A model generated the notes under the pieces. It saw nothing but the letters and a program-made list of their open reading frames with translations. It was not told where the DNA came from and did no database searches. DNA of 64,000 nt from Granulosicoccus sp. Lineage in GTDB: Bacteria; Pseudomonadota; Gammaproteobacteria; Granulosicoccales; Granulosicoccaceae. The stretch lies in the NCBI GenBank assembly GCA_020627685.1, contig JAHDGK010000025.1, forward strand, positions 1-64,000, read 5' to 3'. Each line of letters opens with the position of its first letter. The stretch's first letter is position 1. Positions 1 through 64,000 of the stretch are shown here, piece after piece. Both the position numbers and the translations under genes were made by a program.

Positions 1-1414
1 GCCCCCCAGCCCATGCCCCTAACCACTCCCCCATCAACTCAATAGATGCACCCTGCTCTTCGTGGTAGTTGGAATAGCACAATCTAACGCAATGGCCGTA
101 GTGCCCACGGTTTGAGAATAACTTGCCGGGGGCTATGGCTATGTCCTTACTCAGCGCGTATTCAGCCAAAGCCATTGCGCTGTAGCGTTTAGGCATCTCA
201 ACCCACAATTGAAAACCGCCTGATGGCTGTGAGATCAATGTCCCGTCAGGAAATACTTTCGCAATCAATTTTCGCAATGCCCGACCGCGCTTTGCGTATA
301 CATCACGCGATAAACGAATGTGCCGATCGTAGTGCCCTTCAGACATATGCCTGGCAATTGCCTGTTGAACCAACAAACCTGAGCGTTGCGATACGGCTCG
401 CTTAAATTCTAATGCCTGCTCTGTCCATCGCCCTGCATCCAACCAACCTGTTCGAAGTTCCGGTGCTAACGTTTTGCTGAACGAACCGCACGTCACCACG
501 CGCTCTTGAGTATCAACAGCTTTCAGGTTGGGTTGTCGATGTCGTGCGTATAACAACTCACCATGAGTGTCGTCCTCAATGACAGTGATTCGGTGTTCAT
601 TCGCTAAATGGATTAATGCCTTTCTACTATCGTCATCCATGCTGCAACCCAGCGGGTTCTGCACCGAACTACTGACAACAACAGCTTTTACTGGCAACTC
701 CTCTAGTGCCAAGCTCAGCGCGGCCAGATTGATACCGTCGGAAGAATCAGTGGGTATTTCAATTAAATTACGGCCGCTTTGTTTTACGGCATTAATTAAA
801 CCGTGATAGGTAGGCGATTCCACGGCGATTAAATCACCGGGTTTTGTCACAACATTAATGCTGATAAAAAGCGCTTCCTGTGCCCCGTGCGTGATGATCA
901 AGTCATCAATATTGGCTTCTATTCCGCTTTTGATAGAGCGCGCTACTATCTCCTGGCGAAGCAGAGGGTCGCCTGCGACCGGCCCATAGTCGCGCAGTTG
1001 TCTTCGCGCGGTTTGCCTGATCATACGAGCAACTTCCTTTGCTCCTGCCGTGCTCGTATCCGGTGTACCACTAGCGAAGTAGGCCGTAAACTTATGTGCA
1101 TGCCAGGCACTACTACACAGCCCTTCAATGAGTTCCTTTTCATTACGGGCTACGGGGATTTCCGCCGAGGCTTTGGGAAGTGCTATACGCCGCACAGCCG
1201 TATCGCGCAGATAGTAGCCTGAGCGCTGTCTGGACTCGACCACACCGCTGAGTTCCAGCTCCTCGTAGACACGCAGTGCCGTACTCATACTGACGCCCTC
1301 GCGGGAAGCGAAATCACGCAGTGAGATTAATCGATCGCCGGCCTGACCCGTAGCCTCCAAATGCCTCTGAGTCTGTTCCGCCAGCTGCTGATACTTTGGC
1401 GATTCTGTTCTCAT
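1..1414 (-). CDS. MocR/PdxR-type GntR regulator with aminotransferase domain (partial)
   Basis: The frame is open on the minus strand from an ATG at 1414 to the left edge, giving about 471 codons with no stop, so the last few residues lie outside the window. The N-terminal ~75 residues form a GntR-type winged helix (REGVSMSTALRVYEELE). The rest is an aspartate-aminotransferase fold I domain. The PLP lysine is K314 in SFSKTLAPELRTGW. MocR proteins are PLP- or amino-acid-responsive transcription factors that usually control a divergent neighbour, here the DUF1127-like gene, but the ligand cannot be told from sequence. Family length is about 450-500 residues, so the gene is nearly complete. Confidence 0.9.
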   Translation of the reverse strand, partial: MRTESPKYQQLAEQTQRHLEATGQAGDRLISLRDFASREGVSMSTALRVYEELELSGVVESRQRSGYYLRDTAVRRIALPKASAEIPVARNEKELIEGLCSSAWHAHKFTAYFASGTPDTSTAGAKEVARMIRQTARRQLRDYGPVAGDPLLRQEIVARSIKSGIEANIDDLIITHGAQEALFISINVVTKPGDLIAVESPTYHGLINAVKQSGRNLIEIPTDSSDGINLAALSLALEELPVKAVVVSSSVQNPLGCSMDDDSRKALIHLANEHRITVIEDDTHGELLYARHRQPNLKAVDTQERVVTCGSFSKTLAPELRTGWLDAGRWTEQALEFKRAVSQRSGLLVQQAIARHMSEGHYDRHIRLSRDVYAKRGRALRKLIAKVFPDGTLISQPSGGFQLWVEMPKRYSAMALAEYALSKDIAIAPGKLFSNRGHYGHCVRLCYSNYHEEQGASIELMGEWLGAWAGG

Positions 1415-1588
1415 CTGTTCACTATATCAATATGATGAATGCTAATAGCAGTACAGATTTGAGACAAAACACACAGAGCAGAGCAATTAATCCCTGATCT
1501 GTCTGCGAGATCTTGGTCTAGGTTGTATCTGGTTTAGCGTAGACGCCCCCTTTAGCATGACCTTTCCACCTTACAAAGGATTCGGATC

Positions 1589-1819
1589 ATGTCTTACGCA
1601 AGAGTTTTGGGTAACGCCCTTTCCTCCACGACCCCCTATTCGTCCACAAACCGCCTGACAACAAAAGAGCTACCGTGGAAACTATGGATCATGCGATATC
1701 GCACCCGCAAGCAGCTAAAAGCGCTACTGAGCAATGACCCGCAACGCGTCATTCAAGATTTAGGATTGCACAGCTTCACTGTACAAAAGGAATGTAAGAA
1801 GTGGTTCTGGCAGCCGTAA
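1589..1819 (+). CDS. DUF1127-like small basic protein
   Basis: This 76-residue protein starts at an ATG preceded by AAAGGA at about 8 nt. The second half (WKLWIMRYRTRKQLKALL, then DPQRVIQDLGL) matches the pattern of DUF1127/YjiS-like proteins: a basic helix, then an L-x-x-D-L/I-G-L turn. These small proteins are linked to RNA turnover and phosphate or carbon metabolism in alphaproteobacteria, but the role here is unknown. It is divergent from the MocR gene and ends 32 bp before a strong terminator. The first 30 residues, rich in Ser and Thr, match nothing I recognise. Confidence 0.7.
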   Translation: MSYARVLGNALSSTTPYSSTNRLTTKELPWKLWIMRYRTRKQLKALLSNDPQRVIQDLGLHSFTVQKECKKWFWQP

Positions 1820-1851
1820 ATCCATTGACCAGCACTCATCGATTTTTACGC

Positions 1852-1881
1852 AAAAAAGGCTCGCAAACGCGAGCCTTTTTT
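1852..1881. terminator. Bidirectional intrinsic terminator
   Basis: A GGCTCGC stem pairs with GCGAGCC around an AAAC loop. It is flanked by A6 on the left and T6 on the right, so it can stop transcription from both sides. It sits between the convergent DUF1127-like gene and the BCCT transporter gene and probably serves both. Confidence 0.9.
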
Positions 1882-1929
1882 GTGGCTAAAGATAAACTTT
1901 AACCGTAACGCACAACTGCAAGATAATCG

Positions 1930-3651
1930 TTATTTAGCTCGCATGCCATCACGTATAAGCGCTTTTATCAACGAGATTCCCATGAGAATCATCATAAAAG
2001 AAAACGGTATAGCACCGACAATCATCGCCGCCTGAATAGCGTTCAAGCCACCGGCAAGAAGCAACGCCGCAATGACTGCAGTGAGGATTAAGCCCCAAAT
2101 AATGATGTGTGATTTTCCAGCCGCACCCGCTTCACCACCAGCATTAATGGTATTAACAACCAGTACCGCCGAGTCCGCCGATGTCACAAGATACGTTAAC
2201 AATAAGACAACTATGAGCACTGACATACCCTTTGCAAGGCCACTCGATAGCATGATATTGATCACTTCATATAATTGAGCCGTTAGACTCTTTGCGTAGA
2301 TCTGCCCCTCGGCTGCACCATTTAATTCCAAATCAATGGCTGTTCCGCCAAGTAAAGAAAACCAAAGGAAACACATGAGCGAAGGCGCGACAATCGCGCC
2401 AAAAGCAAACTCGCGAATAGTTCGGTTTTTAGAAATTCGTGCCAGGAAAATTCCAACAAACGGCGCAAACGCTATCCACCAAGCCCAGTAAAAAATCGAC
2501 CACCAACCCTGCCATTCACCCGGACTTCCAGCCCCATTGGCAGGAAAAACGGTAAACGTTAAGGCAGGAAGATTGATTAGATAGCTAAATGTCCCTTTGC
2601 CCAGGATTGTCAGCGCAAACATAGTGGATCCGAAGATCAAGAAGAACGCTAACAGTCCGAAAGACAACACCATATTAAGATTACTGAGCCACTTGATGCC
2701 TTTGCCGACACCCGACAAGGCAGATAACGTTGAACAGACCATAACAACAGCGAGGGCGACTAACAGCGAACCTGTGCTTGGCTCACCATCGACAACTAAC
2801 CACTCTGCACCGGTAATGTTGTACAAACCGGATGAGAACGACGCAAGCCCAAGACCGATGGTTTGAGCGATACCCAAGATAGTTGCCACAACCGCTGTAA
2901 TATCAACAATGTGACCTACAGGCCCTTCTAAGTTTTTACCAAACAAAGGTGCCAGTGTGGAACGAATAGTTAAGGGTAATCCGCGTGAATAGCTGAAAAA
3001 AGCCAACGCAATACCGACAAGCGCATAACAAGACCAAGCACCTAACCCCCAATGCAAGAATGAATATCGGTAAACAGAATCAATAGTCGATGCAGTTTTG
3101 GGTTCGACCAAACCATCGATGGCCGTGATGGTGCCTGCAGCAACTTGAGCACGATACTCAGCCCAAATATCGGCACCTTCAGCCATCGTGACGTTTGCAG
3201 CACCCAAGGCCGCTCCAATGGCTTCAACGCTCATTCGTATATCAGGGTTGTCACCCATGTGCCACATCGGCTCACCCGTTGCGTATCCAAGCATCCCGAT
3301 GCCGATACCGGCACCGAACATCATTGAAAACCAGGAGAAATTAGAGAACTCAGGCTTCCCATCTGGATCGCCAAGTTTGGTGCGCCCCCAAGAGGGTACG
3401 ATGGCAATTAATAAACAGACAAAAATAAAAAACGCGACAGCCCAGGTGTAGTAGTAATTTAAATGGGCAAAGGACCAGTTCTTCATGTCACCGAGAATCT
3501 TTCCAGCAGATTCCGGGTTGATGACAGCCCAAACAACAATCAACGCAATGATGACCTTAGACGCAACAGCAACCGTGTTGTTGAAGCCTTTGTAAAACCC
3601 CGACGGGGCAAGGCTTATATCAAGATCTTTTAGTGGTGGATCTAACGCCAT
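1930..3651 (-). CDS. BCCT family betaine/choline/carnitine-type transporter
   Basis: The product is a 573-residue inner-membrane protein with about 12 membrane segments. Family marks include the glycine-rich segment GAGIGIGM (about residues 113-120), HWGLGAW (about 200) and the tryptophan-rich segment WWSIFYWAWWIAF followed by ARISKNRTIREF. BCCT carriers import quaternary ammonium or sulfonium solutes such as glycine betaine, choline or DMSP, by Na+ or H+ symport or by exchange. The exact substrate is not readable. The start is the ATG at 3651, because GGAG lies 6 nt upstream; a TTG 12 nt earlier would overlap that site. Between the glycine motif and HWG there are about 80 residues, clearly more than in classical BetP-like members. 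A promoter-like sequence lies upstream. Confidence 0.93.
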   Translation of the reverse strand: MALDPPLKDLDISLAPSGFYKGFNNTVAVASKVIIALIVVWAVINPESAGKILGDMKNWSFAHLNYYYTWAVAFFIFVCLLIAIVPSWGRTKLGDPDGKPEFSNFSWFSMMFGAGIGIGMLGYATGEPMWHMGDNPDIRMSVEAIGAALGAANVTMAEGADIWAEYRAQVAAGTITAIDGLVEPKTASTIDSVYRYSFLHWGLGAWSCYALVGIALAFFSYSRGLPLTIRSTLAPLFGKNLEGPVGHIVDITAVVATILGIAQTIGLGLASFSSGLYNITGAEWLVVDGEPSTGSLLVALAVVMVCSTLSALSGVGKGIKWLSNLNMVLSFGLLAFFLIFGSTMFALTILGKGTFSYLINLPALTFTVFPANGAGSPGEWQGWWSIFYWAWWIAFAPFVGIFLARISKNRTIREFAFGAIVAPSLMCFLWFSLLGGTAIDLELNGAAEGQIYAKSLTAQLYEVINIMLSSGLAKGMSVLIVVLLLTYLVTSADSAVLVVNTINAGGEAGAAGKSHIIIWGLILTAVIAALLLAGGLNAIQAAMIVGAIPFSFMMILMGISLIKALIRDGMRAK

Positions 3652-3720
3652 ATATTTCTCCAAAGTAATATCGAGGACACACAGAGTTCCCTAAGGAGCT
3701 AAAGGCTTTGCGACAACTAC

Positions 3721-3749
3721 ATTAAATCCATTGAAAAGTAGACAGGCAA
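3721..3749 (-). promoter_or_regulatory. Probable sigma70 promoter of the BCCT gene
   Basis: On the minus strand a -35-like TTGCCT and a -10-like TTTAAT are separated by 17 nt. The predicted transcript start is about 63 nt before the BCCT ATG. This is a pattern match only. Confidence 0.4.
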
Positions 3750-3868
3750 GTCTCGGTTCCGGGACACTGCTGCCTTGTTATACTACGGATTATCAGATGT
3801 TTACCAGCTATGATTTCCGATGCTTTATGCACCGGACATCGATTTACCATTGATACACTGATTGAGCG

Positions 3869-4627
3869 CTAAGAGATTGACGCATCTGTATTGGCTACCA
3901 CTGCATTTAGTACACGACTTGCACTATCCATCCCTGCACTAATGGCAGCAGGAAGCTCAGCAGTATTGACGGCTTTGCCATCGATACCCGCAGCCGCATT
4001 GATCACAACCGCTAAGCAGGCATAGGACACGCCGAGCTCAGCTGCTAACGAAGCCTCCGGCATCCCCGTCATGCCAACTATAGTACAGCCGTCGTTTGCC
4101 ATTCGACGGATCTCCGCGGCAGTTTCCAAGCGAGGTCCTTGAGTTGCGCCATAGACCCCTTGCTCAACGACTTGCACATCTTCAGCTGATTTTGCACCTG
4201 CCAATAAGGCACTACGCAAGACCTCACCATAGGGATAGCTAAAATCTATATGTTCAACGGGCTCGTCCCCACCATCGAAAAACGTGTTAGCCCGTCCGGA
4301 GGTATAGTCAATGATTTGGTCGGGTATGACGATCTTACCGACTTGGCAATCCTCGTGAATACCGCCTACGGCCGCAACGGCGATAATGTGTTCTATACCC
4401 ACACTATGCAAAGCCCATATGTTGGCGCAATAGTTCACCCTATGCGGAGGAATTCGGTGTCTGCTGCCATGTCGCGCAAGAAAGACAACAGGCTTACCGT
4501 GCAACTCTCCATACACTAGCGGGCATGAAGGTGCACCAAACGGAGTTTTGACCATTTCACGTCGAGTGACGGTCAATCCTTGCATTTGCGCAAGTCCAGT
4601 ACCACCAATAATTGCAAGCTTCGTCAT
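3869..4627 (-). CDS. S-methyl-5'-thioinosine phosphorylase (MTAP/PNP family)
   Basis: This 252-residue enzyme splits a thiomethyl nucleoside with phosphate to release methylthioribose-1-phosphate for methionine salvage. Visible motifs are GGTG (8-11, phosphate loop), ARHG (51-54), PPHRVNY (60-66), TQGPRLET (162-169) and GMTGMPEA (185-192). The sequence resembles the Pseudomonas methylthioinosine phosphorylase group more than the methylthioadenosine enzymes; that group acts after deamination of methylthioadenosine. Specificity for thioinosine is inferred from family resemblance. The gene is last in the minus-strand ispD-ispF run, 18 bp after ispF. Confidence 0.85.
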   Translation of the reverse strand: MTKLAIIGGTGLAQMQGLTVTRREMVKTPFGAPSCPLVYGELHGKPVVFLARHGSRHRIPPHRVNYCANIWALHSVGIEHIIAVAAVGGIHEDCQVGKIVIPDQIIDYTSGRANTFFDGGDEPVEHIDFSYPYGEVLRSALLAGAKSAEDVQVVEQGVYGATQGPRLETAAEIRRMANDGCTIVGMTGMPEASLAAELGVSYACLAVVINAAAGIDGKAVNTAELPAAISAGMDSASRVLNAVVANTDASIS

Positions 4628-4645
4628 CGTGTTTGTACCGTCTTG

Positions 4646-5128
4646 TTATGTATCACCGGGTTCGGAGAGTAAAACCGAAGCCATTGCCGCAATCCCTTCT
4701 TCACGTCCACAAAAACCCAAACGCTCTGTCGTGGTTGCTTTGACATTAATTCTAGACAAATCCATGCATAAGTCTGCTGCGAGCACCTGACACATATCGG
4801 GTATATGCGGCCCCATCTTGGGAGCCTGTGCAATGACAGTTGCATCGAGACTTGTACATTTGAATCCGCGCTCGTCCAATTGAGCAACGACTTGTCTCAA
4901 TAAATCACGGCTATCAGCCCCTTTATACGCTGCATCGGTATCAGGGAAATGCCGACCGATATCGCCTAATCCTGCGGCTCCTAGTAAAGCATCACTGATA
5001 GCGTGCAACAAAACATCGCCGTCTGAGTGAGCCTCAAAGGCTTGATTGTGAGGGATTCGTACTCCGCCAATCATTAGATGGTCGCCTGCTTTGAACGCAT
5101 GTACGTCATAGCCACTGCCTATTCTCAT
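4646..5128 (-). CDS. ispF: 2-C-methyl-D-erythritol 2,4-cyclodiphosphate synthase
   Basis: IspF makes the cyclic diphosphate intermediate of the MEP isoprenoid pathway in the cytoplasm. The 160-residue length is normal. The metal ligands are D8 and H10 (GYDVH) and H42 ([11 protein letters not shown]), and the C-terminal region holds the conserved [10 protein letters not shown] and GREEGIAA segments. The start overlaps the end of ispD by 4 bp (ATGA), so the two are probably translationally coupled. Confidence 0.97.
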
Positions 5129-5877
5129 GACCGCTGTGCTCCAAGTAAGGCATTGGCAATAGTCAAATCAACCGGGCGCGTAATTTTGAAATTAGGCTGC
5201 AAAGCTTCCACTAATAGGGGCTCGTGTCCTTGTCTCTCCATTGCTGATGCCTCGTCAGTTAAGGGAGCTGGCTGGTTGTCATTAGATATTTGATGATCTA
5301 AAGCTTCAGCAGTTTTTTTGTCTTCTTCAATAGCTTTGTTCATCGCGTTGGCTAGTTCACCGGCTCTGAACAACTGCGGTGTCTGAGCCTGCCAAAGTTC
5401 AGCGCGGTTTACTGTCCGTTCAATGCCGTAATACTCAGATGCCTGTTTCAACGTGTCTTGAACTGGCGTTGCCAGGATTCCGCCCATTGCCCCGCTGTTG
5501 TAAACCGCATCGCTAAGTCTTTGGACATCACTCAGCTGGATCAACGGTCGCGCAGCATCATGCACAAACACCCAGGTATCAGGGTTGCATTGACTCAAAA
5601 CAAACGTTAAGCCTGCTGACACAGATTCTGCACGTGTCTGCCCCCCAATTGTGGTGTGCACCCGACGGTCATTTCCCGCATTGACAGTAGGCCACAACGA
5701 ATCATCGGCGGACAAGACAACCACTATGCCTTCAACGTTAGGCACTTGTAGTAGTTGAGACAGGGTTATTTGAAGAATGCTACTACCACCTAGCATCATG
5801 TACTGCTTCGGCGTATGCCCACCCATGCGCTCGCCTATACCGGCAGCTGGCACGACGATCCATCGTTGCTCATTCAT
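5125..5877 (-). CDS. ispD: 2-C-methyl-D-erythritol 4-phosphate cytidylyltransferase
   Basis: IspD joins CTP and methylerythritol phosphate in the MEP pathway. The nucleotide-binding signature [17 protein letters not shown] covers residues 10-26, HDAARPL lies near the middle, and TDEASAMER and [10 protein letters not shown] lie near the C-terminus. At 250 residues it is about 20 longer than usual. The extra length is a polar stretch around residues 183-204, just before TDEAS, which looks like a surface loop. It overlaps both ftsB and ispF by 4 bp. Confidence 0.96.
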
Positions 5878-6239
5878 TCCACTGTAGTCCCAGTAGCATC
5901 TGACGCCTGATTCGGATCCGGCCCCGGACTTGGCTCAATCGCGTTGGAGCGTCGACCCTTGCTACCCTGCTCCCGAATAAATTGATAAAAAGTTTCACCT
6001 TCATCAATCATTCCCAATTCTCCGCGGGCGCGTTCTTCGATAGCATCAAGCCCGCTTTTTAAGTCAGCGACCTCGGCAGCAAGGGCTTGATTTCGCATGG
6101 TCAATCGTAAGACTTCACTACGACTATGCACCGCTTCATCACGCAGGCGAGACAACTCTTGCAAGCTGCCGTCACCAAACCATAATCGCAATTGAAGCGC
6201 GATAAGTAAGGCGAGCAAAATAGCCAGCAAAACCTTCAT
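5874..6239 (-). CDS. ftsB: Cell division protein FtsB
   Basis: This is a 121-residue bitopic septal protein. It has one membrane helix (residues 3-20), a coiled coil (about 27-75) and the conserved ERARGELGMIDEGETFY segment that contacts FtsL and FtsQ. FtsB forms the FtsQLB complex that activates septal peptidoglycan synthesis. The last 30 residues are a proline-rich, probably disordered tail. Location between eno and ispD is the standard gammaproteobacterial context. Confidence 0.93.
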   Translation of the reverse strand: MKVLLAILLALLIALQLRLWFGDGSLQELSRLRDEAVHSRSEVLRLTMRNQALAAEVADLKSGLDAIEERARGELGMIDEGETFYQFIREQGSKGRRSNAIEPSPGPDPNQASDATGTTVE

Positions 6240-6306
6240 GAGAACGTGTCACGCTTAAGTGACTTCCCCGACCAGCGTGTAGCCGGGGATGACAAACATA
6301 CGCGCA

Positions 6307-7593
<1,287 letters not shown>

Positions 7594-7649
7594 TTAAAAA
7601 GTCCTGTTTGTCGAAATGAAATCGGTTGAAAAGAATTTGAAACTACATG

Positions 7650-8492
7650 TTACGGATTGAGATAAGCATTCTCAGCAAAGTCTCCCGCCTTGACCGTTGC
7701 ATCAAGCATTTTCAAGGTTTCCAGCAATGGCTTCAAATCGCCCAGAGGCCATGCATTAGGACCATCGCTCAGTGCTTTTTCCGGCTCTGGATGAGTTTCC
7801 ATAAACAACCCGGACACACCTGCAGCGACAGCTGCTCTGGCAAGGACTGGAATAAACTCACGCTGCCCGCCGGAACTCCCGCCTTGGCTTCCGGGCTGCT
7901 GAACGGAATGCGTTGCATCAAAAACGACCGGACAGCCCGTGTTTCTCATGATAGCCAATCCACGCATGTCTGACATTAAGGTGTTGTAGCCGAAGGAGAC
8001 CCCTCGTTCACACACCATAATCTGTTTGTTACCGGTAGCTTCTGCTTTTTCAACAACATGCACCATGTCGTTAGGTGCCAGAAATTGGCCTTTTTTAATA
8101 TTCACCGGCTTGCCAGCACTGGCGACCCGGTTAATAAAGTTTGTCTGTCGGCATAAAAATGCCGGAGTTTGCAGCACATCGACGACATCGGCCACTTCAT
8201 CCATGGGCGTATCTTCATGCACGTCTGTCAGCACAGGGACGCCTATTTCCTCTTTCACCTTCGCTAGAATACGGAGCCCCTCTTCAATGCCCGGCCCTCT
8301 AAAGCTGTGCGTTGACGAGCGATTGGCTTTGTCAAAAGATGACTTGTAGATAAAAGGTATGCCCAGATCGTCAGTCATCTCTTTCAAGATGGCTGCGGTC
8401 TCCAACGCCAAAGCCTCTGACTCAATCGCGCAGGGTCCGGCTATCAGAAAAACAGGACGATCCAAACCCACTTCGAAACCGCACAATTGCAT
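7650..8492 (-). CDS. kdsA: 3-deoxy-8-phosphooctulonate synthase
   Basis: KdsA condenses phosphoenolpyruvate with arabinose-5-phosphate to make KDO-8-phosphate for lipopolysaccharide, so the cell has a Gram-negative outer membrane. The 280-residue length is normal. Family motifs are GPCAIES (19-25), [28 protein letters not shown] and [10 protein letters not shown]. It lies 34 bp downstream of pyrG and 56 bp upstream of eno, an arrangement common in gammaproteobacteria. Confidence 0.97.
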
Positions 8493-8526
8493 GGCCTTTG
8501 CCTTTTTTAAAAAACGGATAAGGTAT

Positions 8527-10362
<1,836 letters not shown>

Positions 10363-10465
10363 TCATATCGAACGGGAGTTGAGATTACCAGAACCGGCAA
10401 GGCCTAACAATTGGAAAAGCACCTTATTGGCGCTTGAATTACATATTCAATAACCGGAGCGTGAC

Positions 10466-11809
10466 TTACGCCAGACTATGATCTGCTCTGTCCGTATCGA
10501 TGTTGACAGGTGAGGTCATGATGGGCTCGCCATTCGCTTGATAGTCGACGGAAATGGCGATACCCCACACTGCAGCAAGCTTTCCATCAATATAAATAAG
10601 CGGAATAGTGTCCCTGATCCAAGGTGGCACCGAGGACTCTTGAAGTATTTTCTTAACAGCTTTGTGGAAAGCCGGCTCGCCCATTTTGAGTAGTTCCCCA
10701 CCGGAACGACTCTTAACCGTAACCGATGCGTCAGGGCTTAGCTCAATACCCTTCTCGAGGCATTGTTCGCGCGTGAGGGTCAACCCGGTCTCGGCGATTT
10801 CCAAGGGATCGAAAGGCGCCAGCCAATCATAATGAAACGGTTGAGTATCCGCCGACGGCAATAGCAGGTACAGACGATCCTTGTGGCGCCTGAAGACATA
10901 ATCCCGCACATTAACCACACCATGGGAGTCATCGCTGGCTTCGACTAAATTCGCCATCACCTGAATAAGGTCCTGCAACCGTGGCATTCGAAGTCCACGC
11001 TGTCGCACACACAGGCGCAACACGTTGTAGGCACGCTCGCGCGGTAACTCTTTCAAGGCCGAGAGATTCAGCTCTGCACTACCATCAATGGTGGCGGTGT
11101 CCAGATCCTGTTGGGCTAGGCCCAATAACGTCTGACTCGCAGCAGCACATCGATGAGCACTGCGCCCTAGAGTTTGAGCCAACGCCGGCCATCGCGACTG
11201 TAGCAATGGCATGACGTTTAACCGTAAATAGTTACGGTCGTATTGTTCGCTGGTATTCGACGGATCTTCGATCCAATCCAGCGCATTGTTTTCGGCCACC
11301 TCCCGAAGGGACTCCTGCGAGCACGCAATCAACGGTCTTCCCATATACCCGGCTGCAAATCTCCGTTTTTTGGGGATGCCCGACAATCCGTCTAAACCGC
11401 TACCTCTTAGCGCCTGCAAGAGGAATGTTTCTGCCTGATCTTCGGCATGCTGTGCAAGCAACAAATGCTCGGACGCATAAAGCGTTTCGGAAAATCTCGC
11501 GTATCTTGCTTTTCGCGCTGCGGCTTCGGGGCCCTCGTCGTCTGAGTCGACGGAAACCTGCTCTACAAGCAGTGGCACTTCCAATTGCTGACACACTGTC
11601 TCTGCGTGCTCAGCCCACTGAGCACTTTCATCTTGCAGTCCGTGGTCGATGTGGATAGCCCTCAGCTCGAACGCTGATGACTCTTGCTGCAACTGAGACA
11701 TGAGCAGCAACAGAACATGTGAGTCCATGCCGCCACTGTAAGCCACGCAATATTGTTTGACGTCCGAATGTCGACGGACATAGTCCGCCACCGCATCGAA
11801 TGGCGTCAT
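10466..11809 (-). CDS. tilS: tRNA(Ile)-lysidine synthetase
   Basis: TilS attaches lysine to the anticodon C34 of the AUA-reading tRNA-Ile. The N-terminal PP-loop is AYSGGMDS (23-30), and the long form with central and C-terminal substrate domains is present (447 residues). The ATG overlaps the accA stop by 4 bp (ATGA). The usual accA-tilS order is kept. Confidence 0.95.
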
Positions 11810-12768
11810 GTTGCTTCTTTAAATTCCCCGTAAGCCCGAAGCTTTTGCTGTCGGTTTGACATCAGGGTGTCCAAGGGCGCGCTGCTGAGTAATGCTAGCT
11901 CCTCAATGAGCACTTCCTGCATGTTGAGCGCCATTTGCTTTGGATCTCTGTGCGCGCCACCCAAAGGCTCTTTGATGACCCGATCGACAAGCTTTCGTTC
12001 TAGCAACTTCATGGAGGTGATACCCATTGCCTCAGCAGCATCAGAGGCCTTATCGACGCTTTTGTACAAAATGGATGCACACCCCTCGGGACTGATAACA
12101 GAATAGACACTGTATTCGAGCATCATCACTCTGTCGCCAACGCCGATGGCCAAGGCACCGCCCGAGCCACCCTCGCCAATAACGGTACAAATGATGGGAG
12201 TTTTCAATCCGGCCATGACGAATAGATTGCGCGCAATGGCCTCACTCTGCCCGCGCTCTTCAGCGCCGATTCCGGGATAAGCACCCGGGGTATCAATAAA
12301 GGTAATAACCGGAAGCGAAAATCTCTCTGCCAATTCCATCAGACGTTTAGCCTTGCGATAGCCTTCAGGTCGCGGCATGCCAAAATTGCGGTGGATTTTT
12401 TCTTTCGTATCGCGGCCCTTTTCGTGACCGATAACCACCACGGGCTTACCGTTTAGCCGAGCGGTCCCGCCGATTATGGCGTAGTCGTCAGCATAGAGTC
12501 TGTCTCCATGCAACTCGTCGAAGTCAGTAAAAACGTTGTCGATGTAGAAGCGCGTGTATGGGCGCTGCGGATGACGGGCTAGCTGGGCGATTTGCCAGGA
12601 GCTTAATTTGGCGAAAATGCTGCTTGTCAGCGTGTCGCACTTTTTCTTGAGCGTATCAACTTCTTCGCTGATATTGATATCCGCATCTTCAGTGGCGAAT
12701 TGTAACTCGCGGATCTTGGCTTCCAACTCAGCAATCGGCTGTTCGAAGTCGAGAAAATTCGGATTCAT
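11806..12768 (-). CDS. accA: Acetyl-CoA carboxylase carboxyltransferase subunit alpha
   Basis: AccA is the alpha half of the carboxyltransferase that makes malonyl-CoA for fatty-acid synthesis. The 320-residue product has the standard start ([16 protein letters not shown]), the [12 protein letters not shown] segment, IDTPGAYPG and [12 protein letters not shown]. Its partner accD is not in the window. A 133-bp AT-rich gap separates it from dnaE upstream. Confidence 0.97.
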
Positions 12769-12901
12769 TGAGTTAGCAACTGCCCCTAATGTTGATGCCC
12801 CATTCTAGCGCGTATTTGGACAAGAATCCGTAAACAATCAGTACCCGATATAGCAATTTAATGATTCTTTTTTCCGACGATCGATTCAGATACCACGAAG
12901 A

Positions 12902-15900
12902 TCAGTACACCAGCTCGACATTTCCTTCTCCGGTCAGCTTTCCCAGATGGTCGATTAATTCCAGTTGCGGATTCACGGCCCATCGATTACCCGCCCGGAT
13001 ACGCGCTTGGGCATTCCCGTTTTGATAATTGAACCAAACCGGAATAGTGCCGCTCTTGTAATTGGACAGCGCATCGACAAGCTCATCCATGGCTGAGTCC
13101 GGCCATTGCTTACCATCGATATTAATAAGCAGCTGACGTGCAAATCGGGCGCGCGCACTGGCCATATCGTAAATTTCACGAGCGCGAATTTTATAGCCAC
13201 CGTTAAACTCATCCGGACTGACATCACCATCAACGATCAGCACTTCATCTTTCACGATCATATGCGCACACTGATCGATTTGCTCTCCTCTTAAAGAGAT
13301 CTCCAAACGCGCCGTGCCATCGTCCATGGTGACAAACAGCATCCGACCACCCTGGCCGTCGCGCTGTCGCATGCCCATGACAAGACCCGCCGCCACAACC
13401 GGGACCCCGCGCGGTCGATAACCCGGGCCGCTATCGGCACTTCCGGCTTTCGCACAGATTGCCTTAAGCCGACCATGCGTGAAGTTGCTGATTTCCTCTA
13501 GGTACTCATTGATAGGATGGCCACTAAGATATAAGCCTAGCGTGTCTTTTTCTGCTCTTAAGCGCTCGCGATCTGTCCAATCTTCCTGCAAGACCATGAG
13601 TTCAGGCTCGTCAGCCTCAACCGGCTCTCCCAACCCGAACAAATCATCCTGACCGGCGTCTTTGTTTTTATGAAATTGATCGGCTCCACGAAGCGCGCTA
13701 CCCAAATGGCTCCACAAGGTAGATCGATTCGGCCCGAGTGCATCCACCGCACCGGCCTTGACCAACGCCTCCAGCACGCGTTTGTTGACAGTTCCGGGGC
13801 TGGCTCTGCGGCATAAATCATCAAGTGATTCAAAGGCTCCGCCTTCGTCGCGAGCCTCAAGCACATTGGCCAGTACGGCTTCGCCGACGCCCTTGATCGC
13901 CCCCAAACCATACAAAACGGTTTTTTCATCGACGACGGAAAACCTAACGGCCGAACGATTGATATCAGGTGACTCAACGGTGAGCCCCATGATTTGGCAT
14001 TCGTCGATAAGGCCAACCACTTTTTCCGTGTTGTCCATATCAGCTGACATAACAGCCGCCATAAACGCAGCCGGATGATGACATTTCAGCCACGCTGTTT
14101 GATAGGACAACAGTGCGTAAGCAGCAGAGTGCGATTTGTTAAAACCGTAACCAGCGAACTTTTCTACCAGATCGAAAATGTTGCCGGCAAGATCCGCGTC
14201 GATGTTATTAGCAACACAACCTTCGAGGAACCCCACTCGCTGTTTAGCCATCTCTTCGGGTTTTTTCTTACCCATGGCGCGGCGTAAAATATCGGCTGTT
14301 CCGAGAGAGAATTTCGCCATAACCTGCGCGATACCCATAACCTGTTCCTGGTACAGGATGACGCCGTAAGTCGGCTCAAGTGTGGGTTTAAGCTCTTCGA
14401 GTTGGTAATCCTCATGCGGCCAGGCCATGGGTTTACGGCCATGCTTACGATCGATAAAATCATCCACCATGCCCGACTGCAAAGGCCCTGGCCGGTACAA
14501 GGCAACGAGTGCGATGATGTCCTCGAAACTATCTGGACGCAGCCGTTCAATCAGTCGCTTCATACCCGCCGATTCAAGCTGGAACACAGCTGTCGTCTGG
14601 GCATCCTGCAAGAGCTTATAGGTGGGCGCATCGTCTAACGGGAGCGCTAACAAATTAAGCGGCTCATCGCGGTGTTTATCAATCTCTTTTACCGCGTTGT
14701 CAATGATAGTGAGCGTGCGTAAGCCAAGGAAATCAAACTTAACCAGACCGACATCCTCAGCATCATCTTTATCAAACTGAGTCACCAGGCTTGAACCATC
14801 CGGCTCACAATACAAAGGCGCGAAATCGGTCAATGCAGTCGGTGCGATAACAACACCACCCGCATGCTTACCGCAGTTTCGAGACAAACCTTCAAGCGAC
14901 AGCGCCATGTCAAGAAGCGCAGTCACTTCTTCATCTTCTTTGTAAGCGCGGGCCAGATCTTCAGATTCAGCCATGGCTTTGGTCAGCGTCATGCCGACTT
15001 CAAACGGCACCATCTTGGCGATGGAATCGACGAAACCGTAAGGATGACTCATGACACGCCCCACATCACGTACAACAGCCTTTGCTGCCATGGTGCCGTA
15101 GGTGATGATTTGGGAGACGCGATGCGCACCGTATTTCTGCGCAACGTATTGGATAACGCGGTCGCGCCCATCCATGCAAAAGTCGATATCGAAATCCGGC
15201 ATGGATACACGCTCTGGATTCAAAAATCGTTCGAAGAGTAAATCGTAGGCGAGAGGGTCCAGATCGGTGATCATCAGGGCATAGGCCACCAATGAACCCG
15301 CACCAGAACCTCGTCCTGGGCCAACGGGAATGTCGTTGTTGCGTGACCACTTGATGAAGTCTGCAACGATGAGGAAGTAGCCCGGGAACCCCATGCCCGC
15401 GATAACGTCTAGCTCGCGTGTCAAGCGTGCATCGTACGGCGCTCGAATCTCCGCAAAGTCCGGGCGAGACGTATCGAACAAGTGCTCAAGCCGCTCTTCA
15501 AGTCCTTCCCGCGCTGACTGATAGAAAAACTCAGTCTCTGTCATACCCTCGGGGATGGGGAAATCCGGTAACACCGGTGTACCTAAATTTAGCGTCAAAT
15601 TGCACCGCTTGGCGATCTCAACAGAGTTGTTGAGAGCCACAGGCAAATCGTTAAACAGCTCGGCCATTTCAGCCGCACTTTTCAGGTATTGCTCTTCACT
15701 GACATGCTTGACGCGTCTTGTATCCGCCAACACATACCCTGACTGAATACACAACCTGGCTTCGTGAGATTGAAAGTCTTCACGTTCTAAAAACTTCACA
15801 TCATTCGTTGCAACAACAGGGATATCGAGCTTTACCGCAATGTCGCAGGCACCGGCGATGTATTGTTCTTCAAATTCGCGATTGGTTCGGGTCAGCTCCA

Positions 15901-16441
15901 GATAATAGCGATCACCAAACACGTCCTGCCAGCGCTTTGCAATATTCAAGGCATCAGCGGTATTACCGCGCTTTAGGGTGTGCCCTACATCGCCATCTAT
16001 GCTACCGGACAATGCTATGAGGCCTTGATTGGCTTCAAAGACCCATTCAATATCAACAACCGGACTGCCGTCCTGCTGACCCTCTTGATAGCCTCTGGAC
16101 ACCAGATTTGTCAGGTTCGCATACCCCGCCTCATTTTGAACAAGTAACAAAACGCGTGTTATGGCGTCATCTGCAGCCGCGCCTCTGACCATTAAGTCAA
16201 CGCCTGCAATAGGCTTGATACCCGCGGCTAAAGCCGCGCGGTAAAACTTGACCAGCGCGAACATGTTGCTTCGATCTGTCACCGCAGCAGCTGGCATACT
16301 CTCGGCAATTCGCTTTGCCGCAGGCTTGATGCGGATCGTGCTATCCACCAGCGAGAACTCTGTGTGCATGCTTAGATGCACAAACGCTGGCGCCTTATTG
16401 CCTGCTTGAGTCTCCTGAGCGATTTGTTCGATGTCAGACAT
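12902..16441 (-). CDS. dnaE: DNA polymerase III subunit alpha
   Basis: This is the replicative polymerase catalytic subunit, 1179 residues. It has an N-terminal PHP domain (FVHLSMHTEFSLVDS), the catalytic aspartates in PDFDIDF (415-421), PGRGSGAGS, the helix-hairpin-helix region and a C-terminal OB fold with a tail. Lengths and order match the DnaE1 group. The start ATG overlaps the rnhB stop (ATGA), a common dnaE/rnhB coupling. Confidence 0.98.
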   Translation of the reverse strand: MSDIEQIAQETQAGNKAPAFVHLSMHTEFSLVDSTIRIKPAAKRIAESMPAAAVTDRSNMFALVKFYRAALAAGIKPIAGVDLMVRGAAADDAITRVLLLVQNEAGYANLTNLVSRGYQEGQQDGSPVVDIEWVFEANQGLIALSGSIDGDVGHTLKRGNTADALNIAKRWQDVFGDRYYLELTRTNREFEEQYIAGACDIAVKLDIPVVATNDVKFLEREDFQSHEARLCIQSGYVLADTRRVKHVSEEQYLKSAAEMAELFNDLPVALNNSVEIAKRCNLTLNLGTPVLPDFPIPEGMTETEFFYQSAREGLEERLEHLFDTSRPDFAEIRAPYDARLTRELDVIAGMGFPGYFLIVADFIKWSRNNDIPVGPGRGSGAGSLVAYALMITDLDPLAYDLLFERFLNPERVSMPDFDIDFCMDGRDRVIQYVAQKYGAHRVSQIITYGTMAAKAVVRDVGRVMSHPYGFVDSIAKMVPFEVGMTLTKAMAESEDLARAYKEDEEVTALLDMALSLEGLSRNCGKHAGGVVIAPTALTDFAPLYCEPDGSSLVTQFDKDDAEDVGLVKFDFLGLRTLTIIDNAVKEIDKHRDEPLNLLALPLDDAPTYKLLQDAQTTAVFQLESAGMKRLIERLRPDSFEDIIALVALYRPGPLQSGMVDDFIDRKHGRKPMAWPHEDYQLEELKPTLEPTYGVILYQEQVMGIAQVMAKFSLGTADILRRAMGKKKPEEMAKQRVGFLEGCVANNIDADLAGNIFDLVEKFAGYGFNKSHSAAYALLSYQTAWLKCHHPAAFMAAVMSADMDNTEKVVGLIDECQIMGLTVESPDINRSAVRFSVVDEKTVLYGLGAIKGVGEAVLANVLEARDEGGAFESLDDLCRRASPGTVNKRVLEALVKAGAVDALGPNRSTLWSHLGSALRGADQFHKNKDAGQDDLFGLGEPVEADEPELMVLQEDWTDRERLRAEKDTLGLYLSGHPINEYLEEISNFTHGRLKAICAKAGSADSGPGYRPRGVPVVAAGLVMGMRQRDGQGGRMLFVTMDDGTARLEISLRGEQIDQCAHMIVKDEVLIVDGDVSPDEFNGGYKIRAREIYDMASARARFARQLLINIDGKQWPDSAMDELVDALSNYKSGTIPVWFNYQNGNAQARIRAGNRWAVNPQLELIDHLGKLTGEGNVELVY

Positions 16442-17046
16442 CAGACTGGTGCACCCTCATGCTGCCGGGCCTTAGCCAATGCTTCCTTAACCGGTTTAAA
16501 GGACCGTCTGTGCAGGTCGATAACTCCGTGGTCCAGAATGGCCTGCCTGTGCTGAGCGGTTGGATAGCCTTTATGGCTGTCAAAACCATATTCAGGATAC
16601 TGTTCATGCAAATCCATCATGGCATTATCGCGTGACACCTTCGCAATAATGGAGGCCGCACTAATGGCCTGCACCCGCTGATCACCTTTGACGATTGCGG
16701 TGCTGGGGCAGTCAATTTCCGGACATCGATTTCCATCAATCAGGGCGATATTCGGTTGGATATTCAAGCCCTCAATAGCGCGTTGCATGGCCAGCATACT
16801 GGCGTGCAAAATATTGATGGTGTCTATCTCTTCCACACTCGCTTCAGCAATACAGTAACTCAAAGCATGCGCACGGATTTCGACGTCTAGCCGCTCGCGA
16901 GCTGCCTCTGTCAACAACTTGGAATCAAGCAACCCTTCGATACGTTTGGCAGGGTTGAGGATGACAGCCGCGGCAACGACGGAACCCGCTAAAGGGCCCC
17001 GACCAACCTCATCGACACCTGCGATTAAATAGGGTTGTGTGTGCAT
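16441..17046 (-). CDS. rnhB: Ribonuclease HII
   Basis: RNase HII removes single ribonucleotides and RNA from RNA-DNA hybrids. The 201-residue protein has the hallmark [13 protein letters not shown] with catalytic D12 and E13, followed by DSKLL, IDGN and HKGYPT. It lies directly upstream of dnaE and overlaps it. The lpxA/lpxB genes that often precede it are absent here. Confidence 0.97.
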
Positions 17047-17117
17047 CCGCCTAGGATACTTTGTCAGGGCCGATCACTAAACCCCCGATCAGGAAATAAG
17101 ATTTAGTCAAGGGGTTT

Positions 17118-17807
17118 CTAACCCGGTGTTGTCAGAGATTGCCCACTGTGTTGTGCGCTTAAATTTAGAATATAAGGCGCCGCGTCAACGGCCCATTCGG
17201 CCGGTGTTCGAAATTGTCCAGCCCCCTCGCCCCAGGCTTGCCTGAGCATGTCAGTATCAATGACACCGGGACTCAAAGGCACCGCGGCCAATCCGACTGG
17301 AAGTTCTTCTGCCAACGCTTTTGTCATACCTTCTATTGCCCATTTGCTTGCACAATAAGGTGCCACATCTTCGGAAACCGAGCGCCCCCAACCACTACTT
17401 AAATTGACAATAACGCCACGGCCTTGCTCGATCATGGCCGGCAGCAAATGGCGGATGACAGATTGAACTCCAACAATATTAATGTCGACAAGCTGTTGGA
17501 ATTCTGCGGATGGGGTTTCCCACAATTTTGCAGGCTTATTGATAATGGCCGCATTGTTTATGATGAGATCCGGCACGCCTATCGTGGTGAGCACGGATTC
17601 ACTCCATTTCGCGACCAGAGCGTCTTTGCTGACATCAACTGCGCTGAAATAGTGAGGCGCGCCAAAATTGTTCTGAAGCTCTTGCATGCGGGATTCTGAG
17701 CGACTGCAACCGGCCACCGTGTGGCCAGCTGCGATGAACTGCTCCAACAGTGCCAGACCTAGACCCTGGCTACACCCAGTCAGTACTATTTTTCGAGTAT
17801 TTGACAT
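17118..17807 (-). CDS. Short-chain dehydrogenase/reductase
   Basis: A classical SDR of 229 residues. The cofactor loop is TGCSQGLG (10-17), the NNAA motif is at 84-87, and the active site uses S137/S138, Y151 and K155 (YCASK). The early basic residue in CSRSESR hints at NADPH use. The C-terminus ends SGQSLTTPG. The substrate is unknown. It is divergent from the M24 hydrolase gene across 160 bp. Confidence 0.88.
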   Translation of the reverse strand: MSNTRKIVLTGCSQGLGLALLEQFIAAGHTVAGCSRSESRMQELQNNFGAPHYFSAVDVSKDALVAKWSESVLTTIGVPDLIINNAAIINKPAKLWETPSAEFQQLVDINIVGVQSVIRHLLPAMIEQGRGVIVNLSSGWGRSVSEDVAPYCASKWAIEGMTKALAEELPVGLAAVPLSPGVIDTDMLRQAWGEGAGQFRTPAEWAVDAAPYILNLSAQHSGQSLTTPG

Positions 17808-17967
17808 TGATCTTCGAACAAAAAATTAGCTTGCAGACACTCTACCTTTTTGGTCACACTGCCGCCCATATTTGTTCGCTATTTTTATCGAACAACGGAC
17901 CCAGTCTTGACCCGTGCAGACACGCAAAGATTGGGAAAGTCTTGTTTCTAATTTTGAGCACATTGAC

Positions 17968-19164
17968 ATGCATCCTGCCCCCTTGCATATGCCTGATATA
18001 CCGGAACGCGGCTTCCCAGAAGCTGAGTTTCAAAGACGTTGTAAAGCCATCCAGCAAAACTTAAGAAATGACAACATAGACGTGCTTTGGCTGAGCACAG
18101 AAGCCGACATTCGCTATGTCACCGGGTTCCTAACTCAGTTTTGGCAAAGCCCAACGCGCCCCTGGTATGTATTGATTCCTCAGTCAGGCAAACCCGTTGC
18201 CATCATTCCAGCCATTGGTGAACAGTGCATGAGTCGCACATGGATTGATGATATTCGCACGTGGTCTTCTCCTGATCCTGTCGATGACGGGGTGTCTTTA
18301 CTGACTGATACGGTCACTGAGCTTGCCGGTAAAAACGCCAGAGTTGGCTTACCAATGGGTAGTGAAACTTACGTGCGCAGCCCGGTAAACGATATTGAAA
18401 AAATTAAGTCCCATTTACCCGAGGCTAACTGGATTGATGCGACTGAGTGTATTCGAGCCGTACGGCATGTTAAATCTGACCTGGAAATTGAAAAGCTACG
18501 CTACGTATGTTCAACGGCTTCTCTGGCTTTTTCACGCGTACCTGAAATTATAAAAGCAGGCATGAGTGAAGCCGATGCTTTTCGAGCGTTTCGTATTGCC
18601 TGCCTTGAGGCCGGGGCCGATGAAGCTGCTTACGTTGTAGGTGCGGCTACACCCGGAGGTTACGAGGATATTATCTCACCACCGGGTAATCATATCGTTA
18701 GCAACGGAGACGTTCTCATCTTGGATACCGGTTGTACCTTCGATGGCTACTTTGCCGACTTTGATCGCAACTATGCTGTCGGGTCGGTAGATGAGAAGAC
18801 GGCCGCAGCGCATCAACGAGTTTGGGATGCCACAGAAGCAGGCTTGGAGCTGATAAAACCCGGAGTGACATGTGCCGAGCTATGCGCAGCCATGCAAGCA
18901 GTGATGCTACCTGGGAATGCGTCAGCAGGTTCTGCAGAAGTGGGCCGCTTGGGTCACGGACTGGGCATACAACTCACAGAGACTCCATCCATTGCACCGT
19001 TCGATAACACCCCTATGCAAGCGGGCATGACTATGACGCTGGAACCCGGGTACACCTATACCGAGGGAAAAATGATGGTTCACGAAGAGAATCTAGTAGT
19101 CACTGAAACCGGTTATGAATTACTCTCCACTAGAGCCGCACGCGACATCCCGATCATTGGATAA
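17968..19164 (+). CDS. M24 family (creatinase/Xaa-Pro-like) metallohydrolase
   Basis: The protein has an N-terminal creatinase-type domain and a C-terminal pita-bread domain. All five dinuclear metal ligands are present: D253, D264 (ILDTGCTFDGYFADFD), H330 (GHGLG), E359 (TLEPGY) and E373/E374 (HEEN). The family hydrolyses C-N bonds in proline peptides, creatine, ectoine and related compounds. The real substrate is not deducible. Start: I prefer ATG 17968 with a weak GAG 10 nt upstream; a GTG at 17914 has no ribosome site. It is followed 8 bp later by a EutA-like gene, a pairing also seen for hydrolase and racemase-family genes in ectoine-use clusters. Confidence 0.85.
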   Translation: MHPAPLHMPDIPERGFPEAEFQRRCKAIQQNLRNDNIDVLWLSTEADIRYVTGFLTQFWQSPTRPWYVLIPQSGKPVAIIPAIGEQCMSRTWIDDIRTWSSPDPVDDGVSLLTDTVTELAGKNARVGLPMGSETYVRSPVNDIEKIKSHLPEANWIDATECIRAVRHVKSDLEIEKLRYVCSTASLAFSRVPEIIKAGMSEADAFRAFRIACLEAGADEAAYVVGAATPGGYEDIISPPGNHIVSNGDVLILDTGCTFDGYFADFDRNYAVGSVDEKTAAAHQRVWDATEAGLELIKPGVTCAELCAAMQAVMLPGNASAGSAEVGRLGHGLGIQLTETPSIAPFDNTPMQAGMTMTLEPGYTYTEGKMMVHEENLVVTETGYELLSTRAARDIPIIG

Positions 19165-19172
19165 CTCACTGT

Positions 19173-19883
19173 ATGAAGCATCTGACATTTGAACTGCAAG
19201 AAGATAATCCCAATGAGCCTGCTGTCGGCTTGGTGGTTTTGCAATCTGATGAAACTATGGAACACGAGCTGCGCCTATGGCTGCCCGATTCTGTTCGTTT
19301 ATTCCATACGCGTATACCGAATGCTCAGGAAGTCACTGCTGAAACCTTGCACCAAATGAAGCAGGAGTTGCCGAAGGTGACTGCCTTACTCCCCGACACC
19401 ACCGACTTCAAAGTTATCGTTTACGGTTGCACCTCGGGTACGACTGTTATTGGTGAACGCGAAGTTGAAGCTGCCGTAAAGTCTATCTTTCCTAATACTG
19501 CAGTTACCAACCCCTTAAGCGCTGTAAAAGCAAATCTAGCCGCTTTAAACGTTAAAAGACTCGCAGTATTAACGCCCTATATCCCGGATGTTTCCAAGGC
19601 TGTTATGGCAGAGATCGAATCGGCAGGCATAGAGATCGTGCGGGCAGCCTCGTACCACGAGATCATGGACAACCGAGTTGCACGCATATCCGGTGACTCC
19701 ATTAACTCAGCAATTGATGAGCTCGGAACACCTCAAGACATCGATGCGATATTTGCATCATGCACCAACCTTAAGATGCATAGCCTCATTGATCAGGCAA
19801 GTGCCAGAGTGGGTGTACCGATAATCAGCAGCAACTCAGCTCTGGCTTGGCATATTCAACACTTACTCAGTCTTTCAAATTAA
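19173..19883 (+). CDS. Asp/Glu racemase-superfamily enzyme, EutA/maleate isomerase-like
   Basis: This 236-residue protein has two catalytic cysteines, C86 in YGCTSGT and C197 in ASCTNL, each in half of a pseudo-symmetric fold. The layout (GLVVLQSDETMEHEL at the start, VTNPLSAVKANLAAL, RLAVLTPY, then SSNSALAWH near the end) resembles EutA, maleate isomerases and arylmalonate decarboxylases. Chemistry is probably racemisation, isomerisation or decarboxylation on an alpha-substituted acid. It follows the M24 gene by 8 bp and is probably co-transcribed. Its stop lies inside the 3' end of the convergent DUF1989 gene (9 bp overlap). Confidence 0.8.
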   Translation: MKHLTFELQEDNPNEPAVGLVVLQSDETMEHELRLWLPDSVRLFHTRIPNAQEVTAETLHQMKQELPKVTALLPDTTDFKVIVYGCTSGTTVIGEREVEAAVKSIFPNTAVTNPLSAVKANLAALNVKRLAVLTPYIPDVSKAVMAEIESAGIEIVRAASYHEIMDNRVARISGDSINSAIDELGTPQDIDAIFASCTNLKMHSLIDQASARVGVPIISSNSALAWHIQHLLSLSN

Positions 19884-20726
19884 ACCGTGAGTGCGATCAT
19901 ACGCACTCAGCGATTCCTCATGAAATTGAGCTAAGGCGTCGTCAGAAGGTTTTAGTATTTCAACATGCAGTGGATAGCACGGTGTTTCATCATCTGAATG
20001 CGAACTGCCGCAGTTGCCACCCGGGCAGGCTGACAAAGCACCCAGTAATTCAATATCAGCTAGAAACTCTATGTAATCGCCGGGCCGAACCGGGCTGGCC
20101 TTCATAAAGTACTGGTGTGTATCCAGTGTAAATCCTGTACACATAAAAACGTTTAATACATCATGGATGTGATGCTCAACTTCTACTGCTGGCAGGTTTA
20201 GCTCTTCGGCCATGGCTCGGGTTAAATTTGAATGACAGCAGTGATGGTAATCGACACCATTCAAAACATGATTGGTGTACGGGTCACATCGGGTACCAAT
20301 AACATCATGGACACCGCCACCATCTTCGTCCCATCCGTACCACTCAAGCGAGTCGTAGGTAATAGTTGCCATCGGGCGCATATTCGGAATGTTCGTCCAT
20401 AAGCGATCGCCTCTAGTTACGTGACTCGCATGCAACTGGCGAGTCTTACCGCTGAAAAATCGCTCCGACAAATTATTCGCATTCCAAAGATTTAAATCTC
20501 CAACTTGTGATCCTTCCACACTCAATATACGAAAGCCGTAGCCCGCAGGCACTCGAAAAGTGGAAGCATCCCTGGGTTTAACAATGACGGTATCGACAAC
20601 GCTAAGCTCTGCACGCCATGCTTCTATAAATGCTTCATTGCGCCGCGGTACTGATTCCACGTTATAACAAACGATAGCCGGAGCTTGTTGTCGGGACTTT
20701 GCGTCTTCAGGAGGCACTGTTGTCAT
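19875..20726 (-). CDS. DUF1989 (urea carboxylase-associated family) protein
   Basis: The 283-residue protein has the DUF1989 layout: a ureidoglycolate-lyase-like cupin-type region (VPAGYGFRILSVEGSQVGDLN), YHHCCHSN, and the C-terminal ACPGGNCGSSH. The cluster of His and Cys suggests metal or cofactor binding. DUF1989 proteins occur beside urea carboxylase and allophanate hydrolase genes, but neither is here. Its ATG overlaps the VWA gene stop by 4 bp, so it is the last gene of a MoxR-VWA-DUF1989 unit. Biochemical role is not established from sequence. Confidence 0.82.
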   Translation of the reverse strand: MTTVPPEDAKSRQQAPAIVCYNVESVPRRNEAFIEAWRAELSVVDTVIVKPRDASTFRVPAGYGFRILSVEGSQVGDLNLWNANNLSERFFSGKTRQLHASHVTRGDRLWTNIPNMRPMATITYDSLEWYGWDEDGGGVHDVIGTRCDPYTNHVLNGVDYHHCCHSNLTRAMAEELNLPAVEVEHHIHDVLNVFMCTGFTLDTHQYFMKASPVRPGDYIEFLADIELLGALSACPGGNCGSSHSDDETPCYPLHVEILKPSDDALAQFHEESLSAYDRTHGLI

Positions 20727-21859
20727 GATAATAGTTCTTGTTCCAAAGTGATCAGACTTTCCAAATTATGAGCACTGCAATAACGATCGACATAGGGTAC
20801 GACAGGATCCATGTATTTATTGACCTCGCCTTCTTCGTACCTGCCGAGCAGTGGGTTCACCCAAATGAGTTTACCTGCTCTACGGTGAATAATGTCGACT
20901 CGTTTAGCAAGCTCCTGCGGACTGGAAGTATCACAACCATCACTGAATATTAAAACGGTTGTTTTGGTATCTACGCAGCGCTTAAGGTGCTCGGCGTTAA
21001 ACGTATCCAGTGATTCCGCTATACGAGTTCCACCTAACCAGCCTTTACCCAATCGGTTCAGCACTCGTTCGAAATCCTCTTCACTCAGGCGAGCATGCCC
21101 CTGACCCAGTTCAGACAAATCGGTATTGAACACAAAGGCATCGGAGCGTTGAAAAACAGTCATTAAAATTCTTGTAAAACGCATGAATAATCGTGCGTAG
21201 ATATCCATGGATTGACTGATATCCAGTAGCAACACAAATCGCCTTGGCTTAGGTTTTTTGCGACGGTAAGACAACTCAATTGGCTTACCGCTGTACCGTA
21301 ATGAATGGCGCAACGATTTTCTCAAATCCACTTGTGTTCCGCGATGCGATACGACATTGCGCCGGGAAACCCTTTTTCGGGCTCGCTTTGCAATGCGATC
21401 AATAAGCTGCTCAATCATGCGCATTTGATAAGCATCGAAAACAAATCGGAAATCGGCTAACGACAAGGCTTTAAAGTCACCCGCGCCTAGCGATTCTTCC
21501 TTTTGACTTTGCTTCTCAGAGGTTCCAGCCAATCCGATTAAACGTTGTTTTCCGGAGGATGCGATGTCTAAGGTTCTATCGGTGTCTTTCTCAACGGGGT
21601 CTGCAATGAAAGGTTCTCCATCAGCATTCCAAAAGAGATCAAACAAGGCATCGTAACGATTCCAGTCTTTTGGGCACCGACATACACATGCCCTACTCGC
21701 TTGTTTGTAGTGTTGACGGGTCAGTAGAAGCTTGGACGTTGCAATGTGTTGAAGGTCGAGCAAGGAACCTGTGTCAACACGTAACTGGTTCGCTCGCAGA
21801 AATTCTGCAAAGGCATTTATTCGATGCGGAGTATCTGGAGTGACTGCGAATGCGTTCAC
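20723..21859 (-). CDS. VWA domain protein, CoxE-like
   Basis: A 378-residue cytoplasmic protein. The N-terminal half is helical and contains PKDWNRYDALFDLFW, typical of CoxE-like proteins, with a CVCRC cysteine cluster at 58-62. The C-terminal von Willebrand A domain has a full MIDAS: DISQS (D213, S215, S217), T278 in GGTRI and D306 in FSDGCD. Such proteins work with MoxR AAA+ ATPases to mature metal centres or assemble complexes. The GTG start overlaps the MoxR stop (GTGA) and the stop overlaps DUF1989 (ATGA). No carbon monoxide dehydrogenase genes are near. Confidence 0.88.
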   Translation of the reverse strand: MNAFAVTPDTPHRINAFAEFLRANQLRVDTGSLLDLQHIATSKLLLTRQHYKQASRACVCRCPKDWNRYDALFDLFWNADGEPFIADPVEKDTDRTLDIASSGKQRLIGLAGTSEKQSQKEESLGAGDFKALSLADFRFVFDAYQMRMIEQLIDRIAKRARKRVSRRNVVSHRGTQVDLRKSLRHSLRYSGKPIELSYRRKKPKPRRFVLLLDISQSMDIYARLFMRFTRILMTVFQRSDAFVFNTDLSELGQGHARLSEEDFERVLNRLGKGWLGGTRIAESLDTFNAEHLKRCVDTKTTVLIFSDGCDTSSPQELAKRVDIIHRRAGKLIWVNPLLGRYEEGEVNKYMDPVVPYVDRYCSAHNLESLITLEQELLS

Positions 21860-22725
21860 GACATTTTGTGTTGATTAGGAAAGAGTAGTTCGCCATTGCT
21901 ACTTTTCAGGTAATTGAGATCTTCACGCGTTTTGATTAGCGCGGATAAGCTCTGTTCTACTTTATCTTGATGCTTGTATAAGTCATCTACATTCATGTGC
22001 ATAAGCGACGCTGCCCAATCCAACGTCTCGGCAATTCCCGGCGATTTTCGTAAGCTCTCCGAACGTAGTCTTTGCACCACTTTCACCAGTTGCCCGGCCA
22101 GTTTAGAATCAATGTCCGGGATTCTCGCCGAAACAATTTCAAGCTCACGTTGCTCGTCTGGATAGTCGAGATAATGATAGAGACAGCGACGCCTGAGTGC
22201 ATCGCTAAGCTCCCTCACACCATTGGATGTCAGGATGACTCTGGGCTTAGACGATGCCTTGAATGTTCCCAATTCAGGAATGCTGATTTGGAAATCTGAA
22301 AGCACCTCGAGTAGCAGGGCTTCGAATTCTTCATCGGCGCGATCGATTTCATCAATTAAAAGGACCACCGGTGTGTCACTCGAAATCGCGTTAAGCAATG
22401 GTCTTCTGATTAAAAAGTCATCGCTGTACAGAGTTTTCTTAAGCTGCTCTGGATCGGCACTACCCGCTAGTTGAATGGCCAGCAACTGTCGCTGATAGTC
22501 CCAGTCATACAAAGCATGCTGCGCATCAAGCCCCTCATAGCACTGCAGGCGAATCAGCTCGCTGTTGGTGACAGTCGCCAAGCACTTAGACACTTCGGTC
22601 TTTCCAACGCCTGCCTCCCCTTCAATCAGCAAAGGCTTGTTCAGAGAATGCGCCAGTTCAATCGCCAACACCAACGACTCATCCGCCACATACCCCTCTG
22701 CCCTAAATCCCGCCTCTATCCCCAC
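21856..22725 (-). CDS. MoxR family AAA+ ATPase (CoxD-like)
   Basis: The 289-residue ATPase has Walker A GEAGVGKT (36-43), Walker B LLIDEID (122-128), sensor 1 ILTSNG and the RRRCLYHY arginine region. MoxR ATPases remodel or activate partner proteins together with VWA proteins, here the next gene. The GTG start has a G-rich AGGGGGG ribosome site at about 5 nt. It is the first gene of the MoxR-VWA-DUF1989 unit. Only 14 bp upstream of the start lies the tip of a 284-bp inverted-repeat element, so the promoter must be inside that element. Confidence 0.92.
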   Translation of the reverse strand: MGIEAGFRAEGYVADESLVLAIELAHSLNKPLLIEGEAGVGKTEVSKCLATVTNSELIRLQCYEGLDAQHALYDWDYQRQLLAIQLAGSADPEQLKKTLYSDDFLIRRPLLNAISSDTPVVLLIDEIDRADEEFEALLLEVLSDFQISIPELGTFKASSKPRVILTSNGVRELSDALRRRCLYHYLDYPDEQRELEIVSARIPDIDSKLAGQLVKVVQRLRSESLRKSPGIAETLDWAASLMHMNVDDLYKHQDKVEQSLSALIKTREDLNYLKSSNGELLFPNQHKMS

Positions 22726-22739
22726 AACACCCCCCTAAT

Positions 22740-22779
22740 CGGGTCGGACCACGATAACCAACTGATATTCCATCATAAA
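22740..22779 (+). repeat. Left terminal inverted repeat
   Basis: The outer 14 bp are identical (reverse complement) to 23010-23023 and the following 26 bp are partly conserved. It carries TATGAT on the minus strand, a possible -10 for the MoxR operon, but no convincing -35 was found 15-19 nt upstream. Confidence 0.75.
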
Positions 22780-22964
22780 CTCTAGGAAAGCAGGACTTTT
22801 TGTTTCTTAAATCAAGGTTTTTTGCGTTTGCGTGGGCGTTTTAAGAGGGGCAAAAAAGCCTAAGCCCTATAGAACTACGAATACAGAAACCTAAGTGCAA
22901 CAGCACTCCTGTAATTAGCTTAAAGCAGTAAATTTGGGCCTAAAATATGGAAATAAGCGTGTAT

Positions 22965-22991
22965 TTGGTGCGTACTATCACTATTTATAAT
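22965..22991 (+). promoter_or_regulatory. Possible promoter of the M20 peptidase gene
   Basis: TTGGTG and a perfect TATAAT are separated by 15 nt, slightly short of optimal. The predicted transcript would begin about 27 nt before the ATG at 23025, entirely from within the inverted-repeat element. Confidence 0.4.
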
Positions 22992-23023
22992 GATTAATCA
23001 ACAACCTAGCGTGGTCCGACCCG
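22984..23023 (-). repeat. Right terminal inverted repeat
   Basis: This is the mirror copy of 22740-22779. It ends one base before the ATG of the M20 peptidase gene, so the repeat occupies the place where a Shine-Dalgarno sequence would be. Confidence 0.75.
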
Positions 23024-23024
23024 G

Positions 23025-24428
23025 ATGATGAGTGAATTGGAGCGAGTATTGGAGGCTGTGGATGGCGGGATGCCGGAGGCTTTGGGGCGTTTGTTTGAGC
23101 TGTTGAAGATCGACAGTATTTCGACGGATCCTGCTTATAAGGAATCTTGTTTGAATGCGGCGAACTGGTTAGTGGATGAGCTCAAGAACATAGGTTTTGA
23201 GGCAGCCAGACACGACACACCCGGTCATCCCATGGTAGTTGGTCATCAAAAGGGTACAAACAAAGACGCACCGCATCTTCTTTTCTACGGACACTATGAT
23301 GTCCAACCTGTTGACCCTCTTGAGCTTTGGAACACACCTCCGTTTGAACCTGCCATAGAAGAAACACCTGCCGGAAAAGTCATTCGCGGTCGTGGAGCCG
23401 CCGATGATAAAGGGCAGCTCATGACCTTTGTTGAGGCGTGTCGTTACTGGAGACAAGTGACGGGCTCGTTGCCTGCCAACGTGAGCCTATTTTTTGAAGG
23501 TGAAGAAGAAAGCGGCTCTCCTTCACTGATCCCGTTCCTTGAAGAGAATAAACAGCAACTGAAGGCCGACCTTGCATTGGTTTGCGATACTGGTATGTGG
23601 GACAGCAACACCCCCACTATATCCACCATGCTCCGAGGTATGGTTGGGGAAGAAGTCACCATCACAGGACCCAGCCTAGACTTGCACTCAGGCATGTACG
23701 GTGGCCCTGCCATCAACCCTATCCGTGTGCTCAATCGAATACTGGCCGACCTGCACGATGACAATGGTCAGATCACGCTTCCAGGGTTCTATGACGGTGT
23801 CCCAGAATTGTCAGACAGTATCAAACAACAGTGGTCCTCACTCAATCACGACGGGCAAGCATTTTTAGAGTCTGTCGGTTTGTCAGAGCCTGCAGGTGAA
23901 AAGGGTTACAGCGTGCTGGAACAAATCTGGGCAAGACCGACCTGCGACGTGAATGGTATTTCCGGCGGTTACACCGGCGAAGGATTTAAAACCGTTCTGC
24001 CCTCAACGGCAACAGCCAAGGTAAGTTTTAGATTGGTTGGAGACCAAGACCCGGATGCCATTCAAAAAGCCTTTTATCAACATGTTAGAGATCGGTTACC
24101 CCCTGATTGCAGCGTCAGTTTTAAAACCAAGGACGGATCGAAAGCCACCGTCATGCAAGTCGACTCTGTACCGTTTAGACAAGCCCAACGAGCGTTAAGT
24201 GATGAATGGGAAAACGACGCAGTTTACGCAGGCTGCGGCGGGTCAATTCCAGTAGTTGGGCATATAAAGACCATTCTCGAAATGGATAGCCTGTTAGTAG
24301 GCTTTGGTCTTGACGACGACGCTATCCACTCACCCAATGAAAAATATTCACTTAAAAGTTTTCACAAAGGTATTCGAAGCTGGGTTCGTATATTGGACGC
24401 ACTGTCCAAGAACCAGTCAAACATTTAA
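23025..24428 (+). CDS. M20 family dipeptidase/amidohydrolase
   Basis: A 467-residue zinc exopeptidase of the M20 dipeptidase group. Metal and catalytic residues: H90 and D92 (YGHYDVQP), D127 (RGAADDKG), E160/E161 (EGEEESGS), plus LHSGMYGG in the dimerisation or catalytic region and a late histidine in DDDAIHSPNEKY. It probably cleaves dipeptides or N-acyl amino acids in the cytoplasm. Start: two ATGs in tandem directly follow the inverted-repeat tip, and there is no Shine-Dalgarno sequence upstream; family alignment still places the N-terminus here. A 15-bp hairpin lies downstream. Confidence 0.92.
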   Translation: MMSELERVLEAVDGGMPEALGRLFELLKIDSISTDPAYKESCLNAANWLVDELKNIGFEAARHDTPGHPMVVGHQKGTNKDAPHLLFYGHYDVQPVDPLELWNTPPFEPAIEETPAGKVIRGRGAADDKGQLMTFVEACRYWRQVTGSLPANVSLFFEGEEESGSPSLIPFLEENKQQLKADLALVCDTGMWDSNTPTISTMLRGMVGEEVTITGPSLDLHSGMYGGPAINPIRVLNRILADLHDDNGQITLPGFYDGVPELSDSIKQQWSSLNHDGQAFLESVGLSEPAGEKGYSVLEQIWARPTCDVNGISGGYTGEGFKTVLPSTATAKVSFRLVGDQDPDAIQKAFYQHVRDRLPPDCSVSFKTKDGSKATVMQVDSVPFRQAQRALSDEWENDAVYAGCGGSIPVVGHIKTILEMDSLLVGFGLDDDAIHSPNEKYSLKSFHKGIRSWVRILDALSKNQSNI

Positions 24429-24444
24429 TTGGTTGCTAAAGCAC

Positions 24445-24481
24445 GTTGACTTTGATCGGCTCCTATCCGATCAAAGTCAAC
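24445..24481. other. Perfect 15-bp hairpin without U-tract
   Basis: GTTGACTTTGATCGG pairs perfectly with its reverse complement around the loop CTCCTAT. It lies between the convergent M20 and PepSY genes. No T-run follows on either strand, so it is not a classical intrinsic terminator; it may protect 3' ends, bind a protein, or be a remnant repeat. Confidence 0.8.
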
Positions 24482-24528
24482 CGGCTGTATCAGGTAAATT
24501 CCTGTAAGAGCAAAAAATCTGACTACTC

Positions 24529-24846
24529 CTACTTAACGCCCTCAGCCCGGAACAATATTTTCCCGCGCTGAGCCACTAACAATTTCTCGCCGCTAGCCGG
24601 ATGAAAGTAGGCCTCAACCCGATCCCCCTCGGGTGTAGTCCCATAGACTTCCCAACATCCGCCATCAACTTTCATACGGCGAACCTTCCACCCCTCGGAC
24701 ACCAATTTATCCTCAAGAGCTACGTCGCTGATCCACTCTGTACTTTCTATGGGCTCACATGTCATCCGACCTGTGGCCCCCACATGCAATGGCAACACAA
24801 TCATTGTGGCAAGAGCAATAGCTGATTTAAATCGTATGTATTTCAT
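24529..24846 (-). CDS. Small exported PepSY-like protein
   Basis: The 105-residue product starts with a signal peptide (MKYIRFKSAIALATMIVLPL, cleavage probably after HVGA or nearby). The mature part has one PepSY-type unit: a WISDVALEDKLVSEGW helix, a KVDGGCWEVYGTTPEG strand pair and a YFHPASGEKL turn. It has two cysteines (CEP and GGC). Such proteins are periplasmic and often pair with membrane cytochromes. It follows the ferric-reductase-like gene by 35 bp on the same strand. Confidence 0.75.
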   Translation of the reverse strand: MKYIRFKSAIALATMIVLPLHVGATGRMTCEPIESTEWISDVALEDKLVSEGWKVRRMKVDGGCWEVYGTTPEGDRVEAYFHPASGEKLLVAQRGKILFRAEGVK

Positions 24847-24881
24847 AACGGGCGCTCTCCAATTAATAAAATTCGAAAAAG

Positions 24882-25472
24882 TTATCCAGAAACTTCATTC
24901 AATAACTGAGGCTTTCTCGTTTTCCAAATTCGATAAACTTCTAAACCTGCCAAAGGTACAAAATGCACGAGTGCAGGCCCAACATTGTTATGCACGAATA
25001 TCCAATGTAATAAGGTAGCGACAGCAGCGACATAGACACCTTGCTGCAAGCGTTTCCAGTTCCGCCCCATTCGCTTGACCGACCAATCGTTAGAGGTAAT
25101 CGCCAAGGGTAAAAATATGAACATGGCCACCCAGCCCGTCCAGATACCCAACAACAAAGCCTCGCCAAGTACATTGCTAAGACTCCCCATATCAATGATG
25201 TACAAAACGGTGTGGGCTAACGCATAGCAAAATGCAGCAACACCCAGATACCGTCTGTTTCTCATCATCCACATCCAAAAACGACTCTTTGGAAACATCA
25301 GACGGAACGGGCTGATTATCATCGCGATAATCATAAATCGGGCGGCAAATTCACCCGTCGGGTGAAGTAAGGACTCAGCATCTGCCCCGCCTATGAATGC
25401 CATAGTCATGGGTATTGATGGGAGAGCCATGAGCAACCAGAATGGAGAGGGCGATCGGAAAAAAGACTTCAT
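24882..25472 (-). CDS. Ferric-reductase-like transmembrane heme protein (MsrQ/YedZ-related)
   Basis: A 196-residue inner-membrane protein with about six helices. It resembles the ferric-reductase-like family: FRLMFPKSRFWMWMMRNRRYLGVAAF, the heme-ligand type histidines in CYALAHTV and LLHWIFVHNN, and LPLAITSNDWSVKRMGRNWKRLQ. It is a paralogue of the MsrQ at 60825-61442. No MsrP is adjacent; the partner seems to be the PepSY-like gene. It probably passes electrons from quinol or flavin across the membrane. Confidence 0.82.
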   Translation of the reverse strand: MKSFFRSPSPFWLLMALPSIPMTMAFIGGADAESLLHPTGEFAARFMIIAMIISPFRLMFPKSRFWMWMMRNRRYLGVAAFCYALAHTVLYIIDMGSLSNVLGEALLLGIWTGWVAMFIFLPLAITSNDWSVKRMGRNWKRLQQGVYVAAVATLLHWIFVHNNVGPALVHFVPLAGLEVYRIWKTRKPQLLNEVSG

Positions 25473-25546
25473 GAGAGGTGTGCGTATTGTGTTTCAGACT
25501 ATGATCTGAATTCAGCGCGTGATAACCATCTCGTTGACGTGACAGC

Positions 25547-25563
25547 TTGTAACAAGTTGTAAC
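25547..25563 (-). promoter_or_regulatory. Direct repeat, possible OmpR/PhoB-type regulator site
   Basis: Two identical copies of TTGTAAC (GTTACAA on the minus strand) repeat with a 10-bp period, 75 bp before the start of the ferric-reductase-like gene. Tandem heptamers on one helix face are typical of winged-helix response regulators. The regulator is unknown. Confidence 0.4.
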
Positions 25564-25601
25564 CGGGCAAGTGATATCTTATTACGATGAAAATACTCGT
25601 C

Positions 25602-25913
25602 TTAAAACCTTTCAGCACGCAGTACGTCGCAATCAGTAACAGACACAACGCCAATATGCTTTTCAACAATCGCGAAGGCAGTATCCAATACGGTATCTAA
25701 TTTTTCTTGTCGCACGATGCACAATACCATCGTCATACCGCCTGCTCTGGATACCTCACCCTCTCGTGTCCAGGGACCAGATCTGCCCTGGCCGCCTAAT
25801 ACCGGTAACAGCGTATATCCGGTAACACCCGCTTTGACCAATGCATCGGTCAATCGCGATTGCATGGGTGTCTCGATGATGATCTCTACGCGTTTTGCTT
25901 TATATGCTTTCAT
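25602..25913 (-). CDS. PII-like protein, SbtB-type regulator of SbtA
   Basis: A 103-residue PII-fold protein. The start VEIIIETPMQSRLTDAL is the first PII strand and helix, LPVLGGQGRSGPW forms the T-loop base, and the rest completes the ferredoxin-like fold. The cysteine-containing C-terminal extension of some cyanobacterial SbtB proteins is absent. It begins 6 bp after the stop of the SbtA-like gene. SbtB proteins bind adenine nucleotides and gate SbtA; that role is inferred from context. Confidence 0.82.
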   Translation of the reverse strand: MKAYKAKRVEIIIETPMQSRLTDALVKAGVTGYTLLPVLGGQGRSGPWTREGEVSRAGGMTMVLCIVRQEKLDTVLDTAFAIVEKHIGVVSVTDCDVLRAERF

Positions 25914-25919
25914 ATCGGC

Positions 25920-26897
25920 TTAACTGAACAGAAAGTTGGCGGCTGCGACATATAGGGGTATGCCAAGCGTTAAATTGAACGGAAACGTGACACCCAGCGA
26001 CAAGGTGAGGTACACACCCGGATCGGCTTCTGGCAGAGCAACGCGCATGGCTGCCGGAACGGCGATATAAGACGCTGACGCTGACAAAACCATAAGAAGT
26101 ACAGTACCACCACTTGATAGACCCAAGGCAAAACCGAGCGGTAATGCTATCGATGCACCGATTAGCGGCATCAGAACACCAAACGCCAGCAATCCAATAG
26201 AAATAGACTTGCGACTCTTGGCCAGAGACCTTCCTGCCAACAAGCCCATGTCCAGCATGAACAGGCAAAGCACGCCTTTAAATGGGGAAACAATGAAACT
26301 TTCAATCTCTTTCAATCCGTCTTCGCCAGTAGCCATACCTATTAGGAAAGACCCTACGAGCAATACAATCGAGCCATTGAGTAAAATTTCTCGCCACAAC
26401 GTCGCGTCCATTCGCGCTGAACTGTCACTGCCTCGAGAAACCAGCCACAACGCAGATAAGATAGCGGGAGCCTCCATAATGGCAGCAACGGCGACCATAT
26501 ACCCCTCTGATGCAATTCCGTATTTTTCAAGGACAGAAGTTGCTGCAACAAATGTGACTATTGAAATAGATCCATAGTGGCCAGCAACGGCCGCCGCGTT
26601 AAGCCTGTCTAAACCGGACAGAACCTGTAGTAGGTAAAACGCTATGAGAGGAAGTACGGCTGACAATGCAATACCTAACAGAAGTGTCAAGATTAATGTG
26701 CCGTCTAACCCGTATCCTGCAACACTGACGCCACCTTTAAATCCGATAGCAAACAACAAATAAATTGAAAGCGCTTTAGCAGCTGCTTCGGGTACAGACA
26801 AGTCTGACCGCGCTAACGCAGCCACAAGACCCAGCGCAAAACACAAGATGACCGGAGAAACCAGGTTAGCGGTGGCTAATTGAAGAATATCTACCAT
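25920..26897 (-). CDS. SbtA-like sodium-dependent bicarbonate transporter
   Basis: A 325-residue inner-membrane protein with about ten helices in two inverted halves. Conserved segments of the SbtA (DUF897) family are present: FAIGFKGGVSVAG, HYGSISIVTFVAA, MEAPAILSA in the first half and MVLSASASYIAVPAAMRV with PEADPGVYLTLSLGVTFPF in the second. SbtA imports bicarbonate with Na+. It is operonic with the PII-like gene. No carboxysome or RuBisCO genes are in the window, so it may feed carboxylases or support pH or CO2 balance. Confidence 0.88.
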   Translation of the reverse strand: MVDILQLATANLVSPVILCFALGLVAALARSDLSVPEAAAKALSIYLLFAIGFKGGVSVAGYGLDGTLILTLLLGIALSAVLPLIAFYLLQVLSGLDRLNAAAVAGHYGSISIVTFVAATSVLEKYGIASEGYMVAVAAIMEAPAILSALWLVSRGSDSSARMDATLWREILLNGSIVLLVGSFLIGMATGEDGLKEIESFIVSPFKGVLCLFMLDMGLLAGRSLAKSRKSISIGLLAFGVLMPLIGASIALPLGFALGLSSGGTVLLMVLSASASYIAVPAAMRVALPEADPGVYLTLSLGVTFPFNLTLGIPLYVAAANFLFS

Positions 26898-27101
26898 GGA
26901 CTTGTTGTTCAGCTACCTGTGTACGGGCTTCAAGGAATGCATCCGGCCTAACGATAAGAGCAGGACACCTGAAGTATACGAGCAATACCCTTGTGTCGCC
27001 TCATACAAAAGTAGGCTTACTCATGAAAAAACATAAACAATATTGAGAGTGCTTGATACAGATGCTTTTCGATTTTGAATTAAGACATAAAGAACCTATC
27101 G

Positions 27102-27914
27102 TCAAACCCACTTGTGCATATCGGCAATATTCGTTGAACCAGCCTCTTTTACTACTCTGTGTTGCAGAGTACGCATTCCTTGCAACCATTTGTCATAGTC
27201 CGCTGATTTGAGCTGGATAAATTTGGAAACTTGCGGGTGGGGCAAAATTAAAAATATTTCTTCATCGATTCCTCGCACAACCGAATCAGCCACAGATTGG
27301 GACGTTATGACACCGGATGCGTCGCTTTCCTCATCATCGCCGTAGCCCAGCATGGGTGTCGATACGTACTGTGGGCAAATCACGGATACTTTTACGCCAT
27401 CATCAGCATGAGAGATAGCCAGTGATTCAGCAAATCCCACAGCGGCATGCTTAGTGGCCGAGTAGGCAGCATCTCCTATCTGATTCAACAAACCCGCCGC
27501 TGACGCCATCTGTAACAAATACCCTTCACCCCGCTCAATCATGCCGGGCAATACCGCTCGCGCCGCGTACACGTGAGCCATGACATGGACGTTCCAACAG
27601 TGATTCCAATGCTCATTACTCGCAGATGCAGCATGAGATGGCTGACCAAAGCAGATTCCCGCATTTGAACAGAACATGTCCACAGAACCCAATTCAGACT
27701 CAGTGAATTCTACAAGTTCGTTAACTTGCGCTTCACAAGTGACATCGCACTTATACGCTGTTCCGCCAATAGATTTCGCGAGTTCGGTTGCATCACTTTT
27801 ATTAACATCTGCAACAACAACCTGCGCACCTTCTGTTGAAAACCGATTTACCAGGGCAGCACCAATACCACTTGCCCCACCCGTCACAATGACCGTCTTA
27901 TCTTTAAGCTTCAT
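27102..27914 (-). CDS. Short-chain dehydrogenase/reductase
   Basis: A 270-residue classical SDR with TGGASGIG (11-18), D36 in VVVADVN (NAD preference), SNAG (83-86) and the S138, Y151, K155 triad (MASAAG, YSATK). The C-terminal extension after the usual fold is about 25 residues. The substrate is unknown. It starts 25 bp downstream of the fructosamine kinase gene and may be co-transcribed with it. Confidence 0.88.
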   Translation of the reverse strand: MKLKDKTVIVTGGASGIGAALVNRFSTEGAQVVVADVNKSDATELAKSIGGTAYKCDVTCEAQVNELVEFTESELGSVDMFCSNAGICFGQPSHAASASNEHWNHCWNVHVMAHVYAARAVLPGMIERGEGYLLQMASAAGLLNQIGDAAYSATKHAAVGFAESLAISHADDGVKVSVICPQYVSTPMLGYGDDEESDASGVITSQSVADSVVRGIDEEIFLILPHPQVSKFIQLKSADYDKWLQGMRTLQHRVVKEAGSTNIADMHKWV

Positions 27915-27939
27915 GATGTCGACTCAGTACTGAACACTT

Positions 27940-28827
27940 TCATACATACAGCGACAAAGCCTCTTCCGTCGGCGAAACATAACTTCGTCCAAACTTAATG
28001 GCATGCACAATCAACGGTGCTAGCTGATGCAACGGCACTCTCTCTTTCCAACCCGCTTCTAACGGGTAGTTATCCTGATACGTGTTAAAACAATCCTCAC
28101 CATACCCACCAAACAGTCGCATCATGGCTAAATCAAATTCTCGATGTCCACCGTGACACGCCGGATCGATCAACCAATTACGGCCATCACTATCCACCAA
28201 TCGGTTCCCTGCCCATAAATCACCGTGTAAACAGGAAGCAGCAGTATCGAGTTCGGCGAATTCGTTTAGACGCTGCGATAAAATTTCTATGCGCTCAATT
28301 GTTAACTGACTCAAAGCCGCTCTGTCGGATGCAATTTTGGCCAACGGTTGCAGTCTCTGCGTGCCATAGAACTCTGCCCAGCTACTGCAAGGCTCGTTAG
28401 GCAATCCAAGACTTCCCGTTGTCCGGCGGTCCTCCCGACCAAAACAACTCACCGGATGTTTGTGCATCTTGGCAAGCTGTCTTCCGAGTGCCCCCTCACT
28501 ACCAGCGCTCCTGCCCGCCTCATGAATCCATTCCAACGCTAAAAACGGGGGATCATCGCTACTGGCTAGAACTGTCGGAACCGCTACTGATTCCGTGGCT
28601 TTCAACCATTCCAAACCGCGCGCTTCGGTCGAAAAATGATTCGGTGGTGGATTGGCGTGAGTTTTTACGAATAGGTTGGAGCCCTCAACCGCAGAAGCCC
28701 CCACGCCAGAGGATTCCACCTCCACACACCATGCCTGAGCAAAATCACCTCCGGAGACCTGTCGCATCGCACCAAATTGCACACCTAGCTCACGCTGAAC
28801 AGCCTGAACCCAATCGTTTTCACTCAT
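27940..28827 (-). CDS. Fructosamine kinase family protein
   Basis: This 295-residue protein belongs to the fructosamine/ketosamine-3-kinase group of the aminoglycoside phosphotransferase-like fold. It has LFVKTH (ATP-binding lysine), the catalytic loop CLHGDLWAGN and the metal-binding IDPACHGGHREFDLAM. These enzymes phosphorylate sugars on glycated amines and so help repair glycated proteins. It is divergent from the histidine phosphatase gene. Confidence 0.9.
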   Translation of the reverse strand: MSENDWVQAVQRELGVQFGAMRQVSGGDFAQAWCVEVESSGVGASAVEGSNLFVKTHANPPPNHFSTEARGLEWLKATESVAVPTVLASSDDPPFLALEWIHEAGRSAGSEGALGRQLAKMHKHPVSCFGREDRRTTGSLGLPNEPCSSWAEFYGTQRLQPLAKIASDRAALSQLTIERIEILSQRLNEFAELDTAASCLHGDLWAGNRLVDSDGRNWLIDPACHGGHREFDLAMMRLFGGYGEDCFNTYQDNYPLEAGWKERVPLHQLAPLIVHAIKFGRSYVSPTEEALSLYV

Positions 28828-28922
28828 ATTAAAATTCCTAACGACGCATTAGCGCTAAGGTAAATCATCGACGGTTGCGGTACCCTAGGACGAGAACTTT
28901 GACAAAACACTAACACGACATT

Positions 28923-29561
28923 ATGCGTCTGCACATCGTTAGACATGGCCAAACGGATTGGAACGCTCTAAGACGAATACAAGGACAACTGGATTCGGAG
29001 CTCGACGACACTGGTAAGCAACAAGCCCGTGACCGCGGTGCAGATTTCATCGACATGGACATCATTGCGGTGTACTCCAGTAGCTCGAAAAGGACTCGGC
29101 AAACCACCGAGCTCATACTGGGAACACGAACAGACACTGTCACCTACCGGGATGATCTGCGGGAGGTCAAACTGGGTGTCTGGCAAGGTCAATATTGGGC
29201 AGATATTGAAAAGCAGTACCCCGAACTCGTTGAACTCCACACCAAAGGCTCGCCACTATTTGAAGTAGAGGGTGCCGAGAAATCATCGGAAGTTCAAACA
29301 AGAGGCATAGGCGCCATCGAATCGATAATCGCAGCCCACGATAACGCTGACAAAGATGACAATATCTTAGTGGTCAGTCACGGCGCCATCATGAAAACGA
29401 TTCTGGCCTACTATTTAAAAATTCCGTTAAACGAATTACACAGTTTCTCGTCCTTGCCCAATTGCGCTCACTGCATTATTGAAGCTGACGGTAATGAGAG
29501 AAAAGTGACCTCCATCGCGAGCACGCCCATCCAAGAAACAGACTGGGCAAGCGCACTTTAA
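28923..29561 (+). CDS. Histidine phosphatase family protein
   Basis: The 212-residue protein begins with the phosphohistidine signature RHGQTDWN (R7-H8-G9) and has the second catalytic histidine in VVSHGAIMK. It matches the broad-specificity phosphatase (PhoE/CobC-like) branch rather than phosphoglycerate mutase. The substrate is not known. It is the first of four plus-strand genes with short gaps. Confidence 0.9.
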   Translation: MRLHIVRHGQTDWNALRRIQGQLDSELDDTGKQQARDRGADFIDMDIIAVYSSSSKRTRQTTELILGTRTDTVTYRDDLREVKLGVWQGQYWADIEKQYPELVELHTKGSPLFEVEGAEKSSEVQTRGIGAIESIIAAHDNADKDDNILVVSHGAIMKTILAYYLKIPLNELHSFSSLPNCAHCIIEADGNERKVTSIASTPIQETDWASAL

Positions 29562-29607
29562 TAGCGCCCGGTCAAATTAAGAAACCATAAAAAGGACAAA
29601 CGACATC

Positions 29608-30264
29608 ATGGCAAAAAAAATCATCAAAGACTTTAACGGTGATGCGGCAACGGTTACCTGGAACAGCCAGCTATGCATACATGTCGCTGAATGTGGCCGT
29701 GCGAAAGGTGACTTGTTCGACATGAGCAGGAAACCCTGGTGCGATCCCAACACGAGTACTAATGAAGACGTGCTTGACGTTGTCAAAAGATGTCCGACAG
29801 GTGCCTTATCCGTTGTCTTTAGTGATGGTACCGATGGTGAAAAAAGCGCAACCGAAAACACCATTACGGTGGTGTATGGCGGACCTCTCGTGCTTCAAGG
29901 CGAGCTTGAAATAGAAGGTGCGCCAGACGATGCGCCAGGGCTCAAATTTCGTGCATCGCTATGTCGTTGCGGTTTAAGTAAAAACAAACCTTATTGCGAC
30001 AATAGCCACGCCAATTCCGATTTCAAAGACTACGGGGCTGTTGGTGATAAAGGCGCGCAGCTTGAAGAGACCGGCGGCCCTTTGAAAGTGACCCTCATGG
30101 AAAACGGCCCACTTAGACTCAGCGGAAATGTTCGTATTGTGGCTGGCAGTGGAAGATCGGCCTGGCAAGGTACAAAAACAGCTCTGTGCCGCTGTGGGCT
30201 GAGTAAAAACAAACCGTTTTGCGATGGAGCACATCGCGGATCCGAATGGCGTTCAGACGTTTAG
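29608..30264 (+). CDS. Iron-sulfur protein with Fer4-like and two CDGSH-type domains
   Basis: The 218-residue protein has three iron-sulfur units. The N-terminal ~70 residues form a divergent 4Fe-4S domain with C23, C29, C45 and C62 (RCPTGAL). Two CDGSH-type 2Fe-2S sites follow: CRCGLSKNKPYCDNSH (C119, C121, C130, H134) and CRCGLSKNKPFCDGAH (C194, C196, C205, H209). The near identity of the two motifs points to internal duplication. It is a probable redox or cluster-transfer protein in the cytoplasm. The ATG follows AAAAGGAC at about 10 nt. Confidence 0.92.
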   Translation: MAKKIIKDFNGDAATVTWNSQLCIHVAECGRAKGDLFDMSRKPWCDPNTSTNEDVLDVVKRCPTGALSVVFSDGTDGEKSATENTITVVYGGPLVLQGELEIEGAPDDAPGLKFRASLCRCGLSKNKPYCDNSHANSDFKDYGAVGDKGAQLEETGGPLKVTLMENGPLRLSGNVRIVAGSGRSAWQGTKTALCRCGLSKNKPFCDGAHRGSEWRSDV

Positions 30265-30283
30265 TGAACAAAACGGTTTAATC

Positions 30284-31411
30284 ATGAACGCAGCTCCCTT
30301 AAGTGGAATTAAAGTTGTTGAACTCGCACGCATCCTCGCTGGCCCTTGGATAGGACAGACTCTGTCAGATCTGGGCTGCGAAGTCATTAAGGTTGAAAGT
30401 CCTAATGGAGATGACACGCGAACATGGGGGCCACCCTGGATAGAGATAGAAGGTGAACGCAGCGCCGCGTACTTTCATGCCTGCAACCGTGGAAAAAAAT
30501 CGGTTACCGTTGATTTAAAAACACCGGAAGGCCAAGACTATGTCCGTACCCTATTGGCAGACGCCGATGTGTTTATTGAAAATTTCAAGGTTGGAGGCTT
30601 AACGCAATACGGCTTAGACGCACAGACCTTGTGTAAAGAATATCCAACGCTTATTTACTGTTCGGTAACAGGCTTTGGGCAGACAGGCCCCTATGCAACG
30701 CGCGCCGGCTACGACTTTATGATTCAGGGCATGGCAGGCATTATGGACTTGACCGGCGAACCCGATGGCAGCCCTCAAAAAATGGGCGTTGCGTTTGCAG
30801 ATATTTTCACGGGTTTGTATGGCGTTGTCGGTATTCAGTCTGCTCTGATTCAACGCCAGCAAACAGGCAAGGGCCAACATATTGATATGTCATTGTTCGA
30901 CTGCATGAGTGGCGTTCTAGCCAATCAGTCCATGAATTTCCTGGCCAGTGGAAATGCGCCGACACGTATGGGTAACAAACATCCCAATATAGCGCCGTAC
31001 CAGACGTTTCCAGTCAAAGACGGTCATCTCATCATCGCTGTCGGAAACGACCAGCAATTTCAGCGATTGTGTAAGGCTCTTAGCCTGAACAATTTAGCTA
31101 ACGATGATCGATTCACCAGCAATGCCTTGCGTGTACAGAATCGCGATGATTTGGAAGCTTTGTTAAGCGAACAAACAAACAAATGGACTCGACAATCGCT
31201 GCTGGACGCTCTTGAAGTTGCCGTTGTACCCGCCGGCCCTATCAATACCGTCGCTGACGTTTTTGCCGACAAACAATTTCAAGCTAGAGGTATGCAGATT
31301 GAACCAGACGGCGTACCCGGTGTTCGGACACCCATCAAGTTCAGCGACGCAGAGTTATCATTGGACAAAAGAGCGCCTAATCTAGGCGAGCACAACCCGG
31401 ATAAACACTAG
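30284..31411 (+). CDS. CaiB/BaiF family CoA transferase (family III)
   Basis: A 375-residue family III CoA transferase. The start is the ATG at 30284 (NAAPLSGIKVVELARILAGP), as expected for the family; an upstream in-frame start would overlap the CDGSH gene. D144 in RAGYDFMIQGM is the conserved catalytic aspartate. Members move CoA between carboxylic acids such as formate/oxalate, carnitine or succinate partners. The acyl substrate is not readable. It lies 19 bp after the CDGSH gene. Confidence 0.9.
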   Translation: MNAAPLSGIKVVELARILAGPWIGQTLSDLGCEVIKVESPNGDDTRTWGPPWIEIEGERSAAYFHACNRGKKSVTVDLKTPEGQDYVRTLLADADVFIENFKVGGLTQYGLDAQTLCKEYPTLIYCSVTGFGQTGPYATRAGYDFMIQGMAGIMDLTGEPDGSPQKMGVAFADIFTGLYGVVGIQSALIQRQQTGKGQHIDMSLFDCMSGVLANQSMNFLASGNAPTRMGNKHPNIAPYQTFPVKDGHLIIAVGNDQQFQRLCKALSLNNLANDDRFTSNALRVQNRDDLEALLSEQTNKWTRQSLLDALEVAVVPAGPINTVADVFADKQFQARGMQIEPDGVPGVRTPIKFSDAELSLDKRAPNLGEHNPDKH

Positions 31412-31423
31412 GCGACTTATCGA

Positions 31424-31846
31424 ATGGATATCCGCATAACAGATTCGGATGCCGCAGATGCGGATACCATTGAGTCCGAATTACTGAAGGCTCTGCACGA
31501 ATCTCTCAGGCAATCACGCAATGAACAATTTGTTCTTCGCGCATCGTCTTATAGCGGTGACATGATAGGGGGTTTGACTGCCAGCTCATCCTACGGTTGG
31601 TTACTGATCAAAACTCTATGGGTAAACCAAGCGTTTCGTGGCCAAGGTATCGGTCAAGCGCTTATGAGAGAGGCCGAACACAGAGGCCGAACGATGGGCT
31701 GTCATTCGGCCTGGTTGGATACGTCAAACCCGGCCTCTCAGGTTTTCTATGACAAGCTTGGGTACGTGGAGTTTGGACACTTAAGCAACGGTGCCGAGCA
31801 GTTTCCTCCAGAGCACCAACGCTGGTTTATGAAAAAATCGTTATAG
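31424..31846 (+). CDS. GNAT family N-acetyltransferase
   Basis: A 140-residue GNAT protein. The acetyl-CoA loop is RGQGIGQALM, followed by the typical LDTSNPASQVFYDKLGY and ending EHQRWFMKKSL. The substrate is unknown. It lies 12 bp after the CoA transferase gene and closes the plus-strand run. Confidence 0.88.
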   Translation: MDIRITDSDAADADTIESELLKALHESLRQSRNEQFVLRASSYSGDMIGGLTASSSYGWLLIKTLWVNQAFRGQGIGQALMREAEHRGRTMGCHSAWLDTSNPASQVFYDKLGYVEFGHLSNGAEQFPPEHQRWFMKKSL

Positions 31847-31884
31847 CACCAAGCAGCCACTGGCCAAACAATTAATACAGCGCC

Positions 31885-32859
31885 TTACCCCGTTTGCAGC
31901 ACGATCTGCTTCCAGACAGACGTCTCATCAAACAACACGTACTCCCGACGTAGCCCCCAAGGACCAAATTCTGCGTGGCTCATACCCAGAATGTAAACAT
32001 CCGCTTGCGTCGGTTTACCGAACATTCCCCAGCCTTCGTGTTTGCCGTGAAGAGACCAGCGTACTGCGGCACGTGGTGGCATGCTTGGATCGTCACGACC
32101 AATGACATGATCTATCTTGAACGTTGCTGATGGAAAAGATGCCCGTAGACCCATCCAAAATTCATCAGCATCTGCGTGACTGTGACCTGTAATACCGCCA
32201 GGCAATTCCAAATGACAACCGCGATCATACTCAGCGGGAATGGCCGACATCTCAGCGCCCATAATTCTTGTCAGAATATCGGCATAACGCTGACCTGCTT
32301 CATGCTCATTGCCTTTAGCCTGATAAGGACCCGGTATATCGTTTTGAGGTGTGAGTGGTTTAACGCAGGCATCGGGACCACCCTCGCGTTCTATAAGATC
32401 ACGCGCATAAGCCAACGGCTCCCAGCCAAGTTGACGGACAATGGCGCTCTGATCTCTGATAAGCCACTCGTCGTAAATCGTGTTTTCCTTGGCCGCACAA
32501 TCAGCAATGATGCGATAGACCAGCTTCTTTCCAGATGCTTTGCCATAGACACCGTCGTGCGCATGCGTCGCGGTAGACAATATTCGATGAGACGATAAAA
32601 ACCCAACGTTCTCATCGCCGCTCCATATAACGTCTTCACCCAACAGAGTTCGGTCCGGAAATTCAGCCAGCGTGGCCATTGTTGCACCAATAACACCTTT
32701 ATTGCCCACAACCACTGAGGCGGGTGTTCTTACGACAATATCGTCAGAGTAGTAGTGATGCAGCGTACTGATCTGTCGATCTTCCCAGATCTCTTTTGTA
32801 ATACCAATGATGTAATCGGGGAAGTCTTTCCACTTTGGGTCAAAGCCTGGAGGAGTCAT
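31885..32859 (-). CDS. Double SnoaL/NTF2-like protein
   Basis: The 324-residue protein contains two SnoaL/NTF2-like alpha+beta barrels: one from about residue 10 to 150 (WEDRQISTLHHYYSDDIVVRTP, then YDEWLIRDQSAIVRQLG) and one from about 185 to 320 (HADADEFWMGLRASFPSATF). Family members include polyketide cyclases and ester cyclases as well as non-catalytic proteins. The substrate is unknown and no pathway genes are adjacent. Confidence 0.82.
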   Translation of the reverse strand: MTPPGFDPKWKDFPDYIIGITKEIWEDRQISTLHHYYSDDIVVRTPASVVVGNKGVIGATMATLAEFPDRTLLGEDVIWSGDENVGFLSSHRILSTATHAHDGVYGKASGKKLVYRIIADCAAKENTIYDEWLIRDQSAIVRQLGWEPLAYARDLIEREGGPDACVKPLTPQNDIPGPYQAKGNEHEAGQRYADILTRIMGAEMSAIPAEYDRGCHLELPGGITGHSHADADEFWMGLRASFPSATFKIDHVIGRDDPSMPPRAAVRWSLHGKHEGWGMFGKPTQADVYILGMSHAEFGPWGLRREYVLFDETSVWKQIVLQTG

Positions 32860-32954
32860 GGAAATATTCTCTTGTGCAATCAGAATTGGGGGACGATGAA
32901 TACTATTTAAAGCTCGCGTAGCCGCATTATAAGCAGGAAAAGACTAAGAACTGT

Positions 32955-34469
32955 TTAATCCGTCTCATGAAGATATCGTGTCTTTAAATGCTCGATCAGG
33001 TGGCTGGCTACACTACCCTCCCCTGTAGCGTTTTTCATAAGTTCCTGCGATTCGAACTCACAACCATGCTGCCATATATTATCGGACAACCACTCACGCA
33101 CGAATCCGATATCACCGGCGGCATAACGATCCTGCCAATCGGTATGTTCACGTTTTAGGGCTGCACTAAGCTGAGCGGCATTGACCGCCCCCATGGTGTA
33201 TGAGGGAAAATAACCAAACGCACCATCTGTCCAATGGATGTCCTGCAGACACCCAATAGAGTGATCTCCGTTTGTCGATAGCCCGAGGTAACTATTCAAT
33301 GATGCTTCCCAGGCATCTGGAATATCAGCAGCTTCGATATCACCATTAATCAAGGCACTCTCGATATCAAATCTAAGCATGACATGCAGCGGATACGTCA
33401 CTTCATCGGCCTCCACTCTGATAAAACTCGGTTTCACCCGGGTTTGCGCTACCCAGATATCATCGGCTGTAAACGATGCTGTCGACGGTAGATGCTTATG
33501 CAGCGGCTCCATAATGGCTTGACCAAAGGCACGCGATAAAAACAGCTGCTTTTCAAACAGCAGACTCTGGCTTTCATGGATACACATATTTCGCGAACTG
33601 CCTATCGGGTAAGAGGACAGCTCACGAGGCAGTCCCGCTTCATAGCTTGCATGGCCGGTTTCATGAGCCGTTGCCTGAAGTGCATCGGCAAAATCGGTTT
33701 CCCGGTAACGCGTTGTAATACGTTGATCACCCAATACGCCCGTGCTGAATGGATGCATACTGACGTCAAGCCGACCCGCATTAAAGTCAAAACCAAGCAT
33801 ACTCATCAATGATTCACTCAGAGCCTGTTGATTCTTTATAGGGTAATGGCCGCTTAAATCTTTAGGTGTTTGATGAGCTTGATGCTCTAAAACACGCTTT
33901 AATAAATCTGGCAGCTCAGCCTTAAGCTCTGAAAACACAGACGCGATGAGTGCCTGAGAATCACCCGCACAATGCAAATCCAAAAGCGCATCGTAGGGCG
34001 TGTCAAATCGCTCGGGAGCTTGTGCCTGTCGCGCTAGCGCTTCTTCACGCCCTAGAGCAACCACTTCCTTAAAGTTTTTAAGAAAGCCTTTCCAATCACT
34101 CTCCCCTTTTTGCGTACGCCAACCATGTTCACAGCGTGAACCTGCAATAACCTTGGCATGAACGAGTTCGGCAGGCATAGCCATAGACTGCTGCCACGTA
34201 ATCCGCATTTCTTTAACATGATTAGCCAGTGCGGGAGCAATAGACCCTTTCGCTAAATCCTCGGCGGCATCGTTTAACCAGTCTCCCATAGCGGGCGCCG
34301 TCATGAGCTCATGACGCATGCTCGCAATTTCAGCCAAAGCTGCAGCTCGTGGATTCATTCCAGCATCGGGCATCATGACCGCTTGATCCCATGCCAGAAA
34401 GGTACTGGCATGGTCTAGCTGCGCGATACGATGGAACTGTCGCTCAAGATTTTTTAAAGACTGGCTCAT
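32955..34469 (-). CDS. M32 family metallocarboxypeptidase (thermostable carboxypeptidase 1-like)
   Basis: A 504-residue cytoplasmic zinc carboxypeptidase. The HETGH zinc motif is at 269-273, followed by the conserved SQSLLFEKQ and a late IRVEADEVTYPLHVMLRF segment. The ATG at 34469 is chosen because a near-perfect AAAGGAGG lies about 5 nt upstream; an in-frame codon 48 nt earlier lacks support. It removes C-terminal residues from peptides, with broad preference in this family. Confidence 0.95.
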   Translation of the reverse strand: MSQSLKNLERQFHRIAQLDHASTFLAWDQAVMMPDAGMNPRAAALAEIASMRHELMTAPAMGDWLNDAAEDLAKGSIAPALANHVKEMRITWQQSMAMPAELVHAKVIAGSRCEHGWRTQKGESDWKGFLKNFKEVVALGREEALARQAQAPERFDTPYDALLDLHCAGDSQALIASVFSELKAELPDLLKRVLEHQAHQTPKDLSGHYPIKNQQALSESLMSMLGFDFNAGRLDVSMHPFSTGVLGDQRITTRYRETDFADALQATAHETGHASYEAGLPRELSSYPIGSSRNMCIHESQSLLFEKQLFLSRAFGQAIMEPLHKHLPSTASFTADDIWVAQTRVKPSFIRVEADEVTYPLHVMLRFDIESALINGDIEAADIPDAWEASLNSYLGLSTNGDHSIGCLQDIHWTDGAFGYFPSYTMGAVNAAQLSAALKREHTDWQDRYAAGDIGFVREWLSDNIWQHGCEFESQELMKNATGEGSVASHLIEHLKTRYLHETD

Positions 34470-34510
34470 TGGGCCTCCTTTAAGCGTAAACAATGCAAAG
34501 CAACAGGACC

Positions 34511-34990
34511 TTACCAACCGTAGTCGTGTAGTAATTCTTCACCGGGTTCTACATCGCGCAGGATGGTTACGTCTTCATCTGTGTAGGCCGCATTAGGTTT
34601 TTTACCGTGATTGATGTACTTAAAGTCATTGACCAGCTCTAAGCCTAAGTCATCGGTAATCCAGAGAACGTAAATACCATCATCGAAAGTGGGCATACCT
34701 ACAAGTCGGCCTAACACCGTATCCGCTTTGATGCGTTGTGAGGCAAATAAACCCTTGCCGTGAAGTACGCTATCAGCAACAAAGACTTTGTCGGAAACAT
34801 CACTGATTCTGGCATTTTTAAACTGCGCCATAACCGCTTTACGTTTCTCGGAAGCAGTGATTTTCTTGGCTGTTTTAGACGTTGCGGATTTATCAGCGCT
34901 TTTCTTAGAAACCTTCTTTTGTTTGGATTTATCGCCGTTGTCTTTTTTGTGTTTCTTCTTTTCAGCCGCCATTGCCGTGTCCATTGTCAT
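34511..34990 (-). CDS. SET-domain protein with lysine-rich N-terminus
   Basis: The C-terminal ~110 residues are a SET domain: HGKGLFASQRIKADTVLGRLVG, then YINHGKKPNA (the NHS-like site) and GEELLHDYGW with the terminal catalytic-type tyrosine. SET domains methylate protein lysines with S-adenosylmethionine. A very basic KKKHKKDNGDKSKQKK stretch precedes it. The start is unclear: ATGs at 34990, 34984 and 34972 all lack a good ribosome site. The frame also stays open to a TTG at 35104 through a hydrophobic stretch ending TAMAAE, which could be a signal peptide. No post-SET cysteines are visible. Confidence 0.75.
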   Translation of the reverse strand: MTMDTAMAAEKKKHKKDNGDKSKQKKVSKKSADKSATSKTAKKITASEKRKAVMAQFKNARISDVSDKVFVADSVLHGKGLFASQRIKADTVLGRLVGMPTFDDGIYVLWITDDLGLELVNDFKYINHGKKPNAAYTDEDVTILRDVEPGEELLHDYGW

Positions 34991-35174
34991 AAAAAGCGTA
35001 AGCGTACCGGAGCCGAGCAAAAGGCTCCAGTAAAACCACGTATTAGTGGACGATAATAGGCAAGAAAGAAGCGTTATGTCTCTAATCCACAAGACAACAC
35101 GCAATAGTTGCTCGTATTGCGTGATTAAATTTGATCAGATTAGGATTCAGCTAGCTGGACAACCGGCAAGTCTG

Positions 35175-35194
35175 CCAGCCGAGCTTTCGGCTGG
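35175..35194. other. 8-bp hairpin between SET and PilZ genes
   Basis: CCAGCCGA pairs with TCGGCTGG around a 4-nt loop, 12 bp past the PilZ stop. No U-tract follows on the minus strand, so it is at best a weak or Rho-assisted terminator for the holB-pilZ transcript. Confidence 0.45.
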
Positions 35195-35205
35195 ACTGCT
35201 TCGCA

Positions 35206-35553
35206 CTACATGGTTTGAGTTGCGCGATCGCTGTTCAAAGAGGCGGCTAATAACAGTTCAATGTGTTTCTGTGTGCCACCGGCATCCTCAACGCTAAATT
35301 GCACACCGATACCTGGCGCTTTGTTACCTTGCGCACCCGCTGGGGTTACCCACACGACATTTCCGCGAACAGGAATCATATCGGCATCGTCCATCATTTT
35401 GAGTAACACGAAGACTTCATCGCCCATGTCGTAGGAACGCGACGTGGGAATGAAAACTCCCCCGTTTTTCGCGAAGGACATATAGGACGAATAAAGAGCA
35501 CCACGATCAGTGATGGAAAACAAAATGATGCCTTTACGTGTTTGTTCAGTCAT
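35206..35553 (-). CDS. pilZ: PilZ domain protein (type IV pilus PilZ-like)
   Basis: A 115-residue PilZ-fold protein located after holB, the position of the type IV pilus pilZ in gammaproteobacteria. It has YSSYMSFAKNGGVFIPTSRSYDMGDEV and GIGVQF, but lacks the RxxxR motif before the barrel that binds cyclic di-GMP. It therefore fits the canonical PilZ group, which acts through PilB/FimX-type partners in pilus extension and does not bind cyclic di-GMP itself. Confidence 0.88.
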   Translation of the reverse strand: MTEQTRKGIILFSITDRGALYSSYMSFAKNGGVFIPTSRSYDMGDEVFVLLKMMDDADMIPVRGNVVWVTPAGAQGNKAPGIGVQFSVEDAGGTQKHIELLLAASLNSDRATQTM

Positions 35554-35564
35554 AAGCCGTAAAC

Positions 35565-36560
35565 TCAGCCGTTAGTCATGATCCTTATATCGGCAAAGAG
35601 TCCCTCAAGCACAGTCTGTGTTTTAAAGCTGGCGCTGTCTGAACGGTGCAATTGAAGCAAACGGTCATAAAGTGTGAACCACTGCTCAATTTTCAGCCGT
35701 TCTTGGGTCTCCGATAACACCTGTTTCACGGCAGGATTTACGCCAATTTCCAACATTTGGCGCTGTTTTGCAGCCAAAAGACACCATCGGCTGAAGGTGG
35801 CCAGGCAAAGGCTTGTATCTAAATCTGACAGAGAATCACTGATTCGACCCACGCTCCCTTTATGTAGAAATAGATCCTGCCAGGCTTTGAGAAGCAGCTC
35901 CTGGGAGGCCAAATTCTCATCACTGCTGTTTTCAACCGCCAGAAAGGGTCCTCCACCCGCTTCGATCAAGGCCGCTTCAGGATCATTGACCTGATCTTTC
36001 AGCCAATCCAACGCTAACGCGGGATCACTCATCTTAAGCGTGATTTTCTGACAACGGCTGCGGATGGTTGCTGGCAAAGCACCTAGCTTGGTAGCGCTTA
36101 GAATAAGAACAGCATGGTCGCTCGGCTCTTCGAGCGTCTTCAGGAGGCTATTCGCCGCACTGCGGTTTAACGTGTCCGCTTGTTCTAGAAGCGCAATCCT
36201 GTAGCTGCCTTGACTCGCCGTCAGTTGAAGCCATTCCACCAATGCACGGATTGGATCCACTTTGATCGCCGCATTCGCCCCTTCAGGCACAAGCTTTTTA
36301 TAGTCCGGGTGGGAATCTGCTAATAGCTGGCGGCACGATTCACATTCACCGCAGGCTCCCAGTCGCACACCGGTCTGCATTGAGCGATTAGGTTCGCGAC
36401 ACAATAAGGATTCTGAAAGCCATTGAGCGAAGGCGCGCTTACCAATGCCATCCACACCTGAAAGTAACAAAGCGTGAGGCAACCTTCCACTGCTTGAACG
36501 CGACAGTAGCGCAGCACCTTCGTCTAACAACCAGGGAGGACACGCTGTTAAAGACTCCAT
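35565..36560 (-). CDS. holB: DNA polymerase III subunit delta'
   Basis: A 331-residue clamp-loader subunit. It shows the P-loop-like GVDGIGKR, the four-cysteine zinc module around CGECESCRQL, and the sensor region SLLKTLEEPSDHAVLIL. The ATG at 36560 lies 7 bp after the tmk stop; a TTG further upstream would overlap tmk. Order tmk-holB-pilZ is standard. Confidence 0.93.
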   Translation of the reverse strand: MESLTACPPWLLDEGAALLSRSSSGRLPHALLLSGVDGIGKRAFAQWLSESLLCREPNRSMQTGVRLGACGECESCRQLLADSHPDYKKLVPEGANAAIKVDPIRALVEWLQLTASQGSYRIALLEQADTLNRSAANSLLKTLEEPSDHAVLILSATKLGALPATIRSRCQKITLKMSDPALALDWLKDQVNDPEAALIEAGGGPFLAVENSSDENLASQELLLKAWQDLFLHKGSVGRISDSLSDLDTSLCLATFSRWCLLAAKQRQMLEIGVNPAVKQVLSETQERLKIEQWFTLYDRLLQLHRSDSASFKTQTVLEGLFADIRIMTNG

Positions 36561-36567
36561 GATCAGA

Positions 36568-37209
36568 CTATGCGGCGTTAACAAAAGGCATTAAGGCAGA
36601 TTTTACAGACGCTTGAACAGCTTCGACTGAACGTGATGCGTCAATGATCACGACTCTGTCAGGGTCGTCGGCTGCACGTTGTAAATAAGCAGCACGGGCG
36701 CGTTCAAAAAATTCGAGCGCTTCGCTTTCAATTCGATCAGGCTTGCCACGAGCAGCCATTCTGGCTAATCCGGCTTCAACGGGCATATCCAGAAGCAAGG
36801 TTAAGTCGGGCTTGATCGTCACACCCATCATTTTATGCAACTCTGCCACTCGGCTTACACCTAGCTGACGACCCGCCCCTTGATAGGCGATGCTTGCATC
36901 TAAAAAGCGATCGCACAAAACCCAACGACCACTGGCTAGAGCAGGCTCTATCACTTGACCGACGTGCTCAACTCTTGAGGCAGCCATCAGCAGTAGTTCT
37001 GTTTCGTTCTGCATCTGACCAGCCGCATGCAAAACCAAGTTGCGCAATGATTCACCTAACTCAGTACCACCAGGCTCACGAGTTCCAACAAATTCTATGT
37101 TGTGCTCGTTGAGTAAAGATTCAACAAAGGTTCGGTTAGTGGTTTTACCCACCCCCTCAAGCCCTTCCAGAGTGATGAATTTTCCACGTATCGGGCTGTT
37201 GCTATCCAC
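36568..37209 (-). CDS. tmk: Thymidylate kinase
   Basis: Tmk phosphorylates dTMP to dTDP. The 213-residue protein has the P-loop LEGLEGVGKTT, the DRFLDASIAYQGAGR motif and a lid region with RMAARGKPDRIE. The start is a GTG overlapping the mltG stop codon by one base (TAGTG). Confidence 0.96.
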   Translation of the reverse strand: MDSNSPIRGKFITLEGLEGVGKTTNRTFVESLLNEHNIEFVGTREPGGTELGESLRNLVLHAAGQMQNETELLLMAASRVEHVGQVIEPALASGRWVLCDRFLDASIAYQGAGRQLGVSRVAELHKMMGVTIKPDLTLLLDMPVEAGLARMAARGKPDRIESEALEFFERARAAYLQRAADDPDRVVIIDASRSVEAVQASVKSALMPFVNAA

Positions 37210-38213
37210 TATCGTTTTAGCTGGTATTTGCGAACAGCCGCGTTGTGCTGCTCCAAGGTCTCGGAAAATTGATGAGTACCATCACCTTTCGCAACAAAGT
37301 ACAAAGCTTTCGTTTCTTCAGGATGCATAACCGCGTTGATGGCTTCACGGCCTACCATCGAAATAGGTGTCGGCGGTAATCCTGCGCGCGTGTAGGTATT
37401 GTACGGAGTATCGGTTGTCAGGTCGGATCGCCGGATATTTCCATCATAGCTGTCACCCATGCCATAGATAACGGTGGGGTCCGTCTGTAGTCGCATGCGT
37501 TTATTAATGCGGGATAGAAACACACCAGCAATTAAAGGGCGTTCGGCCGCTACCGCTGTTTCTTTTTCAACGATTGACGCGAGTATCAACGCTTCATAGG
37601 GAGACTCCAGCGGTAGTCCCTCCTCACGACCTTCCCACTCTTCCTTCAGCACCTTATCCAACATATTCTTCGAGCGCCGCAGATACTCAACATCTGTAGT
37701 GCCTTTTGGAAACGCATAGGTATCTGAAAAGAACTGCCCTTCGGGGAAAATGCCTTCAAACCCCAATGCGCTCATGAGCGCTTCGGGAGACTTCAGAGTT
37801 TCTTGATCCAGGGTATGAGTTAAGTCGTCAGAAGCAGCTACCCGGGCTATGGCTTGTTTCCAATTAGAGCCTTCAATAATGCTTAAGGAATATTGAATGG
37901 TTTGACCTTTGACCAATGTGTCAAACAGCTCAGGCACCGTCATCGGGGACTGCAGGTTGAACTCACCGGATTTAATCCCAGAGGCCTTTTCACTAAGTCT
38001 TGCATAGACATCAAACCAATAACGCTTATCGATGATGCCTTCACGTTCAAGCTCATCAGCCACACGTTTGGCAGACCAGCCACGCTCGATTGTAAAGCGT
38101 TGGCCTTCAGCAGCAAGTTGGATTGGCTGATTCAAATAGCGTTGATAGTCAGACCAGCCGAACCAGCCCGCGCCGGCCGCGGCTACTATCAGGAACAACA
38201 GAAAACGAGTCAC
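37209..38213 (-). CDS. mltG: Endolytic murein transglycosylase MltG
   Basis: A 334-residue inner-membrane anchored enzyme that cuts nascent glycan strands. It has one N-terminal helix (about residues 2-20), a LysM-like part and the YceG domain with the catalytic glutamate in [21 protein letters not shown], and later [16 protein letters not shown]. The GTG start overlaps the fabF stop (GTGA). The pabC gene often found between fabF and mltG is absent. Confidence 0.95.
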
Positions 38214-39472
38214 ACGCTGTCAGTCGCAAATATTAAGGTGCCATTGGTGCCACCAAAACCGAATGAATTAGACATGCTGACTTTAATAGCCGCTTTTCGG
38301 CTTTCGTTGGCTACGTAGTCTAAATCACAACCCTCACCCGGATTGTCCAGGTTTATGGTGGGCGGTGCTATGCCATCTCTTAAAGCCAGTACAGAGAACA
38401 CAGCTTCTATACCACCGGCCGCACCCAACAAGTGTCCGGTCATACTCTTGGTTGAGCTGACTAAAACCGATTGACTGTGACTGCCCAATGCGTTTTTGAT
38501 GGCATCGGTTTCAGCGACATCACCCGCAGGTGTAGATGTGCCATGAGCATTAATGTAATCGACATCTGATGCATCAAGCTTTGCGTTTTTTAAGGCAGCT
38601 TTCATACACCGAGCAGCACCTTCGCCGTTTTCTGAAGGTAGCGTCATGTGGGATGCATCACCGCTCATTCCGTAACCGACAACTTCGCCGTAAATTTTTG
38701 CACCGCGTGCCTTAGCGTGTTCTAGTTCTTCCAACACCATAACCCCGGCACCATCTCCCAGCACAAAACCGTCGCGGTCTTTGTCCCACGGGCGGCTGGC
38801 AGCAGCCGGATCATCGTTGCGGGTAGACAGAGCTCGAGCAGCGCCAAAGCCTGCCAGTCCTAGTGGACAAGTGGCCATCTCTGCACCACCGGCAATCATG
38901 ATGTCCGCATCACCGTATTCGATAAAACGGGCGGCATCACCAATGTTGTGTGTGCCCGTTGTGCAGGCAGTAACCGTACACACGTTGGGGCCTTTATATC
39001 CAAACTTAATGGACAAATTACCGCTGATCATATTGATGATGGTGGAGGGCACAAAGAACGGAGATACTTTTCGCGCACCACCATCGAGAAGCGCTTTGTG
39101 TTGTGCTTCGATATTCGGTAAACCACCGATACCAGAACCGATGGATACGCCAACTCGCTCCAAATCGAGGCCATTTTCTGCGGCTTCTTCCAAGCCTGCA
39201 TCACGGATGGCTTGCATACCCGCTGCAATACCGAAATGAACAAAGGTGTCCATCTTGCGGGCTTCTTTCTTGGAGAAGTAATCGGTGTAATCGAAATTTT
39301 TAACTGAAGCGCTAAAACGCGTGCCGAATTTGCTCGTATCGAAACTGCTTATTTCCGCGGCACCAGACACGCCAGCCAAAATATTTTTCCAGCTTTCTTC
39401 AACGTCGCCGCCGACCGGTGTTACCAGCCCCAAGCCCGTAATTGCTACTCGTCTACGCGTCAAACCCGTCAT
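38210..39472 (-). CDS. fabF: 3-oxoacyl-ACP synthase II
   Basis: FabF elongates acyl chains in type II fatty-acid synthesis. The 420-residue thiolase-fold enzyme has the nucleophile C170 in [10 protein letters not shown], the histidines in [11 protein letters not shown] and [15 protein letters not shown], and the C-terminal [12 protein letters not shown] 209-bp gap separates it from acpP, more than usual, and may hold its own promoter, but I see no clear one. Confidence 0.97.
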
Positions 39473-39681
39473 GCTCCGATAACGACTCGCCTTGGCCCAT
39501 TAAAATGAGGCGGGCAGAAAACAAAAGAACCGCAACACGCACAGATACCCAACTCTTAAGAGCGGGACATCGACCCGTTGCGGCCCCCTAACCGTACTTC
39601 CAAACCTTGTGTTCAATCAAGTGTTTACGCGATAAGTTTCGCTGAGGCACTAGAGTGACGCACAGGGACAAGGTGACGGAA

Positions 39682-39924
39682 TCAAGCGTCGTCGAGATTC
39701 GCCTTAACGTAGTCGACTGCCTGGGCTACCGTCGTGATTTTCTCGGCCTCTTCATCGGGGATTTCGCACTCGAACTCCTCCTCCAGTGCCATCACTAGCT
39801 CTACGGTATCGAGAGAATCTGCGCCTAGATCTTCGACAAATGAAGCTGTGGTAGTGACTTCTTCTTCTTTCACACCTAGCTGTTCTACGACAATCTTTTT
39901 GACGCGTTCGTCAATACTGCTCAT
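39682..39924 (-). CDS. acpP: Acyl carrier protein
   Basis: An 80-residue carrier with the phosphopantetheine serine S37 in [12 protein letters not shown]. The ATG at 39924 is preceded by a strong CGGAGG site at about 9 nt. The family starts exactly here, so a longer upstream reading is not used. It is acidic throughout, as expected. Confidence 0.98.
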
Positions 39925-39972
39925 TGTGGGGTAAACCTCCGATAAAAAGAAAGCGGCGTTGGCCGTGCCGCC

Positions 39973-40002
39973 ATTGTAGTGAGTTCCAACAGAACCTGCC
40001 AA
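39973..40002 (-). promoter_or_regulatory. Probable acpP promoter
   Basis: TTGGCA and TACAAT, each five of six to consensus, are separated by 18 nt on the minus strand. The predicted transcript starts about 42 nt before the acpP ATG. This fits the known strong separate transcription of acpP within fab clusters. Confidence 0.65.
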
Positions 40003-40176
40003 CTCTTCCGTAAATTCTTTGATGCTAAATTAGGGACTGACGGTACTAAAACAACCGCTGAATCTTCTCGGATAGGCGTTTTTCGCAAAATTGCCGAAAA
40101 TGAGCGATTCCGAGTACGGTATTCTAAACGCTGAAGCCGCCGAGACGGCGAAATAATACGCTGCGAACCAAAAAAA

Positions 40177-40929
40177 TTAGGTCATCACCATGCCGCCGTT
40201 GACGCTAATGGTCTGACCGGTAATGTAGGCCGCTCCAGGAGACGCCAGAAATAAGCACGTTTGCGCAATATCATCAGGGGTTCCAAGCCTGCCAAGCGCT
40301 ATTTCACCCTTCAGTTTGTCTTTCTGTTCGTCAGGCAGCGCGTCTGTCATATCAGATTCAATAAAGCCCGGCGCTACAGCATTGATGGTAATTGAACGCG
40401 AGCCCAGCTCTCGAGCCATGGATTTAGTCAATCCGAGAACTCCCGCTTTGGCTGCAGCATAATTCACCTGCCCGGCATTGCCGGTAATTCCCACCACTGA
40501 ACTGATGTTGATAATTCGACCACCTCGGGCTTTGACCATGGGCTTAATGACTAGGCGACAGAGCCTGTACACGCTAGACAAATTAGTCGAAATGACATCA
40601 TCCCATTCTTCGTCTTTCATGCGCATGAAAAGATTGTCCCGGGTGATACCTGCGTTGTTAACGAGTATCGAAATGTTGCCAAAGTCTGCAGAGATTTTTG
40701 CAATCACAGCTGCGGTCTCTTCTGCATCGGTGACATTGAGCTTCATTCCAACACCGTTAATACCCGCCGCTTTAAAACGTTCGGAAATTGCCGCTGCACC
40801 GTTGTCAGATGTCGCAGTACCTACAACAGTGGCACCGTTAATCCCCATAACATCACTTATAGCAGCGCCTATTCCACGGCTGGCACCGGTTACCAGTACA
40901 ACTTGGTTTTCGAGTATTGAAGTAGTCAC
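40177..40929 (-). CDS. fabG: 3-oxoacyl-ACP reductase
   Basis: A 250-residue SDR that reduces 3-oxoacyl-ACP with NADPH. It has TGASRGIG (14-21), NNAGITRDNLFMRMK, SSVVGITGNAGQVNYAAAKAG with the active-site Tyr and Lys, and the family C-terminus TGQTISVNGGM. The start is GTG. Position between fabD and acpP confirms the assignment. Confidence 0.96.
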   Translation of the reverse strand: MTTSILENQVVLVTGASRGIGAAISDVMGINGATVVGTATSDNGAAAISERFKAAGINGVGMKLNVTDAEETAAVIAKISADFGNISILVNNAGITRDNLFMRMKDEEWDDVISTNLSSVYRLCRLVIKPMVKARGGRIINISSVVGITGNAGQVNYAAAKAGVLGLTKSMARELGSRSITINAVAPGFIESDMTDALPDEQKDKLKGEIALGRLGTPDDIAQTCLFLASPGAAYITGQTISVNGGMVMT

Positions 40930-41048
40930 TATTGAATTTCCAAATCAGTTATGAAGATTGGCAAATCAGGTTTGTTACAGATTAATGGTGACACAACCCT
41001 GACTTAGCTTAATACAACTCAGGCACATAAATGCCATGAGTTGCATTC

Positions 41049-41987
41049 CTATGTGTTTATTGCGTCCAATGCCGCAGCCAGAGTCTCGGGTGAGTCAACA
41101 GGCAATGTAGGCAAACTGCGATCAATACGCTTACTAAGCCCGGTTAGCACTTTACCGGGGCCTGCTTCTATCAGTGTTGTCACGCCATGATCATCGCGCA
41201 GTGATTCGACCGTTTTGGTCCAATATACCGGACTGTAGACATGCGCTTTTAACAAGTCCAAGTGGCTAGCTAAATCACTGGCAACCTTTGCCGTGGCGTT
41301 TTGCAACAGCGGGCTTGATGCTTCTGACCATTCAATACCGTCTATGGTATTCGCAAGTTCATCACCAGCAGGTCGCATTAGTGAAGAATGGTTGGGGACG
41401 CTGACCGCCAACATTAAAGCTTTTCGGCAACCTAACTCTTTGGCTTTTTCAATGCTCGCCTCTAACGCATCGATATGCCCGGAAATAGCCACCTGCCCGG
41501 GGGCGTTGAAATTAACCGCCTCTGAGATCCTGTCACCCGTAATCGATTCGCATAAATCAACAACGGCCTGATCGTCCATACCGATAAGCGCAGCCATGCC
41601 ACCTTCACCTTCAGGCACGGCGGATGCCATCAATTCAGCTCGACGTTTTACTAAGCGGATTCCATCGGCGAACGAGAGCATGCCTGCAGCGACCATTGCT
41701 GCAAATTCTCCTAGGCTATGTCCAGCAAATGCAGCAGGTGTTGGGATGCCGGCGTTTTGCAAGACTCGCCATACGGCAACACCTGAAGTAAACATCAGCG
41801 GTTGTGTCACCCGGGTGTCAGCCAAGTCTTCTTTACTACCGGTTTGGGACAACGTCCATAAGTCTTGACCAAGCTCGTCTGATGCTTCGGCAAAAGTGGT
41901 TTGCACCACTTCATGCTCGGCGCTCAAGGCTGCCAGCATGCCAACACTTTGCGATCCCTGCCCTGGAAAAACGATTGCAATCGTCAA
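41049..41987 (-). CDS. fabD: Malonyl-CoA:ACP transacylase
   Basis: A 312-residue acyltransferase. The start AIVFPGQGSQSVGM, the nucleophile S91 in GHSLGEF, the arginine-bearing segment after it and a histidine in VPNHSSLM are all present. It loads malonate on ACP. The start codon is TTG, supported by a strong AAGGAG at 6 nt. Upstream lies dapB, not fabH as in many relatives. Confidence 0.96.
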   Translation of the reverse strand: MTIAIVFPGQGSQSVGMLAALSAEHEVVQTTFAEASDELGQDLWTLSQTGSKEDLADTRVTQPLMFTSGVAVWRVLQNAGIPTPAAFAGHSLGEFAAMVAAGMLSFADGIRLVKRRAELMASAVPEGEGGMAALIGMDDQAVVDLCESITGDRISEAVNFNAPGQVAISGHIDALEASIEKAKELGCRKALMLAVSVPNHSSLMRPAGDELANTIDGIEWSEASSPLLQNATAKVASDLASHLDLLKAHVYSPVYWTKTVESLRDDHGVTTLIEAGPGKVLTGLSKRIDRSLPTLPVDSPETLAAALDAINT

Positions 41988-42046
41988 AAGAATCTCCTTG
42001 TCACTATCTGGTTCAAATTATAAAACTATGAGGGTGTCTGATGAGT

Positions 42047-42853
42047 TCAGACTAACCCTAAAACGTTACGCATATCGTAAATACCCGCGGGTTGTTTTGA
42101 CAACCAAACTGCTGCCCTGACTGCGCCACGAGCGAATGTCATACGGTCAGTGGCACGATGGGTAATTTCAATTCTTTCCCCGTTCCCTGCATAAAGAACA
42201 GTGTGCTCTCCAATGATGTCTCCAGCTCGGATTGTCTCGAATCCTATCGTCTGAGTATCACGCTCGCCAGTGATACCCTGCCGTCCGTAAACAGCACAGG
42301 TGGCAAGGTCACGACCTAACGCATCGGCAACAACTTCACCCATTTTTATGGCGGTGCCGGATGGCGCATCAACTTTATGACGATGATGGGCTTCGATGAT
42401 TTCGACATCGTAGTCATCACCCAATGCACGTGCAGCTTTTTCCAACAAATCGAGTGTCACAGTCACGCCGATACTGTAATTGGGCGCGAACATAATAGGC
42501 ATTCGCTTGGCATAGCTGTTTAACTGTTCCAGTTGTTCAGGGTCGAATCCGGTTGTGCCGATGACGACTGCGGTATCAGTATCAACACATGCTTCAAGCA
42601 CGGCCAACGACACCTTAGGGGCGGTGAAATCAATAACCACATCGCTGGTTTTGACAATCGTGGACAGATTATCTTCCACGGTAACGCCAGTTGAAGCGCC
42701 GCCTGAGAGTACACTGGCATCCACACCGATAGACGCCTGTCCCGGAGCATCTGAGGCTCCTGTCAGCATCGCATCGTCACGTTCTGCTATTGCGCCGAGC
42801 AACTGTCGGCCCATACGCCCTGCGGCCCCGTTTACTGCAAGATTCGTTGGCAT
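42047..42853 (-). CDS. dapB: 4-hydroxy-tetrahydrodipicolinate reductase
   Basis: DapB catalyses the NAD(P)H-dependent step toward diaminopimelate and lysine. The 268-residue protein has the dinucleotide loop NGAAGRMGR near the start, VVIGTTGF, APNYSIGV, and the catalytic EAHHRHKVDAPSGTA. Position between ligA and fabD is unusual. It begins about 160 bp after the ligA stop on the same strand. Confidence 0.96.
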   Translation of the reverse strand: MPTNLAVNGAAGRMGRQLLGAIAERDDAMLTGASDAPGQASIGVDASVLSGGASTGVTVEDNLSTIVKTSDVVIDFTAPKVSLAVLEACVDTDTAVVIGTTGFDPEQLEQLNSYAKRMPIMFAPNYSIGVTVTLDLLEKAARALGDDYDVEIIEAHHRHKVDAPSGTAIKMGEVVADALGRDLATCAVYGRQGITGERDTQTIGFETIRAGDIIGEHTVLYAGNGERIEITHRATDRMTFARGAVRAAVWLSKQPAGIYDMRNVLGLV

Positions 42854-43013
42854 GCCTACTCGCTAGTGTCTCTTTTTTAAAACAAGTGAATCAAAATGAA
42901 TCGCGGGAGAATATCACAGCCCGCCTTGTACCTAGGCTCAAAGGCCTTGTTGGTGGCTGCAAAGCCTATTCTCAGCGGCAATCTTTGAGCAGAAAAGCGC
43001 TTAATTGGTCGAA

Positions 43014-45900
<2,887 letters not shown>

Positions 45901-45966
45901 GTGCGATTCCTCCGAGACTCTAGTTTGCCAACAATTCAGTGAACAGCCGATAAAACGACATAGGCT

Positions 45967-48900
45967 TTAAACACCTGTCAGTTCTACCGCTTCCTTAACA
46001 TCAACTGCAACCAAACGTGAAACGCCCGGCTCGTTCATTGTGACGCCCATGAGTTGCTGCGCCAATTCCATGGTGACTTTATTGTGCGTGATAAAGATAA
46101 ATTGTACACGCTCTGACATTTCTTTGACCAGCGCGCAGAAACGACCAACGTTAGCATCATCTAACGGCGCATCAACCTCATCGAGCATACAAAACGGAGA
46201 TGGATTCAGTTCGAAAAATGCAAACACCAACGCTACCGCAGTTAACGCTTTCTCACCACCTGAGAGTAGCTGAATATTACTTACGCGCTTACCCGGTGGT
46301 TGTGCGTTTACGCTAACACCGGTGCTTAACAAGTCGTCTCCGGTCATTTGTAATGAACCGCTGCCGCCGCCAAACAAACGCGGGAAGAATTCTTCCACCT
46401 TCGCGTTAACTTTCTCGAACGTATCTTTAAATCTTGAGCGCGTTTCGCGATCAATTTTAGCGATAGCTCGCTCTAGTGTAGCCAGCGCTTCGGTCACATC
46501 GTTATGTTGTTCGTCGAGATACTCTTTACGCTGTGACTGTTCGGCCAGTTCGTCTATGGCGGCCAGGTTTATCGGACCCAGTCGCTGAATAGAGCGTTCA
46601 ATTTTTTCTAGCTCGGCAGCCCAGGTATCGACATCGGGCTGTATTTCTAATTCGGCCAAACCTTCGAGTACTTCGGCAACCACATACTCGTGCTCAGCCA
46701 GTTGCTCATCCAGTGTTTTAAGCCGGACAACAACTTCCTGTGCCGCCATGCGCTGGTTCTGCAACTTCTCGCGTACCGATTGTGAACGCACATCATGACG
46801 CTGACGTGCCTGCTCATGCTCACGCAATCGGTTTTCAATAGCGTCTAGCTGCTCACGTGCCGTACGCAGAGCGTTGTCGCTAGTCAGTTTTGCCTCAAGG
46901 TGCTGCTGAAGCCCGGCTTCCAGTGCGACCAGGGGGTCTTCATCTTCTGTTGCCAGTATGGCGTTTAGTCGAGTACGGCGTTCGCTGAGCTGCTCTATGC
47001 GGGCCTGCATACGCATCAGGTTCTGCTCAGTCGCAACCTTCGCACTGCGCATGGACTCTACGCGGATGGCAAGCTCCTGGCCGGCATCCCGATCGGCGTC
47101 CCGCTGATCTTTAGCGCTCTGCAGATTAGCTCGAAGTGTTTCGTGTTCAGACTCCATTCTGGCGCGTTCTGATTCGAATGCCTCTAGCTGCTCCACAGCT
47201 TCAAGTTTGCGTTCCAGCGCGTCTTCGCGTTGATGCGATTCCTGTTCTCGTTCTTGCTCAAGCTCACTGAGTTGTTCTTCAAGTGCTCGTAGACGCCGCT
47301 CACCCTGCTCCAACGATTGTCGATCACTGGCCAACGAGGAACTCAGCTGCGTGTAGTTACGCACCGCATCGTTGTAGGCATGCAGTTGAGTCTCGCGGCG
47401 GGCTTCCAGCTCTTCCTGCTGCTGGTTAAGCTCGTCGAGCTGTTCTGTCAGATTCTGCGATTGAGCATCGAGAGCCGCCATCTGCTCTTTAAGTTCGGTG
47501 ATCTCAGCTTCGCGCTTCAAGACGCTGTCTTGAGAATCAGCACGCGCCACTCTTAACCAGGATTTGCCCATCCAGAGGCCATCACGAGTCACAACAGACT
47601 CACCGTCCTTGAGCTGCCCTTTCAGGCTTAAGGCTTCCTGAACATTGTCAGCGATGTAGATACCCGACAACATTTCAACCAGTGGTAGCTCTCCACTGAC
47701 CTTGCTGGCTAAAGAATTCGGCGCTGCGGACTGCTGGCTGGAATCGCCTTTCACTAAGGTGAGCTGCGCTGCCGGCATATCACTTAAACAGCGCTCGATG
47801 ACGCTATCGGAGTTGACGCAGACAGCTTCAAGGTGCGGGCCTAATACCAACTCAACAGCGGTTTCCCAACCCGGTGCCGCAGTGATGGATTGTGCTAAGC
47901 GCGGATTGTCATCAAGCTCATTTAGATGCAGCCAGCTGTCAGCAGCACTGCTATCGGGCTCAAGCGCAGCTTGTTGCAACGCCTCTAACGATGCCAAACG
48001 GCCCAAACCTGATTGCACACGCGAACGCGTCTGATCTAACTCTTCGGATCTCTGACGGATGGCCTCTTTTTGCAACTGTTGCTTTTCGCTGGCGGCTTCC
48101 AAGGTCTGCTGCAAACGTTCTTCGTCTTCTTTGGCGGCTAATTCTTCCGCAACCGTCTCTTCAATTTTTTCGCGAAGCGGCTCAAGATCAAGCGACAATT
48201 TCTCTTCAGATAAGCGGGTGCGGCGAGAATCTGCGTTCGCCATGCTGCGCTCGAATTGTTCGATTCGGGTGCGTTCAACCTGAGCAGTCTGGGTTGCTTC
48301 AGAATAGCGACGGTTGAAGGAATCGTTACGGGCCTGCCATTCTTGAAGTTCGGATTCTGCCCGCACCAGTAGCTCGGCCGAATGTTTTTGGCTGTCTTTG
48401 AGCACATCGAATGCCGGCTGATCGGTTTCCAGAGAGATGGCAATGTCGGCGATGCGTGCTGTGTCATCACGCAAGTGTGCCTGCGACTCTTCCAGAGATT
48501 TATCTAACTCGGCAAGCTCCTGGCTTTGCGAGTGTCGCGTCTCTTTTGTGTGCTCAATGGTTTGCTCGATACGCGCAACTTCGCCACCAATGCGGTAGAA
48601 CTCAGCCTGAACAGCGGCAAAGCTATCTGAAGCCTCGGTCTGCTGCCCGCGGGCAAGCTCAATGGCATTTTCGGCAGCCCGCAGCTCGGCGATGACTCCT
48701 TCCAGCTCGGTTTCCAATTCGCTGGTTTTAAGACCCTGCTCATCGCGTGCTGTCTCGAAGTCACGACGCCTGAGTACTAATAATTCACCGCGCTTCTGTC
48801 GCTCCTCACCTTTGAGTCGTTGGTACCGCTCTGCGGTGCTGGCTTGACGCTTCAAATGCGCCAGCTGCTTGTCCACTTCCTCGCGCAGATCATCCAGTCG

Positions 48901-49476
48901 ATCCAGATTTTCACGAGTATGACGAATACGCGTCTCTGTCTCTTTACGACGCTCTTTGTACTTGGATATGCCGGCCGCTTCTTCTAGATATACCCGCAGA
49001 TCTTCCGGCTTGGCTTCGATGAGCCTTGAGATCATGCCCTGCTCGATAATGGCGTAGCTGCGTGGGCCCAGACCCGTGCCCAGGAATATGTCGCGAATAT
49101 CACGCCGTCGGCAGCGCACGTTATTGAGCAAATATTTTGATTGGCCGTCGCGGGCAACTTCGCGTCGTATGGAGATTTCTGCGTATTGTGCGTATTCGCC
49201 GCCAAGAGACCCATCGGCATTGTCGAATACGAGTTCGACTGAGGCCTGTCCTACGGGCTTTCTGGAACTGGAACCGACGAAAATTACGTCGTCCATCGAT
49301 TCGCCACGCAAATGTTTGGCAGACGATTCGCCCATAACCCAGCGAACAGCATCAATGGTGTTGGACTTACCGCATCCGTTAGGACCGACGATTCCTACCA
49401 AAGAGCTAGGCAATTTGAGATCTGTCGGATCAACAAACGACTTGAATCCGGCAATCTTGATACGGCTCAGACGCAT
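45967..49476 (-). CDS. smc: Chromosome segregation protein SMC
   Basis: A 1169-residue condensin ATPase. The N-terminal head has Walker A GPNGCGKS (31-38), then two long coiled-coil arms around a hinge (about residues 520-640), and the C-terminal head has the LLSGGEKAL signature with FCMLDEVDAPLDD. This gammaproteobacterium thus uses SMC, and MukB is not seen. The scpA/scpB partners are outside the window. Confidence 0.97.
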   Translation of the reverse strand: MRLSRIKIAGFKSFVDPTDLKLPSSLVGIVGPNGCGKSNTIDAVRWVMGESSAKHLRGESMDDVIFVGSSSRKPVGQASVELVFDNADGSLGGEYAQYAEISIRREVARDGQSKYLLNNVRCRRRDIRDIFLGTGLGPRSYAIIEQGMISRLIEAKPEDLRVYLEEAAGISKYKERRKETETRIRHTRENLDRLDDLREEVDKQLAHLKRQASTAERYQRLKGEERQKRGELLVLRRRDFETARDEQGLKTSELETELEGVIAELRAAENAIELARGQQTEASDSFAAVQAEFYRIGGEVARIEQTIEHTKETRHSQSQELAELDKSLEESQAHLRDDTARIADIAISLETDQPAFDVLKDSQKHSAELLVRAESELQEWQARNDSFNRRYSEATQTAQVERTRIEQFERSMANADSRRTRLSEEKLSLDLEPLREKIEETVAEELAAKEDEERLQQTLEAASEKQQLQKEAIRQRSEELDQTRSRVQSGLGRLASLEALQQAALEPDSSAADSWLHLNELDDNPRLAQSITAAPGWETAVELVLGPHLEAVCVNSDSVIERCLSDMPAAQLTLVKGDSSQQSAAPNSLASKVSGELPLVEMLSGIYIADNVQEALSLKGQLKDGESVVTRDGLWMGKSWLRVARADSQDSVLKREAEITELKEQMAALDAQSQNLTEQLDELNQQQEELEARRETQLHAYNDAVRNYTQLSSSLASDRQSLEQGERRLRALEEQLSELEQEREQESHQREDALERKLEAVEQLEAFESERARMESEHETLRANLQSAKDQRDADRDAGQELAIRVESMRSAKVATEQNLMRMQARIEQLSERRTRLNAILATEDEDPLVALEAGLQQHLEAKLTSDNALRTAREQLDAIENRLREHEQARQRHDVRSQSVREKLQNQRMAAQEVVVRLKTLDEQLAEHEYVVAEVLEGLAELEIQPDVDTWAAELEKIERSIQRLGPINLAAIDELAEQSQRKEYLDEQHNDVTEALATLERAIAKIDRETRSRFKDTFEKVNAKVEEFFPRLFGGGSGSLQMTGDDLLSTGVSVNAQPPGKRVSNIQLLSGGEKALTAVALVFAFFELNPSPFCMLDEVDAPLDDANVGRFCALVKEMSERVQFIFITHNKVTMELAQQLMGVTMNEPGVSRLVAVDVKEAVELTGV

Positions 49477-49597
49477 AGAGTTGTAGAAGGGCCGTTGTTA
49501 AGCTAAGCGACACATGAGGTCATGCATCTTCGATGTCGGATATTGTACTGCGTTTTATCAAACGCACCAATGGTGTTGAACAGCTATCCTTATCTTT

Positions 49598-50392
49598 ATG
49601 AAAAATGTTGGTTTTACACAGTCCATGAATTATGTGCCGGTGGGCTGGCGGCTCTTGCGCACACCCGGGCTAAAGCGGTTCGTCTGGATGCCTATTCTGG
49701 TCAACCTACTGGTGTTCGGCCTGCTAGGTTGGTGGGTTAACAGCCTAGCGTTAGAGTGGATTGCCTCGTGGTCTTTTTTCAACGCTTTGGGTGACTGGTG
49801 GATCGTCAATGCATTGAAAACCCTCCTTCAATGGATTGTCACCATCGCCTTGCTTTTTTCTACCGCATTTTTATTCACATTGTTGGCGAACCTTATTGGT
49901 GCACCGTTTAACGGCTTACTGGCAGAACGCGTCGAGGCGCATCTGGTGGGTGATGTCAGCAAGCCCGCGCCATCAATGGTCGTGCTGATAAAAAGTATCC
50001 CGCGGCTCATGATGTCAGAATTAGCCAAATTGATATATCTGGCTCTATGCCTTCTGCCCCTGCTGATTCTGCAATTCATTCCCATCATCAACATAGTGGC
50101 GCCCGCACTATTATTCTTATTTGGCGCATGGATGTTTGCACTCGAGTACATGGATTACCCGATGGGTAACCATGGCGCCCTGTTTCGAGACGTAAGAAAA
50201 CGCATGCGGCTCAATCGCCGTGCAGCCTACGGATTTGGCTGCATTGTCTCCTTGCTCAGCACCATCCCCATTGTCAATTTGGTCATCATGCCGATTGCTG
50301 TAGCAGGAGCCACTGCTTTGTACGTCGACCACATTCGCGACGAACACTTGGAAGAATTATCCTACTCGCCAGGTGAGAGCAAAACGGTTTAG
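49598..50392 (+). CDS. cysZ: CysZ-like sulfate transporter
   Basis: The 264-residue inner-membrane protein has about four helices and matches CysZ/EI24-type proteins: MNYVPVGWRLLRTPGLKRFVWMP, FNGLLAERVE, PRLMMSELAKLIYLA, and FALEYMDYPMGNHG in the last third. CysZ brings in sulfate for cysteine synthesis. It is divergent from smc. The start may also be the ATG nine codons downstream. No cysK or cysP genes are close. Confidence 0.87.
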   Translation: MKNVGFTQSMNYVPVGWRLLRTPGLKRFVWMPILVNLLVFGLLGWWVNSLALEWIASWSFFNALGDWWIVNALKTLLQWIVTIALLFSTAFLFTLLANLIGAPFNGLLAERVEAHLVGDVSKPAPSMVVLIKSIPRLMMSELAKLIYLALCLLPLLILQFIPIINIVAPALLFLFGAWMFALEYMDYPMGNHGALFRDVRKRMRLNRRAAYGFGCIVSLLSTIPIVNLVIMPIAVAGATALYVDHIRDEHLEELSYSPGESKTV

Positions 50393-50479
50393 ACTGCGCA
50401 AAGCAGGTCAACACGATGAGACCTGAAGGTTCGTCAGGGGCGCAGATTTCGCTCGAACACGCGAAAGGTCAAAGAAGAC

Positions 50480-51376
50480 ATGAGCAAACACGGCAACGCA
50501 AACGCATCACTATGGCTGAGGGCATTTCGTGCCATCTTGGTTGTAGCAACCTTTTTGACAGCCGTAGGTGCACACAGCGCATCCTTTATTGAATCGTCAC
50601 CTGTACCTGGCGGCATAGCGCTAGTAGAGCTCGACGCAACAAAATACCCTGTCAGCAAGCCTGCGCCAGATGTGACGTGGAACGGCAAATTTATAGCCAC
50701 GCTTTTGCAGGCTGACAGCTACTTTGCCCTGGTGGGAATTCCCCTATCCACCAAAGCCGGCGAGCACACGCTTAGCATTGGACAAAAAAATTCACCTACC
50801 AGCTCAGTCAACTTTATCGTCAATGCGAAAACGTATGAAGAGCAGCATCTGGTCATAAAAAACAAACGTAAGGTCAACCCGGCTCCACTGGATATGGAGC
50901 GCATCAATCGGGAAAACAAACGTCTTAAAGAGGTGAAAAGTTATCGCGCGGATCGGCTGATTGCGCAGCAGTTTGATTGGCCGCTAAAAGGCATTATGTC
51001 CAGCCCCTTCGGCCTCAAGCGCTTCTATAACGGTCAGGCCCGCCGCCCGCATGGCGGCATTGACATTGCAGCTCCCGAAGGCACGCCTATTCTGGCTCCG
51101 GCCGATGGTTTGGTTGTTGATACCGGAGACTACTTCTTCAACGGCAATTCCGTGTTCATTGAACATGGTTTGGGTTTACAGACTTTCTATGCTCATATGA
51201 GCCGCATTGATGTGAAAGAAGGCGACAGAGTCACGCGCGGTCAAATTCTGGGGGCGGTTGGTGCAACAGGGCGCGTCACCGGACCTCACTTGCATTGGTC
51301 CGTTGGCCTGAATGCGACTTGGGTGAACCCACTGTTGTTGTTACCAACAGATCTGCCGCCTCCCGCAGATTACTAA
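50480..51376 (+). CDS. M23 family peptidase (LytM/peptidoglycan hydrolase-like)
   Basis: A 298-residue exported protein. A signal peptide (about residues 12-36) precedes a beta-rich N-terminal domain and a C-terminal LytM domain. The zinc ligands are present: H and D in PHGGIDIAAPEG and the HLHW motif near the end, so it is likely an active murein endopeptidase. GQARRPHGG and AHMSRIDVKEGD are typical. AAAGAAG lies before the ATG. Confidence 0.92.
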   Translation: MSKHGNANASLWLRAFRAILVVATFLTAVGAHSASFIESSPVPGGIALVELDATKYPVSKPAPDVTWNGKFIATLLQADSYFALVGIPLSTKAGEHTLSIGQKNSPTSSVNFIVNAKTYEEQHLVIKNKRKVNPAPLDMERINRENKRLKEVKSYRADRLIAQQFDWPLKGIMSSPFGLKRFYNGQARRPHGGIDIAAPEGTPILAPADGLVVDTGDYFFNGNSVFIEHGLGLQTFYAHMSRIDVKEGDRVTRGQILGAVGATGRVTGPHLHWSVGLNATWVNPLLLLPTDLPPPADY

Positions 51377-51421
51377 CCGCTTAGATCAGGTTCCGCGAAA
51401 ACGCATCACCTCATCACCGTT

Positions 51422-52897
51422 TTATTCTTTTCGGCGTCGCTCTAACTTGCGCTTTTTCTGCTCGGCCTTATCCAACACAGGCTTTACGCGTTTCGTTTCC
51501 TGAAAGGGATTGTCGTCCTGACGAAATTCAATGCGCAGCGGTGTTCCAAAGAGACGCAACGCCTTGGTGAAATGATTAACCAGATAACGCTGATAACTTT
51601 TCGGCACTTTTAACGCCTGCTTACCGTGAATAACGATAATAGGAGGGTTCTGCCCGCCTTGATGAGCATAGCGAAGTTTAATTCGACGCCCATTCACCAT
51701 CGGTGGTTGATGCTGCGCCACCACGACTTCCAGCATGCGTGTTAGCTGTGGTGTTGATAGATCCGTAAAGGCTGATGAGTAGGCGCGATTAATAGATTTA
51801 AACAAATCGCCTACACCCGAGCCTTGCAATGCACTAATGAAGTGAATGCGCGTAAATTTTAGAAATTCAACACGACGCTCTAGATCTTCACGAACCGTTT
51901 CGCGTTGCTCACTATCCAGGCTATCCCATTTATTGACAGCCACGACCAACGCACGGCCTTTATCGATGATGTAGCTGAGCAGGGAGAGATCCTGTTCAGT
52001 CAAGCCATCCGAACCATCAAGCAGCATGACGCAGACGTTACTCTTGTCGATGGCTTGCATCGTTTTGATGATGCTGAAAATTTCTACTTTTTCGCTGACT
52101 TTGCCACGGCGTCTGACACCGGCAGTGTCAATCAATGTGTACTCCTTACCCGCTCTCTCAAAAGGAATGGAGACTGAGTCTCTTGTCGTGCCCGGCTGAT
52201 CGTAAGCTATGACTCGATCTTCGCCAATCAAGCGATTAATAAGCGTGGACTTACCCACGTTTGGTCGACCCACGAACGTAATACGAATTTCTTCATCTTC
52301 GCGCGATTCATAGGCTTTTTTATTCGGATCGAAACCTTCTTCACCTTCAACTTTTTTGCGCTTATTACGGCGTTTACGCGACGCCTCTACGCGCTCTTCT
52401 TCAGGAATTTCAAAATAATCGGCCAGTTCATCAACAAGCTGGTGAACGCCGCGGTTGTGCGATGCGGCGATAGGTACCATGCCATCGAAACCCAACTGAT
52501 GAAATTCAAGCTGTGCCTTATCTTCACCGATACCGTCGATCTTATTGACACACAACACAACGTGTTGAGCCTGACGACGCAGAACATCCGCAATCTCTTC
52601 ATCAACAGATACCAGTCCTGCCCTGCCATCAACGAGAAATACGACCAAGTCGGCTTCTCTAACGGCACTCAGAGTTTGATCTGCCATGGCGGCATCAAGA
52701 GAATCGGGTGCTCCGGTCAAGCCACCTGTATCGACCAATAAATACGGCCAGCCACCGACTTTTCCATCGCCGTACTGACGATCGCGGGTAAGCCCGGGAA
52801 GGTCTGCAACGAGCGCGTCTTGAGTACGCGTTAGCTTATTAAACAGGGTGGACTTGCCGACATTCGGCCGCCCCACCAGAGCGATGGTGGGTTTCAT
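51422..52897 (-). CDS. der: GTPase Der (EngA)
   Basis: Der is a double GTPase needed for 50S ribosome assembly. Both GTP domains are complete: GRPNVGKST near residue 9 and again near 240, DTGG/DTAG switch II segments and NKID/NKWD specificity motifs, followed by the KH-like domain ending QKKRKLERRRKE. The ATG at 52897 gives 491 residues; a longer upstream reading is unrelated sequence from the bamB end. It ends the hisS-yfgM-bamB-der run. Confidence 0.97.
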   Translation of the reverse strand: MKPTIALVGRPNVGKSTLFNKLTRTQDALVADLPGLTRDRQYGDGKVGGWPYLLVDTGGLTGAPDSLDAAMADQTLSAVREADLVVFLVDGRAGLVSVDEEIADVLRRQAQHVVLCVNKIDGIGEDKAQLEFHQLGFDGMVPIAASHNRGVHQLVDELADYFEIPEEERVEASRKRRNKRKKVEGEEGFDPNKKAYESREDEEIRITFVGRPNVGKSTLINRLIGEDRVIAYDQPGTTRDSVSIPFERAGKEYTLIDTAGVRRRGKVSEKVEIFSIIKTMQAIDKSNVCVMLLDGSDGLTEQDLSLLSYIIDKGRALVVAVNKWDSLDSEQRETVREDLERRVEFLKFTRIHFISALQGSGVGDLFKSINRAYSSAFTDLSTPQLTRMLEVVVAQHQPPMVNGRRIKLRYAHQGGQNPPIIVIHGKQALKVPKSYQRYLVNHFTKALRLFGTPLRIEFRQDDNPFQETKRVKPVLDKAEQKKRKLERRRKE

Positions 52898-52904
52898 TAT
52901 TGGC

Positions 52905-54053
52905 TCAACGGGCAAATCTATACGCGCCGACAACTCCGTCGGTGGTTTGAACAAACATGGCGTCTTCGGTTGAAACTGGCCTTGCGATGATGGCTTCATC
53001 GCTTAGACGCGCCCTACCGATGATGGCACCCGTATCGATATCGATGACATGGATATAGCCTTCAGTATCACCAACAACGATGTCGCCTGCCTTGGTAAAG
53101 GCCGGAGGGCTGAGTCGACGTCCTGGCATCTCTTCGTTAGACCAGATAATTTGTCCTGTGCCTTTATCGAGTTTGTGGATACCGTCTTGATCGTCAATGA
53201 CCACAAGATCTTGGTTTCTAACAGCAATACCAGAACCTGCAGACATGGGCACCGACCAGACAATTTGCCCCTGTGCAGGTTCAAGACGAGCAGCCTTGCC
53301 CTGATAATTAGCCAGGTAGATACCGTCATCATCGACGACAATATCAGCGTCGATGTCTACCAACCGTTCAATTTCAGAACGCCCTGAAGGAACGCTGATA
53401 ACAGACTCCCAGAACGGCTTGCCATTGTTGACATCCAACGCGAGTAAACGACCGTCGTCCAACCCCAACAACACGCCACTTTCAAGCACTAAGGGGCGGC
53501 TGTAACCATTCAGCGTCAATGCGGGCGGTGTATTCGATACGGTCCAAAGCACCTCACCGGTTTCCGGATCCAGGCTAACCACACGACCGTCGGTGCTTCT
53601 AACGATCAGCGCTCCAAAACTTGCTGATGCCGGCACTAGAATTTCTGAAGAACCCGGAGCAGTCCATAGTGGCTCGCCCGTTTGATCATCAAGCGCATGC
53701 AAAACGCCATCGATATCGCCCACGTATATCTGGCCGTCATCGCCACTGATACCGCTGGTTAAACGCACATCTAATTCAGATGTCCATCGACGCATTCCGT
53801 TGTCGGCTGAAAAGCTGGTTATCTTGCCGCGTCGGTTTGCAGCAATCACTTGATCGCCGGTAACCATGGGCTCAAAACGCCCCCGCCCGGCTTCACCCAC
53901 ATTAGATCGCCACACACGTAGCGGGCTGATTTCAGCACTGGTGGCTTTTAAACTCGCCGGCGGCACTGGAGGAGGTTCGTTCGCACAGCCAACAAGCAAG
54001 GCTGCCAACAGCAATGCAGCACTCCAACGCAGATTGGACGATAGGAACGACAC
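52905..54053 (-). CDS. bamB: Outer membrane assembly lipoprotein BamB
   Basis: A 382-residue eight-bladed beta-propeller lipoprotein of the BAM complex. The lipobox is LLVGC after a short helix. The body has repeated PQQ-like blades (GRITSFSADNGMRRW, VLHALDDQTGEPLW, GRVVSLDPETGEVLW). The GTG start is almost adjacent to the yfgM stop. Standard order with yfgM and der. Confidence 0.95.
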   Translation of the reverse strand: MSFLSSNLRWSAALLLAALLVGCANEPPPVPPASLKATSAEISPLRVWRSNVGEAGRGRFEPMVTGDQVIAANRRGKITSFSADNGMRRWTSELDVRLTSGISGDDGQIYVGDIDGVLHALDDQTGEPLWTAPGSSEILVPASASFGALIVRSTDGRVVSLDPETGEVLWTVSNTPPALTLNGYSRPLVLESGVLLGLDDGRLLALDVNNGKPFWESVISVPSGRSEIERLVDIDADIVVDDDGIYLANYQGKAARLEPAQGQIVWSVPMSAGSGIAVRNQDLVVIDDQDGIHKLDKGTGQIIWSNEEMPGRRLSPPAFTKAGDIVVGDTEGYIHVIDIDTGAIIGRARLSDEAIIARPVSTEDAMFVQTTDGVVGAYRFAR

Positions 54054-54054
54054 C

Positions 54055-54687
54055 TTAGCTTGCGCTCGGAGTGGCTAATTCGTTCAACTTCATCATCAAG
54101 CCATCACGATTGGATACGTATTGGCTCTCTTGAGCGGCCTCATATGCGGTCCGCGCAGCATCCGTGTCACCTTTCAGGACCAGCAGATCGCCCCGGACTT
54201 CTTCCACCATCCCAATGAAGGAATCGGGGAAACTGCTAGGCAAACTGGACAGGCCTGCAGCGGCATCGCCTAAGGCGCCCTGAACACGCGCAAGTCTGAC
54301 CTTTGCAATTAATTTAACGTCCTCTTGCGGTGCATTGTCAGCCACCCACTTGAGACGCTTAGCAGCGCTCTCCAAATCATTATTTTCAACGTCAGCACGC
54401 GCCGCTGCAAAGTTTGCGTAACTGCTGTACAAACTATCCGGTTGATCGCTCTGGAGCTCATCCGCCAAGTTGGCAGCTGTTGCAGTGTCGCTGGAGTTGA
54501 TAGCTGTCATCGTGCGGCTGAAAGAATCGCTAGCCGCAATAGCCGCAGCTTCCTTTCGGCTCTGCCAGAAAGTCCAGCTTCCGATAACGGCAGCACCCAA
54601 TACAACACCCGTAATTACAGCGCGGCCGTTTTCTGCCCACCACGCTTTCAGCGCTTCAACTTGTTGTTCTTCTGTTTCGTATTCCAC
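54055..54687 (-). CDS. yfgM: YfgM-like membrane-anchored TPR protein
   Basis: A 210-residue bitopic protein. An acidic cytoplasmic start (EYETEEQQVEALKAWWAENG) is followed by one membrane helix (VITGVVLGAAVIGSWTFW) and a periplasmic TPR-like domain. YfgM joins PpiD near the Sec translocon and helps periplasmic folding. The GTG start has GGAG at 8 nt. Encoded between hisS and bamB, as usual. Confidence 0.9.
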   Translation of the reverse strand: MEYETEEQQVEALKAWWAENGRAVITGVVLGAAVIGSWTFWQSRKEAAAIAASDSFSRTMTAINSSDTATAANLADELQSDQPDSLYSSYANFAAARADVENNDLESAAKRLKWVADNAPQEDVKLIAKVRLARVQGALGDAAAGLSSLPSSFPDSFIGMVEEVRGDLLVLKGDTDAARTAYEAAQESQYVSNRDGLMMKLNELATPSAS

Positions 54688-54759
54688 TTAATATTCTCCA
54701 CGCCTCGAGGCGCATGTCCGACGCCAGTTTAGACAACTGACGCGCAGTACGGTAATTCT

Positions 54760-56040
54760 TTATTCGTTTATTCGGTTTTGGACAGCTTCGGCAAATTCCG
54801 TGCGTGGCAGCGTTTGTTGCTCTCCACCACCCAGAAGCGGCTTGAGTGTAACCAAACCTTTGGCAAGCTCATCACCGCCAATGATGGCTGCAAACGCAGC
54901 ACCGCTCTTATCTGCCTTGCGAAATTGGCTCTTCATGCTGCCACCACCCGTATTATGCAACACCGAAGCGTTTGGTAATTGTTGCCGAATGTATTCAGCC
55001 AACGCCAGAGAATCTGCCGCAGACACTTCATCGGTTCCCATGACAAATACGTCAGGTGCCGAAGGCGCAGCTGTTTTCCCCAACTTATCCATAAGCGCAA
55101 TGACGCGCTCCATACCAAATGCCCAGCCTACGCCCGGCATATTCTTGGCGCCTAACTGCTCAAGCAGGCCGTCATATCGACCACCGGCACAAACGGCGGA
55201 CTGCGAACCCAGCTCAGTCGTTGTCCACTCGAACACCGTGTGACTGTAATAATCTAAACCACGCACAAGCCTTGGATTAATGGTCGCTTTGATACCCGAG
55301 GCTTCCAGCAATTCGCACAGCAACGCAAAGTGCCCCCGAGACTCATCACTCAAACTGTCTTTTAGTGAAGGCGCTGCGTTGATCATGTCCTGCATGGCAG
55401 GATTTTTACTGTCCAGAATTCGCAAAGGGTTGCGATCTAGACGGCGCAAACTGTCTTCGTCGAGGATGGATTTATGTTCGTTGAAGTAAGCCACTAATTT
55501 TTCGCGGTATCGAGCGCGATCGTCTGGGTCACCCAGTGTATTTATTTCAAGCGTGAGCGCATCCATGATGTCCAGCTCTCGCCAAAGTCGGGCGCTAAGC
55601 AGAATGAGTTCTGCTTCTACTGCGGGACCAGCTAACCCGTAAACTTCAGCACCCACCTGAAAGAATTGCCGCTGCCGACCCAGCTGCGGACGCTCGTAAC
55701 GAAACATAGGGCCCGTATACCAAACACGATTGACGCTACCGGGCTGCAACATGCCATTTTCGATTGCGGCCCTGACACAACCCGCTGTGTTTTCAGGCCG
55801 CAGCGACATCGACTCACCTTTACGATCGCTAAAGGTGTACATCTCTTTTTCGACGATATCGGTGGCCTCACCGATAGAACGTTGAAACAAACTGGTTCGC
55901 TCAATGAGCGGCGTACGCATTTCCCCATAACCATAAGCACGCATCGCATGACCAACAGCCGCTTCCAGCCGTTGCCATGGGGCGATGGTAGCGGGCAGTA
56001 AATCTGCCATACCTCGCAGTCGCGTGAATTGAGTCTTCAT
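54760..56040 (-). CDS. hisS: Histidyl-tRNA synthetase
   Basis: A 426-residue class II synthetase. Motif 2 is FRYERPQLGRQRQFFQVG, the histidine-binding signature VRGLDYYSHTVFEW is present, followed by GGRYDGL and motif 3 GWAFGMERV. The C-terminal anticodon-binding domain is complete. The usual upstream ispG and rodZ are absent; pilW lies 20 bp away instead. Confidence 0.97.
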   Translation of the reverse strand: MKTQFTRLRGMADLLPATIAPWQRLEAAVGHAMRAYGYGEMRTPLIERTSLFQRSIGEATDIVEKEMYTFSDRKGESMSLRPENTAGCVRAAIENGMLQPGSVNRVWYTGPMFRYERPQLGRQRQFFQVGAEVYGLAGPAVEAELILLSARLWRELDIMDALTLEINTLGDPDDRARYREKLVAYFNEHKSILDEDSLRRLDRNPLRILDSKNPAMQDMINAAPSLKDSLSDESRGHFALLCELLEASGIKATINPRLVRGLDYYSHTVFEWTTTELGSQSAVCAGGRYDGLLEQLGAKNMPGVGWAFGMERVIALMDKLGKTAAPSAPDVFVMGTDEVSAADSLALAEYIRQQLPNASVLHNTGGGSMKSQFRKADKSGAAFAAIIGGDELAKGLVTLKPLLGGGEQQTLPRTEFAEAVQNRINE

Positions 56041-56059
56041 GAGTCGGTGTACGTAGAAT

Positions 56060-56854
56060 CTATTGGGGTTGAGTTAAATACTCACCAGCTTCTGCGGACG
56101 CCGGAAATTTGTCCAGCAGCTGGCTGCCGTAGTTCTCAGCTGCGAGTACATCGCCGCCTGAACGCTTAATTTTATAGCCTAACCAGAGACTTTCTGATGT
56201 TTCCTGACCATACACTTTATAGCGCTCGAAGTAGGCTTCGGCGACGGTGAGTCGTTCACGGCGAAGCATCAGTTCAGCCATGTGTAAATAGGCATTGCCA
56301 AATTTTGTATTGGTTCTCAGTGCTTCGCGCAGGTAGTTTTCAGCTTCATCAAGCTCACCGGCGTCCAGCATGCAGATGCCAGCGTTATCCAAAGCAAATT
56401 CAGGGGTTTTGTAATACGGGTTGTCCGCTGCCAGACGGAACTGCTTCTTCGCAAGAGCGTAGCGTTTTACATTACACAAGTAGATACCGTAGCTATTGCG
56501 ATGCTCTGCTTCATCGGGTTCCAAATCGAGAGCCCGCTTGAAATGTTTGTTAGCGCTGTCTTCCTGCTCAACACGATATTGCAGTTTCGCGTAAGTCACG
56601 TGCGCCAATGCGTTATCGTCGTCTTGCTCTAATGCTTTGGTCAGCTTTTCACGAGCCTGGTCGAGATCGCCGCGTTGCAGATACTGAGCACCTAACTGTG
56701 CATTGTACTGCGCAGCATCTTCGCTGTTTCTTGGGCCACGGTTATCGTTACCGGCACATGCCTGTACTAGGACAGTCACAAACAGAACCATCAATAAGCG
56801 CCAGCGCGAAGCCGGAGCCCTAAAACCTTTAAAAATAAAACCGCGTCTCGTCAT
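56060..56854 (-). CDS. pilW: Type IV pilus biogenesis/stability lipoprotein PilW (PilF)
   Basis: A 264-residue outer-membrane lipoprotein with a lipobox LVQAC and about six TPR repeats (YNAQLGAQYLQRGDLDQAREKLTKALE and so on in sequence). PilW/PilF pilots PilQ secretin assembly. Its ATG overlaps the rlmN stop by 4 bp. With the PilZ gene at 35.2 kb it suggests a type IV pilus. Confidence 0.92.
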   Translation of the reverse strand: MTRRGFIFKGFRAPASRWRLLMVLFVTVLVQACAGNDNRGPRNSEDAAQYNAQLGAQYLQRGDLDQAREKLTKALEQDDDNALAHVTYAKLQYRVEQEDSANKHFKRALDLEPDEAEHRNSYGIYLCNVKRYALAKKQFRLAADNPYYKTPEFALDNAGICMLDAGELDEAENYLREALRTNTKFGNAYLHMAELMLRRERLTVAEAYFERYKVYGQETSESLWLGYKIKRSGGDVLAAENYGSQLLDKFPASAEAGEYLTQPQ

Positions 56855-57978
56855 CGAATCTGCTCTCCAAATCGCGGCTCGATAAACTTAACGTGCCGCT
56901 TGCTCCGGTCGTCAATATCACCTGCCAACTGTCCGCAGGCAGCATCGATATCATCGCCACGCGTTGTGCGCTTTAGCGTAAGAACTCCTGCGTCGTTAAG
57001 GATCTTAGCAAAGCGTTCAACAGCGTTACGCGAAGAGCGGCGATAACCGGATTGCGGAAACGGGTTAAACGGGATCAAATTGACCTTTCCCGGGAAACCA
57101 CGCAACAGCTCTGCCAATTCGTGAGCATGTTGTGCCTGATCGTTGACGCCAGAGAGCATGACGTATTCGAACAGGACATGTTTTTTGCGTTGGGAGGCGG
57201 CTTCTTCGCCTTCTACGTAACGCCAGCAAGCTCCCATAAGCTCGCTAATGGGGTACTTCTTGTTGATGGGAACTAACTCATCACGAAGCTCATCATTGGG
57301 CGCGTGAAGCGATACGGCCAGTGAAATATCGACATCGGACGTTAGCTTGTCCATCGCCGGTATAACCCCCGAAGTACTGACTGTGACGCGTCGCTTACTC
57401 AGACCGTAGGCCAAGTCATCCATCATGAGATTCAGCGACGGAACTAACTGCCGGTAATTGAGCAAGGGCTCACCCATGCCCATCATGACGATATTGGTAA
57501 TGCGCTGATTAGCTGTGGCTGGCTCTTGAGCTAATAAATTGGTGGCTAACCAAACCTGACCGATAATTTCTGACACGGATAGATTACGGTTAAACCCTTG
57601 CCTGCCGGTAGAACAAAACGAGCAATCAAGCGCACACCCGACTTGCGAGGATACGCATAAGGTGCCGCGATCGCTTTCGGGGATGTAAACCGTCTCGATG
57701 CAGTTTCCATCGTGCAACTCAAACAACCATTTTGCTGTGCCGTCACGACTGAGTTGAGATTCCTGCACACCGGGTAAAACGGTGGTGGTGCATTCGAGCA
57801 ATTTGTTACGTGTGGCCTTCGAGACATCCGTCATGGCGTTTAGATCACGCACATTCCGTTGATACAACCATTTCATGATTTGTTTGGCACGAAACGGTTT
57901 CTCACCCTGCTCGACCAGGAAAGCGACAAGCGCGTCTCTGTCGAGGTCGAACAGGTTGATGGCTGATGTCTGAGACAC
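56851..57978 (-). CDS. rlmN: 23S rRNA/tRNA adenine C2-methyltransferase
   Basis: A 375-residue radical SAM enzyme that methylates A2503 of 23S rRNA and A37 of some tRNAs. The 4Fe-4S ligands are C115, C119 and C122 in GCALDCSFC, and the methyl-carrying and acid/base cysteines lie in the C-terminal region (GDDIDAACGQL). The start is GTG. It precedes pilW and follows ndk by 28 bp. Confidence 0.96.
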   Translation of the reverse strand: MSQTSAINLFDLDRDALVAFLVEQGEKPFRAKQIMKWLYQRNVRDLNAMTDVSKATRNKLLECTTTVLPGVQESQLSRDGTAKWLFELHDGNCIETVYIPESDRGTLCVSSQVGCALDCSFCSTGRQGFNRNLSVSEIIGQVWLATNLLAQEPATANQRITNIVMMGMGEPLLNYRQLVPSLNLMMDDLAYGLSKRRVTVSTSGVIPAMDKLTSDVDISLAVSLHAPNDELRDELVPINKKYPISELMGACWRYVEGEEAASQRKKHVLFEYVMLSGVNDQAQHAHELAELLRGFPGKVNLIPFNPFPQSGYRRSSRNAVERFAKILNDAGVLTLKRTTRGDDIDAACGQLAGDIDDRSKRHVKFIEPRFGEQIR

Positions 57979-58005
57979 GAGCTAAAACTTAAACCGCAAC
58001 GCTAA

Positions 58006-58437
58006 TTATCGAGTGCGAGGGCAAACGCCGTCGTCACCGAAGAAGAACGCGATTTCAACAGCCGCAGTTTCAGTAGCATCTGAACCGTGAACCGCATTTT
58101 CATCGATTGAAGATGCGAAACGCTGACGGATGGTGCCTTCAGCAGCTTCTGCAGGGTTAGTAGCTCCCATGACATCACGGTGAGCCAATACAGCGTTTTC
58201 ACCTTCCAGAACCTGAACCATAACCGGGCCAGATGTCATGAACTTTACGAGGTCGTTGTAGAAAGGACGCTCTTTGTGAACAGCATAGAACTCACCCGCT
58301 TGCTCAGCGCTGAGGTGCATCATGCGAGCAGCAACGATATTTAAACCGGCTTTTTCGAAGGTGCTGTAGATTTCTCCAATGACGTTTTTGGCAACTGCAT
58401 CGGGCTTGATAATAGATAGGGTACGTTCGGTGGCCAT
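58006..58437 (-). CDS. ndk: Nucleoside diphosphate kinase
   Basis: A 143-residue enzyme that balances nucleoside triphosphates. The phospho-histidine is H117 in [12 protein letters not shown], with [12 protein letters not shown] at the start and [10 protein letters not shown] in the middle. Normal length. First gene of the ndk-rlmN-pilW run. Confidence 0.98.
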
Positions 58438-58502
58438 TGGGCACTCCTGGTAAGATTGAAACGGAATTCGGTCAACCCACCATTGTAACGGATTTCGTCG
58501 CC

Positions 58503-59087
58503 CTACTGACCCTCAGTTTGATGCAACTTCACAGTTTTGAATGTGAGAGGCAATTGAGAGGACGTATCGAACATGGCACCAGCCTCCGCACCCGCCTTAG
58601 CGATGTCTTTCGCGCTCTTGTAGCGATCATAAACCGCGTTCATGGCGCCCAAGGCATAGCAGGCACCCGAGCCGACCGCCCAAAACCTGGTGTACTCATA
58701 AACCTCACGCAGCGAGAACATGGCGAAAATGCCGTTCTGGTTGATGAAAACCGAGTCGATTTGGCTAGTTTCGTACGGATCTTCCTCAGCGTCTTTGGCA
58801 TTCAGGAAGTAATTCTCTTTAAGCACCGGATGTAGGCGAATCAGCGTGTCAAACGTGCTATCTCTGGTGGAAAAGTCCGCTTTTACCGCTTTGTCGTTAA
58901 ACGCACGCTCGGCAACCAGCGTATGCGCTGCGCTGCCCACGATGCCCATGTGAGTCTTACCAAATGTCTGAATTTTGGAATGGTGGCAATCGAGCGTGTG
59001 CTCCAGCCTAATATCCCCAAAAGTCGTAAGGGTATCGGCGGCAATGCAGGCAGTACGACCCTTTCGGGCAACAACGATTGTAGACAA
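58503..59087 (-). CDS. Proteasome-like Ntn hydrolase (HslV/BPH-type)
   Basis: A 194-residue protein of the 20S proteasome/HslV fold. After initiator loss the N-terminus would be STIVVARKG, aligning with HslV TTIVSVRRNG. D17 (IAAD) matches, K37 probably takes the place of HslV K33 after a short insertion, IVGSAA matches the substrate-binding glycine region, and [11 protein letters not shown] matches HslV GSGGPYA. The nucleophile would be Ser1, not the usual Thr1. It resembles the stand-alone bacterial proteasome homologues (BPH group); no hslU is adjacent. The start codon is TTG with GAGAG 7 nt upstream. Confidence 0.8.
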
Positions 59088-59156
59088 GGCGTTACTCTCA
59101 AGTTAGAGGTAAAAAAGGGACTGAATTCCTAGCAAGTATTGTTGCAGTTTGGCAGC

Positions 59157-59675
59157 TTAGCTACCGTCTATTGGGTCGGTATTCGGCAGCAAGGAAAGTT
59201 GATTGGCTGCTTCAATCGCAGTAGGCGCACTTTCCAAAGTGTCGATTGCTTCTCGAAATGCTGCGGCGTCCTCAAACTGCCGGTAGACCGACGCAAAACG
59301 GATATACGCCACCTCATCGAGCTGTTTCAGCTCCTCCATGACCCATTCACCCACCCGGCGGGCATCTATTTCACGCTCACCGGCGACCAGACAGCGATGT
59401 TTCACTCTTGCCACCGCCTCATCAATAAGCTCGACGCTAACCGGGCGTTTTTCCAGTGACTTCTGAAATCCGGCCTGCAGCTTGCTATCTGAAAACGGCT
59501 CACGGTTCCCACGAGACTTCACTATGCGTGGCAGATTCAATTCAGCGGATTCGTATGTCGTAAAGCGTTCTTCGCATTCCGTACATTCACGACGGCGCCG
59601 GACCTGGTCGCTGTCGCCGACCAATCTGGAATCTACAACTCGGGTATCAAGAGCGCCACAAAAGGGGCACCGCAT
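59157..59675 (-). CDS. nrdR: Transcriptional repressor NrdR
   Basis: NrdR represses ribonucleotide reductase genes in response to bound nucleotides. The 172-residue protein has a zinc ribbon (C3, C6, C31, C34: MRCPFCG and CTEC) and an ATP-cone domain ([17 protein letters not shown]). The ATG at 59675 is set by the zinc ribbon start; a longer upstream reading is unrelated. The C-terminal ~25 residues are a variable tail. Divergent from mdh. Confidence 0.96.
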
Positions 59676-59712
59676 CAGGCTAATCTCTCTCGGAAGTTTG
59701 GGCTTCGGAGAG

Positions 59713-59732
59713 TACCACAAGAGCCTGTGGTA
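59713..59732. promoter_or_regulatory. Inverted repeat in the nrdR-mdh divergent region
   Basis: TACCACA and TGTGGTA form a 7-bp perfect inverted repeat with a 6-nt spacer, midway between the divergent nrdR and mdh starts. It does not match the NrdR box. It could be an operator or a small hairpin in the mdh leader. Confidence 0.35.
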
Positions 59733-59780
59733 ACATGCGGCGCGCAAGTTTAGTGAACCCATCTTAAGGAATCTCTTACC

Positions 59781-60764
59781 ATGACTCAGCCGAAGCGCGT
59801 CGCAATTACCGGCGCAGCCGGACAAATTTGCTATTCCATGTTGTTCCGCATTGCCGCGGGAGACATTTACGGACCGAACCAGCCGGTCATTCTTCACCTT
59901 CTGGAAATCACACCTGCTCTGGGACTGCTAGAAGCAGTCAAGATGGAGCTTGATGATTGTGCCTTCCCACTACTCGCCGATGTTGTCGTGACAGATGATC
60001 CGAAAGTCGCACTCAACGGTGTTGATGCCGCCTTATTTGTCGGCGCCAAACCCCGCGGCCCGGGAATGGAACGCAGCGATCTAATCACCGACAACGGCAA
60101 AATTTTCAGTGCCTTAGGTGCTGTATTGAACGAAGTCGGTTCGCCGGAATGTAAGGTGTGTGTTGTCGGAAACCCGGCAAATACCAACGCATTTATTCTC
60201 AAAGCGAATGCACCTAATATTAACCCTCGCAACATCACGGCACTAACGCGACTCGATCACAACCGAGCAATCTCGCAACTGGCCGGTAAAACTGACGCGC
60301 TGGTTTCAGATATCAATCGCATGGTTATCTGGGGCAACCACAGTACAACTCAGGTACCTGATATTTCGTACGCCTCTATCGGTGACAAAGCTGCCAAGGA
60401 CTGTGTCGACAGTGACTGGGCGTTAAATGACTTTATCCCTACCGTTGCTAAGCGTGGTGCGGCCGTTATCAATGCACGCGGCAGCTCCAGTGCGGCGTCA
60501 GCAGCCAACGGTGTTATCGATCATATGGCCAGCTGGATTCAAGGCACACCTGACGGAGACTGGGTCAGCATGGCAGTACCCAGCGACGGCAGTTATGGCA
60601 TTGAAGAAGGATTGATTTACTCCTTCCCGGTGACCTGCAAAGACGGCGATTACACGATCATCACTGATCTGGAAGTCAGCGATGTCATCAAAGAAAAGAT
60701 GATTGCCAGCCAGACTGAATTACAAGATGAGAAAAACACGGTTGCGCATCTGCTGCCATCCTAG
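59781..60764 (+). CDS. mdh: Malate dehydrogenase
   Basis: A 327-residue NAD-dependent enzyme of the TCA cycle, of the cytosolic-type (group with [12 protein letters not shown]). It has the nucleotide loop TGAAGQI, LEITPAL (NAD-binding acidic residue), the arginine loop in [21 protein letters not shown], the LTRLDHNRA segment and the catalytic histidine in [17 protein letters not shown] lies 8-10 nt before the ATG. Followed by a strong terminator. Confidence 0.96.
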
Positions 60765-60787
60765 TTTTTATCGCTTGATTAAGATAC

Positions 60788-60825
60788 TTAAGGGCGCGCC
60801 TTAGCGGGTGCGCCCTTAATTTTTT
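60788..60825 (+). terminator. Intrinsic terminator of mdh
   Basis: TTAAGGGCGC pairs with GCGCCCTTAA around a 12-nt loop and is followed by T6. The last T is the first base of the msrQ stop region, so the convergent msrPQ transcript also runs into this hairpin. Confidence 0.88.
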
Positions 60826-61442
60826 CAGCGAAGCGTCTTTACCAAGCGATAGCTGAATAAAAACAATAGCAGTACCAAGTACACGATCGGCTCAATAAGA
60901 TCGCCCTTGGCCAGCCATACATAGTGAACAACGACGGCTAAGCCTGCGATATAAACCGCGCGGTGCAAACTCATCCAACGCCTGCCGAGGCGCCTCACCA
61001 TAGCGTTATTCGATGTGATGGCTAAAGGCACCATTATCAGAAACGCTATCGTGCCGGCAACGATATAGGGTCTCTCTGAAAGATCACTCCAAACGGCACC
61101 GATATCAAACTGCTGATCGAGCACAAAATAGGTAGCTACGTGCAGTGTGGCGTAGAAGAACGCGAAGAGTCCTATCATTCGCCGAAATCTTATGGGCCAG
61201 GTGTTCTTCAGAATCCACCGCAGCGGCGTTAACATCAAACTGATTAGCAGCATGCGTATCGCCAACGTACCGGTCTGATCAGTCAATGTGTCGATGGGGT
61301 TGGGGCCCAACTGACCCGTTAAGAGCGATTGCAGCAAAAATAAGAACGGCAGCAATGCTGCTATGAATACCGCGGGTTTTTGCAACGATTGCCATCGAAA
61401 TCGTGGCAATCGTGCGCGAACATCTGTCGTACTTACAGCCAT
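60825..61442 (-). CDS. msrQ: Methionine sulfoxide reductase heme-binding subunit MsrQ
   Basis: A 205-residue inner-membrane b-type cytochrome of about six helices. Features are LTPLRWILKNTWPIRFRRMIG, the histidine in FFYATLHVATYF, PLAITSNNAMVRRLGRRW and HRAVYIAGLAVVVHYVW. MsrQ passes electrons from quinones to the periplasmic MsrP. It starts 5 bp after the msrP stop. Confidence 0.94.
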   Translation of the reverse strand: MAVSTTDVRARLPRFRWQSLQKPAVFIAALLPFLFLLQSLLTGQLGPNPIDTLTDQTGTLAIRMLLISLMLTPLRWILKNTWPIRFRRMIGLFAFFYATLHVATYFVLDQQFDIGAVWSDLSERPYIVAGTIAFLIMVPLAITSNNAMVRRLGRRWMSLHRAVYIAGLAVVVHYVWLAKGDLIEPIVYLVLLLFLFSYRLVKTLR

Positions 61443-61447
61443 GGTGT

Positions 61448-62422
61448 TTAGTGATTAGTTTGCAAATCCATACCGTCATACAGGCTGGCAACCTGCTCTG
61501 CATAACCGTTCATGAATTGCGTCTTTGTTTTTGACGTAAACAACGCTGATAACCCACTGGTATTACCCGCTAGGCGTCTCTCTTTCGCCTGACTCCATCG
61601 AGGATGGCTTCTATCAGGATTCACGTTACTGTAAAAACCGTATTCACGTGGAGAGGATAAATTCCAGCTGGTATCGGGTTGCTCTTCGACAAAACTAATA
61701 CGCACAACTGACTTAATACTCTTATAACCGTACTTCCAAGGCACGACTAAACGAATCGGCGCACCGTTTTGGCCTAGTAGTTCTTCGCCGTAGATACCGA
61801 CAGATAACATGGTGAGCGGATGCATAGCTTCATCGATGCGCAAACCTTCGCGGTAGGGCCAATCGAGCACATTTCTGCTAACACCCGGCAAGTCATCCTG
61901 AACAACCGTTTCGAAAGCGACATACTTGGCTTTTGAGTTTGGCTTCATGCGTTTAATGAGATCGGCCAGCGCAAATCCGTTCCAAGGAATGACCATGGAC
62001 CAGGCTTCAACACAACGCATCCGGTAAATCCGCTCTTCGATGGCATGCGGTTTCATGATGTCTTCCAGCGTGTACACGCCGGGGTTGTCACACTCACCAT
62101 CGACGGTGATACTCCAGGGCTCTGTCCGGAGTCGATCTGCATAACGGACCGGATCCCCCTTATCGGTGCCCAATTCATAGAAATTGTTATAGGTGGTGAT
62201 CGTCTCTTTAGAGCTCAACTCGTCAGTCGTGCTGAACTCGCTCTTTATAATCGGCTCTGGTAGAGGCACACCGTCTTTGGCAGCAGCTATGCCCGGTACA
62301 CCAATTAACCCGGTAACGCCTGCGGCAGCAGATGCTTGCAGAAACTGGCGCCGACGTTTAAACAAAGCCTGATCGGTAATTTCGCTACTACGAATTCCCG
62401 CCATTTTCATCCAGTCTTGCAT
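61448..62422 (-). CDS. msrP: Protein-methionine-sulfoxide reductase catalytic subunit MsrP
   Basis: A 324-residue periplasmic molybdopterin enzyme that repairs oxidised methionine in envelope proteins. It has a twin-arginine signal (KRRRQFLQASAAAGVTG), the molybdenum-ligand cysteine in MRCVEAWSMVIPW, and the C-terminal RLVVPWKYGYKSIKS. AGAGAG lies before the ATG. It forms an operon with msrQ. Confidence 0.95.
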   Translation of the reverse strand: MQDWMKMAGIRSSEITDQALFKRRRQFLQASAAAGVTGLIGVPGIAAAKDGVPLPEPIIKSEFSTTDELSSKETITTYNNFYELGTDKGDPVRYADRLRTEPWSITVDGECDNPGVYTLEDIMKPHAIEERIYRMRCVEAWSMVIPWNGFALADLIKRMKPNSKAKYVAFETVVQDDLPGVSRNVLDWPYREGLRIDEAMHPLTMLSVGIYGEELLGQNGAPIRLVVPWKYGYKSIKSVVRISFVEEQPDTSWNLSSPREYGFYSNVNPDRSHPRWSQAKERRLAGNTSGLSALFTSKTKTQFMNGYAEQVASLYDGMDLQTNH

Positions 62423-62924
62423 ACTGATTCTCTCTGCAAATAGTTGTTAGTACACTAGGTTTGAGGCGCTCTGGAGAAATAGTTCCCTTGTCTGCAGCAG
62501 ACCTTGATTACTCTCCGATTTTCAGGAGAATAAACAGGGAATTCACTATCCAGAGACAGCTAACACTAGCAATTATTGAGCACGCATTTGCCAATCAACG
62601 CATTTCCAGCTATTTACTTTAGTAGCTATTTGATGAAGCTGATCAAGTTAGATAGTCATTCGTGTAGTTTGGTTGGCCCGATTCCTGAATCTGTCGGTTC
62701 AAATAGGGCGCAAGATTGGCCTGTTTCTTTACATCTAAGGCATTCGATATCCAGTGGAAGTCCTTCAAGGAAATCAATCAGATCCCAAACACTCCAGGCG
62801 TCGTTCCGATGCAATCTCACTAGGCGATAGTCGCGCTTTAGACTGGGGTTCTCTGGATTCTGATATATCGCTGTATCCGCACTCCCCTCTAGCATTTACC
62901 GATGTTTTTTCATCAGAGGGTGGT
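62423..62924. other. Intergenic region between msrP and the right-edge gene
   Basis: This ~500-bp divergent region must hold the msrPQ promoter and that of the right-edge gene, but I see no convincing pair of promoter hexamers. From 62739 the plus-strand reading frame of the next gene is already open, with a possible GTG start at 62754, so its last ~170 bp may be coding. The rest shows only short weak stems. Confidence 0.4.
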
Positions 62925-64000
62925 GTGCTCGATTTAATACCGAGCGAACCTCAATCGTCCTCTGACAACAGTGAATCGTTAAATCGTCGAAAAAGCGATG
63001 CTAATGAAGTCGCAGATTCGAAGCGCCCTGTTCGTAGACGGTCGAATCTTCTGACGCGTCACAGCGGCGAAGACCTCATGCGACAGTGCAAAAAGAATCT
63101 GGTTGAGAATGCACTGATCAAGACTAAAGGCGACAGACAGTTATATCTTGCAGCTGGATTTATAAGCTGGCAAGACAGTACGGATGCCGAAGGCGAGCGC
63201 CGTCACGCACCGATCCTACTCTTCCCGGCTCTGCTCGTGAGAGTCCCCGAGGAAAGCCGCTATGAACTTAGAATTGCCGGTGATACCCCAGAATTTAATT
63301 TAGCGTTTGCCGAACACGCAGAACAACGTTATGAAGTGAGCATCCCTGAGTACGAAGCACAAATGCCACTCAGCGATTACTTTGCAAATGTTGCTCAATC
63401 TATTCGGCACTCAAAAATTCTTGAACTCGAGTTTGATATTGCGCTGGGCAGCGCTTCCCTGCTGCATCAAGAAACCAGCCGCCCGACCAAAGTCGATTTA
63501 CCCGATGTGCCAGCAAATTTTGATATCGGCCTTGCCATGAGCATTGCCAACAATAAAAGCTTGATGCAACTGAACGCAGTATTGCAACTGATACCCAACT
63601 ACAGCCCGGCAACAGCCGAGCTACACACGCTCCCACACACTGAAAGTGCAGCCAACTTACGAAAGTATGCTGCAAAACTTGCCGCCGAAGGACTAGACCA
63701 CGTTGAGTTCAGGCAGCTGATTGCTCTACCTGCAATGATCACTAAATGGGTGAACTCGGTACGCGAGGGTTTAAACACAGATGCAATCAGTCAGCATCTT
63801 GATATCTCACAAATGACTGCACGCGAACTTATACGCCTGTCTAGCATTATTGAGTTAATTGATAAAGCACCCTCTTCGCTAGATCAATTAGGCCATGGTG
63901 ATTTATGCTATTCGAACAGTACGTTGTTGCTAAGACGCGCAGAACATCAATCAAAGCTTATTGAAGATGAACTTGCCGCCTTACAGGAGCATTTTGTACT
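62925..64000 (+). CDS. Large DUF4011-like protein, N-terminal part (partial)
   Basis: The frame is open from 62739 to the right edge with no stop. I place the start at GTG 62925 because GAGG lies 5 nt upstream; an upstream GTG at 62754 would add a low-complexity segment but has no ribosome site. After a charged, Ser-rich linker, the segment LYLAAGFISWQDS followed by RRHAPILLFPALLVRVPEES and DTPEFNLAFAEH resembles the DUF4011 domain that opens very large helicase-type proteins. Those proteins usually continue with a superfamily 1 helicase and sometimes a Vsr-like nuclease and DUF3320, but that part lies outside the window. Confidence 0.6.
   Translation, partial: MLDLIPSEPQSSSDNSESLNRRKSDANEVADSKRPVRRRSNLLTRHSGEDLMRQCKKNLVENALIKTKGDRQLYLAAGFISWQDSTDAEGERRHAPILLFPALLVRVPEESRYELRIAGDTPEFNLAFAEHAEQRYEVSIPEYEAQMPLSDYFANVAQSIRHSKILELEFDIALGSASLLHQETSRPTKVDLPDVPANFDIGLAMSIANNKSLMQLNAVLQLIPNYSPATAELHTLPHTESAANLRKYAAKLAAEGLDHVEFRQLIALPAMITKWVNSVREGLNTDAISQHLDISQMTARELIRLSSIIELIDKAPSSLDQLGHGDLCYSNSTLLLRRAEHQSKLIEDELAALQEHFV

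Follow-up and report, generated by a model that had tools for sequence, protein, structure and literature searches.

The window, i.e., the whole stretch of 64,000 nucleotides analysed, contains a divergent gene pair encoding a MoxR/MadB-like AAA ATPase and an M20 dipeptidase-like peptidase, and the entire spacer between the two genes is a 284-bp element. Its ends are 14-bp perfect inverted repeats (CGGGTCGGACCACG at 22740-22753 and the exact reverse complement at 23010-23023); the outer 40 bp of each end are 70% complementary, and 204 nt separate the two 40-bp arms. Two outward -10-like hexamers, TATGAT and TATAAT, each lie exactly 32 nt from the tip. The perfect tips, partial symmetry to about 40 bp and the equally placed hexamers had been reported in a preliminary description of the locus, as had the 14 bp between the element and the MoxR GTG start (at 22725). 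The 1 bp reported on the other side is valid for the listed M20 ATG (at 23025) only: because ATGAGTGA is conserved in relatives, the true M20 start is probably 3 bp further downstream, at 23028, 4 bp from the element. The features of the locus are the following:

21856..22725, minus strand: MoxR/MadB-like AAA ATPase, left neighbour (family profile matches)
22740..22753, minus strand: left tip, outward CGTGGTCCGACCCG toward MoxR (repeat search)
22741..22846, plus strand: left 106-bp arm, with the tip followed by a phased A/T module that covers arm positions 30-106 (inner score 16.6, from a profile built on other loci)
22772..22777, minus strand: outward -10-like TATGAT, part of a phased A/T tract and not typical of the family
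22847..22916, no strand: middle between the arms, unconserved (pairwise identity about 0.25-0.5)
22917..23022, minus strand: right 106-bp arm, inverted (inner score 18.3, same profile)
22919..22935, plus strand: candidate extended -10 region for M20, locus-conserved, as suggested by the orthologue alignment
22986..22991, plus strand: outward TATAAT at 32 nt from the right tip (orthologous elements do not conserve it)
23010..23023, plus strand: right tip, outward CGTGGTCCGACCCG toward M20 (repeat search)
23025..24428, plus strand: M20 dipeptidase-like peptidase, right neighbour (family profile matches)

The candidate extended -10 region reads CTTAAATGCMATAATTC in most orthologues and CTTAAAGCAGTAAATTT in the window. 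Perfect 14-bp inverted repeats within 300 bp occur four times in the 64-kb window, against 0-1 in shuffles; such a repeat is not rare alone, and the weight therefore rests on comparative evidence. Indeed, when an inner-arm profile was trained without any sequence of the M20 locus, the two ends of the element ranked first and second in the 64 kb.

No second copy of the full 284 bp was found in the 4.93-Mb genome: only the tips match elsewhere, which excludes full-length homologous copies. The tips do recur, with 16 occurrences of TGGTCCGACCC in the own genome against 0 for the reversed control (arm counts come from pattern searches). They are located upstream of argG and rpsP, after moaA, urtE, and typA, and between the convergent KDPG-aldolase and GST genes. 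Among Granulosicoccus genomes, TGGTCCGACCC is found 4-55 times where a close homologue of the transposase described below is present and 0-3 times in the others. The outer edge has a median distance of 13.5 bp from a gene end, with 78% within 25 bp (40 tips with arms or close context, the null being a simple uniform model); this closeness arises in part because the elements entered short gene-to-gene gaps. Between two convergent genes, at L037:7738-7786 (contig C40 of the own genome, G000), lies a perfect palindrome of ~50 bp made of two tips around GAAAGTTAGC..GCTAACTTTC. This is a minimal, arm-less tip pair for which a real hairpin is possible, unlike the armed copies; the orthologous site is found in G006 (C69) and probably also in G014 (C272), and a similar unit adjoins typA.

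One inverted tip pair, 1.1 kb apart, brackets a 248-aa open reading frame (L040:7523-8269) located between a SPOR-domain gene and hrpA. The encoded protein matches the Pfam family Y1_Tnp (51 bits), its best NCBIfam match is REP_Tyr_transpos (70.9 bits, below the cut-off of 80), and H67/H69 (HUH) and Y127 are invariant in ten homologues. The best match of its AlphaFold model (pLDDT 90) is the E. coli REP transposase 4er8, relative to which the model has about 90 extra C-terminal residues. No Pfam HTH was detected in it at E<=1, no solved homologue was found by sequence, and no plasmid-borne close homologue covered 80% of the query. The enzyme partnered with the tips is a HUH-class tyrosine transposase of the TIRYT type rather than a DDE enzyme.

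The gene is present once per genome, with at least 52% identity, in most Granulosicoccus species (57 relatives searched). Tips bracket or adjoin it in 13 genomes and, in most of the 13 with exact tips there, inverted tips are found on both sides; in G014 the second tip is degenerate. In the genomes with the most diverged transposases (G008, G019, and G026), the gene is kept near hrpA and there are no tips or recognisable arms. The own genome also carries a second, distant Y1 transposase gene (G000:C56:41234-41629, 326-aa frame, 30% identical).

Local alignments between unrelated copies repeatedly end near 105 bp from the edge. Coherently, 63 arms align gap-free from the outer edge and information stops at position 106. 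Arm positions 1-28 form a sharp tip, GGGTCGGACCAYSRTAASYNNTTGATTT, followed up to position 106 by alternating A/T and G/C blocks in which the A/T fraction oscillates between about 0.92 and 0.25 every 10.7 bp. Spectral power at 10.7 bp was 1.98; shuffles reached at most 0.035 and random genomic sets at most 0.032. In a leave-one-out analysis, 59/63 arms followed the phase template, compared to 0.9% of the controls. The phase is the same in stop-facing and start-facing arms, and the pattern is therefore that of the element rather than of promoters. The repeating unit is the ~106-bp arm, which also occurs singly, and not the 14-bp terminal repeat.

We found no covariation at the CTTAAA...TTTAAG dyad (complementarity 0.473 observed vs 0.458 expected from the columns), and single-strand folding of the window arms did not exceed that of shuffles. 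A hairpin or cruciform at the dyad is rejected on these grounds, as is a structured RNA of a known kind (Rfam gave no match at E<=1). The lack of covariation and of extra single-strand folding favours reading the arm as a putative double-stranded site. One arm, located after urtE (L039:7419-7524), differs from the other arms tested in folding strongly as a single strand (z -5.8); it carries CCCCAGTA..TACTGGGG right behind the tip.

Sites without the element were found at three loci. The gap between the SPOR-domain gene and hrpA measures 13-23 bp in G004, G005, G011, and G016, and it is filled by the 1.1-kb TIRtron in the element-bearing clade. Upstream of argG, the gap is 60 bp in G001 (TAAcgc|ggggggatgtttgttagactg), with no element, and 57-148 bp in other genomes. 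Seven genomes have an element there, 302-466 bp long in the six with the upstream gene on the same contig; the argG elements with extra arms are longer, and 58-88 bp of flank remains. No target duplication was seen at argG. At the M20 locus of G008 and G019, DUF1989 and M20 diverge with no element, and their aligned coding ends are about 102-105 bp apart, which makes a spacer of ~100 bp. The element fills the DUF1989-M20 spacer with 11-12 bp left in G012, G018, and G024, and with 64 bp left in G006; in G000, G001, G007, and G023 DUF1989 and the element are separated by a MoxR-VWA pair.

Since relatives have the DUF1989-M20 spacer without the element, the latter appears to have entered by insertion and come to occupy the space between the divergent genes. 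The M20 locus also lost about 90 bp of native spacer, and for this reason the event was not a simple insertion. The MoxR-VWA (CoxE-like) pair, at 20723-22725 in the window, is missing at this position in G006, G012, G018, and G024; it appears to have been gained or lost, with an element tip as one boundary. Beside it, 17914-20726 encodes an M24 peptidase similar to the ectoine hydrolase DoeA, an EutA-like Asp/Glu racemase, and DUF1989, which would form an ectoine- or urea-type catabolic neighbourhood, with family matches below the equivalog cut-offs.

Both tips are kept at the M20 locus in seven relatives, where M20 is 78-85% identical; in pairwise comparisons, the tips have an identity of 0.82-0.86, as against 0.25-0.6 for the interior. 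Every site of the own genome appears matched in the nearest relative, G006 (a non-exhaustive comparison of gene context), and consequently there is no sign of present activity. The element family is thus old and slow-moving, its mobility being inferred from empty sites rather than from observed transposition.

We regard it as probable that the 284-bp segment is an old non-autonomous terminal inverted repeat (TIR) element belonging to a TIRYT/RAYT-like tyrosine-transposase family, with the 1.1-kb TIRtron as the autonomous or source copy. Segment and TIRtron alike terminate in inverted ~106-bp arms. The preliminary description had proposed a MITE-like insertion. Of this proposal, an inserted inverted-repeat element with other copies and empty sites holds, while a recently mobile, homogeneous MITE does not. 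It had also taken conserved tips with a diverged interior as a sign of a regulatory palindrome pair; this pattern is present in the seven relatives, but the other copies and the empty sites outweigh it. Each arm pair may or may not have moved as one unit, because the interiors of different elements are not homologous and single arms exist. On the same observations, two single arms could have been inserted independently on either side of the native promoter region, so that the 284 bp would never have been one mobile unit: single arms are common, interiors are unrelated between copies, and G017 has the M20-side tip only. We consider this rather doubtful, since paired arms recur at a length of about 280-330 bp in several loci, both tips are present or absent together at argG, and no native spacer sequence is recognisable within the element at the M20 locus.

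A regulatory reading, with the tips as an operator pair (GGTCNGACC) for a GntR/FadR-type regulator over two divergent operons and no mobile element at all, draws on GGTC-N-GACC, which resembles the FadR/FCD operator core, on the 11 FCD regulators of the genome, and on the conservation of tips at orthologous promoters whose interior diverges. It is very improbable and largely refuted by the 3'-end locations and the linkage to the transposase: many tips follow stop codons or sit between convergent genes instead of marking the promoters of a regulon, and tips flank the transposase gene and track it across genomes. Moreover, clean empty sites exist, and tips carry the 106-bp arm even in other phyla. 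A classical REP/REPIN-type element, i.e., single-strand hairpins recognised by a RAYT, fits the single-copy Y1 transposase whose best family is REP_Tyr_transpos, the cognate repeats arranged as inverted pairs near gene ends, and the palindromic minimal copy between convergent genes. Against it, there is neither a GTAG foot nor a stem, the window arms fold no better than shuffles, and the unit is 106 bp and helically phased, compared with 20-40-bp REPs; we judge it quite improbable.

The phased arms could also be strong DNA gyrase sites resembling BIME-2 of E. coli, which RAYT-type elements bear or have been selected to bear, with supercoiling control as the retained function. The E. coli gyrase motif spans 130 bp, with two 47-bp flanks and phased G/C modelled at 10.7 bp per turn, and the RAYT-linked BIME-2 repeats bind gyrase (PMC6379681). 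Both resemble our arms in being long, degenerate sequences whose G/C and A/T content is helically phased; here, the phasing extends over about 77 bp and the arms adjoin gene ends. However, the comparison covered the phasing, and the layout differs: the phasing runs for 77 bp on one side of a sharp 28-bp tip, not 47+36+47. In addition, the arms stay next to the transposase in several phyla, a conservation that supercoiling control in the host would not by itself require. Gyrase sites are an unlikely explanation.

For the TIR element, the arms are most likely double-stranded wrapping or bending sites for the transposase or a host complex, since a 10.7-bp phasing over seven turns resembles a double-stranded wrap or bend site. 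The transposase would act at or near the tip, and the phased arm would be double-stranded DNA wrapped or bent around a protein, either a transposase multimer or a host factor (for example GyrA-type wrapping), setting the ends in register for tip cleavage. Y1/TnpA-REP enzymes recognise a folded single-stranded REP with a GTAG foot (PMC8266576). A point against such a wrapping mechanism is that Y1/HUH enzymes are known to act on single-stranded hairpins, which are absent from the arms. If true, phased, double-stranded, hairpin-less ends would represent a different recognition mode within the HUH class, and would tie such elements mechanistically to gyrase or nucleoid wrapping.

At the M20 locus, the insertion would have replaced the native divergent spacer, so that the left-hand operon and M20 would now both have their promoters within the arms; after insertion, selection would have kept tips and phase while the remainder drifted. 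The promoters of both flanking genes are very probably inside the element because, in several species, the spacer outside it amounts to only ~11-18 bp. The equal 32-nt spacing of the -10-like hexamers is rejected as a family feature: TANNNT occurs at that position in only 11% of the 63 arms, and the position falls in an A/T tract common to all of them. The locus offers a testable case of an element replacing a divergent promoter.

RAYT/TnpA-REP proteins are the best-known domesticated bacterial transposases. Our element shares with REP/REPIN systems of E. coli and Pseudomonas the Y1 HUH fold, with 4er8 as best match, the single-copy, vertically kept transposase, and the cognate inverted pairs at gene ends. 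It differs in having long phased arms, a low copy number (about 16), and neither a GTAG/GTGG tag nor a palindromic stem or conserved hairpin. With MITEs (for example NEMIS, RUP, and ERIC) it shares a small, gene-less, intergenic inverted-repeat insert with an autonomous relative and a clean insertion relative to empty sites, apart from the native spacer lost at the M20 locus. Nevertheless, its interior is unshared, several near-identical full-length copies are lacking, no target duplication was seen, its partner is HUH and not DDE, and single arms occur too.

The sequence comparisons support TIRYT/TIRtron (Di Nocera 2013, PMC3733652) as the closest described kind, which corresponds to subclass 2.1 in Quentin 2018 (PMC6006769). 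As in that class, a RAYT-like Y1 HUH transposase gene lies between inverted repeats that are not GTAG REPs, and the repeats form a dispersed family (16 tips vs 0 in the control); TIR families have moderate copy numbers, occur as single, paired, or grouped repeats, and usually go with one gene per repeat family. The motif GGGGWSAS, which PMC3733652 describes as common to some but not all TIRs, is absent here, the tip being GGGTCGGACC in the own genome and GGGTCAGACC or GGGACRGRCC in others. Subclass 2.1 proteins typically have a C-terminal HTH; our transposase has the ~90-residue C-terminal extra part and gave no Pfam HTH match at E<=1, and we leave it without a subclass. We found no description of 106-bp ends with 10.7-bp phased A/T in the open-access main-text passages searched.

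The same arms were also found outside Granulosicoccus. Homologous transposases (about 46-63% identical) have them on their flanks, correctly placed and oriented; such loci occur in another family of the class (G036), in Aminicenantes, in Desulfobacterota, and in other gammaproteobacteria; these loci derive mostly from metagenome-assembled genomes. Their inner-module scores are mostly 15-50, against a background with mean -41, standard deviation 13, and 99.9th percentile 1.6; Thioalkalivibrio XN8 and two other gammaproteobacterial loci have a weak or one-sided inner-module score. Two Aminicenantes loci (L163 and L168) keep the same inner module under a different tip, which suggests that the phased module is a deeper feature than the tip. 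It is conceivable, and we propose it tentatively, that these elements represent a widespread HUH/Y1 branch whose ends are double-stranded phased wrapping sites of ~106 bp rather than single-strand hairpins, conserved across phyla despite changes of the tip and fixed in Granulosicoccus as divergent promoters or gene boundaries.

Some sites carry more than a single element end. Tandem or nested arms and tips occur at L083, L084, L085, L132, L133, and the argG site of G012, which suggests repeated insertion into or beside existing ends. In the TIRtron, the left tip lies a few bp past the SPOR stop and the right tip abuts the hrpA codons directly. In several species the right tip can supply the hrpA start (ATG/GTG then GTC CGA CCC): at L040:8388-8402 and in its orthologues it overlaps this start, giving an M/V-V-R-P N-terminus. 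A similar tip-encoded start, MMVRP, may exist at L042:6441 (minus strand).
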